From NCBI RefSeq assembly GCF_000428845.1, contig NZ_AUAS01000008.1, positions 62,001 to 126,000 of the forward strand: a stretch of 64,000 bases of DNA, written 5' to 3'. Positions 1 through 64,000 of the stretch are shown here, in pieces. The notes beneath the pieces were generated by a model that ran no database searches, had not been told where the DNA came from, and saw only the letters and a program-made list of their open reading frames with translations. The number at the start of each line of letters is the position of its first letter. Within the stretch, counting starts at the first letter, position 1. Made by a program: the position numbers and the translations under genes. This DNA is from Dyadobacter alkalitolerans DSM 23607. Lineage in GTDB: Bacteria > Bacteroidota > Bacteroidia > Cytophagales > Spirosomataceae.

Positions 1-3000
1 TTGATCCCAGACAAATCCAGATTTACAGTCAGCAAGCAGGAATGCTGCCGCAGGCTAATAATGCATTGAAATCAAATGCAATGCTGGAAAATGCGGTTTG
101 GGTTGCAGGGGAGGCGGATGGCAAGTTTGATGGAAACGACGCAGTTTACTTCTTTGCCGAAAGCCCGCACGAAATCTTATACGATTCGGCCAAGGCAGAG
201 TTGAAGCATCAGATTAACACATACACCGATTCCAATTATTATTTCCTGACCTATGGACAGCAAAATGGGCTTAGGGTGAAGCCCCTGGCAGCACTTGCTT
301 CTTTGAATGGCAAAATCATCAATCAGTTTGATGACTATTGGTTTCATGAAACTGAAAAATACAACCTGCTTAAATCTGGCAGGGAATGGTTGGGCGAGTA
401 TTTGAATAATACGCCGCTTGCCTTTACTGCGAACATTCCCGGCATTGTTCCGGCGTCGAAAATTAAGCTTCGTACTTCTGCTATCGGCGCAGCCCAGATC
501 GCCACCAAATTCCTCTGGCAACTGAATGGCAAGCAAATAGGAGAGTCTCCCATTGGAACCGTCAGCAGCGGAACTTATGACATCAAAGCATTACGGTCCG
601 ATGCAACATTTACAGTAAATGCAGATAACGCGCCAGCCGAGGCGTTCAACATGGCTGTAACCTACGAGCGAAACGGTCAGAATTCCGCACAGGGATATCT
701 GAATTATATGGCCCTGCATGTGAAACGACAACTTCGTCGCTACGATAATCAACAGGTTTACAGGTTTTTACCGGAAATTGCTGACACGGTTACCTATCAA
801 TTCGCAAATGCAATCCCGGAATGGCAGCTCTGGGATGTGACCAATGCGCATGTCCCTTCAGTCGTGAATCAAAATATACGGAACGGCACATATTCATTTA
901 CAACAATAGGCGGGACGCGAGGCAGGCAATATGTAGGCTTTCTTGCAAGCCAGGCGATTGAGCCGGTTTTTTTGCAAAAAATTAATCTGCAAAACATTAT
1001 TAGCAATGCTACGCCAGACTTCCTGATTGTTACACCTCCGGCATTCAGGCAAGCTGCTGAAAGGCTGGCTGCATTCCGCGAAAGCAATGATGAGCTGGAA
1101 ACGCTGGTGGTGACTACGGACGAGATTTACAATGAACTTGGAGGAGGAAAGCCCGATTTGACAGCGATAAGAGACTTTGTAAAGCACCTTCATGATATGA
1201 ACCCTGAAAAGCTGAAATATCTGCTTTTGTTCGGTGATGCGACATTTGATTACAAAAATCTTTTACAAAATCAATCGGAGTCACAGCAGCGGCTTTGGGT
1301 GCCGGTTTACGAAAGCAGAGAGTCTTTAAATCCGGTTTATACGTATTCTTCCGATGACTATTTCGGTTTCATGAAGGATGGCGAGGGCGCATGGCAGGAA
1401 TCGGCTTCGGGCGATCATACGATTGACATCGGGGTAGGAAGACTTCCGGTCATAACATTGGTTGAGGCAGAGCTCATTGTAGACAAATTGATCCGCTATG
1501 GTTCGTCTGGCCGTGGTTTTGGGAATTGGCGGAACACCGTTCAGTTCGTTGCTGACGATGGCGACGGTAACATTCACCAGCGTCACGCGGACGAGCTGGC
1601 GACATTGCTTCAAAACGATTTTATGCCTTCACGGGTGTTCATTGATGCATTTTCGCAAAATACAGGTGCGGAAGGGCAAAAGGCGCCAGCTGTAAATCAA
1701 GTTATCAACAAAAAGATCAACGAGGGCACATTGATCCTGAACTACACGGGTCACGGCGGCGTGAGCGGCTGGGCGGAGGAACAGGTGCTCACGCTGGCAG
1801 ATATGCAATCGGCGCGCGGGATAGATAATTTGCCACTGCTTTTTACAGCGACTTGCGATTTTGGTCGCTACGATGATCCCGGGCTGGTTTCGGGCGCGGA
1901 AATAATGGTTTTAAGTCCGAGAGGTGCAGCGATTGGAGCCATCAGCACCACCCGGCCGGTTTATTCCAGCACCAATTTTACACTTAGCAAAGCATTTTAC
2001 GAAGCTTTGGTTAACAAAGAGCCCAGCCGGAGGTTAGGGGACCTATTCAAAGAAACTAAAAACAAGGCGCTGGTAGGAAGCCTGAACCGCAACTTTACAT
2101 TGCTTGCAGATCCATCTATGAAACTCGCCCGGGCTCAGAAAGCAATCCGATGGGCGGAAAAGCCGGATACATTGCGCGCATTGCAAAAGGTGAAGCTGAA
2201 AGGGCAGGTCTTTGACGCAGTTACAACATTAAAAGACAGCAAGTTCGAAGGCATTGCACGCATTGTATTATATGATAAGCAAACCACATTCAAAACGCTG
2301 GGTAATGAAGGCAAGCCTGAAACTTATTCAGAATTTCGCAGCAAATTGTTCGATGGCAGTGTAAAGGTGATTGGAGGGGAATTTGTTTGTGAGTTTGTAA
2401 TGCCAAAGGATATCGATTACCGCATGGGAATAGGCAGGGTCAACGTCTATGCTGTTCAGTCAGACAGTCTTGGTGACGCCAGTGCACAGCTGAGTGTTAC
2501 CATTGGCGGCAGCGCTATCCCTGAAATCGACAACACGCCGCCGCAACTTACGGCCTATGTGAACGATCCGTCGTTCAGGGATGGCGACGTTATTGAGCCG
2601 TCGGGCAACTTATACATTTCTGCCAGCGACGAAAATGGGATCAGTATTTCCAATGCGGGGATCGGGCATGATATCACGATGGTTGTGAATGACACGATGT
2701 CGGTTAACCTGAACGAATACTACACAGCGGATACGGGTGATTACCGCAAGGGTGTAATCAATTATCCGTTTGAAAACTTACCAACCGGTAAATATGTAAT
2801 TCGAGTAAAAGTCTCGGATACTTATACTAACTTCTCCGAAATTGCGTTCGGTTTTCAGATAGGTGCATTCAAGGGCATCAAACTCAACACGCTGAAAGTA
2901 TATCCAAACCCATTCGAAAAAGATTTGTCATTTGAGCTGACACATAACAGGGAAAATGATGATGTCGAAATAGTTTTTAATATATTATTAAACAATGGGC

Positions 3001-3185
3001 AGTCTCTGGGACATTTCCGCAGACAATATTTCAACATTGAGTCCACGGTCAGAGAAACATTTGACGCTGCTCAATCAGGATATTGGATACCGAAGCTTAC
3101 TTCTCTTATTTACCAGTTAAGCATCAGGTCATTAAAAGATAATTCCAGCGACCAGCGGTCCGGAAAGTTGGTCCGTTCTCCGTAG
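1..3185 (+). CDS. porU: Type IX secretion system sortase PorU, C25 peptidase (5' partial)
   Basis: The reading frame is open to the left edge of the window, so the N-terminus (signal peptide, start) is missing. At least 1060 residues are present. The protein carries a gingipain-like C25 peptidase domain; the catalytic His is in a GHGG motif (codon at 1752-1754) and the catalytic Cys in ATCDFG (codon at 1854-1856), so the enzyme looks active. Large N-terminal beta-rich regions, an Ig-like region after the protease domain and a C-terminal stretch beginning VYPNPF match PorU. In characterised systems PorU is the outer-membrane-associated sortase that removes the C-terminal signal of T9SS cargo and attaches the cargo to the surface, working with PorV. 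PorV is the next gene here, 104 bp downstream on the same strand, which strongly supports the call. Confidence 0.93.
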   Translation, partial: DPRQIQIYSQQAGMLPQANNALKSNAMLENAVWVAGEADGKFDGNDAVYFFAESPHEILYDSAKAELKHQINTYTDSNYYFLTYGQQNGLRVKPLAALASLNGKIINQFDDYWFHETEKYNLLKSGREWLGEYLNNTPLAFTANIPGIVPASKIKLRTSAIGAAQIATKFLWQLNGKQIGESPIGTVSSGTYDIKALRSDATFTVNADNAPAEAFNMAVTYERNGQNSAQGYLNYMALHVKRQLRRYDNQQVYRFLPEIADTVTYQFANAIPEWQLWDVTNAHVPSVVNQNIRNGTYSFTTIGGTRGRQYVGFLASQAIEPVFLQKINLQNIISNATPDFLIVTPPAFRQAAERLAAFRESNDELETLVVTTDEIYNELGGGKPDLTAIRDFVKHLHDMNPEKLKYLLLFGDATFDYKNLLQNQSESQQRLWVPVYESRESLNPVYTYSSDDYFGFMKDGEGAWQESASGDHTIDIGVGRLPVITLVEAELIVDKLIRYGSSGRGFGNWRNTVQFVADDGDGNIHQRHADELATLLQNDFMPSRVFIDAFSQNTGAEGQKAPAVNQVINKKINEGTLILNYTGHGGVSGWAEEQVLTLADMQSARGIDNLPLLFTATCDFGRYDDPGLVSGAEIMVLSPRGAAIGAISTTRPVYSSTNFTLSKAFYEALVNKEPSRRLGDLFKETKNKALVGSLNRNFTLLADPSMKLARAQKAIRWAEKPDTLRALQKVKLKGQVFDAVTTLKDSKFEGIARIVLYDKQTTFKTLGNEGKPETYSEFRSKLFDGSVKVIGGEFVCEFVMPKDIDYRMGIGRVNVYAVQSDSLGDASAQLSVTIGGSAIPEIDNTPPQLTAYVNDPSFRDGDVIEPSGNLYISASDENGISISNAGIGHDITMVVNDTMSVNLNEYYTADTGDYRKGVINYPFENLPTGKYVIRVKVSDTYTNFSEIAFGFQIGAFKGIKLNTLKVYPNPFEKDLSFELTHNRENDDVEIVFNILLNNGQSLGHFRRQYFNIESTVRETFDAAQSGYWIPKLTSLIYQLSIRSLKDNSSDQRSGKLVRSP

Positions 3186-3230
3186 TTTAATAAAACTTAT
3201 CATTTTTTTAGTAATAACTATCTTTCATTG

Positions 3231-3238
3231 TATTTTTG
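3231..3238 (+). promoter_or_regulatory. Candidate Bacteroidota -7 element upstream of porV
   Basis: TATTTTTG fits the Bacteroidota -7 consensus TAnnTTTG and lies 51 bp before the porV start in an AT-rich gap. A clear -33 TTTG is not evident; only a T-rich run lies upstream. It would let porV be transcribed independently of porU. Assigned by motif match only. Confidence 0.35.
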
Positions 3239-3289
3239 ACCCTTTAAAGAAGCTGATTCAAAGCACTTCCTATCGCAAATCCACTTTCT

Positions 3290-4450
3290 ATGAGACTATT
3301 TTTTGTTAGTTTATCTTCTCTCTTTATTCTATCAACGGGTGCAGTTTTGGCCCAAACCACACCATCAAGCACACAAAGGATTCCTCATTCCCCGCTTTCA
3401 TTTTTAACATTTGCCCCGGACGCGAGAAGCGCTGCGATGGGGGAAGCCGGGGTCGCACTTAGTCCCGATGCCAATGCTACTTACTGGAATGCTGCCAAGC
3501 TTCCTTACAATACGAAAGACATAGGTGTTTCGGCATCGTATACGCCGTGGCTCCGGAACCTTGTAGACGATATGTGGCTGGGTTACCTAACAGGATATAA
3601 GAAATTGGGTGACAAGCAGGCTGTTGCACTTTCGGTTAACTATTTCAACAATGGCGAGTTGGATTTGAGAACTTCTACCGGAGCTCAAAACGGATATTTT
3701 ACTTCGAGGGAACTTGCGATCAGCGGAACTTATGCACGCCAGCTGGGTAAAAATTTCTCGCTGGGCTTAACATTGAAATACATTTCTTCAAACCTTGCAG
3801 GAAAAGCAGTTATCGACCAAATTTCACTAAATCCAGCTCGTGTAGCAGCGGGTGATATCAGCGCTTATTACCGCAAGCAAATGAGAAACGAAGAGACGGG
3901 CGGTGACTTCACATGGTCGCTCGGCGCGGTGCTTTCCAACCTGGGTGGTAAAGTGAATTACGGTGCAGGGACTGATACTGAGAATTTTATCCCTACAAAT
4001 CTTAAACTGGGTGGTGGCATTTCTTTCTCAGCAGACGGACGTAACCGGTTCAATTTCGTTGCTGACGCAAGAAAACTAATGGTGCCAACTCCGGACGGAA
4101 CCAACATTAATTCCCGTCCGCTGCTTAATGGCGTGTTCGGATCATTCTCCGATGCTCCTGATGGATTTAAAGAAGAGTTGCAGGAAATCGGATTGGCAGT
4201 TGGTGCTGAATATTGGTATAATAACATCTTCGCACTTCGCGCCGGTTATAACTCAGAACATAAGAACAAAGGCGACCTGAAATATTTCACAGCAGGCGCA
4301 GGAGCTCATTTTATGGACAGATATTCGGTTGATTTCGCTTATCTTTTCCCAGTTACACAAGGAAGCCCGTTGGCTCAGACTCTTAGAATCACACTTTCAC
4401 TTGGCCTTAACAAGTCGGAGAAACTGGACGTAAGCGATACAGAGAACTAA
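3290..4450 (+). CDS. porV: Type IX secretion system outer membrane protein PorV
   Basis: A 386-residue protein with a 22-residue signal peptide ending VLAQ. The mature N-terminus contains a FLTFAPDARSAAMGE segment and the phrase ANATYWNAAKL, both typical of PorV/LptO. The remainder has alternating aromatic/hydrophobic strands of an FadL-like outer-membrane beta-barrel, ending in strand-like sequence near LAQTLRITLSLGL. Length matches the family (about 380-400 residues). PorV is known to collect T9SS cargo from the SprA translocon and deliver it to the PorU sortase; porU is immediately upstream. A strong hairpin terminator follows the stop codon, so porV ends the transcription unit. Confidence 0.95.
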   Translation: MRLFFVSLSSLFILSTGAVLAQTTPSSTQRIPHSPLSFLTFAPDARSAAMGEAGVALSPDANATYWNAAKLPYNTKDIGVSASYTPWLRNLVDDMWLGYLTGYKKLGDKQAVALSVNYFNNGELDLRTSTGAQNGYFTSRELAISGTYARQLGKNFSLGLTLKYISSNLAGKAVIDQISLNPARVAAGDISAYYRKQMRNEETGGDFTWSLGAVLSNLGGKVNYGAGTDTENFIPTNLKLGGGISFSADGRNRFNFVADARKLMVPTPDGTNINSRPLLNGVFGSFSDAPDGFKEELQEIGLAVGAEYWYNNIFALRAGYNSEHKNKGDLKYFTAGAGAHFMDRYSVDFAYLFPVTQGSPLAQTLRITLSLGLNKSEKLDVSDTEN

Positions 4451-4476
4451 CAGAATTCAGAATTTAGTTTTTTCAG

Positions 4477-4512
4477 AACGAATGGCGTAATTGTAACGTC
4501 ATTCGTTTTTTA
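4477..4512 (+). terminator. Rho-independent terminator after porV
   Basis: Two 12-nt arms (4477-4488 AACGAATGGCGT and 4496-4507 ACGTCATTCGTT, one mismatch) flank a 7-nt loop and run into a T-rich tail (4506-4511). It separates porV from the M16-family gene that starts at 4530. Confidence 0.8.
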
Positions 4513-4529
4513 TTACTCAACCATTCCAC

Positions 4530-5810
4530 ATGACCATTGACCGCACCATCGCGCCCGAATTCAGAGTTGTAAATACTGTTAACCTGCCAGATCCGCAAAC
4601 TTATACACTCGATAACGGGACCTCTCTGCACGTAATCAATATCGGGGACCAGCCGGTGATCAGGCTTGAAGTTATTTTTGAAGCGGGAAATTGGTATGAA
4701 AGTGAAATTGGTGCGTCATTCTTTGCGATAAAAATGCTTTCGGAAGGAACCCGTTCGAAAGCATCTGCGGAAATCAGCGAGGCTTTTGACCGGATCGGCG
4801 CATTTACGGAAATGACGCATACTGCCGACCGTATAGGAATCGTCGTTTATGCACTTTCCCGGTTTTTACCGGAGGTTTTGCCCCTGGTAAGCGAGCTGAT
4901 CCATGATGCCGTTTTCCCAGAAAAGGAATTTGAAGACCTTCGGAATATCAATATTCAAAATCTGCGGGTTAATAAGGAGAAAAATGCTTACCTGGCAACG
5001 ACTGCATTCCGTGCAAAGCTGTTTGGCAGCAATCATCCTTATGGCCAAAGCCAGGAAGAAGAAACGATTTCTGCACTTTCCATTGAAACTGTTAAAGAGC
5101 ATTATCACAATTTCATTAAAAACGGAAAATTTACGGTCGTTTTAGCTGGTCAGGTTGGTGACGAGGATATAAAAGTGGTGAATGAGCAGCTTGGGAAAAG
5201 CCAGACTGAGGCATCGGTTACGCCATTAAAGAATTTTGAACAATCTCATTATATCGATACAGAAGTGCTTGTAGAGAAGCCTGAGAGCGTGCAGTCATCC
5301 ATCCGGATGGGAAGGAAGCTGTTCAACCGTCATCATGCTGATTATTTTAAAATGCTGGTAACCAATGAAATATTAGGTGGTTATTTCGGGTCCAGGTTAA
5401 TGAAGAACATAAGGGAAGAAAAAGGGTTGACCTATGGCATTTCATCACATTTGGTAACGTTGCGCAAGGAGGGTTACTATATGATCGGGACGGATGTGAA
5501 AAAGGAATTTACCCAACAAACCATTGACGAAATCAAGAAAGAGATATACAAATTGCAAACCGAGCCGGTGGGTGAGGAGGAATTGCAAACTGTAAAGAAT
5601 TTCATGGCAGGAGAATTCGCAGGATCTTTGAACACCGCGTTTGAGGTAGCAGATCGCCAGAAAATCCTGCTTCTCGACGGCTTGCCAACAGATTTCTTCA
5701 AACATTACATTGATCAGATCCACGCGACCACGAGCGAAGATGTGCTTGCAATGGCAACGCAGTATCTGAAACCTGAGGATATGCTTACTGTAATTGCCGG
5801 CGGAAAGTGA
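4530..5810 (+). CDS. M16B-family peptidase homologue lacking the HxxEH zinc motif
   Basis: A 426-residue, two-lobed pitrilysin/insulinase-family protein. Where active M16 enzymes have HFLEH, this one reads FFAIK (residues 64-68), so both zinc-binding histidines and the catalytic glutamate are absent. The second lobe keeps the RxxxGLxY signature (R295 and Y302) that forms the substrate-binding R/Y pair. In bacterial M16B heterodimers one subunit carries HxxEH and the partner carries the R/Y pair; this gene looks like the R/Y partner. No HxxEH subunit is encoded in the window. No signal peptide is visible, so it is probably cytoplasmic or periplasm-facing by an unrecognised route. It ends directly against the convergent photolyase stop codon (no bases between), which leaves no room for separate terminators. 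Confidence 0.85.
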   Translation: MTIDRTIAPEFRVVNTVNLPDPQTYTLDNGTSLHVINIGDQPVIRLEVIFEAGNWYESEIGASFFAIKMLSEGTRSKASAEISEAFDRIGAFTEMTHTADRIGIVVYALSRFLPEVLPLVSELIHDAVFPEKEFEDLRNINIQNLRVNKEKNAYLATTAFRAKLFGSNHPYGQSQEEETISALSIETVKEHYHNFIKNGKFTVVLAGQVGDEDIKVVNEQLGKSQTEASVTPLKNFEQSHYIDTEVLVEKPESVQSSIRMGRKLFNRHHADYFKMLVTNEILGGYFGSRLMKNIREEKGLTYGISSHLVTLRKEGYYMIGTDVKKEFTQQTIDEIKKEIYKLQTEPVGEEELQTVKNFMAGEFAGSLNTAFEVADRQKILLLDGLPTDFFKHYIDQIHATTSEDVLAMATQYLKPEDMLTVIAGGK

Positions 5811-7133
5811 TTAAGACTTGTCCAATGCCCTCTTATAGGCTTTGAGACATCTTTCCCGCGCCATTTTGTGATCTACCATGGGTTCCGGATATGCATCAGT
5901 GCCAAATTCGGGAACCCATTTTTTGATGTATTCTCCTTCCGGATCAAACTTTTTTGCCTGTGCTTCCGGGTTAAAAATTCGGAAATAAGGGGCTGCATCC
6001 GTGCCTGAGCCAACCGCCCATTGCCATCCGCCGTTGTTTGCTGCCAGGTCGTAATCCAGCAATTTTTCTGCGAAATATGCTTCTCCCAGGCGCCAGTTGA
6101 TGAGTAAATGTTTGGATAGAAAGCTCGCGGTAACCATCCTGACGCGGTTATGCATAAAGCCGATTGCATTCATCTGCCGCATACCTGCATCCACCAGCGG
6201 ATAACCGGTTTTGCCGTCGCACCATTTTTGGAACGCTTCTTTGTCATAGCCCCAGTTAATGTCATCATATGCAGCCCGGAACGCTTTGCCTTTTCCTACA
6301 TGCGGGAAATTATACAGAATTTGCTGATAGAATTCCCGCCAGATCAGTTCGTTGAGATACAGGTTACTATGTTCTTTGGCAAATCGCGCCAGCTGGCGAA
6401 TGCTCACTGTCCCAAATCTTAAATGTATGCCGATTCGGCTTGTGGCCTCCATGGCAGGAAAATCTCTTCCTTTTTCATAGTTTTCGAGCAATTCAGCCGG
6501 GATTTGGCTAGATGGGAAATCTGTATCCGTAGGCTGAAAGCCCATTTCTTCCAGCTTTGGAATTGCGTCGCCTTTCCATTGTAAAAAGTTTTTGAAATAT
6601 TTTTTATTAGGGTAAGAAGACAAATAAAAGTCATTACACTTCTGCCTCCACATGCGGCTATAAGGCGTGAAAACAGTGTATGGCGTATCCTGACCGGTAA
6701 GAATTTCTTTTTTTTCAAAAATCACCTGATCCTTGTAGGCTTTCAGCTGCGCATTTTTTGCTTGAAGAATTTTATTTACCGCCGTGTCCCGTTCAGTTGC
6801 ATAAGGCTCGTAATCGGTGTTGGTAATGGCCTCGGCAATGTCATATTGCTCACTTAATTCTTTCCAGACATCGGTTGGGTGACCGTAAAATACGATAATG
6901 TCAGAGCCCAGCTCACGCAATTGCTTTTGTAATTCCAAAACCGTCTGATGAATGAACATCAGGCGCTTATCTTGCTTATTTTCAAGATCATCCAGGATCG
7001 TTTTGTCAAATATAAATAAAGGGACGACAGGATATTCTCCCCGCAGGGCATAGTATAAACCCGCATTGTCGTGCAGCCTCAGGTCCCGGCGAAACCAAAA
7101 TAGTGTGATCTTTTCTTTCGTTTTTAAGCTCAT
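5811..7133 (-). CDS. phrB: Deoxyribodipyrimidine photo-lyase (cryptochrome/photolyase family)
   Basis: A 440-residue protein that would repair UV-induced cyclobutane pyrimidine dimers in a light-driven, FAD-dependent reaction. The N-terminal alpha/beta antenna domain starts with TLFWFRRDLRLHDN, the usual opening of class I photolyases. The C-terminal FAD-binding domain contains the conserved WREFYQQIL, GYPLVDAGMRQMNAIGFMHN and NNGGWQWAVGSGTDAAPYFR-type segments, including the tryptophans of the electron-transfer chain and the Asn near the flavin. Length is typical (430-480). The start at 7133 gives the expected N-terminus. It is convergent with the M16 gene and divergent from the DUF1080 gene, so it is probably a single-gene unit. 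Whether it is a CPD photolyase or a related cryptochrome-type enzyme cannot be decided by eye. Confidence 0.93.
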   Translation of the reverse strand: MSLKTKEKITLFWFRRDLRLHDNAGLYYALRGEYPVVPLFIFDKTILDDLENKQDKRLMFIHQTVLELQKQLRELGSDIIVFYGHPTDVWKELSEQYDIAEAITNTDYEPYATERDTAVNKILQAKNAQLKAYKDQVIFEKKEILTGQDTPYTVFTPYSRMWRQKCNDFYLSSYPNKKYFKNFLQWKGDAIPKLEEMGFQPTDTDFPSSQIPAELLENYEKGRDFPAMEATSRIGIHLRFGTVSIRQLARFAKEHSNLYLNELIWREFYQQILYNFPHVGKGKAFRAAYDDINWGYDKEAFQKWCDGKTGYPLVDAGMRQMNAIGFMHNRVRMVTASFLSKHLLINWRLGEAYFAEKLLDYDLAANNGGWQWAVGSGTDAAPYFRIFNPEAQAKKFDPEGEYIKKWVPEFGTDAYPEPMVDHKMARERCLKAYKRALDKS

Positions 7134-7264
7134 ATTTTACAATTGCAAGAATAGTATGCCAAACGGATAAAGGCTTGTTATAAATACGGAGGAAAGAATT
7201 TTTTGGATGCCCCGGATTTGTAACAATCGTCTGTTTACTTTGTGGTCTCATTAATCCTTGATCC

Positions 7265-8119
7265 ATGAAATTACAACTTACTCTACTTTTCAGCATACTG
7301 AGCTTCATCGCTTTCGGTCAGAAAAATGCCGATAAACAAGAATGGAAGCAACTGTTCAACGGCAAGAACCTCGACGGCTGGGACATTAAAATACGTGGAT
7401 ATGAACTGAACGACAACTACCTGAACACATTCCGTGTGGAAGATGGCAAAATGGTTGTGCGTTATGATAAGTATGACGACTTCAAGCAAAAATATGGTCA
7501 TATTTTCTATAAAGGGGACTTTTCATACTATCGTATTTCCGTGGAATATCGCTTCGTAGGCGAGCAGGCACCCAAAGGCGAAGGCTGGGCATGGCGCAAC
7601 AGCGGAATCATGGTACACGGCCAGCCCGCTGCAACGATGGGAAAAGACCAGGATTTTCCTGCTTCCATTGAAGTGCAATTGCTCGGTGGCAATGATAAAA
7701 CCCGCACGACCTGCAACCTTTGCACGCCAGGAACCAATGTGGTGATGGACGGAAAATTAATCACACAGCATTGCATAAATTCTAAATCACAAACTTACAA
7801 CGGTGATCAATGGGTGAAAGCAGAAGTGCTCGTACTAGGCGATTCACTGATCCAGCATTTTGCCAATGGAGAAATGGTTTTGGAATATAACAAACCACAA
7901 ATCGGTGGAGGCAATGTAAGCGGCCATGATCCATCGCTCATGATTGCCGGAAAGTTACTAGATCACGGTTCCATCTCACTACAAAGCGAAAGCCATCCTG
8001 TGGAATTCAGGAAGGTTGAAATCCTGGATTTGAAAGGCTGCATGGACCCGAAGGCGGTTAATTATAAGTCTTACTATGTGAAGGCGGATAATAGTAAGTG
8101 TAGTTATGGGAAGAAGTAG
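7265..8119 (+). CDS. Secreted DUF1080 (3-keto-disaccharide hydrolase/GH16-like fold) protein
   Basis: A 284-residue exported protein with an 18-residue signal peptide ending IAFGQ. The mature part starts with the DUF1080 signature LFNGKNLDGWDIK and continues with the jelly-roll pattern of that family (FRVEDGKMVVRY, GIMVHGQ, SIEVQLLGG, VEFRKVEILDL). DUF1080 proteins are concanavalin-like sugar-binding or 3-ketoglycoside-cleaving proteins in Bacteroidota and Planctomycetota. The C-terminal 25 residues resemble the Cys-containing tail GCxDPKAxNYxxxxxxDxxxCxY seen at the end of many Bacteroidota secreted proteins. The gene stands alone, followed by the palindromic repeat at 8125-8259. Its substrate is not identifiable from sequence. 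Confidence 0.87.
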   Translation: MKLQLTLLFSILSFIAFGQKNADKQEWKQLFNGKNLDGWDIKIRGYELNDNYLNTFRVEDGKMVVRYDKYDDFKQKYGHIFYKGDFSYYRISVEYRFVGEQAPKGEGWAWRNSGIMVHGQPAATMGKDQDFPASIEVQLLGGNDKTRTTCNLCTPGTNVVMDGKLITQHCINSKSQTYNGDQWVKAEVLVLGDSLIQHFANGEMVLEYNKPQIGGGNVSGHDPSLMIAGKLLDHGSISLQSESHPVEFRKVEILDLKGCMDPKAVNYKSYYVKADNSKCSYGKK

Positions 8120-8124
8120 GGTGT

Positions 8125-8259
8125 TGCCCCTGTCTGCCTGAGCCGTTAATAGCCCTGTCAGCCTGAGCGGAGACGAAGGCGCGTTACCCAGGAGTAGCGC
8201 GCCTTCGTCTCCGCTCAGGCTGACAGGGCTAGACTTTTGCGCTCAGGCTGACAGAGCTT
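8125..8259. repeat. Long intergenic palindrome with four half-sites (REP-like)
   Basis: The core is a perfect 33-bp inverted repeat (8151-8183 and 8198-8230) with a 14-nt spacer. A degenerate third half-site lies at 8125-8145 and a fourth at 8239-8259, so half-sites are nested outside the main stem. The core arm contains CTTCGTCTCCGCTCAGGCTGAC. A closely related palindrome occurs at 22140-22212 (shared CTTCGnCTCCGCTCAGnnTGACA). It fills the space between two convergent genes (DUF1080 and murA) and could act as a bidirectional transcription terminator or a mobile REP-type element. Confidence 0.9.
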
Positions 8260-8260
8260 A

Positions 8261-9568
8261 CTACAACCTAATAATCTCAGCCCCAATAGCATTCAACCTT
8301 CCATCAATATTCTGATAACCACGGTCGATCTGTTCGATGTTATCAATGATGCTGACGCCTTTTGCGGATAGCGCTGCGATGAGTAGCGCTACTCCGGCGC
8401 GTATATCGGGCGAAGTCATGCGGATGCCGCGGAGTTGTGTTTCCCGGTTATGTCCGATTACTGTTGCGCGGTGCGGGTCGCAGAGGATGATCTGTGCGCC
8501 CATTTCAATTAATTTATCTACGAAAAACAGACGGCTTTCAAACATCTTCTGATGGATGAGCACTGTTCCCTGTGCCTGTGTGGCTGTTACCAGGATAATG
8601 CTCAGCAAATCCGGCGTAAAACCTGGCCATGGTGCATCGGCAACAGACATGGTGGAGCCGTCCAGGAAGTTCTCAATGCGGTAATGTTCCTGTGCGGGAA
8701 TGAAAATATCGTCGCCCTGGAATTCCATTTTGATCCCAAGCCTTTGAAAAACATCGGGAATGATGCCCAATTGTGCGATCTGGCAGTCTTTGATCGTAAT
8801 TTCGGATTGTGTCATGGCTGCTAACCCAATAAAGCTGCCAATTTCAATCATATCAGGAAGCATTGTATGTTCCGTTCCGCTGAGCTGGCTAACGCCTTCT
8901 ACCACAAGCAGATTAGAAGCGATTCCTGAAATTTTGGCGCCCATTCTGTTCAGCATTTTACATAATTGCTGTAAATAAGGCTCGCAGGCTGCATTATAAA
9001 TTGTAGTAGTGCCTTCGGCCATCACAGCAGCCATCAAAACATTGGCTGTTCCGGTAACAGATGCTTCGTCCAGCAGCATGTAAGCGCCTTTCAGGTTAGT
9101 AGCATCAACTTTATAAAAACCACCATCTTCTTCGTCGTAACTGAATTGCGCACCTAATTTTTCAAAACCTAAAAAGTGCGTATCTAACCTGCGACGGCCT
9201 ATTTTATCGCCGCCCGGGCGCGGGATTCTGCCTTTGCGGAAACGTGCAAGCATAGGTCCAAGCAACATAACAGATCCACGCAAGGCAGCTGCTTTTTGCT
9301 TGTAAGATTCCGATTCCAGGTGATCCAGATTGATATCAGTTGCTTCAAAGCGAATCGATGACTCACTCAGTCTTGTTTGACGGACACCCAGGTCTGCAAG
9401 GAGATTGATAAGCTGATTTACATCCCGAATGTTAGGGATATTATGAATTGTTACCGGTTCTTTGGTCAAAAGCACTGCGCAAATAATCTGCAATGCTTCG
9501 TTTTTTGCGCCTTGGGGAACAATAGATCCTTTAAGCCGTCTATCTCCGGTTATTTTAAATGAAGCCAT
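8261..9568 (-). CDS. murA: UDP-N-acetylglucosamine 1-carboxyvinyltransferase MurA, Asp in place of catalytic Cys
   Basis: A 435-residue enzyme for the first committed step of peptidoglycan synthesis, transferring enolpyruvate from PEP to UDP-GlcNAc in the cytoplasm. The inside-out alpha/beta barrel is evident; conserved features include GAKNEALQI (residues 20-28, with the substrate-binding Lys-Asn), RGSVMLLGPMLAR, and the flexible loop PGGDKIGRR. The residue equivalent to Escherichia coli Cys115 is Asp121 (codon at 9206-9208). Cys-to-Asp enzymes are known to be active but insensitive to fosfomycin, which alkylates the Cys. DUF4290 is encoded 44 bp upstream in the same direction, an arrangement suggestive of co-transcription. 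Confidence 0.95.
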   Translation of the reverse strand: MASFKITGDRRLKGSIVPQGAKNEALQIICAVLLTKEPVTIHNIPNIRDVNQLINLLADLGVRQTRLSESSIRFEATDINLDHLESESYKQKAAALRGSVMLLGPMLARFRKGRIPRPGGDKIGRRRLDTHFLGFEKLGAQFSYDEEDGGFYKVDATNLKGAYMLLDEASVTGTANVLMAAVMAEGTTTIYNAACEPYLQQLCKMLNRMGAKISGIASNLLVVEGVSQLSGTEHTMLPDMIEIGSFIGLAAMTQSEITIKDCQIAQLGIIPDVFQRLGIKMEFQGDDIFIPAQEHYRIENFLDGSTMSVADAPWPGFTPDLLSIILVTATQAQGTVLIHQKMFESRLFFVDKLIEMGAQIILCDPHRATVIGHNRETQLRGIRMTSPDIRAGVALLIAALSAKGVSIIDNIEQIDRGYQNIDGRLNAIGAEIIRL

Positions 9569-9612
9569 ATTTGAATGTGGGGCAATTGACAGGATAAAAT
9601 GAAACCTGGATG

Positions 9613-10374
9613 TTAAATTCCAGGTTTTTTACGGTTATTCCGGTTGTTATTATTGTTGTTGTTACCACCGCTATTGTTCCGGCCCGAGAACTTGTTATTG
9701 GGCCTGTTTCGGTTGGAGTTGCCCTGGTTGTTGTTCCCTCCCTGCCGTTCCGCATTATGGCTAGACTGGGCTTTGAAGCCGCCGCCGCCGTTGCCCTGGC
9801 CTTGATGGCTGTTTCCGCGGTTGCGCTCCTGGCTACTATTATTGCGGTCTTTCGGTGCTGCCTCAATAGGCCCGTTAGCACGGATATAATCGATTTCTTC
9901 TTTTAGCTGACCTTTGCTAAGTTGTTCCAGCTGGCCCAACAAAACGTGATCTTCCGGATTGTCCTTATTCCAGGTGTTGAAAAAGGAGCGCATAAGGCGA
10001 AAAATGTATGAGACAAAAGCCAGTTTATCTTCTTTACTTTCCGTATTAATGGCTTTCTCAAGAAGCAGATCAATGTTACGGCCGTAATGGCGGTACATCA
10101 GATTTTGCTGGTTATAGCCAACGGTCAAAGGTTTTTTACCTAATGCTTCGGGTGAAGGCGGGGGAAATGGACTGTCAACGTCCAATTCAAATCCGGAAAT
10201 AATGTACAGGTCATCCCACAGTTTATTGGTGTAATCCTGGTTATCCCTCATGTTCGGATGGATCTGACGCATGAGCTCAACCAGAATGTGCGCATAAAGG
10301 TTGCGTTTTGTCCGATCTTCCATCTTAACGATGTGATCAGCAAGTTTTTGTACGTTACTACCGTATTCTTTCAA
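9613..10374 (-). CDS. DUF4290 protein with Asn/Gly/Arg-rich low-complexity tail
   Basis: A 253-residue cytoplasmic protein. Residues 1-180 form a helical DUF4290 domain, recognisable by EYGSNVQKLADHI, a HPNMRDNQDYTNKLWDDL-type segment and YGRNIDLLLEKA. The function of this Bacteroidota-specific family is not known. From about residue 185 the composition changes to Asn, Gly, Gln, Arg and Ser, with a run of seven Asn and a basic end (NRNNRKKPGI). Such tails are often disordered and can bind RNA, but that is inference. It lies directly upstream of murA on the same strand. The start at 10374 gives the conserved MKEYG opening. Confidence 0.85.
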   Translation of the reverse strand: MKEYGSNVQKLADHIVKMEDRTKRNLYAHILVELMRQIHPNMRDNQDYTNKLWDDLYIISGFELDVDSPFPPPSPEALGKKPLTVGYNQQNLMYRHYGRNIDLLLEKAINTESKEDKLAFVSYIFRLMRSFFNTWNKDNPEDHVLLGQLEQLSKGQLKEEIDYIRANGPIEAAPKDRNNSSQERNRGNSHQGQGNGGGGFKAQSSHNAERQGGNNNQGNSNRNRPNNKFSGRNNSGGNNNNNNNRNNRKKPGI

Positions 10375-10441
10375 GTGGATAAGTCATTTTTATAGTCAAC
10401 AAAAATAAGAAGTTTTTACGGAAACAAAAGGATGACCACGG

Positions 10442-12880
10442 TTAATGGAGCCAAATCAATTTTCCTTGCAGGGCGTTTTGGGCCGCCGGTGAAATTGTTC
10501 TGTTTCCAAGATCCAATTTCAGTTTGTATATATAAACGCCGGAAGGCAGGTTTTTGGGATACCAAAACCATTCGTTTTCTCCATAATGTGCTGAAAACAA
10601 CATTTCGTCCACTTTTCTTCCCACCAAATCATAAACGAGCAAACTGACTTTTTCGGAAGATGGCAATGGTCCAAATTTGACAGAGAACCGGAACCATTCA
10701 TTGGAAGGGTTTGGTGAAACATGTATGGCTTCAATGTCCGGTAATGTGGCTGATGTTGTGTCTGAAATTGATGCTGAATCTTTTGGGAAAATACGGATTG
10801 CAGGGTCGCCATGGAGCACCATTTGCTGTGCGGTGATGATGGCCATTATGTTTTTTTGTTTAGTTAAATTCCTGCGGATGGCTTCATTTTGTATGATACC
10901 AAATGCCTGATGAGTAAAATTGGAATCGCCTAGAACTTCGTAAAAGCTATCTGTATAGTGTTTTAAATCAGTTGATAAGCCATTGAATGTGTGTGCCAGA
11001 AACAGGACAGCGCCCTTGTTCGGCGTAAGGATCCAGTCGCTGCTCAGCGTTTTGGTAGAGTAGAAAATGCTTCCCGCCGCACAGCCGTTAACAATGATCG
11101 CCGGATAGCGCGGATGATTGTTAATGTTGGCTTCGAAATCGCTGGCTAACCCGATATCAATGTCGGTCACGTCCAGGCTCGAATGCCCAAACAGTGTAAT
11201 CAGCCCGACACCCTTGTTAATAGGAATGTGAGCCTGAATCTTTTCAACAGGATCGGTGGTTTGCTTTGATATTGTTTTAAAATGGGCTGATAATGTTGAA
11301 TGCGCTAATTTTTGCTCAAAAGATTTTACATAATCCAAGAAAACGGCGATCTCACCGGTGGTTCGTCCTCCGCTCAAATGCAGGATATTTTTACGCCACT
11401 TTGCCGATGGCGGTTCCGATTCTACGGCCTTTACTTTCAACAAATAATCATGAACATGTTGCGAGTTCAATGCATTCAGCCGCCCAATAGGCACGATAGG
11501 GTTTAAACCCGATGTTGAATCCGCCCGCATCACCAGCGCAATGTCCGACCCCGGCCAGCCAGCATTAGGAACCATATCCAATGTCCGCGCATCAACCGAT
11601 TTTCTCACGGTTTGCGGGTCAACAGATCGGCCGATCAAGAACACAAATTTCAGATTTCCGGCTTCTGTCATCCAGGAAATGAAATTCCTGATCCCTGCTG
11701 GTCCTGGCTCACCGTAATTAAACTGATCATAAATGTCCTCGCTATGTATAATTAATGGTTTGAAGCCGCCTCCCTGCTCAGAAGCGCGATAAGCAGCATA
11801 AGCCGCAACAGGATCAGCATAGGTAACGGAAATCCGAACAGCCGGATGTGTAATGATTAAGTAATTAAATCTTTGTGGGTCAATGTCTGTAAATTTGACC
11901 AGCCGCGGTTTTAGAATGTCCATAGGTTCAATTGGTGCGAAATCCTCATTTAAGATCCTTTGCGGATAGTGCAGCTTAGCATAAGACAAAGAAAAAGAGC
12001 CCTCATTTTCGGCTGGGACCAAGGTGAATGTAAGCTCGCTTTTACTCGTAGCGTCATCTGGATCGAGAAAAGCTTTACATGTTATTGACTCAAAATCCTT
12101 AAAATAGAATGTGCTGATTTTTCTCTTTAAACCTGACTGATCAGACGACCAAAGCGCACAAGCATGGTTCCCGGCCGATCTTCCAACCAAAATGAGCTCG
12201 ATTTCAGCTTTTGAGAATTTGTCAATACAGGCATTGTTAATATTGAATGAAAAGGAATAGGCAACATTGTTTTTGATTTCGGGGCCTGTCCAGCCTTCTC
12301 CCACGCCATAGCCGGAAAGCGCTGAGCCATCATTAAAGCCGCTTTCCGGCGGGTAAAACCTTCCGGGCGCGTAATGGGATACGAAGAGTTTCTCCACTTC
12401 GGCAAGGCGATAATCAAGCGAATCCTGCGTTGGGGATATATTGAAATTCACTCGCTTACCCGGAATGCCGACAGCATTATGTGTTAAGAAAAAGGCACTG
12501 GTGTCGGAATAGAGGCTGTAATGTGGATGGGGAATAGCAGTGGGTTGGATGTAAAGCGCGCTGTCCAATGCGCCGTCGTTCCTTTGTCCTTGGAAAATGA
12601 TCTCAATATTGTTCTGCTCGTCGGCGCTTACATGAATAGGAACTTCTTTTCCGCGCCGGAACATTTGAAATGCGGCAGACTGGCTGCTATCCATTGGAAA
12701 TCCGGCTTGCCGGAGTTCGGCATTGGTAATTTTGTAAAAACCGTTTTCGACAACCGGAATGCGCAGATAAGTTTGTGATGCAACTATCCATTCGTTGCCG
12801 AATAGGTTTTGGGCTGATAGTGATGCCGGCTGCACTGTCCAAAATAAAAAAAATAGCGTGTGCTTGAAAAATTTGTCCAT
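10442..12880 (-). CDS. C25-family cysteine peptidase with T9SS sorting domain (PorU-like)
   Basis: An 812-residue secreted protein with a signal peptide of about 23 residues ending SLSAQ. A beta-rich N-terminal region is followed by a C25 (gingipain-type) peptidase domain: the candidate catalytic His is in LFGHSS and the Cys in IIVNGCAAGS. The last about 85 residues begin HVSPNPSNEWF and end in a VYIYKLKL strand, the pattern of a type A T9SS C-terminal sorting domain. It resembles PorU in architecture but is shorter and has its own sorting domain, so it is probably T9SS cargo or a second sortase-like enzyme (some annotations call such proteins PorU2). It is encoded 32 bp downstream of folA on the same strand. 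Confidence 0.83.
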   Translation of the reverse strand: MDKFFKHTLFFLFWTVQPASLSAQNLFGNEWIVASQTYLRIPVVENGFYKITNAELRQAGFPMDSSQSAAFQMFRRGKEVPIHVSADEQNNIEIIFQGQRNDGALDSALYIQPTAIPHPHYSLYSDTSAFFLTHNAVGIPGKRVNFNISPTQDSLDYRLAEVEKLFVSHYAPGRFYPPESGFNDGSALSGYGVGEGWTGPEIKNNVAYSFSFNINNACIDKFSKAEIELILVGRSAGNHACALWSSDQSGLKRKISTFYFKDFESITCKAFLDPDDATSKSELTFTLVPAENEGSFSLSYAKLHYPQRILNEDFAPIEPMDILKPRLVKFTDIDPQRFNYLIITHPAVRISVTYADPVAAYAAYRASEQGGGFKPLIIHSEDIYDQFNYGEPGPAGIRNFISWMTEAGNLKFVFLIGRSVDPQTVRKSVDARTLDMVPNAGWPGSDIALVMRADSTSGLNPIVPIGRLNALNSQHVHDYLLKVKAVESEPPSAKWRKNILHLSGGRTTGEIAVFLDYVKSFEQKLAHSTLSAHFKTISKQTTDPVEKIQAHIPINKGVGLITLFGHSSLDVTDIDIGLASDFEANINNHPRYPAIIVNGCAAGSIFYSTKTLSSDWILTPNKGAVLFLAHTFNGLSTDLKHYTDSFYEVLGDSNFTHQAFGIIQNEAIRRNLTKQKNIMAIITAQQMVLHGDPAIRIFPKDSASISDTTSATLPDIEAIHVSPNPSNEWFRFSVKFGPLPSSEKVSLLVYDLVGRKVDEMLFSAHYGENEWFWYPKNLPSGVYIYKLKLDLGNRTISPAAQNALQGKLIWLH

Positions 12881-12912
12881 ACTGAAAACAGATGAACAGG
12901 CTGCGTACGTCC

Positions 12913-13443
12913 TTAACCGGTGTTTTTTCTTTCATAAACATTCATCGAAAAGGAATAAGCATGCTGCTCGTCTTTTTCATGAAATTCAGAACTGATCAGA
13001 TCCCAATCATCCTGGTTCACAACCGGAAAAAATGCGTCGCCCTCAACCTGTGCGTGTACAATGGTTAAATATAGTTTTTGCGCGAGCGGCAGCATTTCCA
13101 AAAAAACAGAAGCTCCGCCCAATACAAATACGGCGTCTTCGCCAGAAAGTAACGCCAGTGCAGAAGAAATATCTTTTGCATACAGCTTATCAGACGCACT
13201 CGTATCTGGCTGGCTGGAAGACAGGATCACGTTTTTATAAGTCGAATGCAGCGCATCAGGCGCTTCAAAACTTTTCCGGCCAGTTATAAATGCTTTGCCA
13301 TCGGTCACTTGCCGGAAATGTTTCCACTCGTCCGGCAGGTGCCAGGGTAAGCTGTTGTTCTTCCCAATGACCCGGTTTTCGCTCATGGCGGCGATGATAT
13401 AAAGCTGAGTTTGTGTTGCCAATGAAGTTTGATTTGAATTCAA
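12913..13443 (-). CDS. folA: Dihydrofolate reductase
   Basis: A 176-residue NADPH-dependent enzyme reducing dihydrofolate to tetrahydrofolate. Clear DHFR signatures are IIAAMSENRVIGKNNSLPWHLPDEW, with the catalytic acidic residue in the DEW segment, the cofactor-binding TGRKSFE and the VLGGASVF motif, and a C-terminal FSMNVYERK strand. The segment before YIIAAM is about 14 residues longer than in many family members; no internal ATG gives a better start because the next Met lies inside the first conserved strand. The gene is followed 32 bp later by the C25 protease and is divergent from padR. Confidence 0.95.
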   Translation of the reverse strand: MNSNQTSLATQTQLYIIAAMSENRVIGKNNSLPWHLPDEWKHFRQVTDGKAFITGRKSFEAPDALHSTYKNVILSSSQPDTSASDKLYAKDISSALALLSGEDAVFVLGGASVFLEMLPLAQKLYLTIVHAQVEGDAFFPVVNQDDWDLISSEFHEKDEQHAYSFSMNVYERKNTG

Positions 13444-13553
13444 TTTTTTATAAAATTTTTTCTAAAATAATAAGGCCAGAAACATTAAATATATTTTGCG
13501 CCGGTCAGCATTCAAAATGACCATTCATCCTAACGGCTAAATCTTTTTAACAT

Positions 13554-13576
13554 GGTACCTTGCATCACAAAGTACC
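13554..13576. promoter_or_regulatory. Candidate PadR operator (imperfect palindrome)
   Basis: GGTACCTTG (13554-13562) and CAAAGTACC (13568-13576) form a 9-bp inverted repeat with one mismatch and a 5-nt spacer. It sits immediately upstream of a consensus -7 element, covering the place where the -33 element should be. This is the expected position for a repressor that autoregulates the padR-pspC unit. The assignment to PadR is inferred from position. Confidence 0.55.
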
Positions 13577-13582
13577 TGTGTA

Positions 13583-13590
13583 TACCTTTG
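13583..13590 (+). promoter_or_regulatory. Bacteroidota -7 element of the padR-pspC unit
   Basis: TACCTTTG matches TAnnTTTG exactly. The TTG at 13560-13562, about 20 bp upstream, could serve as the -33 core and lies within the palindromic operator. The start codon of padR is 67 bp downstream, giving a leader of about 60 nt. Confidence 0.55.
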
Positions 13591-13657
13591 TTATATCAGA
13601 AGGCCAATCCTATCTGTTAGCCATGAACTGTTACATATAATTAACACATGAAACCAC

Positions 13658-14032
13658 ATGAATATTGAAAATGCCCAAGTGCAGATGCGGAAGGGAATTT
13701 TGGAATTCTGCATCCTGCACATCATATCGAGGGGCGAAGTATACGCCTCGGATATGTTGGATGAGCTGACTTCCGCACGCATTATGGTTGTGGAAGGCAC
13801 GCTTTATCCGCTTCTCACCAGGTTAAAAAATTCTGGCTGGCTGGATTATAAATGGGTGGAGTCCTCCTCGGGCCCGCCAAGAAAATATTATGTTTTGACT
13901 GATGAGGGGAAAATATTCCTGGATGCAATGCAAGCCACCTGGTTTGAACTGGCGGAGTCTGTGCAAACTGTTATTCACCGCACAGAGGAATTGAGCAAAA
14001 CGGCCTCTTCCAATCTTCCCGAACCTAACTGA
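13658..14032 (+). CDS. PadR-family transcriptional regulator
   Basis: A 124-residue DNA-binding protein. Residues about 10-90 are the PadR winged helix: RKGILEFCILHIISRGEVYASDMLDEL, then the recognition-helix region VVEGTLYPLLTRLKNSGWLDY and the wing SSSGPPRKYYVLTDEGK. The C-terminal helix is short, as in subfamily 2 PadR proteins. It is encoded 29 bp upstream of a PspC/GIN membrane protein, a pairing common in Bacteroidota, which suggests it controls that gene and itself through the palindrome at 13554-13576. The inducing signal cannot be read from the sequence. Confidence 0.93.
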   Translation: MNIENAQVQMRKGILEFCILHIISRGEVYASDMLDELTSARIMVVEGTLYPLLTRLKNSGWLDYKWVESSSGPPRKYYVLTDEGKIFLDAMQATWFELAESVQTVIHRTEELSKTASSNLPEPN

Positions 14033-14061
14033 TCATATAGAGACATTCGATTATTACAATC

Positions 14062-16617
14062 ATGAAAAAGACAATCAGCATAAATATAGGCGGCATCATC
14101 TTCCATATTGAGGAAGACGGTTATGAAAAACTGAAAGGCTACCTTTCTTCCATCCAGAAATACTTCTCTTCTTTTGCAGACAGCAAAGAGATTTTATCTG
14201 ACATCGAAGGAAGGATTGCAGAGCGGTTTTTGAACAAACAAAAAGCAGAAGCTAAGCAGGTTATCTCCCTTTCCGACGTAGACGAACTGATCGCTGCCAT
14301 GGGAACGGTTGCTGATTTCGAAGCCATCGAACAGGCGGAAGACATTCTTGCCGATCCGTTGGAATCTGCCGCTTCAAAAGGTTACGCACCAAGGGAAGAA
14401 ACGTATTCATCTGCTTCATCTTCCTCATCGTCGTCATACAGCGCGCCTAAATCAGAACCTGCACCATTCGCTGCGCCGAAAAAACTTTACAGGGATTTGC
14501 GACGCAAGCTTTTGGGCGGTGTTGCGGCCGGGCTTGCACATTACTTTACGATTGATCCGCTTTGGGTAAGGCTTGCATTCCTGTTTTTTGTTATTGGCTT
14601 ACCAGCCGGTTCGGGAATGATGAATCTGAATATGGAAGATGAATTCGGACCGTTTTCTGGCTTTATGGTGCTGGTTTACATTGCGATGTGGGTTGCTTTT
14701 CCAGGTTCTACAACTTTGGAAGAAGATACAAAAATCAAAAAGTTCTATCGCGATCCAGACCGCAAAGTGGTGGGTGGTGTTGCTGCCGGTGTAGCGTCTT
14801 ATTTTGGTGTGGATCTGGGCGTTGTGCGGTTTCTTTGGGTGTTGTCAATCCTGCTTTTCGGAACTGGTGTGCTGGTTTATATCATCCTTTGGGTCATTGC
14901 GCCGGTTGCGAATACACTTACCGAAAAAATGGAAATGCAAGGCGAGCCTATCACTTTATCCAACATTGAATCCAACATTAAACATGGCTTAAACCTCGAC
15001 GAAAAAACAGGTGAGGAACATATCGTAACAAAGATTTTTCTTTTTCCCTTTCGTGCAATCGCATTGGTAATCGGTGCATTGGGAAGAATGTTGAAAGGAT
15101 TGGGGCCTATTATCCGGATTCTGATCGGCGCATTCCTGGTGGCAACGGCCGTGATGGGGCTATTGGGGCTGATCATTGCTGGCGGTGTTGCTTTGGGCTT
15201 GACGAGTTCCGCAGCATTTGACAATTTGCCGCTTCCGTTCCTGATTTTTCAAGAATTACCAGGCGTTCTGATTTTATCAGGATTTCTTGTGTCAGCCATT
15301 CCCTTGGTTACGTTCCTTCTGCTGGGTCTGACGCTTATTTCTAACAAAAGGATTGTTGGAGGCTCAGTTTGGCTGACAATGCTCGGCCTTTGGATTGTTG
15401 GAATTATCGGGGCTACGATCGGTGGGATTTCTTACCAGAGAAATTTTGCAAAAAGAGGTGAAGTGGTGCAGTCTGTATCTTATCCAGCACCCTCCGGAAC
15501 GCTCATACTTGATTACAATTATATTAATGATGAAGAAAATGTGGATGTTGATATCCGTCTGGTTGGATACACAGTAACTTCGGACAGTATCAGGTTGGAT
15601 AAAACATTATATGCAAGGGGGCGCAGCCGCCAGGATGCGGAGAAGAATGCAAGCGAGTTGGCATACGATATAGATGTGAAGGATTCTGTATTTATTTTTA
15701 AAGAAGGCCCCATATTGGCAGGACATGGCCCGTTTCGGGATCAGCGGATCGATCTTGCGGTGCATATTCCATTTAACAAACCATTTGTGATGAAGCGCGA
15801 TTTCTACTTTTCCATGAATCGCTGGGATCAGAAAACGACAGACCGCTATGACCTTGATAACGATGAAGTTGATTTCAACACATTGAAATGGGAAATGCGT
15901 CAGGATTCAGGGTTGATTTGTGTGAATTTGCCTGCTAAATTCCTGAAAAGCGATACAGCGGAGAATAATGAAAACGCCGGCTACTCATTTGATTATGAGG
16001 ACAACAGCGATCTTGAACTCGGCGAGCGTGGCAATTACAGCAAGCAGTTTCCGGTAGGGGATTTTAATAAAATAGACATAGGCGGCGCTTATTCGATCAT
16101 AGTCCGCCAGGGAAGTGAGTACAATGTTACTGCCGATAGCGAAGAACCGGCAGATGTAGATGATCTCAAAGTGTACGTGGAAAATGGCACATTACGTGTC
16201 ACCAGAAATAAGGAATTCAGTCTTTTTGATTCTGATAAATGGAAAAGGATCGGCTTGGTGATTACGATGCCAAAGATCGAAAATCTGTCTCTTTCGGGTG
16301 CTAACAAAACGTTGGTAACCGGCTTTACAGGTCTGGGCAAATTAGCAGTGGACATATCCGGCGCTTCAAAATCGGAAATTAATGTTGAGGCGGATCAATT
16401 GGAAGTGAGTATTTCAGGTGCTTCCAAGGCAACATTAAAAGGATCTGCGCGGTCGGTAAATCTGGATGCTTCCGGCGCTTGCAAGCTGGATGCCGTGGGA
16501 CTGAACATTCAGACCGCCGATGTGGACGCTTCCGGCGCTTCCAAAGTGGAGTTGGGAAGAATTCCAAGTATCAGACGTCACACGAGTGGCGCCAGCAAGA
16601 TTAATGTTCAGGAATAG
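14062..16617 (+). CDS. Double-PspC membrane protein with C-terminal GIN (DUF2807) domain
   Basis: An 851-residue inner-membrane protein. Residues 1-100 form a soluble helical region, followed by a Ser-rich linker (about 110-135). Two PspC domains follow (about 140-215 and 225-290), each beginning KLYRDLRRKLLGGVAAGLA or FYRDPDRKVVGGVAAGVA and containing paired membrane helices. Several further membrane segments lie at about 325-465. The C-terminal region (about 650-851) is a DUF2807/GIN beta-helix with repeated SGASK or SGACK steps and ends GASKINVQE. PspC proteins act in envelope stress responses in Proteobacteria; the role of the PspC-GIN fusion in Bacteroidota is not established. It follows padR by 29 bp and is probably controlled by it. 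Confidence 0.9.
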   Translation: MKKTISINIGGIIFHIEEDGYEKLKGYLSSIQKYFSSFADSKEILSDIEGRIAERFLNKQKAEAKQVISLSDVDELIAAMGTVADFEAIEQAEDILADPLESAASKGYAPREETYSSASSSSSSSYSAPKSEPAPFAAPKKLYRDLRRKLLGGVAAGLAHYFTIDPLWVRLAFLFFVIGLPAGSGMMNLNMEDEFGPFSGFMVLVYIAMWVAFPGSTTLEEDTKIKKFYRDPDRKVVGGVAAGVASYFGVDLGVVRFLWVLSILLFGTGVLVYIILWVIAPVANTLTEKMEMQGEPITLSNIESNIKHGLNLDEKTGEEHIVTKIFLFPFRAIALVIGALGRMLKGLGPIIRILIGAFLVATAVMGLLGLIIAGGVALGLTSSAAFDNLPLPFLIFQELPGVLILSGFLVSAIPLVTFLLLGLTLISNKRIVGGSVWLTMLGLWIVGIIGATIGGISYQRNFAKRGEVVQSVSYPAPSGTLILDYNYINDEENVDVDIRLVGYTVTSDSIRLDKTLYARGRSRQDAEKNASELAYDIDVKDSVFIFKEGPILAGHGPFRDQRIDLAVHIPFNKPFVMKRDFYFSMNRWDQKTTDRYDLDNDEVDFNTLKWEMRQDSGLICVNLPAKFLKSDTAENNENAGYSFDYEDNSDLELGERGNYSKQFPVGDFNKIDIGGAYSIIVRQGSEYNVTADSEEPADVDDLKVYVENGTLRVTRNKEFSLFDSDKWKRIGLVITMPKIENLSLSGANKTLVTGFTGLGKLAVDISGASKSEINVEADQLEVSISGASKATLKGSARSVNLDASGACKLDAVGLNIQTADVDASGASKVELGRIPSIRRHTSGASKINVQE

Positions 16618-16684
16618 TTGGCCCGATGCAACTTTTGATCTTGACTACACATCTTTTCGAAAAGTCATCTAATTAGTTTATACC

Positions 16685-17380
16685 ATGAAAAAGATCCCTT
16701 TATTTTCAGTTGCAGCATTATTAATGCTCTTTTTAACATTGACCGCCAGCGCACAGGAAACACGTAGTTTCAACTTATCCGGTTTTGATAAGGTTTCTAT
16801 GGGCAGTGCATTCCGGATTGAGATAAAACAAGGAAGCAAATACAGTATTTCCACGACCGGTCGCTCGGAGGATCTCGAAGATTTGGAAGCGACGGTGAAA
16901 GGGGATGCGCTGCATTTGGGTTACAAAGATCATAAATGGAATAAAAACAGGAAGACGGTAAATGTTAACATTACGATGCCTGCTTTGGAAGCCGTTGATT
17001 TTTCAGGAGCCTGCAAAGCTTATGTGGCTCCTTTTTCGGGCGTCAAAAGTATGGAAATAGAAATTTCCGGTGCATCACAGGTGAATATGGAATTATCGGC
17101 GCCGAAGGTAGCATTAGAACTATCCGGTGCTTCTTCCCTGGTCCTGGTTGGCAAGGGTGACGTTTTAAGCGGGGAAGTCTCCGGGGCGTCATCATTCAAG
17201 GGCCGTGATTTTGCTGCTAAAACCGTAAACATTGATGCGTCGGGAGCCAGCAGTGCGGCCGTTATGGCCAGCAACGCGGTGCATGCAGACGCAAGCGGTG
17301 CGAGCAGCATTCGTTACTCAGGCGAGGCGAAGGACATTCGTTCCAGCACTTCCGGCGCGAGTTCGGTAAAAAGGGATTAG
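16685..17380 (+). CDS. Secreted head-GIN (DUF2807) protein
   Basis: A 231-residue exported protein with a signal peptide of about 23 residues ending TASAQ. The rest is one DUF2807 domain: the opening FNLSGFDKVSMGSAFRIEIKQGS is the usual start, and SGAC/SGAS steps recur about every 20 residues to the C-terminus, consistent with a right-handed beta-helix. The sequence resembles the C-terminal domain of the preceding PspC-GIN protein, so the two are likely paralogous and functionally linked. The gap between them is 67 bp and a strong terminator follows this gene, so padR, pspC and this gene may form one unit. No enzymatic residues are apparent. Confidence 0.88.
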   Translation: MKKIPLFSVAALLMLFLTLTASAQETRSFNLSGFDKVSMGSAFRIEIKQGSKYSISTTGRSEDLEDLEATVKGDALHLGYKDHKWNKNRKTVNVNITMPALEAVDFSGACKAYVAPFSGVKSMEIEISGASQVNMELSAPKVALELSGASSLVLVGKGDVLSGEVSGASSFKGRDFAAKTVNIDASGASSAAVMASNAVHADASGASSIRYSGEAKDIRSSTSGASSVKRD

Positions 17381-17409
17381 TACAAGCACCCCTATATCAT
17401 TTGAATAAG

Positions 17410-17440
17410 AAGCCGGCTTTGTCCGGCTTTTTTTGTTTTT
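17410..17440 (+). terminator. Rho-independent terminator after the GIN gene
   Basis: AAGCCGG (17410-17416) pairs with CCGGCTT (17423-17429), with a 6-nt loop and a following T tract. It closes the padR-pspC-GIN unit. Confidence 0.85.
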
Positions 17441-17539
17441 GTGAGATCCGTGAAAAAAGCAACAAATTAGGTTAAGAGTAATATATTTACGGACTTAACC
17501 TTCTCTGCAATCAACGATCAAAAACTTTACCTGAGTAAA

Positions 17540-18397
17540 ATGAGAAGTGAGCTTTACCTGAAATATCATGTTTTAAATGCATTAATCCTGGTCTTTTCAT
17601 TCCTGACCGCACAGGATGCAGCCGCGCAGAACCGATCCGGCAAATACATCAATCCATTTGGCGTCATGAGCGTAACGGCCGGTGTAGGCGTTGCATATTA
17701 CATGGGAGACTTGTCGGATGGTGTGAACATGAAGCATTTGGGATTGGGGCCGTCCATCTCAGTTGGAGGACTTTACAGGCTGACAGAACACCTCAGCGCA
17801 CGCGGAGAACTGAGGTTTTATAAGGTTTCAGCCGATCAGAAATATTCTAAAAACGCGCAGAATAATTTATCATTCAAGACATTCAATCCGGACATTAACC
17901 TGGGCATACAGGCGGAATTGTTCTCTTTCAACAGCCAGCCGCGGGTTAATCCTTATCTTTTCGGCGGCTTAGGTTTTACATTATTAAATCCAAAAGCCAG
18001 GATCGACGGCGAGTGGGTGAATCTCGCACCGCTCACCACAGAAGGCGTAAAATACAAGCGCTTACCATTGGTTTTTACAGCCGGAATCGGTGTTTCTCTC
18101 AAAACGACGGAGCGGTTGAACCTCGGCTTGGAGCTTTGCAACAACTTCGTTAATTCCGACTATCTTGACGACGTCAGCACAGTTTATCCCAATCCCGATC
18201 AGTTACCGAGCGACTTAGCAAGAAGATTATCTGACCGCTCGCCGGAAATCGGTTTGGAGCCACGTCAACCGGGCTGGAACCGCGGAAGCGCCAAAAGCAA
18301 AGACAGTTATTTATTCTTACAGGTGCGCGGCACTTATTCCATTGGCAACAGAATGCAGGCCAAGGAGCGCAGGAAAACCCGTTGTCCCAAATTTTAA
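17540..18397 (+). CDS. DUF6089-type outer-membrane beta-barrel protein
   Basis: A 285-residue protein with an N-terminal signal peptide (about 28 residues, ending AAAQ) and alternating beta-strand pattern, for example SVTAGVGVAYYMGDLSD, LGPSISVGGLYRLTEHLSARGEL, and PYLFGGLGFTLLNPKA. These are features of the DUF6089/OmpA-like small beta-barrels of Bacteroidota. The final strand near DSYLFLQVRGTYSI would close the barrel; the last 20 residues are basic. The function is unknown. It stands between the GIN terminator and the thioesterase gene, which starts 20 bp after its stop. Confidence 0.8.
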   Translation: MRSELYLKYHVLNALILVFSFLTAQDAAAQNRSGKYINPFGVMSVTAGVGVAYYMGDLSDGVNMKHLGLGPSISVGGLYRLTEHLSARGELRFYKVSADQKYSKNAQNNLSFKTFNPDINLGIQAELFSFNSQPRVNPYLFGGLGFTLLNPKARIDGEWVNLAPLTTEGVKYKRLPLVFTAGIGVSLKTTERLNLGLELCNNFVNSDYLDDVSTVYPNPDQLPSDLARRLSDRSPEIGLEPRQPGWNRGSAKSKDSYLFLQVRGTYSIGNRMQAKERRKTRCPKF

Positions 18398-18416
18398 TAA
18401 ACATCCATTGTTACAT

Positions 18417-18935
18417 ATGTTAAAGCCCAAACACCCTCATCAGTCGGAGGTTACCATGACCGAAATGGTGCTTCCCAATGATACGAATACATTGAATAAT
18501 CTGATGGGAGGCAGGCTTTTGCATTGGATGGACATTTGCGCCGCTATTGCCGCACAAAAACATTCCAACCGCATTGTGGTAACCGCTTCGGTGGACAATG
18601 TGTCTTTTACGGAGCCGATTAAGCTCGGTAACATTGTGACCATGCAGGCCAAAGTGACCCGTGCATTCAACTCTTCTATGGAGGTTTTTCTGGAAGTGTG
18701 GGCCGAGGATATTCCTGCCGGGCACCGTGTGAGCACAAACCGCGCGTTTTACACATTCGTTGCTGTGGACCAAAACGGCCGTCCTATCGAAGTGCCGCCA
18801 CTCGAACCTGAAACGCCAGAAGAACATGATTTGTATTTAAGCGCACTTCGCCGGCGCCAGCTGCGCCTCGTGCTGGCTGGTCGCATGAATCCTGCGGATG
18901 CCACCGAACTGAAAGCGCTTTTTCAGGTAACATAA
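18417..18935 (+). CDS. Acyl-CoA thioesterase (hotdog fold)
   Basis: A 172-residue cytoplasmic enzyme hydrolysing acyl-CoA to free acid and CoA. The hotdog-domain signature is NTLNNLMGGRLLHWMDICAA, in which the Asp of WMD is the usual catalytic acid, followed by the VTASVDNVSFTEPIKLGN strand. The C-terminal helix is rich in Arg/Leu. The ATG at 18417 is chosen because the longer frame, opening at 18342, would overlap the preceding gene by 56 bp and adds residues that do not belong to the family. The substrate chain length cannot be predicted. Confidence 0.88.
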   Translation: MLKPKHPHQSEVTMTEMVLPNDTNTLNNLMGGRLLHWMDICAAIAAQKHSNRIVVTASVDNVSFTEPIKLGNIVTMQAKVTRAFNSSMEVFLEVWAEDIPAGHRVSTNRAFYTFVAVDQNGRPIEVPPLEPETPEEHDLYLSALRRRQLRLVLAGRMNPADATELKALFQVT

Positions 18936-18951
18936 GTCGGGCTTACTCCCA

Positions 18952-18959
18952 TATTTTTG
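18952..18959 (+). promoter_or_regulatory. Candidate Bacteroidota -7 element upstream of ridA
   Basis: TATTTTTG matches TAnnTTTG and is 30 bp before the ridA ATG, just after the thioesterase stop codon. No convincing -33 element was seen. It suggests a separate transcript for ridA and gltX. Confidence 0.35.
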
Positions 18960-18989
18960 GTATTTTTACGGCATAAATCCATTCAACTT

Positions 18990-19358
18990 ATGCCAAAAGA
19001 GATCATATTTTCAGATAAAGCGCCTGCTCCGATCGGGCCTTACAGCCAGGCCGTTAAAATAAACGGGATCCTTTATGTCTCAGGCCAGATAGCGGCAGAA
19101 CTTGCCAAATCAGGCGACATTAAAGCCGAAACCGGGATCGTGATGCAGAACATTGGTCACATTCTCGGCGCAGCCAAGTTAGGTTTCCAGAATGTGGTGA
19201 AATCGACGATTTTCCTGAAAGATATGAACGACTTTGCGGCTGTAAATGAAGTTTATGGCAGCTTTTTTACCAAAGAACCGCCTGCCCGCGAAACGGTGCA
19301 GGTTGCGCGTCTGCCTAAGGACGTCAATGTTGAAATATCCGTTATTGCCGTCGAATAG
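18990..19358 (+). CDS. ridA: RidA-family reactive imine/enamine deaminase
   Basis: A 122-residue protein of the YjgF/YER057c/UK114 family, which hydrolyses 2-aminoacrylate-type imines released by PLP enzymes to 2-oxoacids. Family signatures are APAPIGPYSQAVK near the N-terminus, LYVSGQIA, and the C-terminal PPARETVQVARLPKDVNVEI with the conserved carboxylate-binding Arg (ARETV). The length is typical (about 125). The ATG at 18990 is preferred over the upstream frame start because the family begins close to MPKEIIFS. Confidence 0.95.
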   Translation: MPKEIIFSDKAPAPIGPYSQAVKINGILYVSGQIAAELAKSGDIKAETGIVMQNIGHILGAAKLGFQNVVKSTIFLKDMNDFAAVNEVYGSFFTKEPPARETVQVARLPKDVNVEISVIAVE

Positions 19359-19395
19359 GACGCAAAAATCATCCAGTAAATTTTAGATTGAAATA

Positions 19396-20946
19396 ATGAA
19401 TAATAAACCTGTCCGGGTAAGATTTGCCCCCAGCCCGACCGGCCCGCTGCACGCAGGCGGCGTCCGCACTGCCTTGTATAACTATTTGTTTGCACGCCAG
19501 CAGGGTGGCCAAATGTTGCTTCGCATTGAAGATACAGACCAGAACCGCTACGTTCCCGGCGCGGAAGAATATATTTTGGAAGCATTGGAATGGCTCGGTG
19601 TCACTATCGACGAAGGCCCGCAGCAAGGCGGTCCGCATGCACCTTACCGCCAGTCGGAAAGAAAAGAAATGTATCGCGAATATGCCGAAAGGCTTGTTGC
19701 TGAGGGAAAGGCTTACTATGCTTTTGACACAGCCGACGAATTGGACGCGATGCGCAAACGCCTGGAAGCAGCCAAAGTTGCCGCGGCACAATACAATGCG
19801 ATCACCCGCATGGAAATGACCAATTCGCTAACATTATCGGCCGAAGAAACGAAATCAAGACTGGAAAGCGGCGAAGCGTATGTGATCCGGATGAAGATCA
19901 TGCCGAAAGAAGACATTCGTTTCAATGACCTGGTCCGCGGATGGGTCGTGGTGCATTCGTCGCAGATCGACGATAAAGTACTTTTGAAATCCGACGGCAT
20001 GCCTACATATCATTTGGCCAACATTGTGGATGATCATTTGATGGGCATTACGCACGTGATCCGCGGTGAAGAATGGCTTCCATCGGCTCCATTGCACGTT
20101 TTGCTTTACCGATATCTGGGTTGGGAAAGCACCATGCCGCAGTTTGCGCACCTTCCGCTTTTGCTGAAACCAGACGGAAACGGCAAGTTATCCAAACGCG
20201 ACGCAGATCTGGGCGGTTTCCCGATCTTCCCCCTCGAATGGACCGATCCGAACACAGGCGACAAGGCCAAAGGTTTCCGCGAAGAAGGTTATTTCGCAGA
20301 CGCAACAGCCAATTTCCTTGCCTTACTAGGCTGGAATGCAGGAACCGAGCAGGAGCTTTTCAACATGGAAGAGCTGATCGCGGCATTTAGTTTCGAGCGT
20401 GTGCATAAGGCCGGAGCAAGATTCGACATTCAAAAAGCAAACTGGTTCAACCAGCAATATTTGAAAAATCTGGACGATGCCGCGCTTATCGAGCAGGCAA
20501 AACCGCTTTTTCAAGCACAAAATATTAATGTTGACGACCATCAAATTGCGCAAATTGTTTTCTTGCTAAAAGACCGCGTGCATTTCGTGAAGGAGATTGT
20601 GAGCGAATCCAGCTTTTTATTCCATACGCCCGAAACTTACGACCAGGAATTGGTTTTGAAAAAATGGGATGAGCAGGCAGTGAATGCGATTTCCGGCTTC
20701 AAAGATTCTCTGATCGCTTTTGAAGATGAATTTACCGCTCATAACATTAAAGAAAACCTGTCTGCAACGATGGAATCCCTTGGTATAAAAATGGGCAAAA
20801 TCATGCAGGCGCTCCGCCTCGCGCTTACGGGCGAAGGCCACGGACCTGACCTGATGGTGACGATGGAAATTCTAGGAAAAGACGAAGTGGTAAAACGCCT
20901 GGATAATGCCTCAACCCGCTTACCAGCCCAAATTCGCCTGGCATAA
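19396..20946 (+). CDS. gltX: Glutamyl-tRNA synthetase
   Basis: A 516-residue class I aminoacyl-tRNA synthetase charging tRNA-Glu. The nucleotide-binding signature is RFAPSPTGPLHAGGVRTAL, where HAGG replaces the usual HIGG/HIGN. The KMSKS-equivalent loop is GKLSKRDAD. ALYNYLFARQ, RIEDTDQNR and RGEEWLPSAPLHVLLY are also conserved. The C-terminal helical anticodon-binding region follows. Length is in the usual range (470-520). It starts 37 bp after ridA and may share its transcript. A non-discriminating enzyme charging tRNA-Gln too is possible but cannot be judged here. Confidence 0.97.
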   Translation: MNNKPVRVRFAPSPTGPLHAGGVRTALYNYLFARQQGGQMLLRIEDTDQNRYVPGAEEYILEALEWLGVTIDEGPQQGGPHAPYRQSERKEMYREYAERLVAEGKAYYAFDTADELDAMRKRLEAAKVAAAQYNAITRMEMTNSLTLSAEETKSRLESGEAYVIRMKIMPKEDIRFNDLVRGWVVVHSSQIDDKVLLKSDGMPTYHLANIVDDHLMGITHVIRGEEWLPSAPLHVLLYRYLGWESTMPQFAHLPLLLKPDGNGKLSKRDADLGGFPIFPLEWTDPNTGDKAKGFREEGYFADATANFLALLGWNAGTEQELFNMEELIAAFSFERVHKAGARFDIQKANWFNQQYLKNLDDAALIEQAKPLFQAQNINVDDHQIAQIVFLLKDRVHFVKEIVSESSFLFHTPETYDQELVLKKWDEQAVNAISGFKDSLIAFEDEFTAHNIKENLSATMESLGIKMGKIMQALRLALTGEGHGPDLMVTMEILGKDEVVKRLDNASTRLPAQIRLA

Positions 20947-21048
20947 TTGTGATATGACCGTTGGATCAAATTGACTTGGGATCAGTAAAAGGGCTCCTTA
21001 ATTTAGTAATCATTCGAAATGACCGCTTTGCGGCGAATTTTCAGACAC

Positions 21049-21303
21049 ATGGCTAAGAAAAAACCAACCGATACGACCAAACCAGCTGCCGAAAAACCCC
21101 GTGTACATAAGGACCTGGACGGATTTGACATTCAGATCAATTCATTTGGCGAGATTACGACCAGCTTTGATATGGACCGTATCAACGAATTTTTGAATAA
21201 AAATGTGGACGACAAAAAGCTCCGCGACCGGGAAGATATTCCCGGCCGGAAAACCCGCAAAAAGAAGAAAACAAGCGAGGAAGAGGAGGAAGAAGAGGAG
21301 TAG
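21049..21303 (+). CDS. Small conserved charged protein with poly-Glu tail
   Basis: An 84-residue protein of unknown function. It starts with a Lys-rich segment (MAKKKPTD), has a conserved-looking core of about 40 residues (DLDGFDIQINSFGEITTSFD, then RINEFLNKNVDDKKLR), and ends with RKTRKKKKTS and eight Glu. The ATG at 21049 is preferred to one at 21019 because the core and Lys-rich start look like a complete short protein. The core reads like a conserved short Cytophagales protein rather than random sequence, and the gene is in line with gltX and the AIM24 gene. The function is not recognised. Confidence 0.65.
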   Translation: MAKKKPTDTTKPAAEKPRVHKDLDGFDIQINSFGEITTSFDMDRINEFLNKNVDDKKLRDREDIPGRKTRKKKKTSEEEEEEEE

Positions 21304-21355
21304 CAAGTGGTCATTGCAGTTCAGCTTACTATCAAATTAAACCTTTTACGCACAA

Positions 21356-22135
21356 ATGATCTCTCACGAAATCGATTACAAAATTATTGGCGACGATATC
21401 CAGGTCGTGGAAATTGAGCTGGATCCGAACGAAACCGTGATCGCAGAAGCCGGCGCAATGCTATTTATGGAGGACGGCATTGAATTTCAAACTAAAATGG
21501 GCGATGGATCGGAAGCGAACCAGAGCATTATGGGCAAGATCTTCCAGGCCGGAACGCGCCTGATCACCGGCGAATCGCTTTTCATGACCCACTTTACAAA
21601 CCGTGGTTATGGCAAGAAAAAAGTAGCATTTGCAGCCCCTTACCCGGGGACCGTGATGCCTATTGATCTTTCCAAAATCTACGGCAACGAGCTCATCGTT
21701 CAGAAAGACGGTTTCCTGTGCGCTGCTATGGGCACAAGCATGAAAATCCATTTTAACCAGCGTTTCGGTTCAGGCTTATTTGGTGGTGAAGGGTTTATTT
21801 TACAAAAAATCAAAGGAGACGGAATGGCGTTCGTGCACGCAGGCGGCGTGGTGATGGAGCGAAATTTAAATAACGAAACATTGCGCGTGGATACAGGCTG
21901 CGTGGTTGCCTTCGAACAATCATTAAGCTTCGATATTCAACGTTCCGGCGGGTTGAAATCCATGGTTTTTGGTGGCGAAGGTATGTTCCTGGCTACATTA
22001 CGCGGCACAGGTCGTTGCTGGATCCAATCCATGCCGATTTCTAAACTCATCCAGCGCCTGGCGATTGGCGGGCCTAATGCTAATAAAGAAAGCGGGTCTG
22101 TTATTGGTGGGTTAGGGCGATTGTTTGAAGATTAG
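21356..22135 (+). CDS. TIGR00266/AIM24-family protein
   Basis: A 259-residue cytoplasmic protein of the AIM24 (TIGR00266) family, a double-stranded beta-helix fold related to TRAP-type tryptophan attenuation proteins. Signatures include [19 protein letters not shown] near the N-terminus, the [11 protein letters not shown] motif, and the Gly-rich [19 protein letters not shown]. Its bacterial function is not established; the mitochondrial homologue supports cristae organisation. Length matches the family (about 220-270). It is the last gene of the plus-strand run and is followed by a palindromic repeat. Confidence 0.9.
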
Positions 22136-22139
22136 CATC

Positions 22140-22212
22140 GTGCCAGCACTTCGGCTCCGCTCAGTGTGACAAGCCAGATTTGTCACACTGAGTGGAGCCG
22201 AAGTGCTGGTAC
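22140..22212. repeat. Intergenic palindrome related to the one at 8151-8230
   Basis: A 30-bp inverted repeat (22143-22172 and 22180-22209) with one mismatch and a 7-nt spacer. The arm contains CACTTCGGCTCCGCTCAGTG. It shares CTTCGnCTCCGCTCAGnnTGACA with the palindrome at 8151-8230. Like that copy it lies between two convergent genes, here the AIM24-family gene and the minus-strand SASA esterase gene. Confidence 0.88.
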
Positions 22213-22234
22213 AATGTTGCTCACTACGGAATTC

Positions 22235-24313
22235 TTATTCAAAGAATATCCGCTGCGTACTACTCCCACTTTCCGTCACAATCCGCAAAACATAAACTCC
22301 TGCCGACAAGTTATATAGCGGGCGAACAGATAGCAATCCAATAATTTCACGATCGGAGATGAACAACGGATGGACACGTCCGGCAGCATCATATAACGAA
22401 AGCTGCGGGACTGGATCAATGTCGCCGGTTTCCAGGTAAAATGCCTGCTTGGTAACAGGGTTGGGGAATGCAGTTAGCCGTGGTAATGCGCCGGGTTCCA
22501 GAATGGTCACGACGGGTGAGTAGGAGGTTCTGCCATCCGTATATTCCATTCTTACCCTGTAAAAAATGATCTTTGCATCCGTATCGGTGTCGGTGTAAGC
22601 ATATACGCTTGATCCTGTTCCCCGATCGGGCACATTGTATTGCTGTAAATCGGTGTAGGTGTCGCCGTTGGTTGTTTTTTCCAGAACCATCCTTTGCATA
22701 CCTGGATTTGCGGCCACTAACCATTTGAGGTTGATGACTTGATTCGTTTTTACGGCGCTGATGGTGTTGACGACCTGCACGGATCGATAAGCATTGTTTA
22801 CATAGAATAATGTTGAAGTGCTGCCCGCGAGATTCGGCGTGGTTCCTGCCAGGCGAATGCTGTAATTTCCATTGGCCAGATTGGCCGGAAGCTTAACCAG
22901 CATTGGGTTTCCGCTCCCTATGCCTGCTGTATCTACAAATTTCCCACTTTCATCAAACAACTCTGCGCGCAAGGAAAGTGTGCCTGTATGATCGCCATGA
23001 AAGTCATAGCCCAGGTAAAGCGACGCGCCAGGAAACGCCGTAGAAGGCACAACGCCCGTATGAATGGAATTTGTAGGTTGTATAGGGACGATCTTTTTAA
23101 ACAGCGAATCCGTTAGTGCCCTGTTCCAGGCAGACGCTGCTAATGTGAGGCCCTGAGTGCCTCCCGGCACATTTTCGAAATGCTCAGAAACGGGCCTGGG
23201 AATTTGAATGGTGTCGAGGTTTGGACCAGGAAATGTGTTGAAGTTTTTTAGTGTGGAAAGTCTGTTTTGTGCATTGATAATGGGCAAATAAGGATCTTTA
23301 ATAATGTTGCTGGCCGAATTTCTGGCAATAACCCAAGGCACATTGTAACCCGCATCCGCACGGGCATTTGTAATTAAGGTCTGAATGTTATTGAAGTAAT
23401 TCTGTTCGGTGAATTTTAGCTGGGCATCATTCTCTCCGTGCGACCAGAGCACCGCACGGATTCCGAGCCATGAGTTCAAATGGCGGATGGTGTTGACAAT
23501 GTTCGAGTAAGGCTGTCTGTTTGGCCAATTTTTTCCAACATAAGGATTAAAGGCATCTTTCCCGGTTGCCGCATCACGGTAACTGTCGGAATTTGCTGCA
23601 GCCCATGCAGCATTCAAAAAGAGCACCGGGGTTTTGAATCTTTTTGAAATAGAATCACCCAATTCTCCCCAGTACCAGGCCGTTTCTCCGGAAGGGAAAA
23701 TGAAATTGTCTTTTTGCAAAACCTCAAAACTTGGCTTTCGCATGGGCTCGTTTGGCGCAACGGTAATGTTTTCTGCATTCAACTGCTTATTGACTGCATT
23801 GAAGGAAACAACCTGGTCGGATGCATTCTTAGCACCAAGCCCGGGCAAACCCATCGCATTGGAATTTCCTGCGACAAGGAAAACTTCACCTACACCAACA
23901 CGGTCAACTGAGATGGAATCAATATCCCCATTTTCGGTCACAGCCAAAATTTTCAGCTGATACCAGCCCGTTTCAGCCTGAACATAAGCCGTCAGAAATC
24001 CCTGCCGAACTTGCTCTTCATCAAACTCCCAGACTTTCTCCCGATGTACATTTCCTTTGATCGGGACCAAACGACCTTCAATGCTTGTATAAGGCTGATA
24101 AGCATACGCCGTAATCGCTATCGAGGCAAAACCCGAAAGGTTACGCTGGACAATCTGGTTGTTAGCAGGAGCAGTTAAGGTGATCTGTGCGTTTGCAGAA
24201 ACAGCAAGCATTAGGAAAAAACCAATGCACTGAAAACACAACACCGCTGTATATCTTTTGCAAAAAGGTGCGCAGTATGTTCGTATCGTTCTCATCATTA
24301 GCCTGCTCTTCAC
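22235..24313 (-). CDS. Secreted sialate O-acetylesterase-domain (SASA/SGNH) protein with T9SS sorting domain
   Basis: A 692-residue exported protein. The signal peptide ends around ANAQ (residue 43). The central domain resembles the SASA/SGNH carbohydrate esterase fold: VFLVAGNSNAMG (Ser151, normally GQSN) and AVLWSHGENDA (about 288-297, normally WxQGExD). A C-terminal beta-rich region follows, and the final about 80 residues (LTAFPNPVTKQAF to VYVLRIVTESGSSTQ) form a type A T9SS sorting domain. It is probably a surface or secreted esterase acting on acetylated glycans. The missing canonical Gln residues make the exact activity uncertain. A separate terminator lies between it and the SusD gene, so it is transcribed alone. 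Confidence 0.82.
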   Translation of the reverse strand: MKSRLMMRTIRTYCAPFCKRYTAVLCFQCIGFFLMLAVSANAQITLTAPANNQIVQRNLSGFASIAITAYAYQPYTSIEGRLVPIKGNVHREKVWEFDEEQVRQGFLTAYVQAETGWYQLKILAVTENGDIDSISVDRVGVGEVFLVAGNSNAMGLPGLGAKNASDQVVSFNAVNKQLNAENITVAPNEPMRKPSFEVLQKDNFIFPSGETAWYWGELGDSISKRFKTPVLFLNAAWAAANSDSYRDAATGKDAFNPYVGKNWPNRQPYSNIVNTIRHLNSWLGIRAVLWSHGENDAQLKFTEQNYFNNIQTLITNARADAGYNVPWVIARNSASNIIKDPYLPIINAQNRLSTLKNFNTFPGPNLDTIQIPRPVSEHFENVPGGTQGLTLAASAWNRALTDSLFKKIVPIQPTNSIHTGVVPSTAFPGASLYLGYDFHGDHTGTLSLRAELFDESGKFVDTAGIGSGNPMLVKLPANLANGNYSIRLAGTTPNLAGSTSTLFYVNNAYRSVQVVNTISAVKTNQVINLKWLVAANPGMQRMVLEKTTNGDTYTDLQQYNVPDRGTGSSVYAYTDTDTDAKIIFYRVRMEYTDGRTSYSPVVTILEPGALPRLTAFPNPVTKQAFYLETGDIDPVPQLSLYDAAGRVHPLFISDREIIGLLSVRPLYNLSAGVYVLRIVTESGSSTQRIFFE

Positions 24314-24370
24314 ATCTGTTTCGGGTTCAATTTAGCTTAAATTACGGTGAGGTGCCTATGGTTTTGGCAT

Positions 24371-24403
24371 AAAAAAAGAGCCGGTCCAATCGGACCGGCT
24401 CTT
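24371..24403 (-). terminator. Rho-independent terminator of the first SusC/SusD operon
   Basis: AAGAGCCGGTCC (24376-24387) pairs perfectly with GGACCGGCTCTT (24392-24403). Read on the minus strand the hairpin is followed by a run of T (A tract at 24371-24377), just after the SusD stop codon. Confidence 0.88.
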
Positions 24404-24418
24404 CAAACATTACGCTAA

Positions 24419-26002
24419 CTATTGACCGTAACCTGGGTTTTGAGGTTTAAGGTTAGGGCTATTTCTCATTTCCTGGATAGGAATTGGGAACAGTAAGTGT
24501 TTTTCCAACAAAGGAGCACCGCCGGAAACATTGAGGTTACGGTGACCAACGAAGTTGTCAAATCCTTTCGTTGTTTCATTAAACACTTTGCGAAGACGCA
24601 CCATATCAAACCAGGTGATTCCTTCGTAAGCGAATTCATACCAACGCTCTCTCCAAACAGCTTCTCTGAAAGTAGCCGTTGTAAAGGTGCTTTGAGCAGG
24701 TGTTTTCAATTGCGCACGGTCGCGGATGCGTTTGTATGCATCGTAAGCCTCTTTGTTCACACCACCCACTTCGTTCTGCGCTTCTGCATAAATCAAAAGT
24801 ACTTCTGCGTAACGGATTTGGTTAACATTCAAGTTGTTAAGCCTTGTTGGTGTTATTCCAGGGCCTCCCAAAGCATTGATGTTAAAATACTTAAACACGT
24901 AGGGAGCACCCAGTTCGAATTTAGCGCCTGTACCATTCTCATAGTATGAGGTATAAAACCAGCCCTCCTGATCTTTCGTACGAAGGTCGCCTTTTTCATA
25001 AGAATTGTAGAAAGAAAGCGTGGGAACCGTACTTCCTGTCCCGCTAGGGCCCGCATAGGTTACAGGCTTAAAGTTCGGGAAGTAGTCATTGAGTGGGAAA
25101 CCTGCAACAACCGTGTTGTACTGGATCTGGAAAATGTGCTCAACCCTGTTTTTCAGGTTTTCCTGGTGCAATTCTCTGTAAGTAGGGAACAGGTTCAAGG
25201 TCGTAGGATTAGCTTTTGAGAAGTTGATCACTTCCAAAGCCTTATCCGCAGCCAGCTTGTAGTGCGAAGCTCCTTTGCTCAATGGGAAACCTGCCATAGT
25301 CAGGTAAACCTTCGAAAGAAGTGACTTAACTGCAATTTTGGAAACGCGGCCATTTGTATTGAAATCAGCTAATCCGGCAGCTTCTGCATCTGCAAGATCT
25401 GCTACGATCAGATTATAAATTTCCTCCTGAGACGCTTTGGATGGAAAGAAATCTTCCGACTCAACAGTTTGCGGCATTGTAATCAACGGAGCATCACCCC
25501 AAAGTCTCACAACATAAAAGTAAGCCCAGGCACGAAGGAATTTAGCTTCTCCGATCAGCCTTGCTTTTTGTGCTTCGTTGGCAGCAGGGAAAGTGATTCC
25601 CGGGATTTTTTCAATAGCCAGGTTCGCATTTGCGATTACGCGATAAAGTCCGTTCCAGAAATTGGCAATGTGGCCTGTGTTACCATCGTAAATAAGCGCA
25701 TACAGGTTGTTCAAATCCGAATTCTGTCCGGTTTCGGTTGTAGCCGTTCCGGTAACTGCTTCCAGCATTTGCCAATTGGCAGAGAAAATACCCGCACCTT
25801 CACCATAGAAACGCGTTTCTGCATAAGTTGCAGCAACCGCAGCCTCTGCGTGGTCAGGAAGCGTGTAAAATACATCCGGTTGAAGGTTTGATGGGTCCTG
25901 CTCGTCCAGGAAGTCGGAGCAGCTTGTCGGGCCCAAAAGAACTGCCCCGAGGAGCAAGAGTTTGGAAATCGTAATTTTATGTAGTTTCATACTGAATTTC
26001 AT
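24419..26002 (-). CDS. RagB/SusD-family nutrient-binding lipoprotein
   Basis: A 527-residue outer-membrane lipoprotein. The signal peptide ends LLGPTSC, a lipobox with the lipidated Cys followed by SDFLDEQDPS, the usual SusD opening. TPR-type helices follow, with GEAKFLRAWAYFYVVRLWGDAPL (residues about 150-175), the hallmark of the family. The C-terminus has WYEFAYEGITWFDMVRL and ends NPGYGQ. SusD proteins cap the SusC transporter and capture the ligand at the cell surface. It follows its SusC partner by 27 bp. A second in-frame ATG lies four codons inside and could be the true start. The ligand cannot be named; no glycosidase is encoded next to it. Confidence 0.95.
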   Translation of the reverse strand: MKFSMKLHKITISKLLLLGAVLLGPTSCSDFLDEQDPSNLQPDVFYTLPDHAEAAVAATYAETRFYGEGAGIFSANWQMLEAVTGTATTETGQNSDLNNLYALIYDGNTGHIANFWNGLYRVIANANLAIEKIPGITFPAANEAQKARLIGEAKFLRAWAYFYVVRLWGDAPLITMPQTVESEDFFPSKASQEEIYNLIVADLADAEAAGLADFNTNGRVSKIAVKSLLSKVYLTMAGFPLSKGASHYKLAADKALEVINFSKANPTTLNLFPTYRELHQENLKNRVEHIFQIQYNTVVAGFPLNDYFPNFKPVTYAGPSGTGSTVPTLSFYNSYEKGDLRTKDQEGWFYTSYYENGTGAKFELGAPYVFKYFNINALGGPGITPTRLNNLNVNQIRYAEVLLIYAEAQNEVGGVNKEAYDAYKRIRDRAQLKTPAQSTFTTATFREAVWRERWYEFAYEGITWFDMVRLRKVFNETTKGFDNFVGHRNLNVSGGAPLLEKHLLFPIPIQEMRNSPNLKPQNPGYGQ

Positions 26003-26029
26003 TTTTAATATTAACCAATAATTTGGTTG

Positions 26030-29000
26030 TTAGAATGATACCTGGATACCGCCCATGTAAGTGGTTGGTCTAGGATAGCTGTGCCAGATCATACCTTGTG
26101 AGAAAACGTTGTCCGAATCACCACCACGGATAGGTGTCTGCTCTGGGTCACCATGTGGGTATTTGCTAAGCAAGAAAAAGTTTTGGGCAGACACATATAG
26201 TCTCAAACGGCTCATTTTCAATTTGCTTGCAATTTCAGATGGGAAGTTATAACCCAACAACAAGTTACGGCCACGTAGGAAAGAACCGTCAAAGATCCAG
26301 CGGGTATCCACGTTTGTTACATAACCTGCTTTTGTATCACGGATCTGGGCAATCATCGTGTTTTGATTTTCAGGAGTCCATGCATCCAATACAGTTGCGT
26401 AGCTGTTTGCAAGTGCCTGACGGTCTTCGCTGGCGTGGAGGTTCATGTCCATCAAGTCGTTTCCGTACGAGAATTGCAAATCAAGTGTCATGTCGAAGTT
26501 TCCTAAGCGAAGGGAGTTGGAAAGCGTTCCCCATCCTTTTGGACTACCATTACCAATGATCATACGGTCAGCGTCGGTGATCGCATTGTCTTTGTTAACG
26601 TCAAGATACTTCACATCACCTGGTAGCATTTTCAGGTTACCACGGTAGCTGGTGAATTTCGCAGCTTCGTCTCTTTCCGCTTCGCTCCAAGTTCCAAGAC
26701 GTGTAAGTCCCCAGAATGCACCCACAGGCTCTCCGATACGGATAATGCTTGTTTGGTTGGTAATAGAAGGACCACCCACTCCAAAGATATCAGAAGGTGT
26801 TGCCAGCGACAATACTTTGTTTCTGTTGAATGAGATATTGAAGTTGGTGTTCCATGAGAAATTTGCGTTCTCAATGTTCACGGTGTTCAAAGCAAATTCA
26901 AAACCTTTGTTCTCCATAGAACCGATGTTCTTTCTGATGGTTGCGTAACCACTTGTACGTGGAACTGGTGCATCCAAAAGCATGTCAGTGGTTTTACGGT
27001 AGTAGTAATCAGCTTCAAATGAGATTCTTCCTTTCAGGAAGCTAATTTCAAGACCTGCGTCAGTCTGAGCAGTTTTTTCCCATTTCAAATCTGGGTTAGA
27101 AAGTCTGTTGATCCCGGTTCCGCTGATACGCGTATCGCTGTAGATAGCGGCATAGTTGGATCTTAGCAATGGAAGTGATGAGTATGGCGGAATTTCCGAG
27201 TTACCTGTCAAACCATAGCTCGTACGCAGTTTCAAGTTAGAGATCAATGTGTTTCCTTTCAGGAACTCTTCATCAGACACTTTCCATGCGAATGCAGCAG
27301 AAGGGAAGAATGCAAATTTGTGGTTATCCCCGAATTTGGAAGAACCATCGGCACGACCCGTTACCGTGAACAGATATTTCTCAAGCAACGTGTAGTTTAC
27401 ACGGCCAAAGTAAGAGTTAAATGCAAAACGCTGCGCACCAGAAACGTAAGGGTTTGAAGATGGCAATACAGAACCTGCGCCAAGGTTTTCAAAGCCGAAA
27501 TAGTCAGTTGAGAAATTCTGTGAACCTACGCCGGTTGTGCTGATATTCGTTTCTTGCCAGGAAATACCAGCCAGGAAGTTAAGCGAATGTATGCCAAATG
27601 TTTTGTTATAAGTCAGCAAGTTTTCCCATGACCAGAAAAGCTCTTTTCTTGTTTCTTTTCTGGCGGTTCCAAGCTCGTTAGGCGTCAATGAACGCGTCTG
27701 AGACTGGTTTACTTCCTGGTCGATAATGTTTATACCCAATACAGAGCGGAAATCCAGTCCTTTTGCAAGGGTTACGTTTCCGTAAAGGCTACCCAGTGTA
27801 GTTTGGGTCTTGAGGTTGTATTTACGTCCGTTCAAACGGTGAACCGAACTGAATGCGCCTTCTGCACCAGGATAATCGCGGTTGTTAGCGAAAGTTCCGT
27901 CAGGATATTTTACCGGCATGAAAGGGAAATCCTCCACCATCTGACGAGGAACGGCGTCATTAATATCGACAAGGTTTTCAGCCTGATTGTTATAGCTCAA
28001 TGTTCCTCCGATGCGCAACCATTTTTTAACCTGGTCATCAATGCTGAAACGTGTCGAATAACGTTTCAAATAAGATGTTTTGATCAAGCCCTGGTCATCG
28101 CGATAGTTAAGCGACAAAGAGTAGGTTGTTTTGTTGTTACCACCGCTGAAACCAAGCTGGTGATTTTGAGAAACACGGCTTTGCGTAGATTCTTTGAACC
28201 AATCAGTATCGTAGTTTGGAGAGAATGTGCCATCCGCATTCTTGGTGAAAACGTCTGGGTGAGCAGCAGCCAGTTGTCCGCGGCGTACAAGCGGATCATG
28301 CGTTTTATATTTTCCGGATGCCCAGCCAGCAGGGTCAAATTTCTCCATATTTCTGTAAGCAAGGTCTTCCACCGCCATGTATTCTTTGGCGTTCAATACC
28401 TTCGCTCTTTTTGGTCCTGCTGTCGGCACGCTCAAATCCAGACCGTAAGTGATAACGCCTTCGCCAGACTTACCTCTTCTCGTCGTGATCATGATTACAC
28501 CATTGGCACCTCTCGCTCCGTAGATCGCAGTAGAAGACGCATCTTTCAAAACTTCAACAGACACAATGTCGTTAGGGTTGATGAAGTCGATCGCCTGGCT
28601 CTGCTGGTTTTGGTTACCTTGTGGCAACATTACTCCATCCACAACATACAATGGGTTGTTGGAAGAGTTGATCGAACTGAAACCACGGATACGCACATTG
28701 GAACGACCGCCCGGACGACCCGAGTTCACGTTCACCTGCACGCCTGATATTTTTCCCTGAAGCGCCTGGTTCAATGAAGGAGCTGGTCTTTCTCTCAACT
28801 GCTCTTCTTTCACGGAACCCACAGAACCCGTCAAATCCGATTTCTTCGCGGTACCGTACCCGATTACAACCACTTCGCTAAGTGCTTTGGAATCAGACTG
28901 CAGAGCCAGGTCAATTGTAGATTGATTACCTACTTCCACTTCCTGTCCTACATAACCCACAAAGCTGAAAACCAGCGTGCCGCCATTGTCAGGAACAGAC

Positions 29001-29266
29001 AATGTATAGTTTCCTGATCCGTCGGTTGTTGTTCCTGTGCTTGTGCCTTTCAGAACAACGTTTACGCCCGGAAGGCCTTCGTTATTATCCTTATCCGTTA
29101 CTCTTCCTTTTAGTGTTTTGTCAAGTTTAATGTTTGCCACGGTCCGTAAGCCAACATTCGTATTGGCCACCGCCAGTATCGGGCTCGAGAGCGCCGGGAT
29201 CAGGACAAGGGCATTTCGGAGAGTCCTCATCCGAAACATCCATTGATTGGTATCGGTATTTTTCAT
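26030..29266 (-). CDS. SusC/RagA-family TonB-linked outer-membrane transporter
   Basis: A 1078-residue protein. After a signal sequence comes a carboxypeptidase-D-like regulatory domain (LKGRVTDKDNNEGLPGVNVVLKG), then the TonB-box-like segment VVVIGYGTAKKSDLTGSVGSV and the plug domain with RIRGFSSINSSNNPLYVVDGV. The 22-stranded beta-barrel follows and ends with a terminal strand MGGIQVSF. It imports a substrate captured by the SusD lipoprotein using TonB energy. The long untranslated region upstream (29267-29849) contains a candidate LacI-type operator. No sigma/anti-sigma pair is seen next to it. Confidence 0.96.
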   Translation of the reverse strand: MKNTDTNQWMFRMRTLRNALVLIPALSSPILAVANTNVGLRTVANIKLDKTLKGRVTDKDNNEGLPGVNVVLKGTSTGTTTDGSGNYTLSVPDNGGTLVFSFVGYVGQEVEVGNQSTIDLALQSDSKALSEVVVIGYGTAKKSDLTGSVGSVKEEQLRERPAPSLNQALQGKISGVQVNVNSGRPGGRSNVRIRGFSSINSSNNPLYVVDGVMLPQGNQNQQSQAIDFINPNDIVSVEVLKDASSTAIYGARGANGVIMITTRRGKSGEGVITYGLDLSVPTAGPKRAKVLNAKEYMAVEDLAYRNMEKFDPAGWASGKYKTHDPLVRRGQLAAAHPDVFTKNADGTFSPNYDTDWFKESTQSRVSQNHQLGFSGGNNKTTYSLSLNYRDDQGLIKTSYLKRYSTRFSIDDQVKKWLRIGGTLSYNNQAENLVDINDAVPRQMVEDFPFMPVKYPDGTFANNRDYPGAEGAFSSVHRLNGRKYNLKTQTTLGSLYGNVTLAKGLDFRSVLGINIIDQEVNQSQTRSLTPNELGTARKETRKELFWSWENLLTYNKTFGIHSLNFLAGISWQETNISTTGVGSQNFSTDYFGFENLGAGSVLPSSNPYVSGAQRFAFNSYFGRVNYTLLEKYLFTVTGRADGSSKFGDNHKFAFFPSAAFAWKVSDEEFLKGNTLISNLKLRTSYGLTGNSEIPPYSSLPLLRSNYAAIYSDTRISGTGINRLSNPDLKWEKTAQTDAGLEISFLKGRISFEADYYYRKTTDMLLDAPVPRTSGYATIRKNIGSMENKGFEFALNTVNIENANFSWNTNFNISFNRNKVLSLATPSDIFGVGGPSITNQTSIIRIGEPVGAFWGLTRLGTWSEAERDEAAKFTSYRGNLKMLPGDVKYLDVNKDNAITDADRMIIGNGSPKGWGTLSNSLRLGNFDMTLDLQFSYGNDLMDMNLHASEDRQALANSYATVLDAWTPENQNTMIAQIRDTKAGYVTNVDTRWIFDGSFLRGRNLLLGYNFPSEIASKLKMSRLRLYVSAQNFFLLSKYPHGDPEQTPIRGGDSDNVFSQGMIWHSYPRPTTYMGGIQVSF

Positions 29267-29703
29267 GTAGTGATTTGTTAAACGTTTTTCATAGATCTGT
29301 GTAATGGATAATTGATTTTACTTTACTTTTAAGCATAGTAGCTTCTAATCATTGTGAATCATTGTTTTAATGGTGAGGAACTGGTATTTATTATGTTATG
29401 CTTATTATTCAATTAATTCAATTATAAAAAATGCATAGTTATGGCTTTGACAGATTTGCATGCCTATAAACTTACAGAGGGATGAATTTTGATTTGAGAA
29501 CTAAAATGTAACAATTTGTTATCAGCAGGGTGTCAGACGTGTGATTTTCTCAATGTCAGTATCACTTTCTTTCGTTTTTTTAGAAGGCGTAACATAAAGC
29601 TCAAAGCACGGGTATTTTTAATTTGTCTTAAAAACACGTTGCAATATTATAATAAATAACAATAAATTTTGAATAACGAACGGATAAAAAATACATATTT
29701 CTG

Positions 29704-29717
29704 TGCAAACGTTTGCA
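29704..29717. promoter_or_regulatory. Candidate LacI-family operator TGCAAACGTTTGCA
   Basis: A perfect 14-bp palindrome with the central CG step and AAACGTTT core typical of LacI/PurR/CcpA-type operators. It lies 437 bp before the SusC start and 133 bp past the oxidoreductase stop. No LacI regulator is encoded in the window, so it would act in trans. The distance to SusC is long, so the controlled promoter is uncertain. Confidence 0.5.
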
Positions 29718-29773
29718 TAAATCCGATCATATATGGTCAATATTCGCTCGAAATCAGGTACTTGACTACTATT

Positions 29774-29832
29774 TTACAAAAAAAAGCCTTGCTGCAATTT
29801 TCGATTTGTAACCGAAAAGCAACAAGGCTTTT
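29774..29832 (-). terminator. Rho-independent terminator after the Gfo/Idh/MocA gene
   Basis: On the minus strand AAAAGCCTTGTTGC and GCAGCAAGGCTTTT form a 14-bp stem with one mismatch (plus-strand arms 29782-29795 and 29819-29832), followed by a run of T. It begins 18 bp after the oxidoreductase stop codon. Confidence 0.88.
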
Positions 29833-29849
29833 ATATATGTTTAAGGCTC

Positions 29850-30941
29850 TTAAACCAGATCCACCGTCCGGCCTGTCTTCACAGACTCGTCGCAGGCAAA
29901 TGCAATTTGCAGGCTCATGACCGCATCCTGCAAGTGATCCGTCAGGTCGAAATCGTCATTGATCGCACTTAAGAAATAACGCTGCTCGCGGTTGCAAAGC
30001 TCCTGGTGATCCGGCTCGTCTTCCAGGTTGATCCAGGAATCTTCTCTTACGAATTCATCATTCTCGTTTAAATCCGCATGGTGCACGCGGATCGACTCCG
30101 TTTTCGTATGTGCTTCTACGGAAGATGATTTTCCAGTGCCGCCGGCATCTTTCGCAACGATAGAAACACTGCCTTTCGGCCCGATCACATCTTTCACAAA
30201 AAACGCAGTTTCACTGATCATTGGTCCCCAGCCCGCTTCATACCAGCCCACGGAACCATCCTCAAACCAGATTTGCAACTGGCCATAGTTATAATTTCCA
30301 GCCGGAATATCTTCCGTCAAACGCGCCCCGATTGCATTCACACGCAAAGGTTTCGAACGCGTCATCTGGCACATTACATCTATATAATGTACGCCGCAGT
30401 CCACGATCGGGCTCAGGCTTTTCATCAGGTTCCGGTGAACGCCCCACATATATCCGTGGCTCTGCTGGTTCAGGTTCATACGCATTACGAGCGGTTTGCC
30501 CAGGTTTTGCGCCTCGGCCACAAAGCGTTCCCACGATGGGTGCACGCGGAGAATGTAGCCCACAACAACTTTTTTGCCAGCCGTTTTCGCAGCTTCCACC
30601 ACGCGCTTAGCGCCTTCAACGGTGTCAGCAAGCGGTTTTTCGATGAAAACGTGCGCGCCGGCTTCCAATGCTTTTACAGCAAAATCCTCATGCGTGTCCG
30701 GGTAAGTGGAAATGCAGACCGCATCCGGTTTTGTTTCTGCCAATGCCGTTTCATAATTGCTGAAAAGGGCATAACCGCCGCCCAGCTTTTCATTCAATAC
30801 TTCTTTGCTTTTTCCGGTCGAAACGATTCCGCAGATCTCGAAACCGTCCAGCGAATGATACGCAAATGCATGGGAAGCGCCCATATTGCCACAACCAACG
30901 ACTAATACGCGAAGTGGACTTCCATTTTCAAAAGATGACAT
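29850..30941 (-). CDS. Gfo/Idh/MocA-family NAD(P)-dependent oxidoreductase
   Basis: A 363-residue cytoplasmic dehydrogenase. The N-terminal Rossmann fold starts LRVLVVGCGNMGASHA (residues 10-25). The family signature GAHVFIEKPLADTVEGAKR (about 93-111) contains the EKP motif with the conserved Lys. The C-terminal alpha/beta domain contains SPIVDCGVHYIDVMCQM, where the Asp and His are the usual catalytic-site residues. Such enzymes oxidise or reduce sugars, inositols or their derivatives; the substrate is unknown. It is divergent from the DUF3857 gene and separated from SusC by the long intergenic region, so its link to that system is uncertain. The length is typical. Confidence 0.92.
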   Translation of the reverse strand: MSSFENGSPLRVLVVGCGNMGASHAFAYHSLDGFEICGIVSTGKSKEVLNEKLGGGYALFSNYETALAETKPDAVCISTYPDTHEDFAVKALEAGAHVFIEKPLADTVEGAKRVVEAAKTAGKKVVVGYILRVHPSWERFVAEAQNLGKPLVMRMNLNQQSHGYMWGVHRNLMKSLSPIVDCGVHYIDVMCQMTRSKPLRVNAIGARLTEDIPAGNYNYGQLQIWFEDGSVGWYEAGWGPMISETAFFVKDVIGPKGSVSIVAKDAGGTGKSSSVEAHTKTESIRVHHADLNENDEFVREDSWINLEDEPDHQELCNREQRYFLSAINDDFDLTDHLQDAVMSLQIAFACDESVKTGRTVDLV

Positions 30942-31159
30942 AATAATGTTAAATGTTAATGTTCCGGGTTAGCAGGAATAGGTAAAATAGCAACAACGAC
31001 ATGCGCTGTTTCGTCCCAAAAATAGGCATTAAAATCCGTTTTCGCATTTAGGCTTATTTCAGTCAAAAAAAATCTACGAACAGTTACAAAATCTTTGCTT
31101 AAATCAAATTAATGCTGCAATTATGCATAATAATTTCTACCTCTTTCTCTATTCGTTGC

Positions 31160-33196
31160 ATGACTCATTGTTTACTTCAGTGCAGACTGTCCTGCGTTGT
31201 CTTGTGGAAGGTTTGCGTCCTTTCCTTACTACTTTTTTTCTCTACCCATGCATTTGCTCAGGAAGATTTCAAGCCTAAGTTCGGGGTGGCGGATCGTGCA
31301 TCCGTGGAAATGACGGCTTTCCCGGGCGATAGTTCGGCCGCCGCAGTTTATCTCTATGATTTTGGCGAAGTCACTTACCGTTACGACGATATCCGCGGGT
31401 TAGTGATGGTAATGGAATCCTGGATGAGGATTAAAATCCTCAAAGAATCGGCGCTTGACCGGGCATCCGTTGCCATCAACACTTACGAAGGCAGCGGACC
31501 CGAAAATCAGGAAATGATGGACGACATTCAAGGTTATACCTATAATATGGAAAACGGCCAGGTTGTGCGAACCGCTATGGACCGAAAGTCGATCAAACGG
31601 GAGAAGTCCACGGGTAAATATTATACTTACAAATTCAACCTGGCCAATGTCCGGAAAGGTTCGGTGATCGAGTATTCTTACAGGCGCACAACGCCGTTGA
31701 CGGTTCGTGATAAGCCCACGCCCTGGTCTTTTCAGGCATCTGTGCCGAGTAAGTGGAGCGAGTTCCGCATTACGATCCCATTTTTTCTGGAATATAAAAC
31801 GACCATGAGTGGTTACCTGCCCCTTTATATCAGTGAGCAGGAACCTACGGATGTGCATGTGGGCTCGTCCAAACTGGACGGACGCGGCGTTGCTTATCGT
31901 TTTGTTGTGAAAGATGCGCCTGCATTTGTCAACGAACCTTTTATAACGACGGAAAGCGATTATTTGTCAAAAGTTAATTTTGAGCTTTCTACCATTCAGG
32001 TGCCCGGTGAAATGTCAAAGCACTTTTCGAATACGTGGGATAATGTTGAAAAGACATTGAATGATGCGAACTGGTTTGGTGTAGAGTTGCGCAAATCCTC
32101 ATTTCTGAAAGCCAAGCGCGATGAAATTATGCAGACCGCCAAGACGCCGGAGGAAAAAATGGAGCTGGCTTACCGGCATTTGCAAAGCCATATGAAATGG
32201 GATGGTTCGTCATATCTGGGTTCCAGGGATGGCGTCAAAAAAGCGTATGAAAACAAAGCAGGCAATGCTACGGAGGTGAATCTGATCCTTACTTCATTGC
32301 TGCGCGAACTGGACCTGAATGCGGATCCCGTAATCCTGAGCACGCGTTCCAACGGCAGGTTCCTGAAAGAAATCCCGCTTCTCGAAAGCTGCAATTATGT
32401 GGTCAGCCACGTAGAGATTGCCGGGAAAGAATATTTCCTGGACGCCACGCAGCCTTATGCCAAGCTAGGCCTGCTTCCGGAACATGCATTGAATGGTTAC
32501 GGCAGGCTGATTCCTAGAAAAGGATCGGGGAGATTCTTGGAGATAAAACCACTGGATTCACAAACCAGACTGGAAATGGTGAATGCCAACATTCTGCCCG
32601 AAGACGGCACCATTAAAGGCAATTACAGCATTTCCTACGCAGGTTATGAAGCATTGCGCTGGCGTGATAAGTATGTCAAAGAAGCGGATGACATCTATCA
32701 TGAAGCCCTTAAAAAACAATCGCCGGAATGGAAGATCAGTAACATCGCCGTCAAAAACAAGACCGAAGATTTGAAATTGGCCGTTAATGTTGCCTGTGAT
32801 TTTGAATTGGAAGACGAGAATGCTTCACCCGATTTGTTTTATTTCAATCCCATCATGGCTGGTCGCTGGGAAAGCAACCCGCTGAAATCAAAAGAAAGGA
32901 TTTACCCGCTCGACTTTACCAGCGGAATGTCCGAATCATTCATCGGCAACTACAAGCTTCCGGCGGGTTACGTTTTGGAAGAAATGCCCAAAACGGAAAT
33001 GATAACGCTCCCTGAAAAAGCCGGGAAATTTGTTTACCAGGTGCGCCAGACCGGCGATATGATCCAGGTGAGCAGCGTCATTGTGCTTTCTAAAACGAAT
33101 TTTCACGCCGAAGAATACCACGACGTAAAAGAGTTTTTCGAACGCGTGGTCCAGAAACATGCGCAACCGCTGGTGATCAAGAAAAAGGCCAATTGA
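31160..33196 (+). CDS. DUF3857 transglutaminase-like protein with degenerate active site
   Basis: A 678-residue exported protein; an upstream in-frame ATG at 31112 would add 16 residues. A hydrophobic signal segment ends THAFAQ. The N-terminal DUF3857 beta domain is followed by a transglutaminase-like core. Where the family has GDCKD, this protein reads GNATE, so the catalytic Cys is Ala (codon 32267-32269). FNHVI is CNYVV, so the His is Tyr (codon 32396-32398). The Asp of FLDATQP remains. It is therefore probably a non-catalytic homologue with a binding or structural role. The next gene encodes the better-conserved member of the pair, 11 bp downstream. Confidence 0.83.
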   Translation: MTHCLLQCRLSCVVLWKVCVLSLLLFFSTHAFAQEDFKPKFGVADRASVEMTAFPGDSSAAAVYLYDFGEVTYRYDDIRGLVMVMESWMRIKILKESALDRASVAINTYEGSGPENQEMMDDIQGYTYNMENGQVVRTAMDRKSIKREKSTGKYYTYKFNLANVRKGSVIEYSYRRTTPLTVRDKPTPWSFQASVPSKWSEFRITIPFFLEYKTTMSGYLPLYISEQEPTDVHVGSSKLDGRGVAYRFVVKDAPAFVNEPFITTESDYLSKVNFELSTIQVPGEMSKHFSNTWDNVEKTLNDANWFGVELRKSSFLKAKRDEIMQTAKTPEEKMELAYRHLQSHMKWDGSSYLGSRDGVKKAYENKAGNATEVNLILTSLLRELDLNADPVILSTRSNGRFLKEIPLLESCNYVVSHVEIAGKEYFLDATQPYAKLGLLPEHALNGYGRLIPRKGSGRFLEIKPLDSQTRLEMVNANILPEDGTIKGNYSISYAGYEALRWRDKYVKEADDIYHEALKKQSPEWKISNIAVKNKTEDLKLAVNVACDFELEDENASPDLFYFNPIMAGRWESNPLKSKERIYPLDFTSGMSESFIGNYKLPAGYVLEEMPKTEMITLPEKAGKFVYQVRQTGDMIQVSSVIVLSKTNFHAEEYHDVKEFFERVVQKHAQPLVIKKKAN

Positions 33197-33207
33197 CATT
33201 CAACAAC

Positions 33208-35136
33208 ATGCGAACATTATTACTGAATGTATTTTTTGCGTGCTCAATGGCTTTTGCGGCGCAGGCGCAAGACGATTTTGACGTAACCAAAATAAGCCCC
33301 GAGCTGCTCACCGGCGCTAATGCCGTGATACGCGAGGATGATGACCTTTTCGACATTGTGTCCAAAGCAGAAGCCAGGCACAAAAAACGCACAGTGATCA
33401 CAATCCTGAACGAAAAAGGAGAGGAAGAATACGGGCAGCTGATTGTGGGCTACGACAAGTTTACCAAGATCACCGACATCAGCGGAAGCCTTTACGACGC
33501 CACCGGCAAGCTCAAAAAAAAACTTAAAAACGCCGATATCACCGATTATGGTTACGGCGGAGGCGGCGACAACATTACGGACGCAAGGGTGAAGCTGGCG
33601 GATTTTGGCAAGAAAAGTTACACTTACCCTTACACGGTCGAGTTCAGTTATGAGACCAAGGAAAAGAACATGATGTTCTATCCGCGCTGGATGCCGTTAT
33701 CTGATACAAAAACGGCGGTTCAGCATGCGCAGTTCACGATTAAGGCGCCTGCCGGGTTCAAGTTTCGTTACAAAGAATACAATGGGGCGCCTGCTGTCGC
33801 CCGGTCCAAAGCCTCGGACGGAGCAGATGTTTACCAGTGGGCCGTCAAGAACTACGCTGTTCCTAAAACGACCGATTTTTATCCGTTGCCTTTATTGGAA
33901 TACACGCCATTGGTAATGGTGGCGCCTTCGGATTTTGAAGTGCAGGATTATCAGGGAAATTTCAATAGCTGGGATGATTTCGGAAAATTTTATCACACAT
34001 TAAATGCAGGCCGGGACGTGCTGCCGCCTGCAACGGTGGCTGAGATTAAATCCGTGGTGAAGGATGCAAAGTCGGATAAGGAAAAAGTAGCATTGATTTA
34101 CAAATGGATGCAAAAGCGTTCGCGCTATGTGAGCATTCAGCTGGGCATCGGCGGCTGGCAGACCATTGACGCTATGACCGTCGCAAATAAAGGTTACGGC
34201 GATTGCAAAGCACTGAGCAACTTTACCGTTGCTGCATTGCGCCAGGCCGGCATTCCGGCTTATGTGGCGCTGATCAAAGCAGGCGACGAGGCCTTGATGA
34301 AACCTGATTTTCCAAGCAGCCAGTTCAACCACGTGATCGCCTGCGCCGTAGTAGCCAAAGACACCATGTGGCTTGAATGCACGAGCCAGACCACTACACC
34401 CAACTTCATGGGCACATTCACAGGCAGCCGCCATGCATTGCTTATCACGCCCGAAGGCGGAAAACTCGTGCCGACGCCTGTTTACAAATCCCATCAGAAC
34501 ACCAGGAAAAGTCACGCGAATGTAAGTCTGGATGAAGGTGGCAATGGCAAGGTGGAAGTGCATACATTATATGCAGGCTTACAGCAGGAATCGCGCAACA
34601 GCGTTTTTCATAACGGCAATAAAGAAGAGCAGCGCAAATGGCTGATGAACCACATTAACCTGCCCAGCCTGGATTTGCAGCAATTTGAACTCATGGAAAA
34701 CCGCGAAACTGAGCCTACGATCACAGAAAAGCTCTCGCTCAATGTCCGTAATTGCGCTACCAAAACGGGAACACGCCTTTTTATCAAACCCACATTACTA
34801 AGCAGGCCGTTTGACCTGCCCGCAACCACGGAGCGTACAACCGACTTTTATTTGCCCGGCTCGGTTTACAATTTTACCGATTCAGACACGGTCGCTTATG
34901 CCATTCCGGGAAATTATAAGCTAGAAACAACATTGCCTTCATTCCAGATCAACTCGGTTTTTGGAAGCTATGAATCGAAAACGGTTTTGGAGAATAACAA
35001 GCTCGTGTGCGCTCGTAAGGTGGTTATGAACGGCGGACGCTATCCTGCCAAGGATTTTCCGGCCTGGATCGACTTCCTCAAAAAGGTCAGAAAAGCGGAT
35101 CGGGCGCAAGTCGTATTTGTCGAAAACAAACCGTGA
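33208..35136 (+). CDS. DUF3857 transglutaminase-like protein with intact Cys and His
   Basis: A 642-residue exported protein with a signal peptide of about 20 residues ending AAQAQ. A TTG five codons upstream overlaps the previous stop and would be a possible but weaker start; the ATG at 33208 gives a normal signal peptide. An N-terminal DUF3857 domain precedes the transglutaminase core, with the catalytic Cys in GYGDCKAL (Cys333), His in QFNHVIA (His375) and Glu390 in WLECTSQ at the place usually held by Asp. A C-terminal beta-rich domain (DUF3858-like) follows. Transglutaminase-fold proteins can be peptidases or cross-linking enzymes; the actual reaction is unknown. Confidence 0.85.
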   Translation: MRTLLLNVFFACSMAFAAQAQDDFDVTKISPELLTGANAVIREDDDLFDIVSKAEARHKKRTVITILNEKGEEEYGQLIVGYDKFTKITDISGSLYDATGKLKKKLKNADITDYGYGGGGDNITDARVKLADFGKKSYTYPYTVEFSYETKEKNMMFYPRWMPLSDTKTAVQHAQFTIKAPAGFKFRYKEYNGAPAVARSKASDGADVYQWAVKNYAVPKTTDFYPLPLLEYTPLVMVAPSDFEVQDYQGNFNSWDDFGKFYHTLNAGRDVLPPATVAEIKSVVKDAKSDKEKVALIYKWMQKRSRYVSIQLGIGGWQTIDAMTVANKGYGDCKALSNFTVAALRQAGIPAYVALIKAGDEALMKPDFPSSQFNHVIACAVVAKDTMWLECTSQTTTPNFMGTFTGSRHALLITPEGGKLVPTPVYKSHQNTRKSHANVSLDEGGNGKVEVHTLYAGLQQESRNSVFHNGNKEEQRKWLMNHINLPSLDLQQFELMENRETEPTITEKLSLNVRNCATKTGTRLFIKPTLLSRPFDLPATTERTTDFYLPGSVYNFTDSDTVAYAIPGNYKLETTLPSFQINSVFGSYESKTVLENNKLVCARKVVMNGGRYPAKDFPAWIDFLKKVRKADRAQVVFVENKP

Positions 35137-35261
35137 ATGCCGAATTCGGTTTTATGTTAAAATTCGTATATTATTGATTAATACGTGAAACGTTTGTGGG
35201 TTAATCAACAATTAACTTTGACAAAAATTCAGAATTTTCATATCTAATCATAAACCAATAT

Positions 35262-36200
35262 ATGAACAAGGAATCCTGGCAAGGTGTATTTCCGGCGTTG
35301 CTAACGCCTTTCAAATCAGACGACAGCATTGATTTTGATCTTTTCCGTAAAAATCTCGAAGTGCAGATCGAAGCAGGCGTGACCGGCGCGATCGTTTCAG
35401 GCTCACTGGGCGAAGCAAGCACATTGACGAAAGCTGAAAAAGTGGAGCTGGTGAAATTTGCAAAGAGTTTCGTAGCGCAGGATTTTCCGATCGTGGTCTG
35501 CATTGCCGAGCAATCGACTGCCGAAGCGGTAAGCCTTGCCAAAGAAGCCGAAGCCGCTGGTGCCGACGGTCTGATGGTGTTGCCTCCGATGCGTTACAAA
35601 GCAGACGACCACGAAACCGTTGTTTATTTCAAAACCATCGCGCAAAGCACTGCATTGCCATTGATGATATACAACAATCCGGTGGATTACAAGATCGAGG
35701 TGACGCTGGAAATGTTCGAAGAGCTTGCAAAGGTTCCTAATGTGCATGCGATTAAAGAATCGACACGCGACGTAAGCAATGTTACCCGTCTTTACAACCG
35801 TTTCGGCGACCGTTTCAAGGTTTTCTGCGGAGTGGATACATTGATCATGGAAGAAGTAATGCTGGGCTGCGACGGCGTTGTAGGCGGCTTGGTGGATGCA
35901 TTCCCGAAAGAAACCGTTGCCATTTTCAATCTGGTTAAAGCCGGATTATATAAAGAAGCATTGGCCGTTTACCGCTGGTATCTGCCTTTGCTCGAACTGG
36001 ACATTCATCCAAAGTTGGTGCAAAACATCAAGCTTGCAGCCACAAAAGCGGGCATCGGCTCTGAATTTGTTCGTGCGCCAAGACTGGTTCTGGAAGGCGC
36101 AGAGCGCGAAAAAGTGCTTGCAATTATTGATCAAGCCATTGCAACTCAGCCTGCATTGCCCGATTATTTGAATTTGTCTTCGGAAGTTTCTGTTGCATAA
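35262..36200 (+). CDS. DapA-family 1-pyrroline-4-hydroxy-2-carboxylate deaminase (predicted)
   Basis: A 312-residue TIM-barrel protein of the dihydrodipicolinate synthase/N-acetylneuraminate lyase family. The Schiff-base Lys is K165 in HAIKESTRD and the conserved Tyr is Y137 in MIYNNPVDY. The substrate-loop segment is GSLGEASTLT, where true DHDP synthases usually have GTTGE. The neighbours (aldehyde dehydrogenase, proline-racemase-family epimerase, FAD dehydrogenase) match the trans-4-hydroxy-L-proline pathway. In that pathway this family removes water and ammonia from 1-pyrroline-4-hydroxy-2-carboxylate to give 2-oxoglutarate semialdehyde. The role is therefore inferred from context. DapA or another aldolase is possible from the family alone. 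It is the first gene of the cluster. Confidence 0.85.
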   Translation: MNKESWQGVFPALLTPFKSDDSIDFDLFRKNLEVQIEAGVTGAIVSGSLGEASTLTKAEKVELVKFAKSFVAQDFPIVVCIAEQSTAEAVSLAKEAEAAGADGLMVLPPMRYKADDHETVVYFKTIAQSTALPLMIYNNPVDYKIEVTLEMFEELAKVPNVHAIKESTRDVSNVTRLYNRFGDRFKVFCGVDTLIMEEVMLGCDGVVGGLVDAFPKETVAIFNLVKAGLYKEALAVYRWYLPLLELDIHPKLVQNIKLAATKAGIGSEFVRAPRLVLEGAEREKVLAIIDQAIATQPALPDYLNLSSEVSVA

Positions 36201-36216
36201 CATTGTCGCATTGCGC

Positions 36217-36243
36217 AATCCGGCTTTACTTTAAAGCTGGATT
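36217..36243 (+). other. Intra-operon hairpin before the semialdehyde dehydrogenase gene
   Basis: AATCCGGCTTTA and TAAAGCTGGATT form a 12-bp stem with one G-T pair and a 3-nt loop, 17 bp past the deaminase stop. No T tract follows, so it is unlikely to be an efficient terminator. It may be an mRNA processing or stability element. Confidence 0.4.
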
Positions 36244-36291
36244 CGCATTCATTTTGCGACTTTTACAAACAGAAATTATCCTAACCAGCCC

Positions 36292-37767
36292 ATGACAACT
36301 TCAAAAGAACAACTGGAAGCCATTTTGCAAAAGTCTCTCGAGGCTTTTGTGATCATAAAAAAACATTCGATCCAGCAGCGCGTAGCGTTAATGCGTACGA
36401 TTGCAGACGAGATCGAAGCCATTGGCCCTGAACTTATTGCAACAGCAAAAGCAGAATCCAACCTGCCAGAGGCACGCTTGACAGGCGAAAAAGCACGGAC
36501 TATCTTTCAATGGAGAAGTTATGCGGATGCATTAGAAAAAGGCGCTCCGCTCGATGCCAGCATTGACACAGCAAATGCCGAAAGAACGCCTCCTAAGCCT
36601 GATATTCGCAAAACAAGCATTGCATTAGGCCCCGTTGCCGTTTTTGGTGCGAGCAATTTCCCATTTGCATTTTCGACGGCAGGAGGTGACACGGCCAGCG
36701 CCATTGCGGCTGGTTGTCCGGTTGTGGTGAAAGCCCATCCCGGCCATCCTGAAACTTCGTGGATCATGGCCGAGGCCATCGCTAGGGGCGTTAAGAAAAG
36801 CGGTTTCCCCGAAGGCACTTTTTCGCAGGTATATTTCCAAACCAATGAAGAATCGCAGTTTCTGGTAAGCCATCCGATCATTAAGGCGGTCGGATTTACA
36901 GGTTCTTACCGCGCTGGAACTGCATTGGCCGAGATCTCAGCGAAAAGAGCCGATCCGATTCCCGTTTTTGCTGAAATGGGCAGTGTTAATCCAGTGTTTT
37001 TATTGCCAAATAAATTGGAAGTTTCGGCTGCTGATTTGGCAAAACAATATGCTGGCTCATTAACATTGGGTGTAGGTCAGTTCTGCACCAATCCGGGCAT
37101 CGTGATCGCCATTGAAAGTCCTGCATTGGAAACATTTGAAAATGCATTAGAAGAAGAAATTATAAAAATTGCTCCTTCACACATGCTGCATGCAGGCATT
37201 GCAGAAAGTTATGAAAAAGGATGCAAAAAGTTAACGACCCAGCCCGGCGTTGAAATTCTTGCTGTTACAGAAACGGAAGTTTTGGAAGGACAAGGCGGCG
37301 CGACGGTTGCCACGGTGAACGCGCAGACATTCCTGACTAATGATGCATTGCAAGAAGAAGTTTTCGGCCCTTTTGCATTGATTATCAAATGTGAAAGCAT
37401 CGACGAGGTAATCTCCGTTGGCGGAAAACTGCACGGACAGTTAACAGCCACATTGCTGGCCACCAACGAAGATCTGGCAGAAAATGAGGAGCTGATCGGC
37501 TTGGTAACCGACAAATGCGGCCGGATTTTATTCAACAACTTCCCCACGGGCGTTGAAGTTTGCAAATCCATGCACCACGGCGGACCATTCCCGTCGTCGA
37601 GCAACAGCCAGTTCACATCCGTCGGCTCCGACGCCATCAAACGTTTCGTGCGGCCGATGAGCTTCCAGAACTGGCCGGATGAATTTTTACCCGAAGAATT
37701 AAAAAATGCCAACCCGCTCGGAATCTGGCGGACGGTTAATAATGAGCTAACCAAGGATGCTTTGTAA
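36292..37767 (+). CDS. 2-oxoglutarate semialdehyde dehydrogenase (aldehyde dehydrogenase, NADP-type)
   Basis: A 491-residue aldehyde dehydrogenase. The catalytic Cys is C265 in GVGQFCTNPG and the general base Glu is E228 in VFAEMGSVNPVF. The N-terminal motif VFGASNFPFAFSTAGGDTASA is characteristic of the 2-oxoglutarate semialdehyde dehydrogenase subgroup rather than of general ALDHs. In the hydroxyproline pathway it oxidises 2-oxoglutarate semialdehyde to 2-oxoglutarate, which enters the TCA cycle. It is followed by the epimerase gene with a one-base overlap (TAATG at 37765-37769), indicating translational coupling. Confidence 0.9.
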   Translation: MTTSKEQLEAILQKSLEAFVIIKKHSIQQRVALMRTIADEIEAIGPELIATAKAESNLPEARLTGEKARTIFQWRSYADALEKGAPLDASIDTANAERTPPKPDIRKTSIALGPVAVFGASNFPFAFSTAGGDTASAIAAGCPVVVKAHPGHPETSWIMAEAIARGVKKSGFPEGTFSQVYFQTNEESQFLVSHPIIKAVGFTGSYRAGTALAEISAKRADPIPVFAEMGSVNPVFLLPNKLEVSAADLAKQYAGSLTLGVGQFCTNPGIVIAIESPALETFENALEEEIIKIAPSHMLHAGIAESYEKGCKKLTTQPGVEILAVTETEVLEGQGGATVATVNAQTFLTNDALQEEVFGPFALIIKCESIDEVISVGGKLHGQLTATLLATNEDLAENEELIGLVTDKCGRILFNNFPTGVEVCKSMHHGGPFPSSSNSQFTSVGSDAIKRFVRPMSFQNWPDEFLPEELKNANPLGIWRTVNNELTKDAL

Positions 37768-38768
37768 TGAGAAAAACGTTTTTCTGCATCGACGCGCACA
37801 CTTGCGGGAATCCCGTTCGGGTGGTGGCCGGTGGCGGCCCGCTTTTGCAGGGCAATAGCATGATGGAGCGCAGGCTTCACTTTTTGAAAGAATTTGACTG
37901 GATCAGAAAAGGGTTAATGTTCGAGCCACGCGGCCACGACATGATGAGCGGGAGCATTCTATATCCACCCGTCGATCCCGAAAATGACATTGGCGTGCTT
38001 TACATTGAAACCAGCGGCTGCCTTCCGATGTGCGGCCACGGAACCATTGGAACCGTCACCATTGCGATTCAGGAAGGATTGGTAACACCAAAAGTGCCCG
38101 GAAAGCTGCGCCTTGAAACGCCGGCCGGTTTGGTTCTGGTGGAATATGTGCAGGAAGGGAAAAGGGTGAAATCTGTTAAATTGATCAATATCAAATCATT
38201 CTTGGCGGCTGAAAACCTGGAAGTAGAATGTCCTGAACTGGGCACACTAAAAGTGGATGTATCCTACGGCGGCAACTTTTACGCAATCGTTGACCCGCAG
38301 GAGAATTTCAAAGGCATCGAACATTATACAGCCGATCAGCTGATCAGTTGGAGTCGGGTTTGCCGCAAGCGGATGAATGAAAAGTACAAATTTGTCCATC
38401 CCAAAAACGAGCATATCAACGGATTAAGCCATTTTCTATGGGCTGGCGCCGTTCTGGACGAGACTTCCACTGCCCGCAATGCAGTTTTCTACGGCGATAA
38501 AGCCATTGACAGATCACCCTGCGGAACCGGAACTTCGGCCCGTATGGCGCAATGGCATGCCAAAGGAAAGCTTAAAAAAGGTGACAAATTCATTCACGAA
38601 AGCATTATCGGCTCCAAATTCACCGGAACCGTTGAAGACGAAGTGACCATAGGAGACAAGCCCGCAATCATCCCCGGCATTGAAGGCTGGGCGGTTGTGA
38701 CGGGTTACAATACAATCATTATCGACGACGAGGAAGATCCATACGCATTTGGATTCCAGGTTTTGTAA
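37767..38768 (+). CDS. 4-hydroxyproline 2-epimerase (proline racemase family)
   Basis: A 333-residue cofactor-independent epimerase. Both catalytic cysteines are present: C89 in PMCGHGT and C252 in SPCGTGTSA, the two-Cys arrangement of hydroxyproline epimerases and proline racemases (dehydratase relatives have one Cys replaced). CIDAHTCGNPVRVVAGG at the N-terminus and the EPRGHDMMSG segment are typical of 4-hydroxyproline epimerase. It converts trans-4-hydroxy-L-proline to cis-4-hydroxy-D-proline. Its start overlaps the stop of the preceding dehydrogenase, and the FAD dehydrogenase that would use its product starts 7 bp downstream. Confidence 0.92.
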   Translation: MRKTFFCIDAHTCGNPVRVVAGGGPLLQGNSMMERRLHFLKEFDWIRKGLMFEPRGHDMMSGSILYPPVDPENDIGVLYIETSGCLPMCGHGTIGTVTIAIQEGLVTPKVPGKLRLETPAGLVLVEYVQEGKRVKSVKLINIKSFLAAENLEVECPELGTLKVDVSYGGNFYAIVDPQENFKGIEHYTADQLISWSRVCRKRMNEKYKFVHPKNEHINGLSHFLWAGAVLDETSTARNAVFYGDKAIDRSPCGTGTSARMAQWHAKGKLKKGDKFIHESIIGSKFTGTVEDEVTIGDKPAIIPGIEGWAVVTGYNTIIIDDEEDPYAFGFQVL

Positions 38769-38775
38769 TAGCAAT

Positions 38776-40038
38776 ATGAACGTGACGAATAAGGGAAAAG
38801 CCACCATCATTGGTGGCGGGATTATGGGGTTGACTTCGGCTTACTATTTGTTAAAAAGTGGCTGGAATGTGACGTTGATCGATAAGGGCGATCTGGCGGA
38901 TAATTGCTCGCAAGGCAATGCTGGAATGATCGTTCCAAGTCATTTTATTCCGCTCGCCGCACCCGGCATGATTTCCAAAGGCATCAAATGGATGTTCGAC
39001 AGCAGAAGTCCGTTTTATGTAAAACCTTCGCTGGACTGGTCGCTGATCTCCTGGGGTTTGAAATTCATGAAAAGCGCCACGCCCGCTAATGTGGAACGCG
39101 CCGCGCCTTACTTGCGCGATTACCATTTGCTGAGTAAGCAGCTTTACGAAGATCTGGCCAAAGAAGACGGTTTTAATTTTGGTCTGGAAGAAAAGGGCAT
39201 TCTCATGCTTTACAAAACAGAGAAAGCCGGAGAAGAAGAAATCCACGTTGCCAAAGACGGCCAAAAACTAGGTTTGGACATTGAAATGCTTACTAAGGAG
39301 CAAGTCCAGGCCATTGAACCGAACATTAAGCTGGACGTTATAGGCGCAGTGCATTATCATTGCGACGCACATTTATATCCAACCGCATTGTTCTCGCAGC
39401 TCTTGAAATACATCAAAGCACAAGGCGCGGAAGTAATTTTAAATGCGGAGGTTAGGGGTTTTGATATTAAAAACGGAGAAATAAAAGGCGTTCAAACCGA
39501 AAGCAAAACGGTAGAAGGCGACTTGGTTATTATGACTGGCGGGACCTGGCTTCCCGAGCTTTCGAAATTGGCAGGTTTGTCAATTCCTGTAATGCCTGGA
39601 AAGGGTTATTCCTTTATGGAGCCTAATTCGGAACATAAAATCGAACATCCAGCATTGCTGATCGAAGCCCGCGTGGCGGTGACGCCTATGAATGGGCAAG
39701 TTCGATTCGGTGGCACGATGGAGCTTGCGGCGGTGAACGACAATATTAATATGAACCGCGTGGAAGGCATTGTGAACTCTATTCCGAATTATTATCCCGA
39801 GCTGAGTGTGAGCGTTCCGGCCAAAGAGCGGATCTGGTATGGATTCCGGCCGTGTTCTCCGGATGGTTTGCCTTACCTGGGTTACAGCAAAAAATTGAAA
39901 AACCTGATCGTCGCCGGGGGCCACGGCATGATGGGCATCAGCCTCGGACCTGCCACGGGTAAAATGGTGGCCGAGCTGGCCAACGAGTCTGCATTGTCGG
40001 CAGACATCAAACTTTACAATCCTGAACGATATAATTAA
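38776..40038 (+). CDS. FAD-dependent D-amino-acid (D-hydroxyproline) dehydrogenase, DadA-like
   Basis: A 420-residue flavoprotein of the DadA/glycine-oxidase (DAO) family. The N-terminal FAD-binding Rossmann motif is ATIIGGGIMGLTSAYYL, followed by VTLIDKGDLADNCSQGNAGM. The C-terminal motif GGHGMMGISLGPATGKMVAEL binds the FAD end. In this operon it should oxidise cis-4-hydroxy-D-proline to 1-pyrroline-4-hydroxy-2-carboxylate, the substrate of the DapA-family enzyme. The ATG at 38776 is preferred over 38749 because the longer frame overlaps the epimerase stop and adds no family residues. The substrate is inferred from operon context. The gene ends in a strong terminator. Confidence 0.9.
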   Translation: MNVTNKGKATIIGGGIMGLTSAYYLLKSGWNVTLIDKGDLADNCSQGNAGMIVPSHFIPLAAPGMISKGIKWMFDSRSPFYVKPSLDWSLISWGLKFMKSATPANVERAAPYLRDYHLLSKQLYEDLAKEDGFNFGLEEKGILMLYKTEKAGEEEIHVAKDGQKLGLDIEMLTKEQVQAIEPNIKLDVIGAVHYHCDAHLYPTALFSQLLKYIKAQGAEVILNAEVRGFDIKNGEIKGVQTESKTVEGDLVIMTGGTWLPELSKLAGLSIPVMPGKGYSFMEPNSEHKIEHPALLIEARVAVTPMNGQVRFGGTMELAAVNDNINMNRVEGIVNSIPNYYPELSVSVPAKERIWYGFRPCSPDGLPYLGYSKKLKNLIVAGGHGMMGISLGPATGKMVAELANESALSADIKLYNPERYN

Positions 40039-40063
40039 CCCGGAAACTTTCCGGGTTTTTTGT
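40037..40063 (+). terminator. Rho-independent terminator of the hydroxyproline catabolic genes
   Basis: AACCCGGAA and TTCCGGGTT form a 9-bp perfect stem with a 3-nt loop, followed by TTTTTG. The left arm overlaps the TAA stop codon of the FAD dehydrogenase gene. Confidence 0.87.
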
Positions 40064-40100
40064 TTCAAAATAGTTTTTTCTAAACCTTAATCAGACCTGG

Positions 40101-41885
40101 ATGAAACTTTTCAACCACAGAACTTTCTTGTGCCTTATTTTCCTGATAAGTGCCACATTTCTCCCAAAAACTTTTGCCCAAAGCAAATTCAACCTCTACG
40201 AACAAACCAGCGAAACAGCCGGGCTCATCATCCAATATGGCCAGGACACACGTGCCATCCGTTCTTTCTACTCGCCGATGGAACGTGGAAGAGGCGGTTT
40301 TGGAGCGCCTAGCAGTGTTTTGAATGCACCCGAGCAACGAAAGCGGCTGCGTGAAGTGGATCAAAGTTACCTGGATAAACTCGCCAAGCTAGATTTCAAT
40401 GCCATGAGCATTTATGGGAAAGTGGATTATATTTTGCTCAAAAGAAGCATTGAGGGCGATTTATTGACATTAAGCAAAGAGGAAAAAGAATACAATGCGG
40501 TAAAAGCCTATTTCCCTTTTGCTGACAAAATATATGCATTGGAAAAAGGCCGGAGACGCGGCGCGACCGTTGACGGACAAGCAGTTGCGGGTCAATTGAA
40601 TGATATTCTCAAAGAAGTAAAAACAGCTTCCGACGCATTCAAAAAAACAGAAAGTGTCGAAATGCCACTAGCAGAACGTGGCGAAGACGCAGTAAGCGGA
40701 TTAAAGTCCAGATTAAAAAGCACCTATGATTTTTACAAAGGTTATGACCCCATGTTTACTTGGTGGGTTCCCGAACCATACGAAGCATTGGACAGCGCCT
40801 TAACCGCTTATGCCAAAACCATCAAAAGCAAAGGCAAACTAACCACAACTCAAAAAGACGACAACAGCGGCATTAAGGGCGTTCCCATCGGCCGCGATGA
40901 GCTAATCCGCCAGCTGGACGCGGAAATGATCAGTTACACGCCGGACGAATTGATCGAGCTGGCCAACAAAGAATTTGCCTGGTGTGACAAGGAATTGCTG
41001 AAAGCCTCACAAGAAATGGGTTTCGGAAATGATTGGAAAAAGGCGCAGGAAAAGGTTAAAAACAGCTACGTAAAAGCAGGAACCCAGCCCGAATTAATCC
41101 TGAAACTCTACGACGACGCCAAAACTTTCATCACCGCCAACAACCTGATGGATTATCCCGAAATCGCGGATGAAACCTGGGGAATGCAAATGATGACGCC
41201 TGAAAGACAGCTCATTAACCCGTTTTTCCTGGGTGGCCGGGACATTATCATTTCCTACCCAACCAACACCATGCAGCACGAGGACAAGCTCATGAGCATG
41301 CGCGGCAACAATCCTTATTTTTCAAGAGCAACCGTGCATCACGAGCTCGTGCCGGGGCATCATTTGCAATATTATATGAACAGTCGCTACAAAGCTTACC
41401 GCAGCGAATTCAGGACGCCGTTCTGGACGGAAGGCTGGTCGCTTTATTGGGAATTGCTGCTGTATGACAAGGGTTTTGCGAAAACGCCCGAGGAGAGGAT
41501 TGGCATGTTGTTCTGGCGCATGCACCGTTGCGCGCGGATTATTTTCTCGCTGAATTATCACTTAGGCAAATGGGGCCCGCATCAATGCATTGATTTTCTG
41601 GTGGATAGGGTCGGGCACGAACGTGCTAATGCGGAAGGCGAAGTGCGCCGATCGTTCGAAGGCAGTTACAGTCCACTTTACCAGGTGGCTTACCTCATCG
41701 GCGGCTTGCAGATCCTGAGCCTGAAAAATGAATTGGTCGACAGCGGAAAAATGACATACAAGCAATTTCATGACGCCATCATGAAGGAAAATAACATGCC
41801 CATTGAGATGGTCAGGGCCACATTGACCAACCAGCCGGTGACGCGCGATTTTAAAACAAAGTGGAAATTTTATAGTTTCAAATAA
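40101..41885 (+). CDS. DUF885 family secreted zincin-like protein
   Basis: A 594-residue exported protein with a signal peptide of about 26 residues ending TFAQ. It is a large helical DUF885 protein with the motif HHELVPGHHLQ (H414, E415, H420), followed by TEGWSLYWE, whose Glu may complete the metal site. This HExxPGH pattern occurs in DUF885 proteins and resembles metallocarboxypeptidases; peptidase activity is a reasonable inference but not shown here. It starts 62 bp after the hydroxyproline-gene terminator and is followed 50 bp later by an amino-acid permease. It may release or process the peptides whose amino acids the permease imports. Confidence 0.85.
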   Translation: MKLFNHRTFLCLIFLISATFLPKTFAQSKFNLYEQTSETAGLIIQYGQDTRAIRSFYSPMERGRGGFGAPSSVLNAPEQRKRLREVDQSYLDKLAKLDFNAMSIYGKVDYILLKRSIEGDLLTLSKEEKEYNAVKAYFPFADKIYALEKGRRRGATVDGQAVAGQLNDILKEVKTASDAFKKTESVEMPLAERGEDAVSGLKSRLKSTYDFYKGYDPMFTWWVPEPYEALDSALTAYAKTIKSKGKLTTTQKDDNSGIKGVPIGRDELIRQLDAEMISYTPDELIELANKEFAWCDKELLKASQEMGFGNDWKKAQEKVKNSYVKAGTQPELILKLYDDAKTFITANNLMDYPEIADETWGMQMMTPERQLINPFFLGGRDIIISYPTNTMQHEDKLMSMRGNNPYFSRATVHHELVPGHHLQYYMNSRYKAYRSEFRTPFWTEGWSLYWELLLYDKGFAKTPEERIGMLFWRMHRCARIIFSLNYHLGKWGPHQCIDFLVDRVGHERANAEGEVRRSFEGSYSPLYQVAYLIGGLQILSLKNELVDSGKMTYKQFHDAIMKENNMPIEMVRATLTNQPVTRDFKTKWKFYSFK

Positions 41886-41935
41886 AAGCGTACTTTAAGA
41901 CTTGAAACCTGCCTTTTCTAACCCAAAAAACTTTT

Positions 41936-43363
41936 ATGTCAGTAGAATCCGTCCCGGAGAAAACCGCATTTAAACCCTCATTAGGTCTTGTAGACGCAAC
42001 CATGCTCGTTGCCGGCAGTATGATCGGATCGGGTATTTTCATTGTAAGCGCGGACATTACGCGCAACACCGGGAGCGTCGGCTGGCTCATGTTTGTTTGG
42101 CTGATCACCGGTTTCATGACGCTGACGGCCGCACTGAGTTACGGCGAGCTGAGCGCCATGTTTCCCAAAGCTGGCGGCCAGTATATTTATCTCAAAGAAG
42201 CCTACAATCCGCTGATCAGCTTCTTATATGGTTGGAGCTTTTTCACTGTAATCCAAACCGCCACCATTGCAGCCGTTGCCGTGGCTTTTGCCAAATTCAC
42301 CGCTTACTTATTGCCTCAGTTCAGCGAAGACCTTATTGCACTCGATCTCGGATTTTTACAAATAACACCCGCCCAGTTACTGTCCATTGTCGTCATTGTG
42401 CTGTTAACGTTCATCAATACACGCGGCGTCAACAGCGGCAAAATTATCCAGACCACATTCACATTAACCAAGCTTTTAAGCCTATTAGGTTTGATCGTTT
42501 TCGGCCTGCTTTTCATGAAACCGGAGATTTGGGCGGCCAACTGGGACTCAGCCACGATGTGGGATATGCATAAATTGAATGTCGACGGAAGCATTGCATC
42601 CTATACAACGATCGCAGCTTTCGGAGCCATCGCTGCATCCATGGTCGGTTCAATTTTCAGCAGTGATTCCTGGAATAATGTAACTTTCATCGCAGGGGAA
42701 ATCAAGAACCCGCAGCGTAACATTGGGCTAAGCCTTGCATTAGGAACCATCATTGTGACGGTCATTTATTTGTTGACTAATGTCATGTACACCGGCGTTT
42801 TGTCCTTGCAGGAAATCGCCGCTTCGGACAAAGACCGCGTGGCCGTAACCGCTTCGCACGTTATTTTCGGCACATCGGGAACGGTCATTATTGCGGTTAT
42901 GATCATGATTTCAACATTCGGCTGTAACAATGGTTTGATCATGTCTGGCGCGAGGGTTTATTATTCCATGGCCAAGGACGGTCTGTTTTTCAGTAAAGTA
43001 GGACAGCTGAACAAGAATGCTGTCCCCGAATTTGGACTTTGGATTCAATGCGTCATCGCGTCGCTTTGGGCATTGAGCGGAAAATATGGTAACCTGCTGG
43101 ATATGATCTCGTTTGTGGTGGTTGTGTTTTATATGTTGACCATTGTCGGAATTTTTATTCTGAGGAAAAGAAGACCGGATGCTGAGAGGCCGTATAAAGC
43201 ATTTGGATATCCTTTTTTGCCGATCATTTACATTGTCATGGGACTGGCTTTCTGCATTCTGCTTATTATTTACAAGCCAGAATATACATGGCCAGGATTA
43301 ATCATTGTGCTGCTGGGCATTCCGGTCTATTATATCATTGCAAAAAAAGAGATTAAAGCTTAG
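41936..43363 (+). CDS. APC-family amino acid permease
   Basis: A 475-residue inner-membrane transporter with about 12 membrane segments. The APC signature is LVDATMLVAGSMIGSGIFIVSADITR in the first helix, where the unwound GSGIF segment binds the amino group and carboxylate of the substrate. LSYGELSAMFPKAGGQYIYLKEAYN is the usual TM2-TM3 sequence. The long final region contains typical APC helices. Its position after the hydroxyproline genes and the DUF885 peptidase suggests import of an imino or amino acid, possibly hydroxyproline, but the substrate cannot be read from sequence. The terminator-like palindrome at 43375-43400 follows. Confidence 0.9.
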   Translation: MSVESVPEKTAFKPSLGLVDATMLVAGSMIGSGIFIVSADITRNTGSVGWLMFVWLITGFMTLTAALSYGELSAMFPKAGGQYIYLKEAYNPLISFLYGWSFFTVIQTATIAAVAVAFAKFTAYLLPQFSEDLIALDLGFLQITPAQLLSIVVIVLLTFINTRGVNSGKIIQTTFTLTKLLSLLGLIVFGLLFMKPEIWAANWDSATMWDMHKLNVDGSIASYTTIAAFGAIAASMVGSIFSSDSWNNVTFIAGEIKNPQRNIGLSLALGTIIVTVIYLLTNVMYTGVLSLQEIAASDKDRVAVTASHVIFGTSGTVIIAVMIMISTFGCNNGLIMSGARVYYSMAKDGLFFSKVGQLNKNAVPEFGLWIQCVIASLWALSGKYGNLLDMISFVVVVFYMLTIVGIFILRKRRPDAERPYKAFGYPFLPIIYIVMGLAFCILLIIYKPEYTWPGLIIVLLGIPVYYIIAKKEIKA

Positions 43364-43374
43364 ATTTTTAAAAA

Positions 43375-43400
43375 TTGCCGGTGGCTTAAGCCACCGGCAA
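43375..43400. terminator. 26-bp perfect palindrome, terminator-like
   Basis: TTGCCGGTGGCTTAAGCCACCGGCAA is self-complementary. On the minus strand it is followed by a T-rich tract; on the plus strand no T tract follows. It lies 11 bp after the permease stop and may stop transcription from both sides. Confidence 0.7.
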
Positions 43401-43431
43401 AAGGGAGAATAGAATGAATATATCAGCTTCT

Positions 43432-43553
43432 ATGAAAAAGATCTTTTATTCATTGCTGTTCTGTCCGGGGCTTCTTTTTGCTCAGAAATGGATCAGGCTG
43501 ACATTGCCAAAATCCGAAAGGAGGGTATAGGAAATTCCAAAAGTAGGGTTTAC
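43432..43553 (+). pseudogene. Truncated, frameshifted remnant of an M28-type peptidase N-terminus (tentative)
   Basis: From the ATG at 43432 the first about 17 codons encode a signal peptide (MKKIFYSLLFCPGLLFAQ). A one-base shift then gives EMDQADIAKIRKEGIGNSK in another frame, the style of mature N-terminus I associate with Bacteroidota M28/M20-type secreted peptidases. The next residues have no family resemblance and the frame ends soon after, next to the TA pair. This looks like a decayed start of a peptidase gene whose body was lost. The family name is from memory of the N-terminal pattern. Confidence 0.4.
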
Positions 43554-43617
43554 AGAACTAACGAATTGAAGAATGGGGCGAATTCAGAAAAGGCTGACAG
43601 GGTGAAAAAAGAGCTAT

Positions 43618-44136
43618 CTAGCGATGACCAAGCCTTATTATGCCATTTAGCGCTCTAATCGTTTTGGTAGGGATAAACATTTTATTGTTAGAAAGCCTGA
43701 TAAAGCCGTATCGCTTATAAAAGCTCTGGGCTTGATCGTCGATCGGATCAACAATCACAGCCATAGAGCCGATTGTTTCAGAAATTTCTAAACTTCTGGC
43801 AAGTGCATTGACAAGCAGTATTTCACCAAATCCACGTCCCTTGATACTCAGATCACACGCTAGTCTGCCAAGTAAAATAGTTGGTAATGACTGATAAGAT
43901 GGTGGAAGATTTTTAATAAGGGTTTCGTGAAGAGAGTCTCGTGAAATCGAGGAAGCAGAAAGTGTGTAATATCCTTTGATCGTTTGTTCTTCATCAACTA
44001 AAACAAAACATGCAGAAAGATCTCGACCTACATCTTGTTTAGCTTGTAATCTTATGTAATTGTCCAGTACAGCATTCCCACATACGAAATTCTTTTTCTT
44101 GTGCTCATTCAGCAATTTTGTGATCCGATAGCTCAT
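43618..44136 (-). CDS. GNAT acetyltransferase toxin (TacT-like)
   Basis: A 172-residue GNAT-fold protein. It shows FVCGNAVLDNYIRLQAKQD near the N-terminus, the acetyl-CoA pyrophosphate loop GRLACDLSIKGRGFGEILL (R-x-x-G-x-G/A type), and the C-terminal FYKRYGF with the Tyr that acts in acetyl transfer. These are the features of TacT-type toxins that acetylate aminoacyl-tRNA and stop translation. The ATG at 44136 is preferred over 44187 because it gives the usual MSYRI opening and overlaps the antitoxin gene by 32 nt, the normal arrangement for such pairs. Confidence 0.85.
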   Translation of the reverse strand: MSYRITKLLNEHKKKNFVCGNAVLDNYIRLQAKQDVGRDLSACFVLVDEEQTIKGYYTLSASSISRDSLHETLIKNLPPSYQSLPTILLGRLACDLSIKGRGFGEILLVNALARSLEISETIGSMAVIVDPIDDQAQSFYKRYGFIRLSNNKMFIPTKTIRALNGIIRLGHR

Positions 44137-44416
44137 TATCACTTTGAAATTTCTTGTACTTTGAAACAGCTTTTCTAAGATTAGCATTGGGAGCAGGCGG
44201 ATTTAACAAAGCATCCGCAAAGATTTTCTTGTCTTCGAGAGTTCTAAGAATGTTGTTATTTTCCATAATAATTTTATCTGCTTCTGTTTTAACACAAAAT
44301 ACAATAAACTCAGACAAGCTTTTAAACCCGCTTAACTCCGCTGCATGCTTAATTAATTCCTTATGTTCCTTGCTTATACGCACATCAATCCGATCGTTAA
44401 CTGAGGTTTTCATTTT
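44105..44416 (-). CDS. DUF1778-type antitoxin (TacA-like)
   Basis: A 103-residue protein with an N-terminal ribbon-helix-helix DNA-binding segment (NDRIDVRISKEHKELIKHAAELSG, SLSEFIVFCVKTEA) followed by a C-terminal extension that would wrap around the toxin. DUF1778/TacA antitoxins repress their own operon and neutralise GNAT toxins. The toxin gene starts inside its 3' end. Two neighbouring ATGs (44416 and 44410) are both possible starts. The -3 to -60 region before it has two GTACGTT direct repeats that may be the operator. Confidence 0.82.
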   Translation of the reverse strand, partial: KMKTSVNDRIDVRISKEHKELIKHAAELSGFKSLSEFIVFCVKTEADKIIMENNNILRTLEDKKIFADALLNPPAPNANLRKAVSKYKKFQSDNELSDHKIAE

Positions 44417-44737
44417 CATCCATTGAGTAAGTGATGTCAAATGTACGTTAGATATCCGTACGTTGCAAATTTATGGAACAATGTAACTGTACATGAATTA
44501 GTTAAACATTGTCACTTTTGCTTTTTCCATCAAACCGAGTAAGTTTACAGTGTCCAAGTTTTCCCAGGCAATGTTGTTGGCAAAGAAGTTTGTCGGCATT
44601 ATTTGCTTCGATATCGTATTGCACCATACATAAAGTACGGTGTCGTAACTACCGTAATGGTTTGAACACCATTAGCCTGGGAAGGTTTGGACAACGGCAA
44701 GTGCAGCACCGTGTTTTGCTTCACAAAATGTCCAAAA
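44417..44737. other. Intergenic region between TA pair and aminopeptidase P
   Basis: No intact gene was found. Two direct GTACGTT repeats (44443-44449 and 44458-44464) lie just before the antitoxin start and may bind it. From about 44505 to 44737 the minus strand carries broken coding-like stretches in more than one frame, for example one reading NFFANNIAWENLD, with some resemblance to LysM-type repeats. This is too short and frameshifted to call. No terminator for the aminopeptidase gene was recognised. Confidence 0.4.
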
Positions 44738-46123
44738 TCATCCCCGCAAAGCCTCAATCCCCGCCACATCCTTCACCAATTCCTTTCCAAGCACCCGATT
44801 TCCATCCTCGGTAATCACCAAATTATCCTCCACCCGAATCCCCGTAAAATCCCTGAACTGCTCCAACTTCCCATAATCAATAAAATCAGCAAGCTTATTC
44901 TCAGCCTTCCAGCGATCAAGCAATGTAGGAATAAAGTAAAGCCCGGGCTCGACGGTTAGGACGAAGCCGGGTTCCAGGGCGCGGCCCAGGCGGAGAGATT
45001 TCCAGCCGAAGGTGGTGCCTTTGATTAGGTCTTCGGTGTAGCCTACGTATTGTTCGCCGAGGTTTTCCATGTCGTGGACGTCCAGGCCCATCATGTGGCC
45101 GAGGCCGCATTGGAAGAAAAGCGTATGGACGTCGTTTGCAAGTGCTTCCTGTGGGTCGCCTTTGATGATGCCGACTGATTTCAGGCCTTCCAGTAATTTG
45201 GTTGATGCCAATGCGTGCACGTCTTTGAACAAAACGCCAGGCTTGCAGGCTTCAATCGCTGAAACTTGTGCGTTGAGCACGATTTCGTACATTTCTTTTT
45301 GAATGCTGCTGAATTGCTTGCCTGCCGGAATGGTACGGGTGAGGTCACCGCAATAGTGCATGGCAGTTTCGGCTCCGGCGTCACATAATGCCATTTGCCC
45401 GGCCTGAACAATGTAATCCCGGGCGTGCGTGTGCAATGTTTCTCCGTTGACAGTGAGGATGATCGGGTAGGAAATGTCGCCGCCTTGTCCTATGGCGATG
45501 CTTTGTAATTTGCCGGCGATGGCTTTCTCCGTCATGCCTGGGCGGGTTGTGCGGATGAAATCCAAATGCATATCAATGGAAGTGTTGACGGCTTTTTCAA
45601 TTTCTGTAATTTCTTCTTCTGCTTTGTAAGAACGCATGGAAACAACGGCTTTAATCAACTTCACGGAAGCGCGTTGCGATGCTTCGGCAGGAGAAACTTG
45701 CAGCCATTCCAGTAATTGCAAATTATGCTCAGCGCGGTAAGGAGGCAAAAAATGCACTTCCTGCTTTCTGCCTTGAATGTCCCGCAGATATCCAGCGAGT
45801 GCAGAAAGCGGTTTAACTTGATTAACACCAACTTTCGCAGCCTTTTCTACAAGCGGCTCCTGGTAACCCGTCCAGACAATGTCATCAATCGTCAGCTCAT
45901 CGCCGAAAATGATCTCCTGATCATTATCAATGTCGATAATGGCATGAATCGAAGCCGTATCCAGTCCGAAATAATATAGGAAAGTGCTGTCCTGGCGAAA
46001 TGGATAAACATTATCACGATAATTCATCCCCGACTCATCATTGCCGAGCAGAAGAATAAGGCCGCTTCCGACTCTCTGTTTTAATGTTGAGCGGCGTTGT
46101 ATGTAGGTTTCTTTTGAGAACAT
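44738..46123 (-). CDS. pepP: Aminopeptidase P family protein (Xaa-Pro aminopeptidase, M24B)
   Basis: A 461-residue cytoplasmic metallopeptidase removing the N-terminal residue from Xaa-Pro peptides. After an N-terminal creatinase-like domain (residues about 1-170) the pita-bread catalytic domain shows all five dinuclear metal ligands: Asp in CDAGAE, Asp in CGDLTRT, His in GLGHMMGLDVHD, Glu in TVEPGLYF and Glu in IRVEDN. The length is typical for the bacterial PepP group. It is not clustered with the hydroxyproline genes but is only about 1.4 kb from the permease, with the TA pair between. Confidence 0.95.
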   Translation of the reverse strand: MFSKETYIQRRSTLKQRVGSGLILLLGNDESGMNYRDNVYPFRQDSTFLYYFGLDTASIHAIIDIDNDQEIIFGDELTIDDIVWTGYQEPLVEKAAKVGVNQVKPLSALAGYLRDIQGRKQEVHFLPPYRAEHNLQLLEWLQVSPAEASQRASVKLIKAVVSMRSYKAEEEITEIEKAVNTSIDMHLDFIRTTRPGMTEKAIAGKLQSIAIGQGGDISYPIILTVNGETLHTHARDYIVQAGQMALCDAGAETAMHYCGDLTRTIPAGKQFSSIQKEMYEIVLNAQVSAIEACKPGVLFKDVHALASTKLLEGLKSVGIIKGDPQEALANDVHTLFFQCGLGHMMGLDVHDMENLGEQYVGYTEDLIKGTTFGWKSLRLGRALEPGFVLTVEPGLYFIPTLLDRWKAENKLADFIDYGKLEQFRDFTGIRVEDNLVITEDGNRVLGKELVKDVAGIEALRG

Positions 46124-46186
46124 AATGATTGATTGCCGACAGTCAGCGGTCGGCTATTTTGTTGATTTTTGATTTTAATGTTAAAC

Positions 46187-46224
46187 AAAAAAATCCTGCT
46201 CACCAACAAAGCGCGGGAGCAGGA
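46187..46224 (-). terminator. Rho-independent terminator of the second SusC/SusD operon
   Basis: TCCTGCTC (46194-46201) pairs with GAGCAGGA (46217-46224). On the minus strand the hairpin is followed by a T run (A tract 46187-46193), 30 bp past the SusD stop codon. Confidence 0.75.
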
Positions 46225-46254
46225 GCTTATTACCTAACCTTGTTAAAGTCTTTA

Positions 46255-47838
46255 TTAATAACCTGGGTTTTGTTTTAGGTTTGTGTTTTTGTCCAGTTCT
46301 GTTTGCGGGATCGGGAACAGGGCGCGTTGCTGGGCTTGGGGGCGGTGGTTGAACCATTTTTTGGTTTCGTATACACCGAACCGTATCAAATCCTGGCGAC
46401 GGTGTGCTTCTGCTGCGAATTCCCAGCCTAGCTCGTCCAGGAAGCGGCCGAATTTAATGTCGTCTCCGCCCTGGCGCTCGGTAATGCTGCCATTCGTTGC
46501 CTGGTAACCGTAGTTGTAGCGACTGCCTTTTGTGAGGTCTGCGGCGGTTACGGTTGCTTTTGCAGGATTGGTTTTGAATGCGCGTTTGCGGACTTCCGTC
46601 ACGATGGTCGCTGCTTCCGCGGCTTTGCCAGTGCGCAGCAATGCCTCTGCTTTGATCATCATGACGTCGGCGTAGCGGAGCAATGGGAAGTCGTTGTCCA
46701 GGCTGCCGGTTGCGTTGGGTTTGATTTTGTATTTTCCGATGCGGTAACCGTCGGTTGAAGCTGTTTTTTCAATGCTGGGGACGGTTTTGGAATAAGTGAT
46801 GACCACTGCGCCGGTTGTTGCGTTTTTCTGTGGGCCCATAATCCAGGTGTCGGCGAGGCGGCTGTCTTCGGCGTCGTAGGTGTCGATGAATTGCGGCACG
46901 GCGCAGTTTCCTCCCCATGGACCTGCATTCATCGGATACACAGTGCGACTCAATGGATCGAGTGTTTTCATGTGGATCTGGTTTCCGGTTCCGTAAATTT
47001 CATCGTAAGGGATCGCAAAAATGATCTCTTTGGAATTGAAATTTGTCCAGGTGAAAACATCCGAATAATTAGCATCCAGTACATATTTTCCGCTTTTGAT
47101 CACATCGTCGGCTTGCTGGATGGCCTTTTCCCATTCCGGCGTTCCGGTGTAGACTTGCGCGTTCAAATATATTTTTGCCAAAAGCGCTTTTGCGCCCCAT
47201 TTGTTCAGCTGTCCGTAAGTTGTGGACGCGTTTTCGCTGAGGTTAGGCATTACTTCGAGCAATTCTTTTACCACAAAGTCATACACTTCTTTGCGCGTGT
47301 TTTGTTTGGGTAAAGTAATGTCCTTGAAATCGGTCACGATGGGCACATTGCCGTGGTTGTCCAGCAAAAGATAGTAAGCCAATGCGCGCACCGCCCGCAG
47401 CTCGGCTTCCACTTCCACTTTTCCCGTTGTCAAAGGAATTTCACCTTCTGCAATTTGGGACAAAACCCTGTTGGCCGTGGTAATGCTGCGGAATGAGCTT
47501 TGCCATGCGTTTTCGGGTTGCCATTGTAGGGAAGTCCAGGTGTGCTGGTGCATGCGGCGGTAAGTGCCGCCATCGTCCCAGCCATTCGGGCGAACGGGCG
47601 TGACAATGGCGTCGGCTGCTTCTTCCTGTAAGTCAAAATAGCCCTGCCAGCCCAGCATTAACCCGCGAAGGGATGAGTAAACGGGTGCAACGATGGCTGG
47701 AAGGTCTTTTTCGGTAGGCTGGTAAGTGCTCGACAAAACTTCTGAATAAACCTGTTCTTCCAGGTCGGTGCAGGAGTAGAGCGTGGCTGCACCCATGATG
47801 GATGCGAGTGCGATGTATATTTTACTTTTATTGATCAT
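46255..47838 (-). CDS. RagB/SusD-family nutrient-binding lipoprotein
   Basis: A 527-residue outer-membrane lipoprotein. The lipobox is ATLYSC (Cys23), followed by TDLEEQVYSEV. The SusD hallmark is VEAELRAVRALAYYLLLDNHGNVPIV. The C-terminal WEFAAEAHRRQDLIRFG and the ending NPGY are also typical. It follows the SusC gene by 23 bp on the minus strand and is the last gene of a three-gene unit starting with the ThuA/azurin protein. The ligand is unknown. No glycosidase is encoded beside it. Confidence 0.95.
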   Translation of the reverse strand: MINKSKIYIALASIMGAATLYSCTDLEEQVYSEVLSSTYQPTEKDLPAIVAPVYSSLRGLMLGWQGYFDLQEEAADAIVTPVRPNGWDDGGTYRRMHQHTWTSLQWQPENAWQSSFRSITTANRVLSQIAEGEIPLTTGKVEVEAELRAVRALAYYLLLDNHGNVPIVTDFKDITLPKQNTRKEVYDFVVKELLEVMPNLSENASTTYGQLNKWGAKALLAKIYLNAQVYTGTPEWEKAIQQADDVIKSGKYVLDANYSDVFTWTNFNSKEIIFAIPYDEIYGTGNQIHMKTLDPLSRTVYPMNAGPWGGNCAVPQFIDTYDAEDSRLADTWIMGPQKNATTGAVVITYSKTVPSIEKTASTDGYRIGKYKIKPNATGSLDNDFPLLRYADVMMIKAEALLRTGKAAEAATIVTEVRKRAFKTNPAKATVTAADLTKGSRYNYGYQATNGSITERQGGDDIKFGRFLDELGWEFAAEAHRRQDLIRFGVYETKKWFNHRPQAQQRALFPIPQTELDKNTNLKQNPGY

Positions 47839-47861
47839 TGTTTCAAAAATTTTGCTGTGGA

Positions 47862-50852
47862 TCAGAATGTTACACTAAGGCCTGCTGTGAATGTCCGTGT
47901 CGTCGGATACTTGTCGCGCTGGTCGCTGCCCGGGAAGAAGCCAGTCATGTCTACGCCTTCGGGGTCGATGCCGGTGTAACCTGTGATGGTCGCCAGGTTC
48001 AAGCCGGAAACGAAGATCCGGGCATTTTTCAGACCTTTCAGGCTGGGTAGGGTGTAGCCAAACGTAACATTGTCAATTTTCCAATAATCGCCTTTTTCAA
48101 TGTAATTAGAAACATAAACAAGCTCATTGTTCAGCACTTTGCCCTCAATCGGATCGTAGGCTGTTTTGAGCATGTTATAGGCTTTGTTTCTTGGGTTATT
48201 GTAAAACATGCTCTGGAAGTTCAGAATGTCGAATCCGAATGCGCCGCGCATGTTCACCGCCAGGTCAAAGTTTTTGTAACGAACCGAGTTATTCCAGCCA
48301 ACATTGTGTTTTGGAATTCCATTGCCGTAATACTGGCGGTCTTCCGGCGTGGCATTGGCAATAGGAATCACCTCGCCATCTTTGTTTTCAACCAGCCAGG
48401 CGCCTTTTTCATCAACACCTACACTTTTCCAGACAAAAAACCGTCCGATCGGCTCGCCCACTTTTACGCGGTGCGTAGAAACCTGGATCGGCTCACCTGT
48501 GTAACCGTCATCAAAAAAGTCGTTGGCGGCCTGGAATTGGTCGTTTGAAAGACTTACCAATTTGTTTCGGTTTGTAGAATAAGTGAAGCCTGTGTTCCAT
48601 TGAAAATTAGCCGTTTGCACAGGCACAATGTTCAGAAGCACTTCCATACCCTCGTTTTTCATCGTTCCGGCATTGATCAGCATGGAACCGATCAGGTAAG
48701 GCGGCACGGGAACAGGGAAATCATAAAGCAGATCTTTCACCTTGCGGCTGTAAAAATCAATCGAACCATTTATCCTGTTTTTCAGGAAACCAAAATCTAC
48801 ACCCGCATTAACCTCTTCTTTTTTCTCCCAGCGCAAATCGGGATTAAAGTTACGAGCCGGCACAAAGCCCGGAACCCATTTTCCACCAATGAAAGCACCA
48901 TTATCACGACTAAAATTATAGCTGATCTGAGACAGATAAGGATCACTCGCGATGGTTCCGGTTATACCAATCCCTGCTCTAAGCTTAATCTCAGAAACGC
49001 CCGGAAGTCCTTCCATGAAGCGCTCTTTGCTGATTCTCCATCCCACGGAAGCCGCAGGGAATGTTCCCCACTGATTGTTAATGCCAAAACGGGAAGAACC
49101 TTCACGACGCACGCTCGCCATGAACAAATATTTTTCGTCCAGACTGTAAGTTAAGCGGCCAAAGAAACCGGCTAACTGCCATTTGTTCTTTGTACTCGAC
49201 ATTCCGGCTTGTCCTTTTTGCAAAGCGCCGCCCGCACCGAGGTTATTCCAGTCGTAAGCATCTGTGGGGAAATCCCAGTTGCTTGCACTGAAAGCTTCAT
49301 AAGTTGCATCCTGCCAGCTGTACCCGCCCAGCAATGTAAAGCGGTGCTTGCCAAATGATTTGGCATAATTTCCTGTCAATTCAAGCAGGTTTTCGTTGTT
49401 GGCTTGGGTGCCTCTGAATGCGGTGGCATTCTGGTTGCTAAGGCGCGTTGCGGTGTGGTTGAATGTTGTAGAACCGCCTTCGAGGTTGTTGTTCTGCACA
49501 TTTGAAACCAATAATTTGAAGTTCAGATCAGCAATCGGCGCATAATCCAAACTTCCGCTCATCCGCATTTCTTTGAACTTTGCTTCGTAGTTCGATTCGT
49601 TCAATAAAGAAACTGGGTTTTCGTAAAAATAGCCGTCCCTTTCCTGCCATGCGCCCGTTTCTGTGCGCACACGGTCTGTCGGGTTGCGGATCATGGCCTG
49701 GCGGTAAGCGTAGCCGTAAGCGGCATCATTGTTGGCCGGTGAGACTGCGCCGTTGGATGAAGTGATGCGGTTGATGATTTGGATGTTTGTTTTCAATTTG
49801 TTATTGAACATCGCGTGGTTCAGGTCGGCTCGGCCGGTGAAGCGGCTTTGGCCTGATCTCAAAAAGATCCCTTCCCAGTTGCGATAATTTACAGATCCGG
49901 TAAAGTTTGTCGTGCTGTTTCCGCCGAAGAATGTGAGGTTATGGTTGTGGCTCACTGGCTTTTGCGTGATCTCTTTGAGCCAGTCGGTGTTGCCGCCGTA
50001 ATCCCTATAGTCAATTCCTTCGCTGATTTTTTGACGATAATCATCACCCGTAAGCAGCTGAGGACGGCGTGCAATGGTCTGAATGTTCACATAATTCGAA
50101 TATTCTACCGTTGAGCGTGAATTGTTGCCTCGGTTTTTACGTGTTGTAATCAGGATAACACCGCCCGTTGCGCGCGTTCCGTAAATCGCAGCCGCAGAAC
50201 CATCTTTCAAAACATCCACAGATTCAATGTCTTCCGGTGCCACTGTGTTTAAGCCGCCCGGAATCCCGTCAATTAAAATCAACGGGTTTGAAGTTCCGTT
50301 GATGGAGTTGATTCCTCTAAGGTTAATCTGCGTGTTGGATGTAGGCGAGCCGCTAGGTGTTGTAATGCGCAAGCCGGCAACTTTTCCCTGAATCAGCTGA
50401 GCGGCATCACGAACAGTTCCTTTGATAAAATCCTCGCGCTTAATGCTGGCAACCGAACTCGTAATGTCACCCTTTTTCTGCGTTCCATAGCCGATCACGA
50501 CCACTTCCGAAAGCTGCTTCTGATCCGAAGCCATTTCAATGTTAAAATCGTTTTGGGTTCCTACTGCAACTTCCTGACTGGTGTAGCCAATGTAGCTCAA
50601 AATCAGTGTTGCTTCTTCGGGAACGGTCATTTTAAACTTCCCTTCGGCATCTGTCGCAGTTCCTATCGTATTATTTCCTTTCACAATAATAGTCACACCG
50701 GGCAGCGGATTTTTGTCTTCTGCTGAAACCACGGTTCCGGTAATCTGGCGATCGGCTGCCTGTGCATTTCCTGGCAGGACAAGCAGCACGGCGACACTGC
50801 AAAGCAGGTAACAGGCCAGTTCCTGAATAAGTCTGGATAATTGTTTATTCAT
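47862..50852 (-). CDS. SusC/RagA-family TonB-linked outer-membrane transporter
   Basis: A 996-residue outer-membrane transporter. After a signal peptide ending AQAAD comes a carboxypeptidase-D-like domain (ITGTVVSAEDKNPLPGVTIIVKG), a TonB-box-like segment VVVIGYGTQKKGDITSS, and a plug with INLRGINSINGTSNPLILIDGI. The beta-barrel follows, ending in AGLSVTF. It should form a pedal-bin complex with the downstream SusD. It is encoded 41 bp after the ThuA/PVC/azurin gene, so the three genes look co-transcribed. The sequence differs strongly from the first SusC at 26030-29266, so a different ligand is likely. Confidence 0.95.
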   Translation of the reverse strand: MNKQLSRLIQELACYLLCSVAVLLVLPGNAQAADRQITGTVVSAEDKNPLPGVTIIVKGNNTIGTATDAEGKFKMTVPEEATLILSYIGYTSQEVAVGTQNDFNIEMASDQKQLSEVVVIGYGTQKKGDITSSVASIKREDFIKGTVRDAAQLIQGKVAGLRITTPSGSPTSNTQINLRGINSINGTSNPLILIDGIPGGLNTVAPEDIESVDVLKDGSAAAIYGTRATGGVILITTRKNRGNNSRSTVEYSNYVNIQTIARRPQLLTGDDYRQKISEGIDYRDYGGNTDWLKEITQKPVSHNHNLTFFGGNSTTNFTGSVNYRNWEGIFLRSGQSRFTGRADLNHAMFNNKLKTNIQIINRITSSNGAVSPANNDAAYGYAYRQAMIRNPTDRVRTETGAWQERDGYFYENPVSLLNESNYEAKFKEMRMSGSLDYAPIADLNFKLLVSNVQNNNLEGGSTTFNHTATRLSNQNATAFRGTQANNENLLELTGNYAKSFGKHRFTLLGGYSWQDATYEAFSASNWDFPTDAYDWNNLGAGGALQKGQAGMSSTKNKWQLAGFFGRLTYSLDEKYLFMASVRREGSSRFGINNQWGTFPAASVGWRISKERFMEGLPGVSEIKLRAGIGITGTIASDPYLSQISYNFSRDNGAFIGGKWVPGFVPARNFNPDLRWEKKEEVNAGVDFGFLKNRINGSIDFYSRKVKDLLYDFPVPVPPYLIGSMLINAGTMKNEGMEVLLNIVPVQTANFQWNTGFTYSTNRNKLVSLSNDQFQAANDFFDDGYTGEPIQVSTHRVKVGEPIGRFFVWKSVGVDEKGAWLVENKDGEVIPIANATPEDRQYYGNGIPKHNVGWNNSVRYKNFDLAVNMRGAFGFDILNFQSMFYNNPRNKAYNMLKTAYDPIEGKVLNNELVYVSNYIEKGDYWKIDNVTFGYTLPSLKGLKNARIFVSGLNLATITGYTGIDPEGVDMTGFFPGSDQRDKYPTTRTFTAGLSVTF

Positions 50853-50893
50853 GTGTCAAAAGTTAGATGGTGATAAAATTTTAGTTAGCTGGG

Positions 50894-53800
50894 TTACTTG
50901 GCTTCTTTATTGGACGGGTTTGACTCAACTTTCATGATTCCATTCATCATCCGCCAATGTCCCGGGACGGTGCACAGGAAAGGATAATCACCGGGTTTTT
51001 CGGGGGCAATGAAAACAAGCGTTGTACTTCCCTCCGGACTGACCAGCTCAGTCGAGTGAAGGATTTCGGGCATTTTTGGAATGTAATTCAATTCAATGGC
51101 ATTGCTTTCACGGGCGAGCAGATCGGCAGCGGCGCCCACTTTTTCCAGACTTCCCGGCGCCGCAATGAGCAGGTTATGCTGCATAAAATCGGGATTCGTA
51201 AAGCGAATAGAGACCTTTTGACCAGGTTTTACAGTAAATGTCTTTTTATCAAATTTCATCTCATGCTCAATCACTTTCAGATTGATTGTTACGGGTGTTC
51301 CTTTGCCTTTTCCAATTGCTTCCGGCTTGCTAACTGGCGCTGCTGAGGCCACTTTTTTCTCTGATTTATCTTTGGAAACCTGGTTCAATTGCATCGTACT
51401 TTTGACATCCAGCCAGCCTCTTAACCTGAAATTTTCAGGATAATCACCCACTCGGTTTTCGTCACGCAAGTCGCGGCCAAGGCGAATGTCTTCGGGATTA
51501 AATGGTTTGGTAAAAAGCGATGCGGCTTTGCCCTTAACGGGCGTTTCATCTTCAATTGCCAATGTTATTTCGCCGCCTTCGGACAATGTTGCAACGGCGT
51601 TGAAGCGCTCAGTGGGCAATGTTTGGTTGGAATAAATGTCATAAGCTTTGCCATCCTGCTTGATCAGCCAATGCAATTTTCCCTCGTTCATATAAAGACT
51701 GTAACCATTCTCCTTGTTGCCTTGCGAGGCCACTACGCCGGATAATGGTTCATCGGCTTTGGTAATAATGGCCTTAATGGTGATTTCTTTGTTGGTAATG
51801 TCCGGCGGGAAAATCGGCGGTGACCACAGGTTCAGCACATAAGTTTCCTGCACCAAACCGCGTTCAATGCGGGCGGTTAATGTGGAATCTTTCAGTTTCG
51901 CAGCTGCATTTTTGAAACCTGCTTCATGCTTGATCACGCCTGAGAAAATCGCCTGCTGTAAATATTCATCCGCTGCATTTTCCGAATCCTGACCAGCCAG
52001 ATAAAGCATTTTTCCCATTTCTTCGGAAGCGGGCAGATCCGTAAGCGCCTGAATGGCAGCAAGTCTTACTTTCAAATCAGGATCATTCAATGAATTCGTC
52101 CATTTCAATGCAGAAAGCGTTTTATCGTTTCTTGGCAAAAGCTTCACTGCATTCTTACGAACACCCGCAGCCGGATGCCGCACCGCACGAACCAGCGCAT
52201 GGTAAGCTTCTTCATTTGAACCATCCAGCGCACCCAATCCCTGCAATGTCCAAAGCGCGTGCACGGCCGGACTATTTAACCCAATTTCATCAACGGACTG
52301 ATCATTAAGCATTTTGATCAACTCGGGAACCAATGTTTTGTGTTGCGCTTCCACGATCAATCTTTGCGCCGTGGTGCGCCAGAACATGTTGTCATTTTTC
52401 AATGCTGCTAAAAGTCCAGCAGGATGGTTTTTGTCCAGTTTTACCGGTTGATAAGGTTTTGCTTTTTTATAAACGACCCTGTATATACGTCCGTGTTTAT
52501 TGTCGCGCAGTGGATTGATATAAGCATTGCCTTTTCCATTTTCAAAACCACGCGGCGTAGGGTTATGCTGAATGATGAAACTATACCAATCCGCCACCCA
52601 AACAGCGCCATCTGGGCCAACTTCGGCATGCACGGGTGAGAACCATTCGTCGGAGCTTGCCAGTAAATTGAAACCGTTTTTCTCCTTATAACCAGCGCCC
52701 TTTGGCTTTATCATGGCCTGGTAAAGCAATCGGCCCGTCGGCTCGCATACAAATGCCGTTGCATTCCAATATTGTTTCGGGAAATTTCTTGCCGTGTAAA
52801 GATTATGTCCAGCCGCCGCCGTGAAGCCGCCATGAAAATCCACCTGGCGCAACGCAGGCGTCATATAGTTCATGTCATAATGTGAATCGAGCTTGTAAAC
52901 CGTGTTGCCTGAGCCGTCCGCGACAGACCGTTTTACATATTCCAATGGCATTGCGAAATGTCCGCTGTAATTGCCGTTGGCTGTTGAAATAAACACTTCA
53001 AAATCCTCTGAAAAGCCCAATCCCCAGGTGTTATTCGACGTCCGGCCGATGTATTCCAGGTTTTTGCCATCCACATCAAATGTATAAATGCCCTGACTGA
53101 AATTCACCGATTTGTCATTCACAGTTCCACGGTAACCTGCATAACCTAGCACGCCCCAGATCTTGTTGTCCAGGCCATATTTCAAATTAGAAGGTCCGGC
53201 GTGCGTATCGCTTTTGCCCCAACCGCTGATGATGTTTTCACGAATGTCTGCTTTGTCGTCGCCGTTGGTGTCTTTGAGGAAAATGAAATGCGGGGCTTGC
53301 GCTACGATTACGCCGCCGTTGGCAAATGTAAGGCTGGTTGGAATGTTCAGGCCGTCTGCAAAAACGGTAAATTTATCTGCTTTGCCATCGCCATTGGTGT
53401 CCTCGCAAATCTTGATCCGGTCTTTTCCTGTCCCATCTTCCGCTCTGATCTCGTTGGGATAATCTTCCGTTTCAATGATCCATAAGCGGCCTTTTTCGTC
53501 CCACGCCATGGCAATTGGTTTTACAATGTCGGGCTCGGAAGCAAATAATTGTAAATCAAAATCAACCGGAACCTGGATCAACTTTGCCGATTCAGTTGGT
53601 GAAAGCGGAAGCTGGAATTTCGGAGCCGGATCGCGTTTTTCGTAGTTCGGAACGTCGGCGTCTTTAAATTCGGGCGTCGGTAATTTCAGGCTTGCATAGG
53701 CGGCTTTTGCATCGTCATGTACAGCCCATAACACGCCATTTAGCACCAGATCATGAAATCCTTTTTGCTTCCAGGTGCGCTCGTCGTGCCCGTATGCGGT

Positions 53801-54430
53801 GTAAAACACGCGGCCTTTTCCCTGTGTCCGCACCCAGGTCCAAGGCTCGTGATGCGTGCCTTCGACACGTTCCTGCAAGATGTTAATGTCCGGGTTGATC
53901 TTCGCATGCACGTAAGTTTCGTCCCAGGTCTCAAACTCCTTCAAACCCGCCATCACCGGATGGTTCGGCTGCGTAATCGGCGCCGTGAATGTGCCATATT
54001 TGTGCGTGCTGAATTGCGCGCCGACGGCTTTGATATACCAATCAGAATTTTGAAAACAAAAAGAAGCCGCATGCAAGGGGATTAGGGCTTTGCCGCCTTC
54101 CACAAAATCCTTCACCGCCGTTTCCTGCGCAGGGGAGATCACATTATGGTTGGCATAGATCATTAAGCCGTCGTATTTGGCCAGATTCTCCGCATTCAAT
54201 GCATTCAGATCCGAAGTGTAAGTGAGGTTAATGCCTTTTTGAAACAGCGGATGCGCGAGCATCGGGAAGAATTTCTCCGAATAATGGTGCTTGCTGTCGT
54301 GACCGAGGAACAGGATTTCAATGCGCCGCCCTTCGCTGGACTTTACTTGAACGGCCGTTCCGGATTTGCGTGTGCAGCTGTTGATGAAGAGTAAGCAGGT
54401 CAGTATGAGCAGTAATTTTTTCATTTTCAA
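50894..54430 (-). CDS. ThuA - PVC-type propeller - HEAT - azurin multidomain lipoprotein
   Basis: A 1178-residue exported protein. The lipobox is FINSC (about Cys19). Domains in order: a ThuA glutamine-amidotransferase-like domain (about 38-240; GKALIPLHAASFCF, PNHPVMAGL), a membrane-bound dehydrogenase/PVC-type beta-propeller (about 285-655; GRLWIIETEDYPNE and ADWYSFIIQHNPTPRGFE), HEAT-like helices (about 665-850), a beta-rich domain (about 865-1030), and a C-terminal cupredoxin. The copper ligands follow azurin spacing: His1085 in MQHNLL, then Cys1153, His1158 and Met1162 in CTVPGHWRMM. No CXXCH is present, although PVC-type propeller proteins commonly end in a cytochrome c. It is probably a periplasmic or surface-attached oxidoreductase or binding protein. 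SusC and SusD follow. A second ATG two codons inside is possible as start. Confidence 0.88.
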   Translation of the reverse strand: MKMKKLLLILTCLLFINSCTRKSGTAVQVKSSEGRRIEILFLGHDSKHHYSEKFFPMLAHPLFQKGINLTYTSDLNALNAENLAKYDGLMIYANHNVISPAQETAVKDFVEGGKALIPLHAASFCFQNSDWYIKAVGAQFSTHKYGTFTAPITQPNHPVMAGLKEFETWDETYVHAKINPDINILQERVEGTHHEPWTWVRTQGKGRVFYTAYGHDERTWKQKGFHDLVLNGVLWAVHDDAKAAYASLKLPTPEFKDADVPNYEKRDPAPKFQLPLSPTESAKLIQVPVDFDLQLFASEPDIVKPIAMAWDEKGRLWIIETEDYPNEIRAEDGTGKDRIKICEDTNGDGKADKFTVFADGLNIPTSLTFANGGVIVAQAPHFIFLKDTNGDDKADIRENIISGWGKSDTHAGPSNLKYGLDNKIWGVLGYAGYRGTVNDKSVNFSQGIYTFDVDGKNLEYIGRTSNNTWGLGFSEDFEVFISTANGNYSGHFAMPLEYVKRSVADGSGNTVYKLDSHYDMNYMTPALRQVDFHGGFTAAAGHNLYTARNFPKQYWNATAFVCEPTGRLLYQAMIKPKGAGYKEKNGFNLLASSDEWFSPVHAEVGPDGAVWVADWYSFIIQHNPTPRGFENGKGNAYINPLRDNKHGRIYRVVYKKAKPYQPVKLDKNHPAGLLAALKNDNMFWRTTAQRLIVEAQHKTLVPELIKMLNDQSVDEIGLNSPAVHALWTLQGLGALDGSNEEAYHALVRAVRHPAAGVRKNAVKLLPRNDKTLSALKWTNSLNDPDLKVRLAAIQALTDLPASEEMGKMLYLAGQDSENAADEYLQQAIFSGVIKHEAGFKNAAAKLKDSTLTARIERGLVQETYVLNLWSPPIFPPDITNKEITIKAIITKADEPLSGVVASQGNKENGYSLYMNEGKLHWLIKQDGKAYDIYSNQTLPTERFNAVATLSEGGEITLAIEDETPVKGKAASLFTKPFNPEDIRLGRDLRDENRVGDYPENFRLRGWLDVKSTMQLNQVSKDKSEKKVASAAPVSKPEAIGKGKGTPVTINLKVIEHEMKFDKKTFTVKPGQKVSIRFTNPDFMQHNLLIAAPGSLEKVGAAADLLARESNAIELNYIPKMPEILHSTELVSPEGSTTLVFIAPEKPGDYPFLCTVPGHWRMMNGIMKVESNPSNKEAK

Positions 54431-54508
54431 AGGGCAAAGTTTTCCTGTTTGGATGTTTGCAATTTTTGCAATCCATTACACCGTTTCCGGGCGACTTCTG
54501 ATCTATTT

Positions 54509-56851
54509 TTACTGTGGTGTTAGGTCTGTTTTATTCCTATTCGGAGGCGTCACCCCTAATAATTTGTTTACAAAAAAGTCCCTCTTTTTCCTTCTTCCGT
54601 AAGTCCCGCCGTCGCTGTGGCCCATGCCCGGCACCACCAGCAATTCAAAATCTTTATTCGATTTGATCAATGCATCTGCCACGCGGTAAGTCGATTCCGG
54701 CGGCACATTCGTGTCCGCTTCGCCCACGATCAGAAGCAAGTCACCTTGCAACTTGGCGGCGTTGGTAATGTTGGATTGCTCGTCGTAATGCTTGCCGATC
54801 GGGTAACCCATCCATTGCTCATTCCACCATTGTTTGTCTACGCGGTTATCATGGCAACCGCATGCAGAAACTGCGGCATCGTAAAAACTTGGATGGAAAA
54901 GCAATGCGCCTAGTGAATTCTGACCGCCCGCCGAAGTGCCGTAAACACCCACCCGGCTCGAATCCACATAAGCATATTTCGAAGCCAATGCTTTCATCCA
55001 TGCAATCCGATCAGGAAAACCGGCATCAGCCAGATTTTTCCAAGCCATATCGTGGAAGGCTTTTGAACGGTTTGCTGTTCCCATGCCATCCATCTGCACA
55101 ACTATAAATCCAAGCTCGGCCATGCTCTGCATCTCGCCATAAGAGCGAAATGCTTTGGGCACAAACGAATCCTGCGGACCGGCGTAAATGTTCTCGATGA
55201 TGGGATATTTTTTGGTCGCATCGAATTTGCTCGGACGATACACAATGCCCCAAATGTCCGTTTGGCCGTCGCGTCCTTTGGCTTTAAAAATTTCGGGCAA
55301 CTGAAAGCCCAGTGAAAGATATTGCGAAATGTCAGCTTCTTCCAGCTTGGTCACTAATGAGCCGTCCGCCGTTTTCCGCAGCTCAGAAACCGGCGGGCCC
55401 ATCATCGTTGAGTATGTGTCAATGTAGTAAGTGCGGTCGGGCGAAAAAGTGAGCTGGTGCGTTGCCTTGGCATGATCCGTCAATTTTACGAGGCCGCTGC
55501 CGTCGAATTTAATTCTATAATAATGAATGTGATAAGGATCTTCATCCGCATTCATGCCACTCGCACGAAACCAGACTTCGCGTTTTTGCGTGTCAATGCT
55601 GTCAATGTCACGCACCACCCAATTGCCCTTTGTGATCGGGTTTTTGATTTTTCCCGAAAGCTCATCCACCAGATACAAATGCCGCCAGCCGTCTTTTTCC
55701 GAAGACCAGATAATTTCATGTTTTTCGGGTTGATAATGTGTAAATATCAGGTTTTGGTAAATAAATGTCTCCGTTTTTTCATCAATCACATTCCGCGTTT
55801 CGCCCGTTGCCGCATCCACATCAATCACTCGAAAACGCTGGTGCCCACGGTCCACTTTTTCGTAAGTAAAATGCGTGTTATCCGCATGCCGCCAACGAAT
55901 CACTGGTGCCTCGAAAAAGTCGATAATGTCCGATTTAACCTTGGTCAAAGCCTTTGTCTCGACATTCACCACGAACATTTCATAGGAAGTAAATTCATCG
56001 CCCGGCTGCGCATAGCCGCGTGTTTTCACTTCGCCCCGCGTTGTGTTGGGCAGGGAAGACATAATAATGCTGATCTGCCTTTCTTCATGCGGCGTAATGC
56101 GGTAAGCAACCAGATATTTTCCATCCGGCGACCAGCTGAGCTCGCCAAAGGGTTTCAGCGGATTTCCCTCGAATGTGAGCTGCTGAGCATCTTTTTGTTC
56201 TTTTTTAGTCAAATAAATGTTGCCGTTTCGGATGACTGCCGTTAGTTTTTTATCCGGCGAAGTGCTATCCGCCCGGAATGGTCTCCACCGACTTCTTGCC
56301 CGCGTCCAGCCTATTTCTTTGGGACGGTCAATGGGCAGTTTGTCGAGTTTTTTAGCGGTTTTGGTTTTTGTGTTAAATGCAAACCATTTGCCTGTTGTCT
56401 GCACAAAAAGCGTTTGGTTTTTTGGGTCTGAATAAATCTCGCTGAGCAATAATTTGTCAGCCGTTAATGTCGAATCGAGTGCTTTTGAAAGTGCAGTTGC
56501 GAGTTCTTTTTTGTCCAGCGGATTGGTCTTTTTACCCGTCGTTGGATCGACAAAAACGTATTCCGTCAGGCTGTCTTTCAGCACATTTCTGTAATAAAAA
56601 GAATGGCCGTCTGGCTGCCAGGTGGGCTGAATGGTTGCTTTCAAAACAGTCCCTCTGGTCAACGAATCCATGCGCTCCATATGCTTGTAGGAAGCAGTGA
56701 TTTCAGCCGCGTCGGGATGATAAGGGGGCAATGCAGACTGCTGTGCAATGCTTTTTTGAGAAAACATTGTGACCGTGGCGCCGACAAAAAAGGTCAGCAG
56801 ACGAAGCTTTTGACTGGTAAAACGCACCATACTAAGAGAGATTAACTTCAA
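54509..56851 (-). CDS. S9-family (prolyl oligopeptidase/DPP-IV type) serine peptidase
   Basis: A 780-residue exported peptidase. A hydrophobic signal segment near residues 15-36 ends SIAQQ. An N-terminal beta-propeller-like region is followed by an alpha/beta-hydrolase domain with nucleophile S640 in YGTSAGG, D713 in GEADTNVPP and H745 in GMGHSDGG, all well placed. The family cleaves peptide bonds after proline or removes Xaa-Pro dipeptides. The exact specificity is unknown. A later ATG at 56827 would also give a full signal peptide. The gene stands alone, 78 bp upstream of the ThuA/azurin gene on the same strand. Confidence 0.93.
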   Translation of the reverse strand: MKLISLSMVRFTSQKLRLLTFFVGATVTMFSQKSIAQQSALPPYHPDAAEITASYKHMERMDSLTRGTVLKATIQPTWQPDGHSFYYRNVLKDSLTEYVFVDPTTGKKTNPLDKKELATALSKALDSTLTADKLLLSEIYSDPKNQTLFVQTTGKWFAFNTKTKTAKKLDKLPIDRPKEIGWTRARSRWRPFRADSTSPDKKLTAVIRNGNIYLTKKEQKDAQQLTFEGNPLKPFGELSWSPDGKYLVAYRITPHEERQISIIMSSLPNTTRGEVKTRGYAQPGDEFTSYEMFVVNVETKALTKVKSDIIDFFEAPVIRWRHADNTHFTYEKVDRGHQRFRVIDVDAATGETRNVIDEKTETFIYQNLIFTHYQPEKHEIIWSSEKDGWRHLYLVDELSGKIKNPITKGNWVVRDIDSIDTQKREVWFRASGMNADEDPYHIHYYRIKFDGSGLVKLTDHAKATHQLTFSPDRTYYIDTYSTMMGPPVSELRKTADGSLVTKLEEADISQYLSLGFQLPEIFKAKGRDGQTDIWGIVYRPSKFDATKKYPIIENIYAGPQDSFVPKAFRSYGEMQSMAELGFIVVQMDGMGTANRSKAFHDMAWKNLADAGFPDRIAWMKALASKYAYVDSSRVGVYGTSAGGQNSLGALLFHPSFYDAAVSACGCHDNRVDKQWWNEQWMGYPIGKHYDEQSNITNAAKLQGDLLLIVGEADTNVPPESTYRVADALIKSNKDFELLVVPGMGHSDGGTYGRRKKRDFFVNKLLGVTPPNRNKTDLTPQ

Positions 56852-57031
56852 TTTCGTATGGGTAAAATTACCTTTCCGGGATGCAATAAACTTCGTTGTA
56901 ATTAGCGGCTTTTTTACCGATATTAACTTATTTCAGTCTTTGATTTTGTGATTGGGTTAAAACAGAAGATTTAATTCGGGATATGGGCGGAAGCTTAGAA
57001 TAAACAACGGCAATGTTTATCAAAGGCTAGG

Positions 57032-58195
57032 TTAATAGATCCCAAATGCTAAGGCAGCCATTACCGCAACCACCAGCCAGCCCATTGCGAGCAGAATGCG
57101 TGAATGTATATACGTGCCCATAAGCCTTGATTTCCCACTTGCAATGAGCAGAATAGCCAGCGCAACAGGCAGCACAAAGCCATTTAATGTGCCCACAAAG
57201 ACCAGCACTTTCACAGGTTTACCAATAATCGCAAACACAGCCGTAGAAATGGTGATGAAAATAATGGTTAGCGCCGCATGATATTTTTCCAGCAAAGCAT
57301 GAAACGAGCGAACAAACGAAATGGAAGTGTAAGCCGCCCCGACCACGGAAGTGATAGCCGCACTCCAAATCACCAAACCGAAAATCTGCCTTCCCGCTGA
57401 TCCGGCGGCTTGTTCGAAAATGGATGCCGTTGGGTTTTCAGGATTAATGGTCGCGCCAGCCATGATGACCCCCAATGATGCAAGGAATAGTAAATAACGA
57501 ATGACGGTCGTGATCAAAATGCCCGTTGCCGCGCTCTGATTCACTTGCGGCAGTGAAGCCTCACCGCTGATGCCGCTGTCCAGCAGCCGGTGCGCGCCCG
57601 CAAATGAAATGTATCCACCAACCGTCCCGCCTACCAACGTAACCGCTGCCATCGCATCAAATTTTTCTGGTAAAATGGTGTGGTGCAATGCGGAAATCAG
57701 TGGCGGGTGCGAGGTGAAGGCAATGTATAGGATCAAAATGATCATGAGCACTCCCAAAACGCGACTGAAAACATCCATAGCTTTTCCTGCTTCTTTAAAG
57801 AGAAAAATCCCGATCGCCATGCCCGCACTCAGCACCGCTCCGACTTTCACATTCATGCCCGTTATGGCCTCCAAGCCCAATCCGGCCCCAGCCACATTAC
57901 CAATGTTGAATGCAAAACCACCAATCACGATCAGAGAAGCCAGCATATAACCCAAGCCGGGAAACAGCGCATTGGCCAGTTCCTGAGCGCGCTTGCCCGA
58001 AACAGTGATGATTTGCCAAATGTTAAATTGCGCACAAAGGTCAATGAGGACGGTAAGCAGAATAATGAAGCCGAAACTCGTAGCCAGTTGCTGGGTAAAA
58101 ACGGTCGTCTGCGTCAGGAAACCCGGGCCGACTGCCGAGGTGGCCATCAGGAATGCTGCGCCGAGTAATGCTTTGGAGGATTTCGTTTTTGCCAT
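57032..58195 (-). CDS. Nramp-fold transporter lacking metal-binding motifs
   Basis: A 387-residue inner-membrane protein with about 11 hydrophobic segments and the overall Nramp pattern (GPGFLTQ in the first helix). The DPGN motif of true Nramp proteins is TQQL here, so the metal-ligand Asp and Asn are missing. The TM6 MPHN motif is replaced by GGYI in a GGTVGGYI segment. It is therefore unlikely to carry divalent metal ions in the canonical way. The gene starts 10 bp after the 5-oxoprolinase stop, and YcsG-type Nramp-like proteins are known beside oxoprolinase genes in other bacteria, so 5-oxoproline uptake is a reasonable inference. The ATG at 58195 avoids an overlap of the longer frame with the upstream gene. 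Confidence 0.85.
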   Translation of the reverse strand: MAKTKSSKALLGAAFLMATSAVGPGFLTQTTVFTQQLATSFGFIILLTVLIDLCAQFNIWQIITVSGKRAQELANALFPGLGYMLASLIVIGGFAFNIGNVAGAGLGLEAITGMNVKVGAVLSAGMAIGIFLFKEAGKAMDVFSRVLGVLMIILILYIAFTSHPPLISALHHTILPEKFDAMAAVTLVGGTVGGYISFAGAHRLLDSGISGEASLPQVNQSAATGILITTVIRYLLFLASLGVIMAGATINPENPTASIFEQAAGSAGRQIFGLVIWSAAITSVVGAAYTSISFVRSFHALLEKYHAALTIIFITISTAVFAIIGKPVKVLVFVGTLNGFVLPVALAILLIASGKSRLMGTYIHSRILLAMGWLVVAVMAALAFGIY

Positions 58196-58205
58196 TTTTA
58201 AAGTT

Positions 58206-61200
58206 TTAACCAAATCCACCGCCGCCAGGTGTTTCGATAACCAAGATATCGCCTTTTTCAACTTCCAGACTGCTTATGCCGGGCAAAAGCGAAGTTTCAC
58301 CATTACTAATTAATGTGTGAACGCCGCATTGTCCATCCTCGCCGCCATTCAGTCCATAGGGTGCGTAATTTCTATGTTGTGCCAAAAGTGTTACTTGCAA
58401 AGGTTTCAGAAATTCAATTTTTCGTACAATGCCATCGCCGCCCTTAAATTTTCCCTTTCCACCTGAATCTTTCCGGATGCCAAATTCCAGCAGCCGAACC
58501 GGATATTTGCGTTCCAGCTGCTCGGGATCGGTAATGCGCGTGTTGGTCATATGCTGGTGCACAGCTGCGCGGCCATGGCAGCCCGGACCAGCGCCTGTCC
58601 CGCCTCCTATGGTTTCGTAGTAGCCAAATTGCTCGTCGCCAAAAAGAAAATTGTTCATCGTCCCCTGGCTGCACGCCGCCAACCCAAACGCTTTGAGCAA
58701 AGTATCCACCAACCGCTGGCTTACTTCCGTGTTGCCACCGACCACGGGCGGACATTCAAATGGATCGTCAGAAAAGTCGGGATGCAGAAAGCTGTTTTCG
58801 GGCAGGACAATGTCCACATTTTTCATCAGGCCATCATTCAGTGGGATTTCTTTGTTTACCAAAAGCCTTAACACATATAAAATCGCGCTATACAAGATTG
58901 AAATGTTAGCATTCAGATTGTTAGGATGCACTTTTGAAGTGCCTGTGAAGTCAAAAACCTGTTTTTCGGGAGTGATTGAGACCGCAACCTGAATGCGATG
59001 ACCGTCATCCAGAAGCTCTGTTGCCTCAAAAGTTTTGCCATGAAGAGGTGTTAATGCTGTTTCCAGCTGCGCAACTGCATTTTCTTTCAATAACCGCATG
59101 TATTTCTGCACCGTTTCCAATCCGTGCAAGTCCACCAACTTCAACATTTGCTCGCTGCCTTTCCTTAGTGCCGATAATGCGGCGATGATGTCGGCCTCAT
59201 TGGACAGAAAATGCCGGGTAGGGTAGCGGCCTTCGGTGAACAAGTTGCGAATGGAATCCCATTGAAATACATTGTTTTTGATCAAATATTGAGGCAAAAT
59301 AATGACGCCTTCCTCAGCCAGACAAGTTGCGTCCGGTGGCATAGAGCCAGGCGTTTTACCGCCGACTTCCGCATGATGCGCACGGTTGATGACATAGCCA
59401 ATACAAATGTTGTCATTCGTGAAAATGCCTGAAATCAATGTAATATCAGGCAAATGTGAGCCGCCATATTTCGGATGATTTGTAATAATAACATCCCCCG
59501 GCCCAATCTCAATCGCCTCCTTCACCAACCTCCCGCAAATGCCCATGCTGCCCAAATGCACCGGAATATGCTGCGCATTCACCAGCAATTCACCATCCTG
59601 ATCCAGCAACGCACACGAAAAATCAAGCCGTTCTTTCACATTTACCGAGAATGCAGTCCGCTGCAACTGAACGCCCATTTCATCCGCAACGGATTTGAAA
59701 CGGTTGGTAAAAAGCTGCAACGCAACTTCCTCACTTTGCTTTTCAGCTATAATGTTGGTTTCCGAAGTTTTGAAAGCAATGGCGTCCTTGCTGTTCTGAA
59801 TGATAAGTTTCCAGCCATTTGGGATGTAAGCGGTGGAAGTGTTGTTCAAAAGAATTGCCGGGCCAACACTTTGGTCACCTGCATTGAGCTGATCCCATTC
59901 GTAGAGCTGTGCAGCATTATAGGAGTCAGTTTTTGTAAAATTAGGTTGTTTTGAGTCGATTTCATTAATTTCAAATAAAGGATTAACGCTTCTCAATGCA
60001 TTTGCTAAAACTCCTTCTTTAATGATCGTTTCTGGTTCAATCGGAGTCGCTTTCTCCTGAACCATTAACTTCAAACTTTCCAGTTCAACCGTCAGATTCG
60101 CCGGATAATAGCCGAACTGCGCAGTGTAAAGTTTCTCAAAAGCATTCAAGGTTTCAGCGCCTTCATAACCCACTTCAATTGTGTTCTCTTGGCCTGTAAA
60201 ACGCAGATAAACGTAGCAAAAAGCGGTTTCAAACGCACTAACCCCTTGATCTTGCAGTTTTTCAGCGCCTTCTTGCAAAAGCTCGTTTTCCCAAAGCTGA
60301 ATTTTATCTTCCGATTCACGCCAGGGAAGCAGGATTTGCTTGGAAACAATGGTGCTGATCAGCGCCTCGCCCATGCCTACTGCACTGAAAAGTCCGGCGT
60401 CGTAAGGAATGATAACGGTTTGAATGTCCAGCAAATCGGCTAATTGGCAACTATGCAAACCGCCAGCTCCGCCGAAAGTGATGAGGGCAAAATCAGCTGG
60501 ATTAATGCCTTTCTCTACGGAGATTTTACGGATAGCATCGGCCATTTTTTCGTTGGCAATCCTTTCGAGGCCAGTAAGCAATTCCGGAAATGCCAGCAAA
60601 TTCCCAGTTCGCGCTTCAATGCTTTTCTGCAAAGCCGTCAGCGCCGCCAGTGCAGCATCCGTCCGGACTGGAATGCCAAATTTGGAAGCATCCAGTTTTC
60701 CCAAAAGCAAATTCACATCCGTAATCGTCAGCGGCCCGCCCGCTCCATAGCAAGCCGGCCCCGGCGAAGCCCCCGCACTTTCCGGCCCAACTTGCAGCGA
60801 AAACCCATCAAACCAGCAAATAGAACCGCCGCCAGCCGCCACCGTTTCAATCGCCAATGTTGGGTTATGAAATTCAATGCCGTCAATTTCGGTAATGTAT
60901 TTCAGCTCCGGACGCCCATCAATCAACGCCGTATCCGTACTCGTTCCGCCCATGTCGAAGGTGATGGCTTTGGGAAATCCGAGCCGTTTTCCAGCATTAG
61001 CCGCTGCCACCATGCCACCGGCTGGGCCGCTTAGTAAGCTGTCTTTTGCCCGAAAGCCGTTTACTTCCGAAAGGCTTCCCGTGCTGGTCATGACTTTCAG
61101 GCTGCCTTCGCCCAAGGAGCTTTTAATGTTTGTTAAGTATAGATCTAAAACCGGATCGAGATAAGCATTAACAACCGCAGTTTGCGTTCGTCGCAGATAA

Positions 61201-61994
61201 TGTGAGAAAGGGAAAAGCTTGGAGGAAACGGAAATGTATTTGGTTCCGTTTTCTCTGAATGCCTTTTCTACCGAAAGCTCGTGTGCGTTGTTTTGATAGG
61301 AGTGAAGCAGGGAAACGGCTATGGAATCTGCGTTTTTTGCAGAAGCTAATGTTGATAATTCCTCCGCATTCAAGTTTCTAATCACATTTCCCGAAGCGTC
61401 CAAACGTTGATCAATTTCTAAAACTTCGGAATAAAGCAATCTCGGTTCCGGAATGTTGAGCTGAAAAAGGGAAGGGCGTTGTTGGTTGCCAATGTAAAGC
61501 AAGTCTTTGAAACCTTTGGTAACGACTAAAAGCGTTTTGGCTCCTTTTCTTTCGAGTAATGCGTTTGTGCCTTTTGTGGTTCCGAGACGCATTTCGAGCG
61601 GTGGCAATGTGTCGCTAAGCTTCGTTTTGGTTAATAGTCTTGCAGCCAAAACAGGCGCTTCTTCGCCGCTGAAAATTTCGAAATCTGAATTTTGAGAAAA
61701 TGGGAAGTTATCTTCCAGTCTGAATGTTTGATTGGATGAATCAAAAGAAATGACTTTGCTAGTCAAACCATTTGCCAGCGAGCGCAATGTGTAACCTGTC
61801 AGCAAGTGCGCATCAAATGGCCATGAAGCTTCATATTGAAAAGCGTTATCAGCAACCTTACCAATAATCCGCCCACGTACGCAGCCCGAGCTCAAAACTT
61901 TCAGCCTGGTTTTATTCCCCTCCAAATCAATAGCCAAGCAATCCGTAAAAGTCCCACCCGTATCAACCCAAATCTTCCAAAAAGAAGCATTCAT
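58206..61994 (-). CDS. 5-oxoprolinase/hydantoinase (HyuA-HyuB fusion)
   Basis: A 1262-residue ATP-dependent enzyme. The HyuA half (about residues 1-690) starts with the ATPase signature WVDTGGTFTDC, with LGTTKGTNALLERKG, AITFDMGGTSTDTAL and FGGAGGLHSCQLADLL further on. The HyuB half (about 740-1262) contains RLDFSCALLD, NHPKYGGSHLPDI, RAHHAEVGGKTPGSMP, GGTGAGPGCHGRAAV and a Gly-rich end IETPGGGGFG. This fused layout is that of full-length 5-oxoprolinases, which hydrolyse 5-oxoproline to glutamate. Hydantoinase function is an alternative. The ATG at 61994 is preferred over 62036 because it leads directly into the conserved ATPase domain. Confidence 0.9.
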   Translation of the reverse strand: MNASFWKIWVDTGGTFTDCLAIDLEGNKTRLKVLSSGCVRGRIIGKVADNAFQYEASWPFDAHLLTGYTLRSLANGLTSKVISFDSSNQTFRLEDNFPFSQNSDFEIFSGEEAPVLAARLLTKTKLSDTLPPLEMRLGTTKGTNALLERKGAKTLLVVTKGFKDLLYIGNQQRPSLFQLNIPEPRLLYSEVLEIDQRLDASGNVIRNLNAEELSTLASAKNADSIAVSLLHSYQNNAHELSVEKAFRENGTKYISVSSKLFPFSHYLRRTQTAVVNAYLDPVLDLYLTNIKSSLGEGSLKVMTSTGSLSEVNGFRAKDSLLSGPAGGMVAAANAGKRLGFPKAITFDMGGTSTDTALIDGRPELKYITEIDGIEFHNPTLAIETVAAGGGSICWFDGFSLQVGPESAGASPGPACYGAGGPLTITDVNLLLGKLDASKFGIPVRTDAALAALTALQKSIEARTGNLLAFPELLTGLERIANEKMADAIRKISVEKGINPADFALITFGGAGGLHSCQLADLLDIQTVIIPYDAGLFSAVGMGEALISTIVSKQILLPWRESEDKIQLWENELLQEGAEKLQDQGVSAFETAFCYVYLRFTGQENTIEVGYEGAETLNAFEKLYTAQFGYYPANLTVELESLKLMVQEKATPIEPETIIKEGVLANALRSVNPLFEINEIDSKQPNFTKTDSYNAAQLYEWDQLNAGDQSVGPAILLNNTSTAYIPNGWKLIIQNSKDAIAFKTSETNIIAEKQSEEVALQLFTNRFKSVADEMGVQLQRTAFSVNVKERLDFSCALLDQDGELLVNAQHIPVHLGSMGICGRLVKEAIEIGPGDVIITNHPKYGGSHLPDITLISGIFTNDNICIGYVINRAHHAEVGGKTPGSMPPDATCLAEEGVIILPQYLIKNNVFQWDSIRNLFTEGRYPTRHFLSNEADIIAALSALRKGSEQMLKLVDLHGLETVQKYMRLLKENAVAQLETALTPLHGKTFEATELLDDGHRIQVAVSITPEKQVFDFTGTSKVHPNNLNANISILYSAILYVLRLLVNKEIPLNDGLMKNVDIVLPENSFLHPDFSDDPFECPPVVGGNTEVSQRLVDTLLKAFGLAACSQGTMNNFLFGDEQFGYYETIGGGTGAGPGCHGRAAVHQHMTNTRITDPEQLERKYPVRLLEFGIRKDSGGKGKFKGGDGIVRKIEFLKPLQVTLLAQHRNYAPYGLNGGEDGQCGVHTLISNGETSLLPGISSLEVEKGDILVIETPGGGGFG

Positions 61995-62066
61995 TTTTTC
62001 CCAAGAGACAAACCAAAAAGTGATGTAAACCTCCAAAATAGTTGCTATTGGGAATAAAACCTACCC

Positions 62067-62945
62067 TCAACCAACCCGCTCCCGAAAATCTCTATGAAAC
62101 TCCCGCGGTGACTTCCCCATGATCTTCTTAAAAACCCGATTAAAATTGGTCACATTATCAAAACCAGTCTGGTAACTCACATCGGAAAAGCTGTCGAACA
62201 TGCCGGAAATGATGATTTTGCAGGCTTCGTTTACGCGGACTTCGTTGAGGAAGCTGATGAAGGTTTTGTCTGTGTGTTTTTTGAAATAGCGGCAGAAAGC
62301 TTGGGGCGTGAGGTTGGAGATTTCGGAGATCTCGGCGAGGGAAATGTGCCTTTTGTAATTGCTGACCAGATATTGAAAAATCTGGTCCATTCGGATTCCT
62401 TCGACTTCGGAAATAATTTGCTCACTGTTGTTGGTCGCCAGCGGTTTGATGTCGCGGATGGTGGAAAACAAATGCAGCAACGAAATGAATGATGCTACGC
62501 GTAGACTGTCTTTGTTTTGCTTTAATTCTGAAATGGTTTTTTGGACAATTGGTAATGCTGATTCCGGGATTTGGTAACCATTGTGCAGGCCGTCTACAAA
62601 TTTTTTGATGCTCGCCATTTCGGGCAAGCTTAGAATGTTCTGGTGGAGTTGGGTAGGATTGAAGAAAATGGAGACGGAATGGACCTGCTTTTTTTCTTCG
62701 GGATTGAAATAGGCTTCGTCGTTTTTGAAAATATGCGATTGATTGGCGCCGATAATGTAGACTTCGCCGGATTCAAATCTTTGCATATAATTTCCGGCGA
62801 TGAGGATGCCCGAACCTTCCACGACCCATTCAATCTGAACTTCCCGGTGCCGGTGCAAATGGTTGTAGTAATGCGGCAAAATGTCCTCCTGCACCACAAT
62901 GGTGTGCTCTTTGGAAACGGGAATGGTGAATTGAACGACTTTCAT
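62067..62945 (-). CDS. AraC-family transcriptional regulator
   Basis: A 292-residue regulator. The N-terminal cupin-like ligand-binding region (about 1-130; LPHYYNHLHRHREVQIEWV, GNYMQRFESGEVYIIGAN) is followed by two helix-turn-helix motifs at the C-terminus (SLAEISEISNLTPQAFCRYFKKHT and FSDVSYQTGFDNVTNFNRVFKK), then GKSPREFHRD, the AraC signature. The ATG at 62945 gives the usual MKVVQF-type start; the longer frame from 63029 has no family support. It is encoded 72 bp upstream of the oxoprolinase on the same strand and probably controls it, with the transporter. Confidence 0.93.
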   Translation of the reverse strand: MKVVQFTIPVSKEHTIVVQEDILPHYYNHLHRHREVQIEWVVEGSGILIAGNYMQRFESGEVYIIGANQSHIFKNDEAYFNPEEKKQVHSVSIFFNPTQLHQNILSLPEMASIKKFVDGLHNGYQIPESALPIVQKTISELKQNKDSLRVASFISLLHLFSTIRDIKPLATNNSEQIISEVEGIRMDQIFQYLVSNYKRHISLAEISEISNLTPQAFCRYFKKHTDKTFISFLNEVRVNEACKIIISGMFDSFSDVSYQTGFDNVTNFNRVFKKIMGKSPREFHRDFRERVG

Positions 62946-63004
62946 TGAAGTAAGGTGCGGGCGCAGCCTGCAATGTAATGTAGCTGTTTTGTTTAAAACA
63001 AAGA

Positions 63005-63036
63005 ATCCTGGGTGCGGGAAAAGTTGCACCCAGGAT
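63005..63036 (-). terminator. Rho-independent terminator after the partial azurin-domain gene
   Basis: ATCCTGGGTGC (63005-63015) and GCACCCAGGAT (63026-63036) form an 11-bp perfect stem with a 10-nt loop. On the minus strand it is followed by TCTTTGTTTT. It separates the azurin-domain gene from the AraC gene. Confidence 0.82.
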
Positions 63037-63070
63037 CGTATTTAAAGGCATTATGCCTCGAATTCTTGAA

Positions 63071-64000
63071 TTATTTACTTAAAACGGCCTGTTCTTTGAT
63101 CACCTTCATATTGCCTTTCATCAATCTCCAGTGACCTGGGAATGTGCAGACGTAAGGGTAATCGCCGACTGCATCAGGCACGACGAATTTCAGGCGGAAA
63201 GTTTGTCCCGGATTTACAAGCGGCGTTGCTGCCAAAACCTGCGGAATGTTCGGAACGTAGTTTTTCTCAGCGCCGTCTTTGGCTGTGATCATTTTGTCGG
63301 CGGCTGCACCGATTATTTCAGTCGATTTTGGTTTTCCAACGACCACATTATGCTGCATGGCATCCGGGTTTTCAAAAACTAGCTCAATTGTTTTGCCTGC
63401 AACTGCAGTGAATTCGGTTAAGCTAAATTTCATTTCTTCACGGATCGCTTTGATCTGAACCACCTGCACATTCGGGTCAACTGCGACATCTTCCTTAATG
63501 CCATAAGATTCCATCAATGTCGTGAAACGTGTGCTCAAATCGTCCGGAATGTCGCCTTTGATCGAAGCAAGCAATGTTTTGCCTTCGTCGTTTGCAGTTT
63601 CTTTGCGTTTTGGATTCCATGCGCCTACGATTCCTTTGAAGATGGCGTTGCGTCCTTGCGGATCCAGCGTTTGTGCCGTTTTCATTAATTTCAAAACATC
63701 GTCGCCGCTTGCATAAGACGTATAGCCACGTGTTGCACGTTCCAAAGCAAAGTCAGACAATTTATCCATGCGCTTCACTTCGAAGCTTTTGGTCATGGTG
63801 TTATTTTTGTTCTCGTCTTTTTCAGGAACGACATTGTCTACGTCCACCGTTGCCGTAATGTTCACTTTTCCGGATTCGTCAGAAGTAAAGCCGAAACCTG
63901 ATTTCCAGGGGCCGTTATTTCCTTCTGTCAGTTTCACCGTTTCGCCCGGCGCGATGCCATTGGTAAGCTGGCGGCTGATGTAATTCGTGTTCAATGAACG
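63071..64000 (-). CDS. C-terminal part of an azurin-domain multidomain protein (5' partial)
   Basis: The frame is open to the right edge of the window, so the N-terminal part lies outside. About 309 residues are visible. A beta-rich CARDB-like stretch (about the first 80 residues) is followed by a helical segment and a C-terminal cupredoxin domain with azurin-type copper ligands: His in DAMQHNVVV, then Cys, His and Met in CTFPGHWRLMKG. The cupredoxin resembles the end of the ThuA/PVC/azurin protein at 50894-54430, though the middle differs. The apparent start at 63994 is TTG inside the open frame and is not a real start. Confidence 0.85.
   Translation of the reverse strand, partial: RSLNTNYISRQLTNGIAPGETVKLTEGNNGPWKSGFGFTSDESGKVNITATVDVDNVVPEKDENKNNTMTKSFEVKRMDKLSDFALERATRGYTSYASGDDVLKLMKTAQTLDPQGRNAIFKGIVGAWNPKRKETANDEGKTLLASIKGDIPDDLSTRFTTLMESYGIKEDVAVDPNVQVVQIKAIREEMKFSLTEFTAVAGKTIELVFENPDAMQHNVVVGKPKSTEIIGAAADKMITAKDGAEKNYVPNIPQVLAATPLVNPGQTFRLKFVVPDAVGDYPYVCTFPGHWRLMKGNMKVIKEQAVLSK

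Follow-up and report, generated by a model that had tools for sequence, protein, structure and literature searches.

The Nramp-family protein encoded at positions 57032-58195 (minus strand) of the window, a stretch of 64,000 nucleotides from Dyadobacter alkalitolerans DSM 23607, is very probably a secondary importer of 5-oxo-L-proline (pyroglutamate) with the Nramp/LeuT fold, working with the OPLAH-type 5-oxoprolinase encoded just upstream. Judging from sequence and gene context, the unit most likely constitutes an operon for pyroglutamate use. The YcsG/PxpT/MumT clade, to which this carrier belongs, is already known and is normally found with PxpABC; in Dyadobacter, the partner is an OPLAH-type enzyme instead. 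The importer reading is based on the fold, the clade, the loss of metal ligands and proton-path residues, the intact motifs of the enzyme, the conserved pairing of carrier and enzyme, and the interchange of partners. A preliminary description of this DNA had proposed that an Nramp-fold protein transports 5-oxoproline or a related organic substrate, and this is the best-supported reading given the YcsG/PxpT clade, two non-homologous 5-oxoprolinase partners and the loss of all ligands. 5-Oxoproline is thus the presumed substrate, and inward the presumed direction. Pyroglutamate would enter the cell through the carrier, the ATP-dependent OPLAH-type enzyme would open its ring to give glutamate, and glutamate would feed central carbon and nitrogen metabolism.

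Three genes follow one another on the minus strand, namely an AraC-type gene (62067-62945), a hydantoinase/oxoprolinase gene of 3.8 kb (58206-61994) and the Nramp-family gene. At its full extent the latter reading frame covers 57032-58261, but a TTG start at 58261 would run into the preceding gene, so the ATG at 58195 is the likely start, giving a carrier of 387 aa. The OPLAH-type gene, which carries both hydantoinase A and B parts, has its last base at 58206, and exactly 10 bases separate it from this ATG, so that the 10-bp distance from a full-length 5-oxoprolinase gene reported in the preliminary description is confirmed. Downstream of the carrier and on the same strand lies a gene for a DPP-IV-like S9 peptidase (54509-56851), which adjoins the carrier gene also in a close relative (L035), although this arrangement is not generally conserved.

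The carrier belongs to PF01566 (71.5 bits, with the curated Pfam cut-off at 29.8). Its best fold match is 9a52_A, which represents Bacillus subtilis YcsG as an integrative model rather than an experimentally determined structure; identity is 56% over 382 columns and the TM-score 0.97. The next matches are EleNRMT and DraNramp, at about 18% identity, followed by APC amino-acid carriers such as BasC, AdiC and ApcT. A phmmer search of solved structures with the single carrier protein gave no match, and matches came only with a profile. In the tree, the window protein, the proteins of ycsG operons and MumT form one clade apart from the other PF01566 groups, with support of 100/100. The GPGF and GGYI motifs of the window protein recur in an operon of the ycsF-ycsG-ycsI-kipI-kipA type (L143), and the pathway is the same; Corynebacterium glutamicum PxpT is reported to be 50% identical to YcsG (PMC13274462). 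The YcsG/PxpT systems have PxpABC as partner, whereas the window carrier is accompanied by a single-chain enzyme of the OPLAH type, and the GntR regulator PxpR of C. glutamicum is replaced here by an AraC gene upstream. Acinetobacter baumannii MumT, published as a manganese importer linked to urea metabolism, belongs to the same clade, has the same motifs and is 45% identical to the window protein, but its partner genes differ: its operon contains LysR, PxpA, D-Glu cyclase, PxpBC and biotin carboxylase homologues, in agreement with the published mum operon.

Canonical Nramp/MntH proteins such as DraNramp and ScaDMT share the Pfam family and the fold (TM-score about 0.8 with DraNramp), but identity to them is about 16-18%, and the carrier has other residues in place of all the metal ligands and of those lining the proton path. 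The preliminary description had read the TM1 motif DPGN as TQQL. Two kinds of alignment, one with the MntH of the same genome and one by profile match to solved Nramps, rule this out: the register was wrong, the equivalent of DPGN is GPGF (58118-58129, minus strand; D56G and N59F in DraNramp numbering) and TQQL lies farther along TM1. The assignment of GGYI to the MPHN position of TM6 agrees with the alignments, ATVMPHN becoming GTVGGYI, and the TM6 break motif GGTVGGY (57611-57631, minus strand) comprises A227G, M230G and H232Y. The metal-binding Gln378 of TM10 corresponds to a glycine (57191-57193, minus strand). The loss of canonical metal coordination claimed earlier proved to be more complete than stated, since all metal ligands are gone in the 111 relatives aligned: D56 is replaced by G, N59 by F, A227 by G, M230 by G and H232 by Y in 111/111 clade members, all of which carry GPGF and GTVGGYI, and Q378 is G in 110/111. 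The residues H201 and R202 are invariant. The acidic pair of TM3 and the histidines of TM6, which form the proton path, are replaced as well (D131N in 110/111, E134N, H232Y and H237G). The Mg transporters of the NRMT type, represented by EleNRMT, have the same fold (TM-score 0.84) and lack the metal-binding Met as the carrier does, but they retain the Asp of TM1 and the Gln of TM10, both of which are Gly in the window protein. We reject Mg2+ transport of this type on account of the missing Asp; of the DxxG-TxxA/T site, both the Asp and the Thr positions are Gly. An AlphaFold model of the carrier (mean pLDDT 88.8, pTM 0.86) shows a break in TM1 at residues 20-22, immediately ahead of GPGF, and one in TM6 within GGTVGGY. 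In the LeuT-type layout with broken TM1 and TM6, amino-acid carriers of the superfamily hold the carboxylate of the substrate through backbone amides. By analogy, the glycine-rich breaks at GPGF and GGTVGGY may hold the carboxylate of 5-oxoproline in the same way.

These replacements bear on a dispute about the clade, whose members carry the database annotation "divalent metal transporter". The earlier caution that the substrate of YcsG-type proteins is less clear was justified, as both YcsG and MumT have been published as manganese importers (PMC10448178, PMC5050338). The carrier might thus import Mn or another divalent metal, as claimed for YcsG (MntG) and MumT, and supply it to metal-dependent oxoprolinases. 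Its place in PF01566 agrees with such a role, as do a metal site that is found in the hydantoinase/oxoprolinase class and conserved in the window enzyme, and the published ICP-MS and growth phenotypes. Overexpression of YcsG raised cellular Mn, and attempts to obtain a triple mntH mntA ycsG mutant failed (PMC10448178); deletion of mumT lowered cellular Mn in A. baumannii (PMC5050338), and one of the two papers reports that the gene contributes to fitness during pneumonia in mice. However, no metal-binding side chain of the solved Nramps is left in 111/111 clade members, D131, E134, H232 and H237 are lost too, and in DraNramp the single exchange D56G is enough to abolish Mn transport (PMC13060092). 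Moreover, the genome already encodes a canonical MntH, and the 2023 study of YcsG relied on overexpression and reported an unstable ycsG disruptant (PMC10448178). A further paper (PMC13274462) describes PxpT as a protein that C. glutamicum needs to grow on 5-oxoproline, with pxpT alone sufficient for complementation, and deletion of ycsG as stopping the use of 5-oxoproline as nitrogen source in B. subtilis. In the consulted passages of the three papers on YcsG, MumT and PxpT (PMC10448178, PMC5050338, PMC13274462) the loss of the ligand residues is not considered. The same literature passages contain growth-based evidence for PxpT, and we found in them no direct 5-oxoproline uptake by a member of the clade. 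Taken together, the sequence and context evidence speaks against Mn2+ import as the main role of the clade, and we regard metal import by the window carrier as unlikely.

The presumed partner of the carrier is encoded at 58206-61994 on the minus strand, with an ATG at 61994 and a product of 1262 aa. This single chain contains both halves of the eukaryotic-type, fused A+B enzyme (PF05378, PF01968, PF02538 with 569.6 bits, and PF19278), and both ATP-site motifs, DTGGTFTD and DMGGTSTD, are intact. We assign it to the OPLAH type, a class that can be difficult to separate from hydantoinases by sequence: the closest solved enzyme is N-methylhydantoinase (367.6 bits), caprolactamase also being matched, and the closest NCBIfam model is caprolactamase. 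No solved OPLAH was matched in the PDB set, and two stretches of the A. denitrificans plasmid pALIDE01 yielded no characterised bacterial OPLAH for comparison. Alignment to the caprolactamase CapB (6yra_B), with the ligands named in PMC8453981, places the Asp-His-Asp-His metal tetrad at D805, H861, D864 and H887 (numbering from 62036), within 59376-59624 on the minus strand. The genome contains no PF02538 gene other than this one, and PxpA (PF03746) has no match there, so the common bacterial 5-oxoprolinase PxpABC is absent as judged by PxpA. A gene of about 830-880 aa with a PIG-L deacetylase domain lies just upstream of the OPLAH gene in several genera (L218-L222, L210) and is missing from that place in the window.

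The association between carrier and enzyme was examined in related genomes. Among 105 loci of the clade, checked with Pfam, at least one pxp gene is present in 76 and OPLAH in 10, with both in none. All 10 OPLAH loci belong to Dyadobacter. When the phylogeny is set against the gene neighbourhood, as the preliminary description had suggested, their carriers form a single clade nested among members linked to PxpABC. In a sample of this genus the OPLAH gene is immediately upstream of the carrier in 15/15 cases, with 5-229 bp between the matched ends, and the two members without the carrier also lack OPLAH (2/2). Across 151 genomes of the family, the carrier occurs in 57, of which 28 have OPLAH, 28 have PxpA, one has neither and none has both; these genomes are not independent, because among YcsG-type carriers the change to OPLAH is confined to a single clade of the tree. 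Carrier and enzyme genes are not adjacent in Runella-like genomes with OPLAH, nor in some PxpA-bearing genera of the family. To our knowledge, 5-oxoproline is the one substrate common to both enzyme types, PxpABC and the eukaryotic-type enzyme, which according to PMC13274462 have no sequence similarity. The carrier follows the shared reaction rather than the protein, and most simply it would carry the substrate of that reaction.

This also bears on whether the carrier takes up some other organic compound (a different lactam, for example, or a hydantoin or pyroglutamyl peptide) that matches the true substrate of the enzyme. The enzyme class is broad, and the matches to N-methylhydantoinase and caprolactamase agree with this reading. 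Nevertheless, carriers of this clade are also found with PxpABC, whose sequence is unrelated and for which 5-oxoproline is the shared known substrate, and we consider a different organic substrate quite improbable. Joint movement of 5-oxoproline and a metal ion, whether complexed or coupled, would account for both kinds of published phenotype (Mn and growth on 5-oxoproline), but it is purely speculative, the central site lacks side chains that bind metal, and we hold it to be highly improbable.

The family contains a second kind of carrier without the TM1 Asp. Most of its genomes with OPLAH but without the YcsG type have another PF01566 protein, with the motifs GPG[ST] and VPYN and only 18-21% identity to the window protein. 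This VPYN type corresponds to an outgroup of Slc11 within PF01566; it likewise has Asp56 replaced by Gly and adjoins OPLAH or PxpABC, but unlike the carrier of the window it keeps the TM10 Gln and VPYN. In four of the loci retrieved for inspection it is directly beside OPLAH, at distances of 40 to about 110 bp, 9 bp, or with a 4-bp overlap, and the genome search found it within 5 kb of OPLAH in 31/45 genomes. OPLAH loci with this neighbour, from other genera of the family in genomes without the YcsG type, are L208, L211, L212 and L217-L224; the VPYN-type gene of L219 lies at 5292-6464. The 92 genomes with OPLAH comprise 28 with the YcsG type, 45 with the VPYN type, 19 with neither and none with both, against 13.7 expected, a count limited by the relatedness of the genomes; by genus (3 YcsG-type and 11 VPYN-type of 22 OPLAH genera) the chance of such exclusion is about 0.11 and not significant. 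In another family of the order, relatives of the VPYN type lie 33-45 bp from PxpA in 8/8 genomes. One locus examined there is an Nramp-PxpA-PxpB-PxpC run, and a VPYN-type gene immediately ahead of PxpA, PxpB and PxpC was noted in L061 (7596-11147), L062 and related small genomes (about 1.1-1.6 Mb). All four pairings of the two carriers with the two enzymes therefore occur. In an AU test, a tree joining the YcsG type to the VPYN type linked to OPLAH was not rejected (p 0.154), so that a separate origin of the two is not proven. Our search of the literature on the non-NRMT Nramp outgroup found no assigned function. We give about even chances to the proposal that PF01566 contains at least two deeply separated Asp-less branches, YcsG and the VPYN outgroup, both carrying 5-oxoproline and interchangeable beside two unrelated 5-oxoprolinases.

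If members of the YcsG/PxpT/MumT clade carry pyroglutamate, their annotations as metal transporters and their interpretation as Mn importers need revision. The swaps of enzyme and carrier constitute a test that is independent of any single laboratory phenotype and bear on the live dispute about manganese. They also suggest a substrate for the Nramp outgroup, which is used in evolutionary studies and has no known function. If both Asp-less branches carry 5-oxoproline, the Nramp outgroup would be an organic-acid branch, and YcsG and MumT would affect Mn only indirectly. The Nramp fold would have switched between metal and small organic-acid substrates, as has happened among other APC-superfamily carriers.

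Regulation of the unit may involve the AraC-family protein encoded at 62067-62945 (minus strand; 292 aa, HTH_18 60.6 bits). The preliminary description placed an AraC regulator directly upstream; the AraC-type gene does lie 72 bp upstream of the oxoprolinase gene, but the linkage is weaker than this implied, a homologue being found upstream in 7/10 Dyadobacter loci at 42-1008 bp. Support for a dedicated regulator goes no further than this partial synteny. The 72-bp gap (61995-62066, minus strand) may be the promoter region, where a search for a Bacteroidota promoter gave just a weak -7-like match.

Members of the clade also occur in 93 Klebsiella plasmid records. At one such locus (L177) the clade member is found with genes for GntR, PxpA, a hydro-lyase, the urea amidolyase family and biotin carboxylase, with silver resistance genes nearby. 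Additionally, the genome of D. alkalitolerans encodes a further Asp-less Nramp paralogue (L065, C9, positions 6412-9803), with GPSK in TM1 and SIVG in TM6; it is directly followed by epimerase-like and DHDPS-like genes, again a context of organic substrates.
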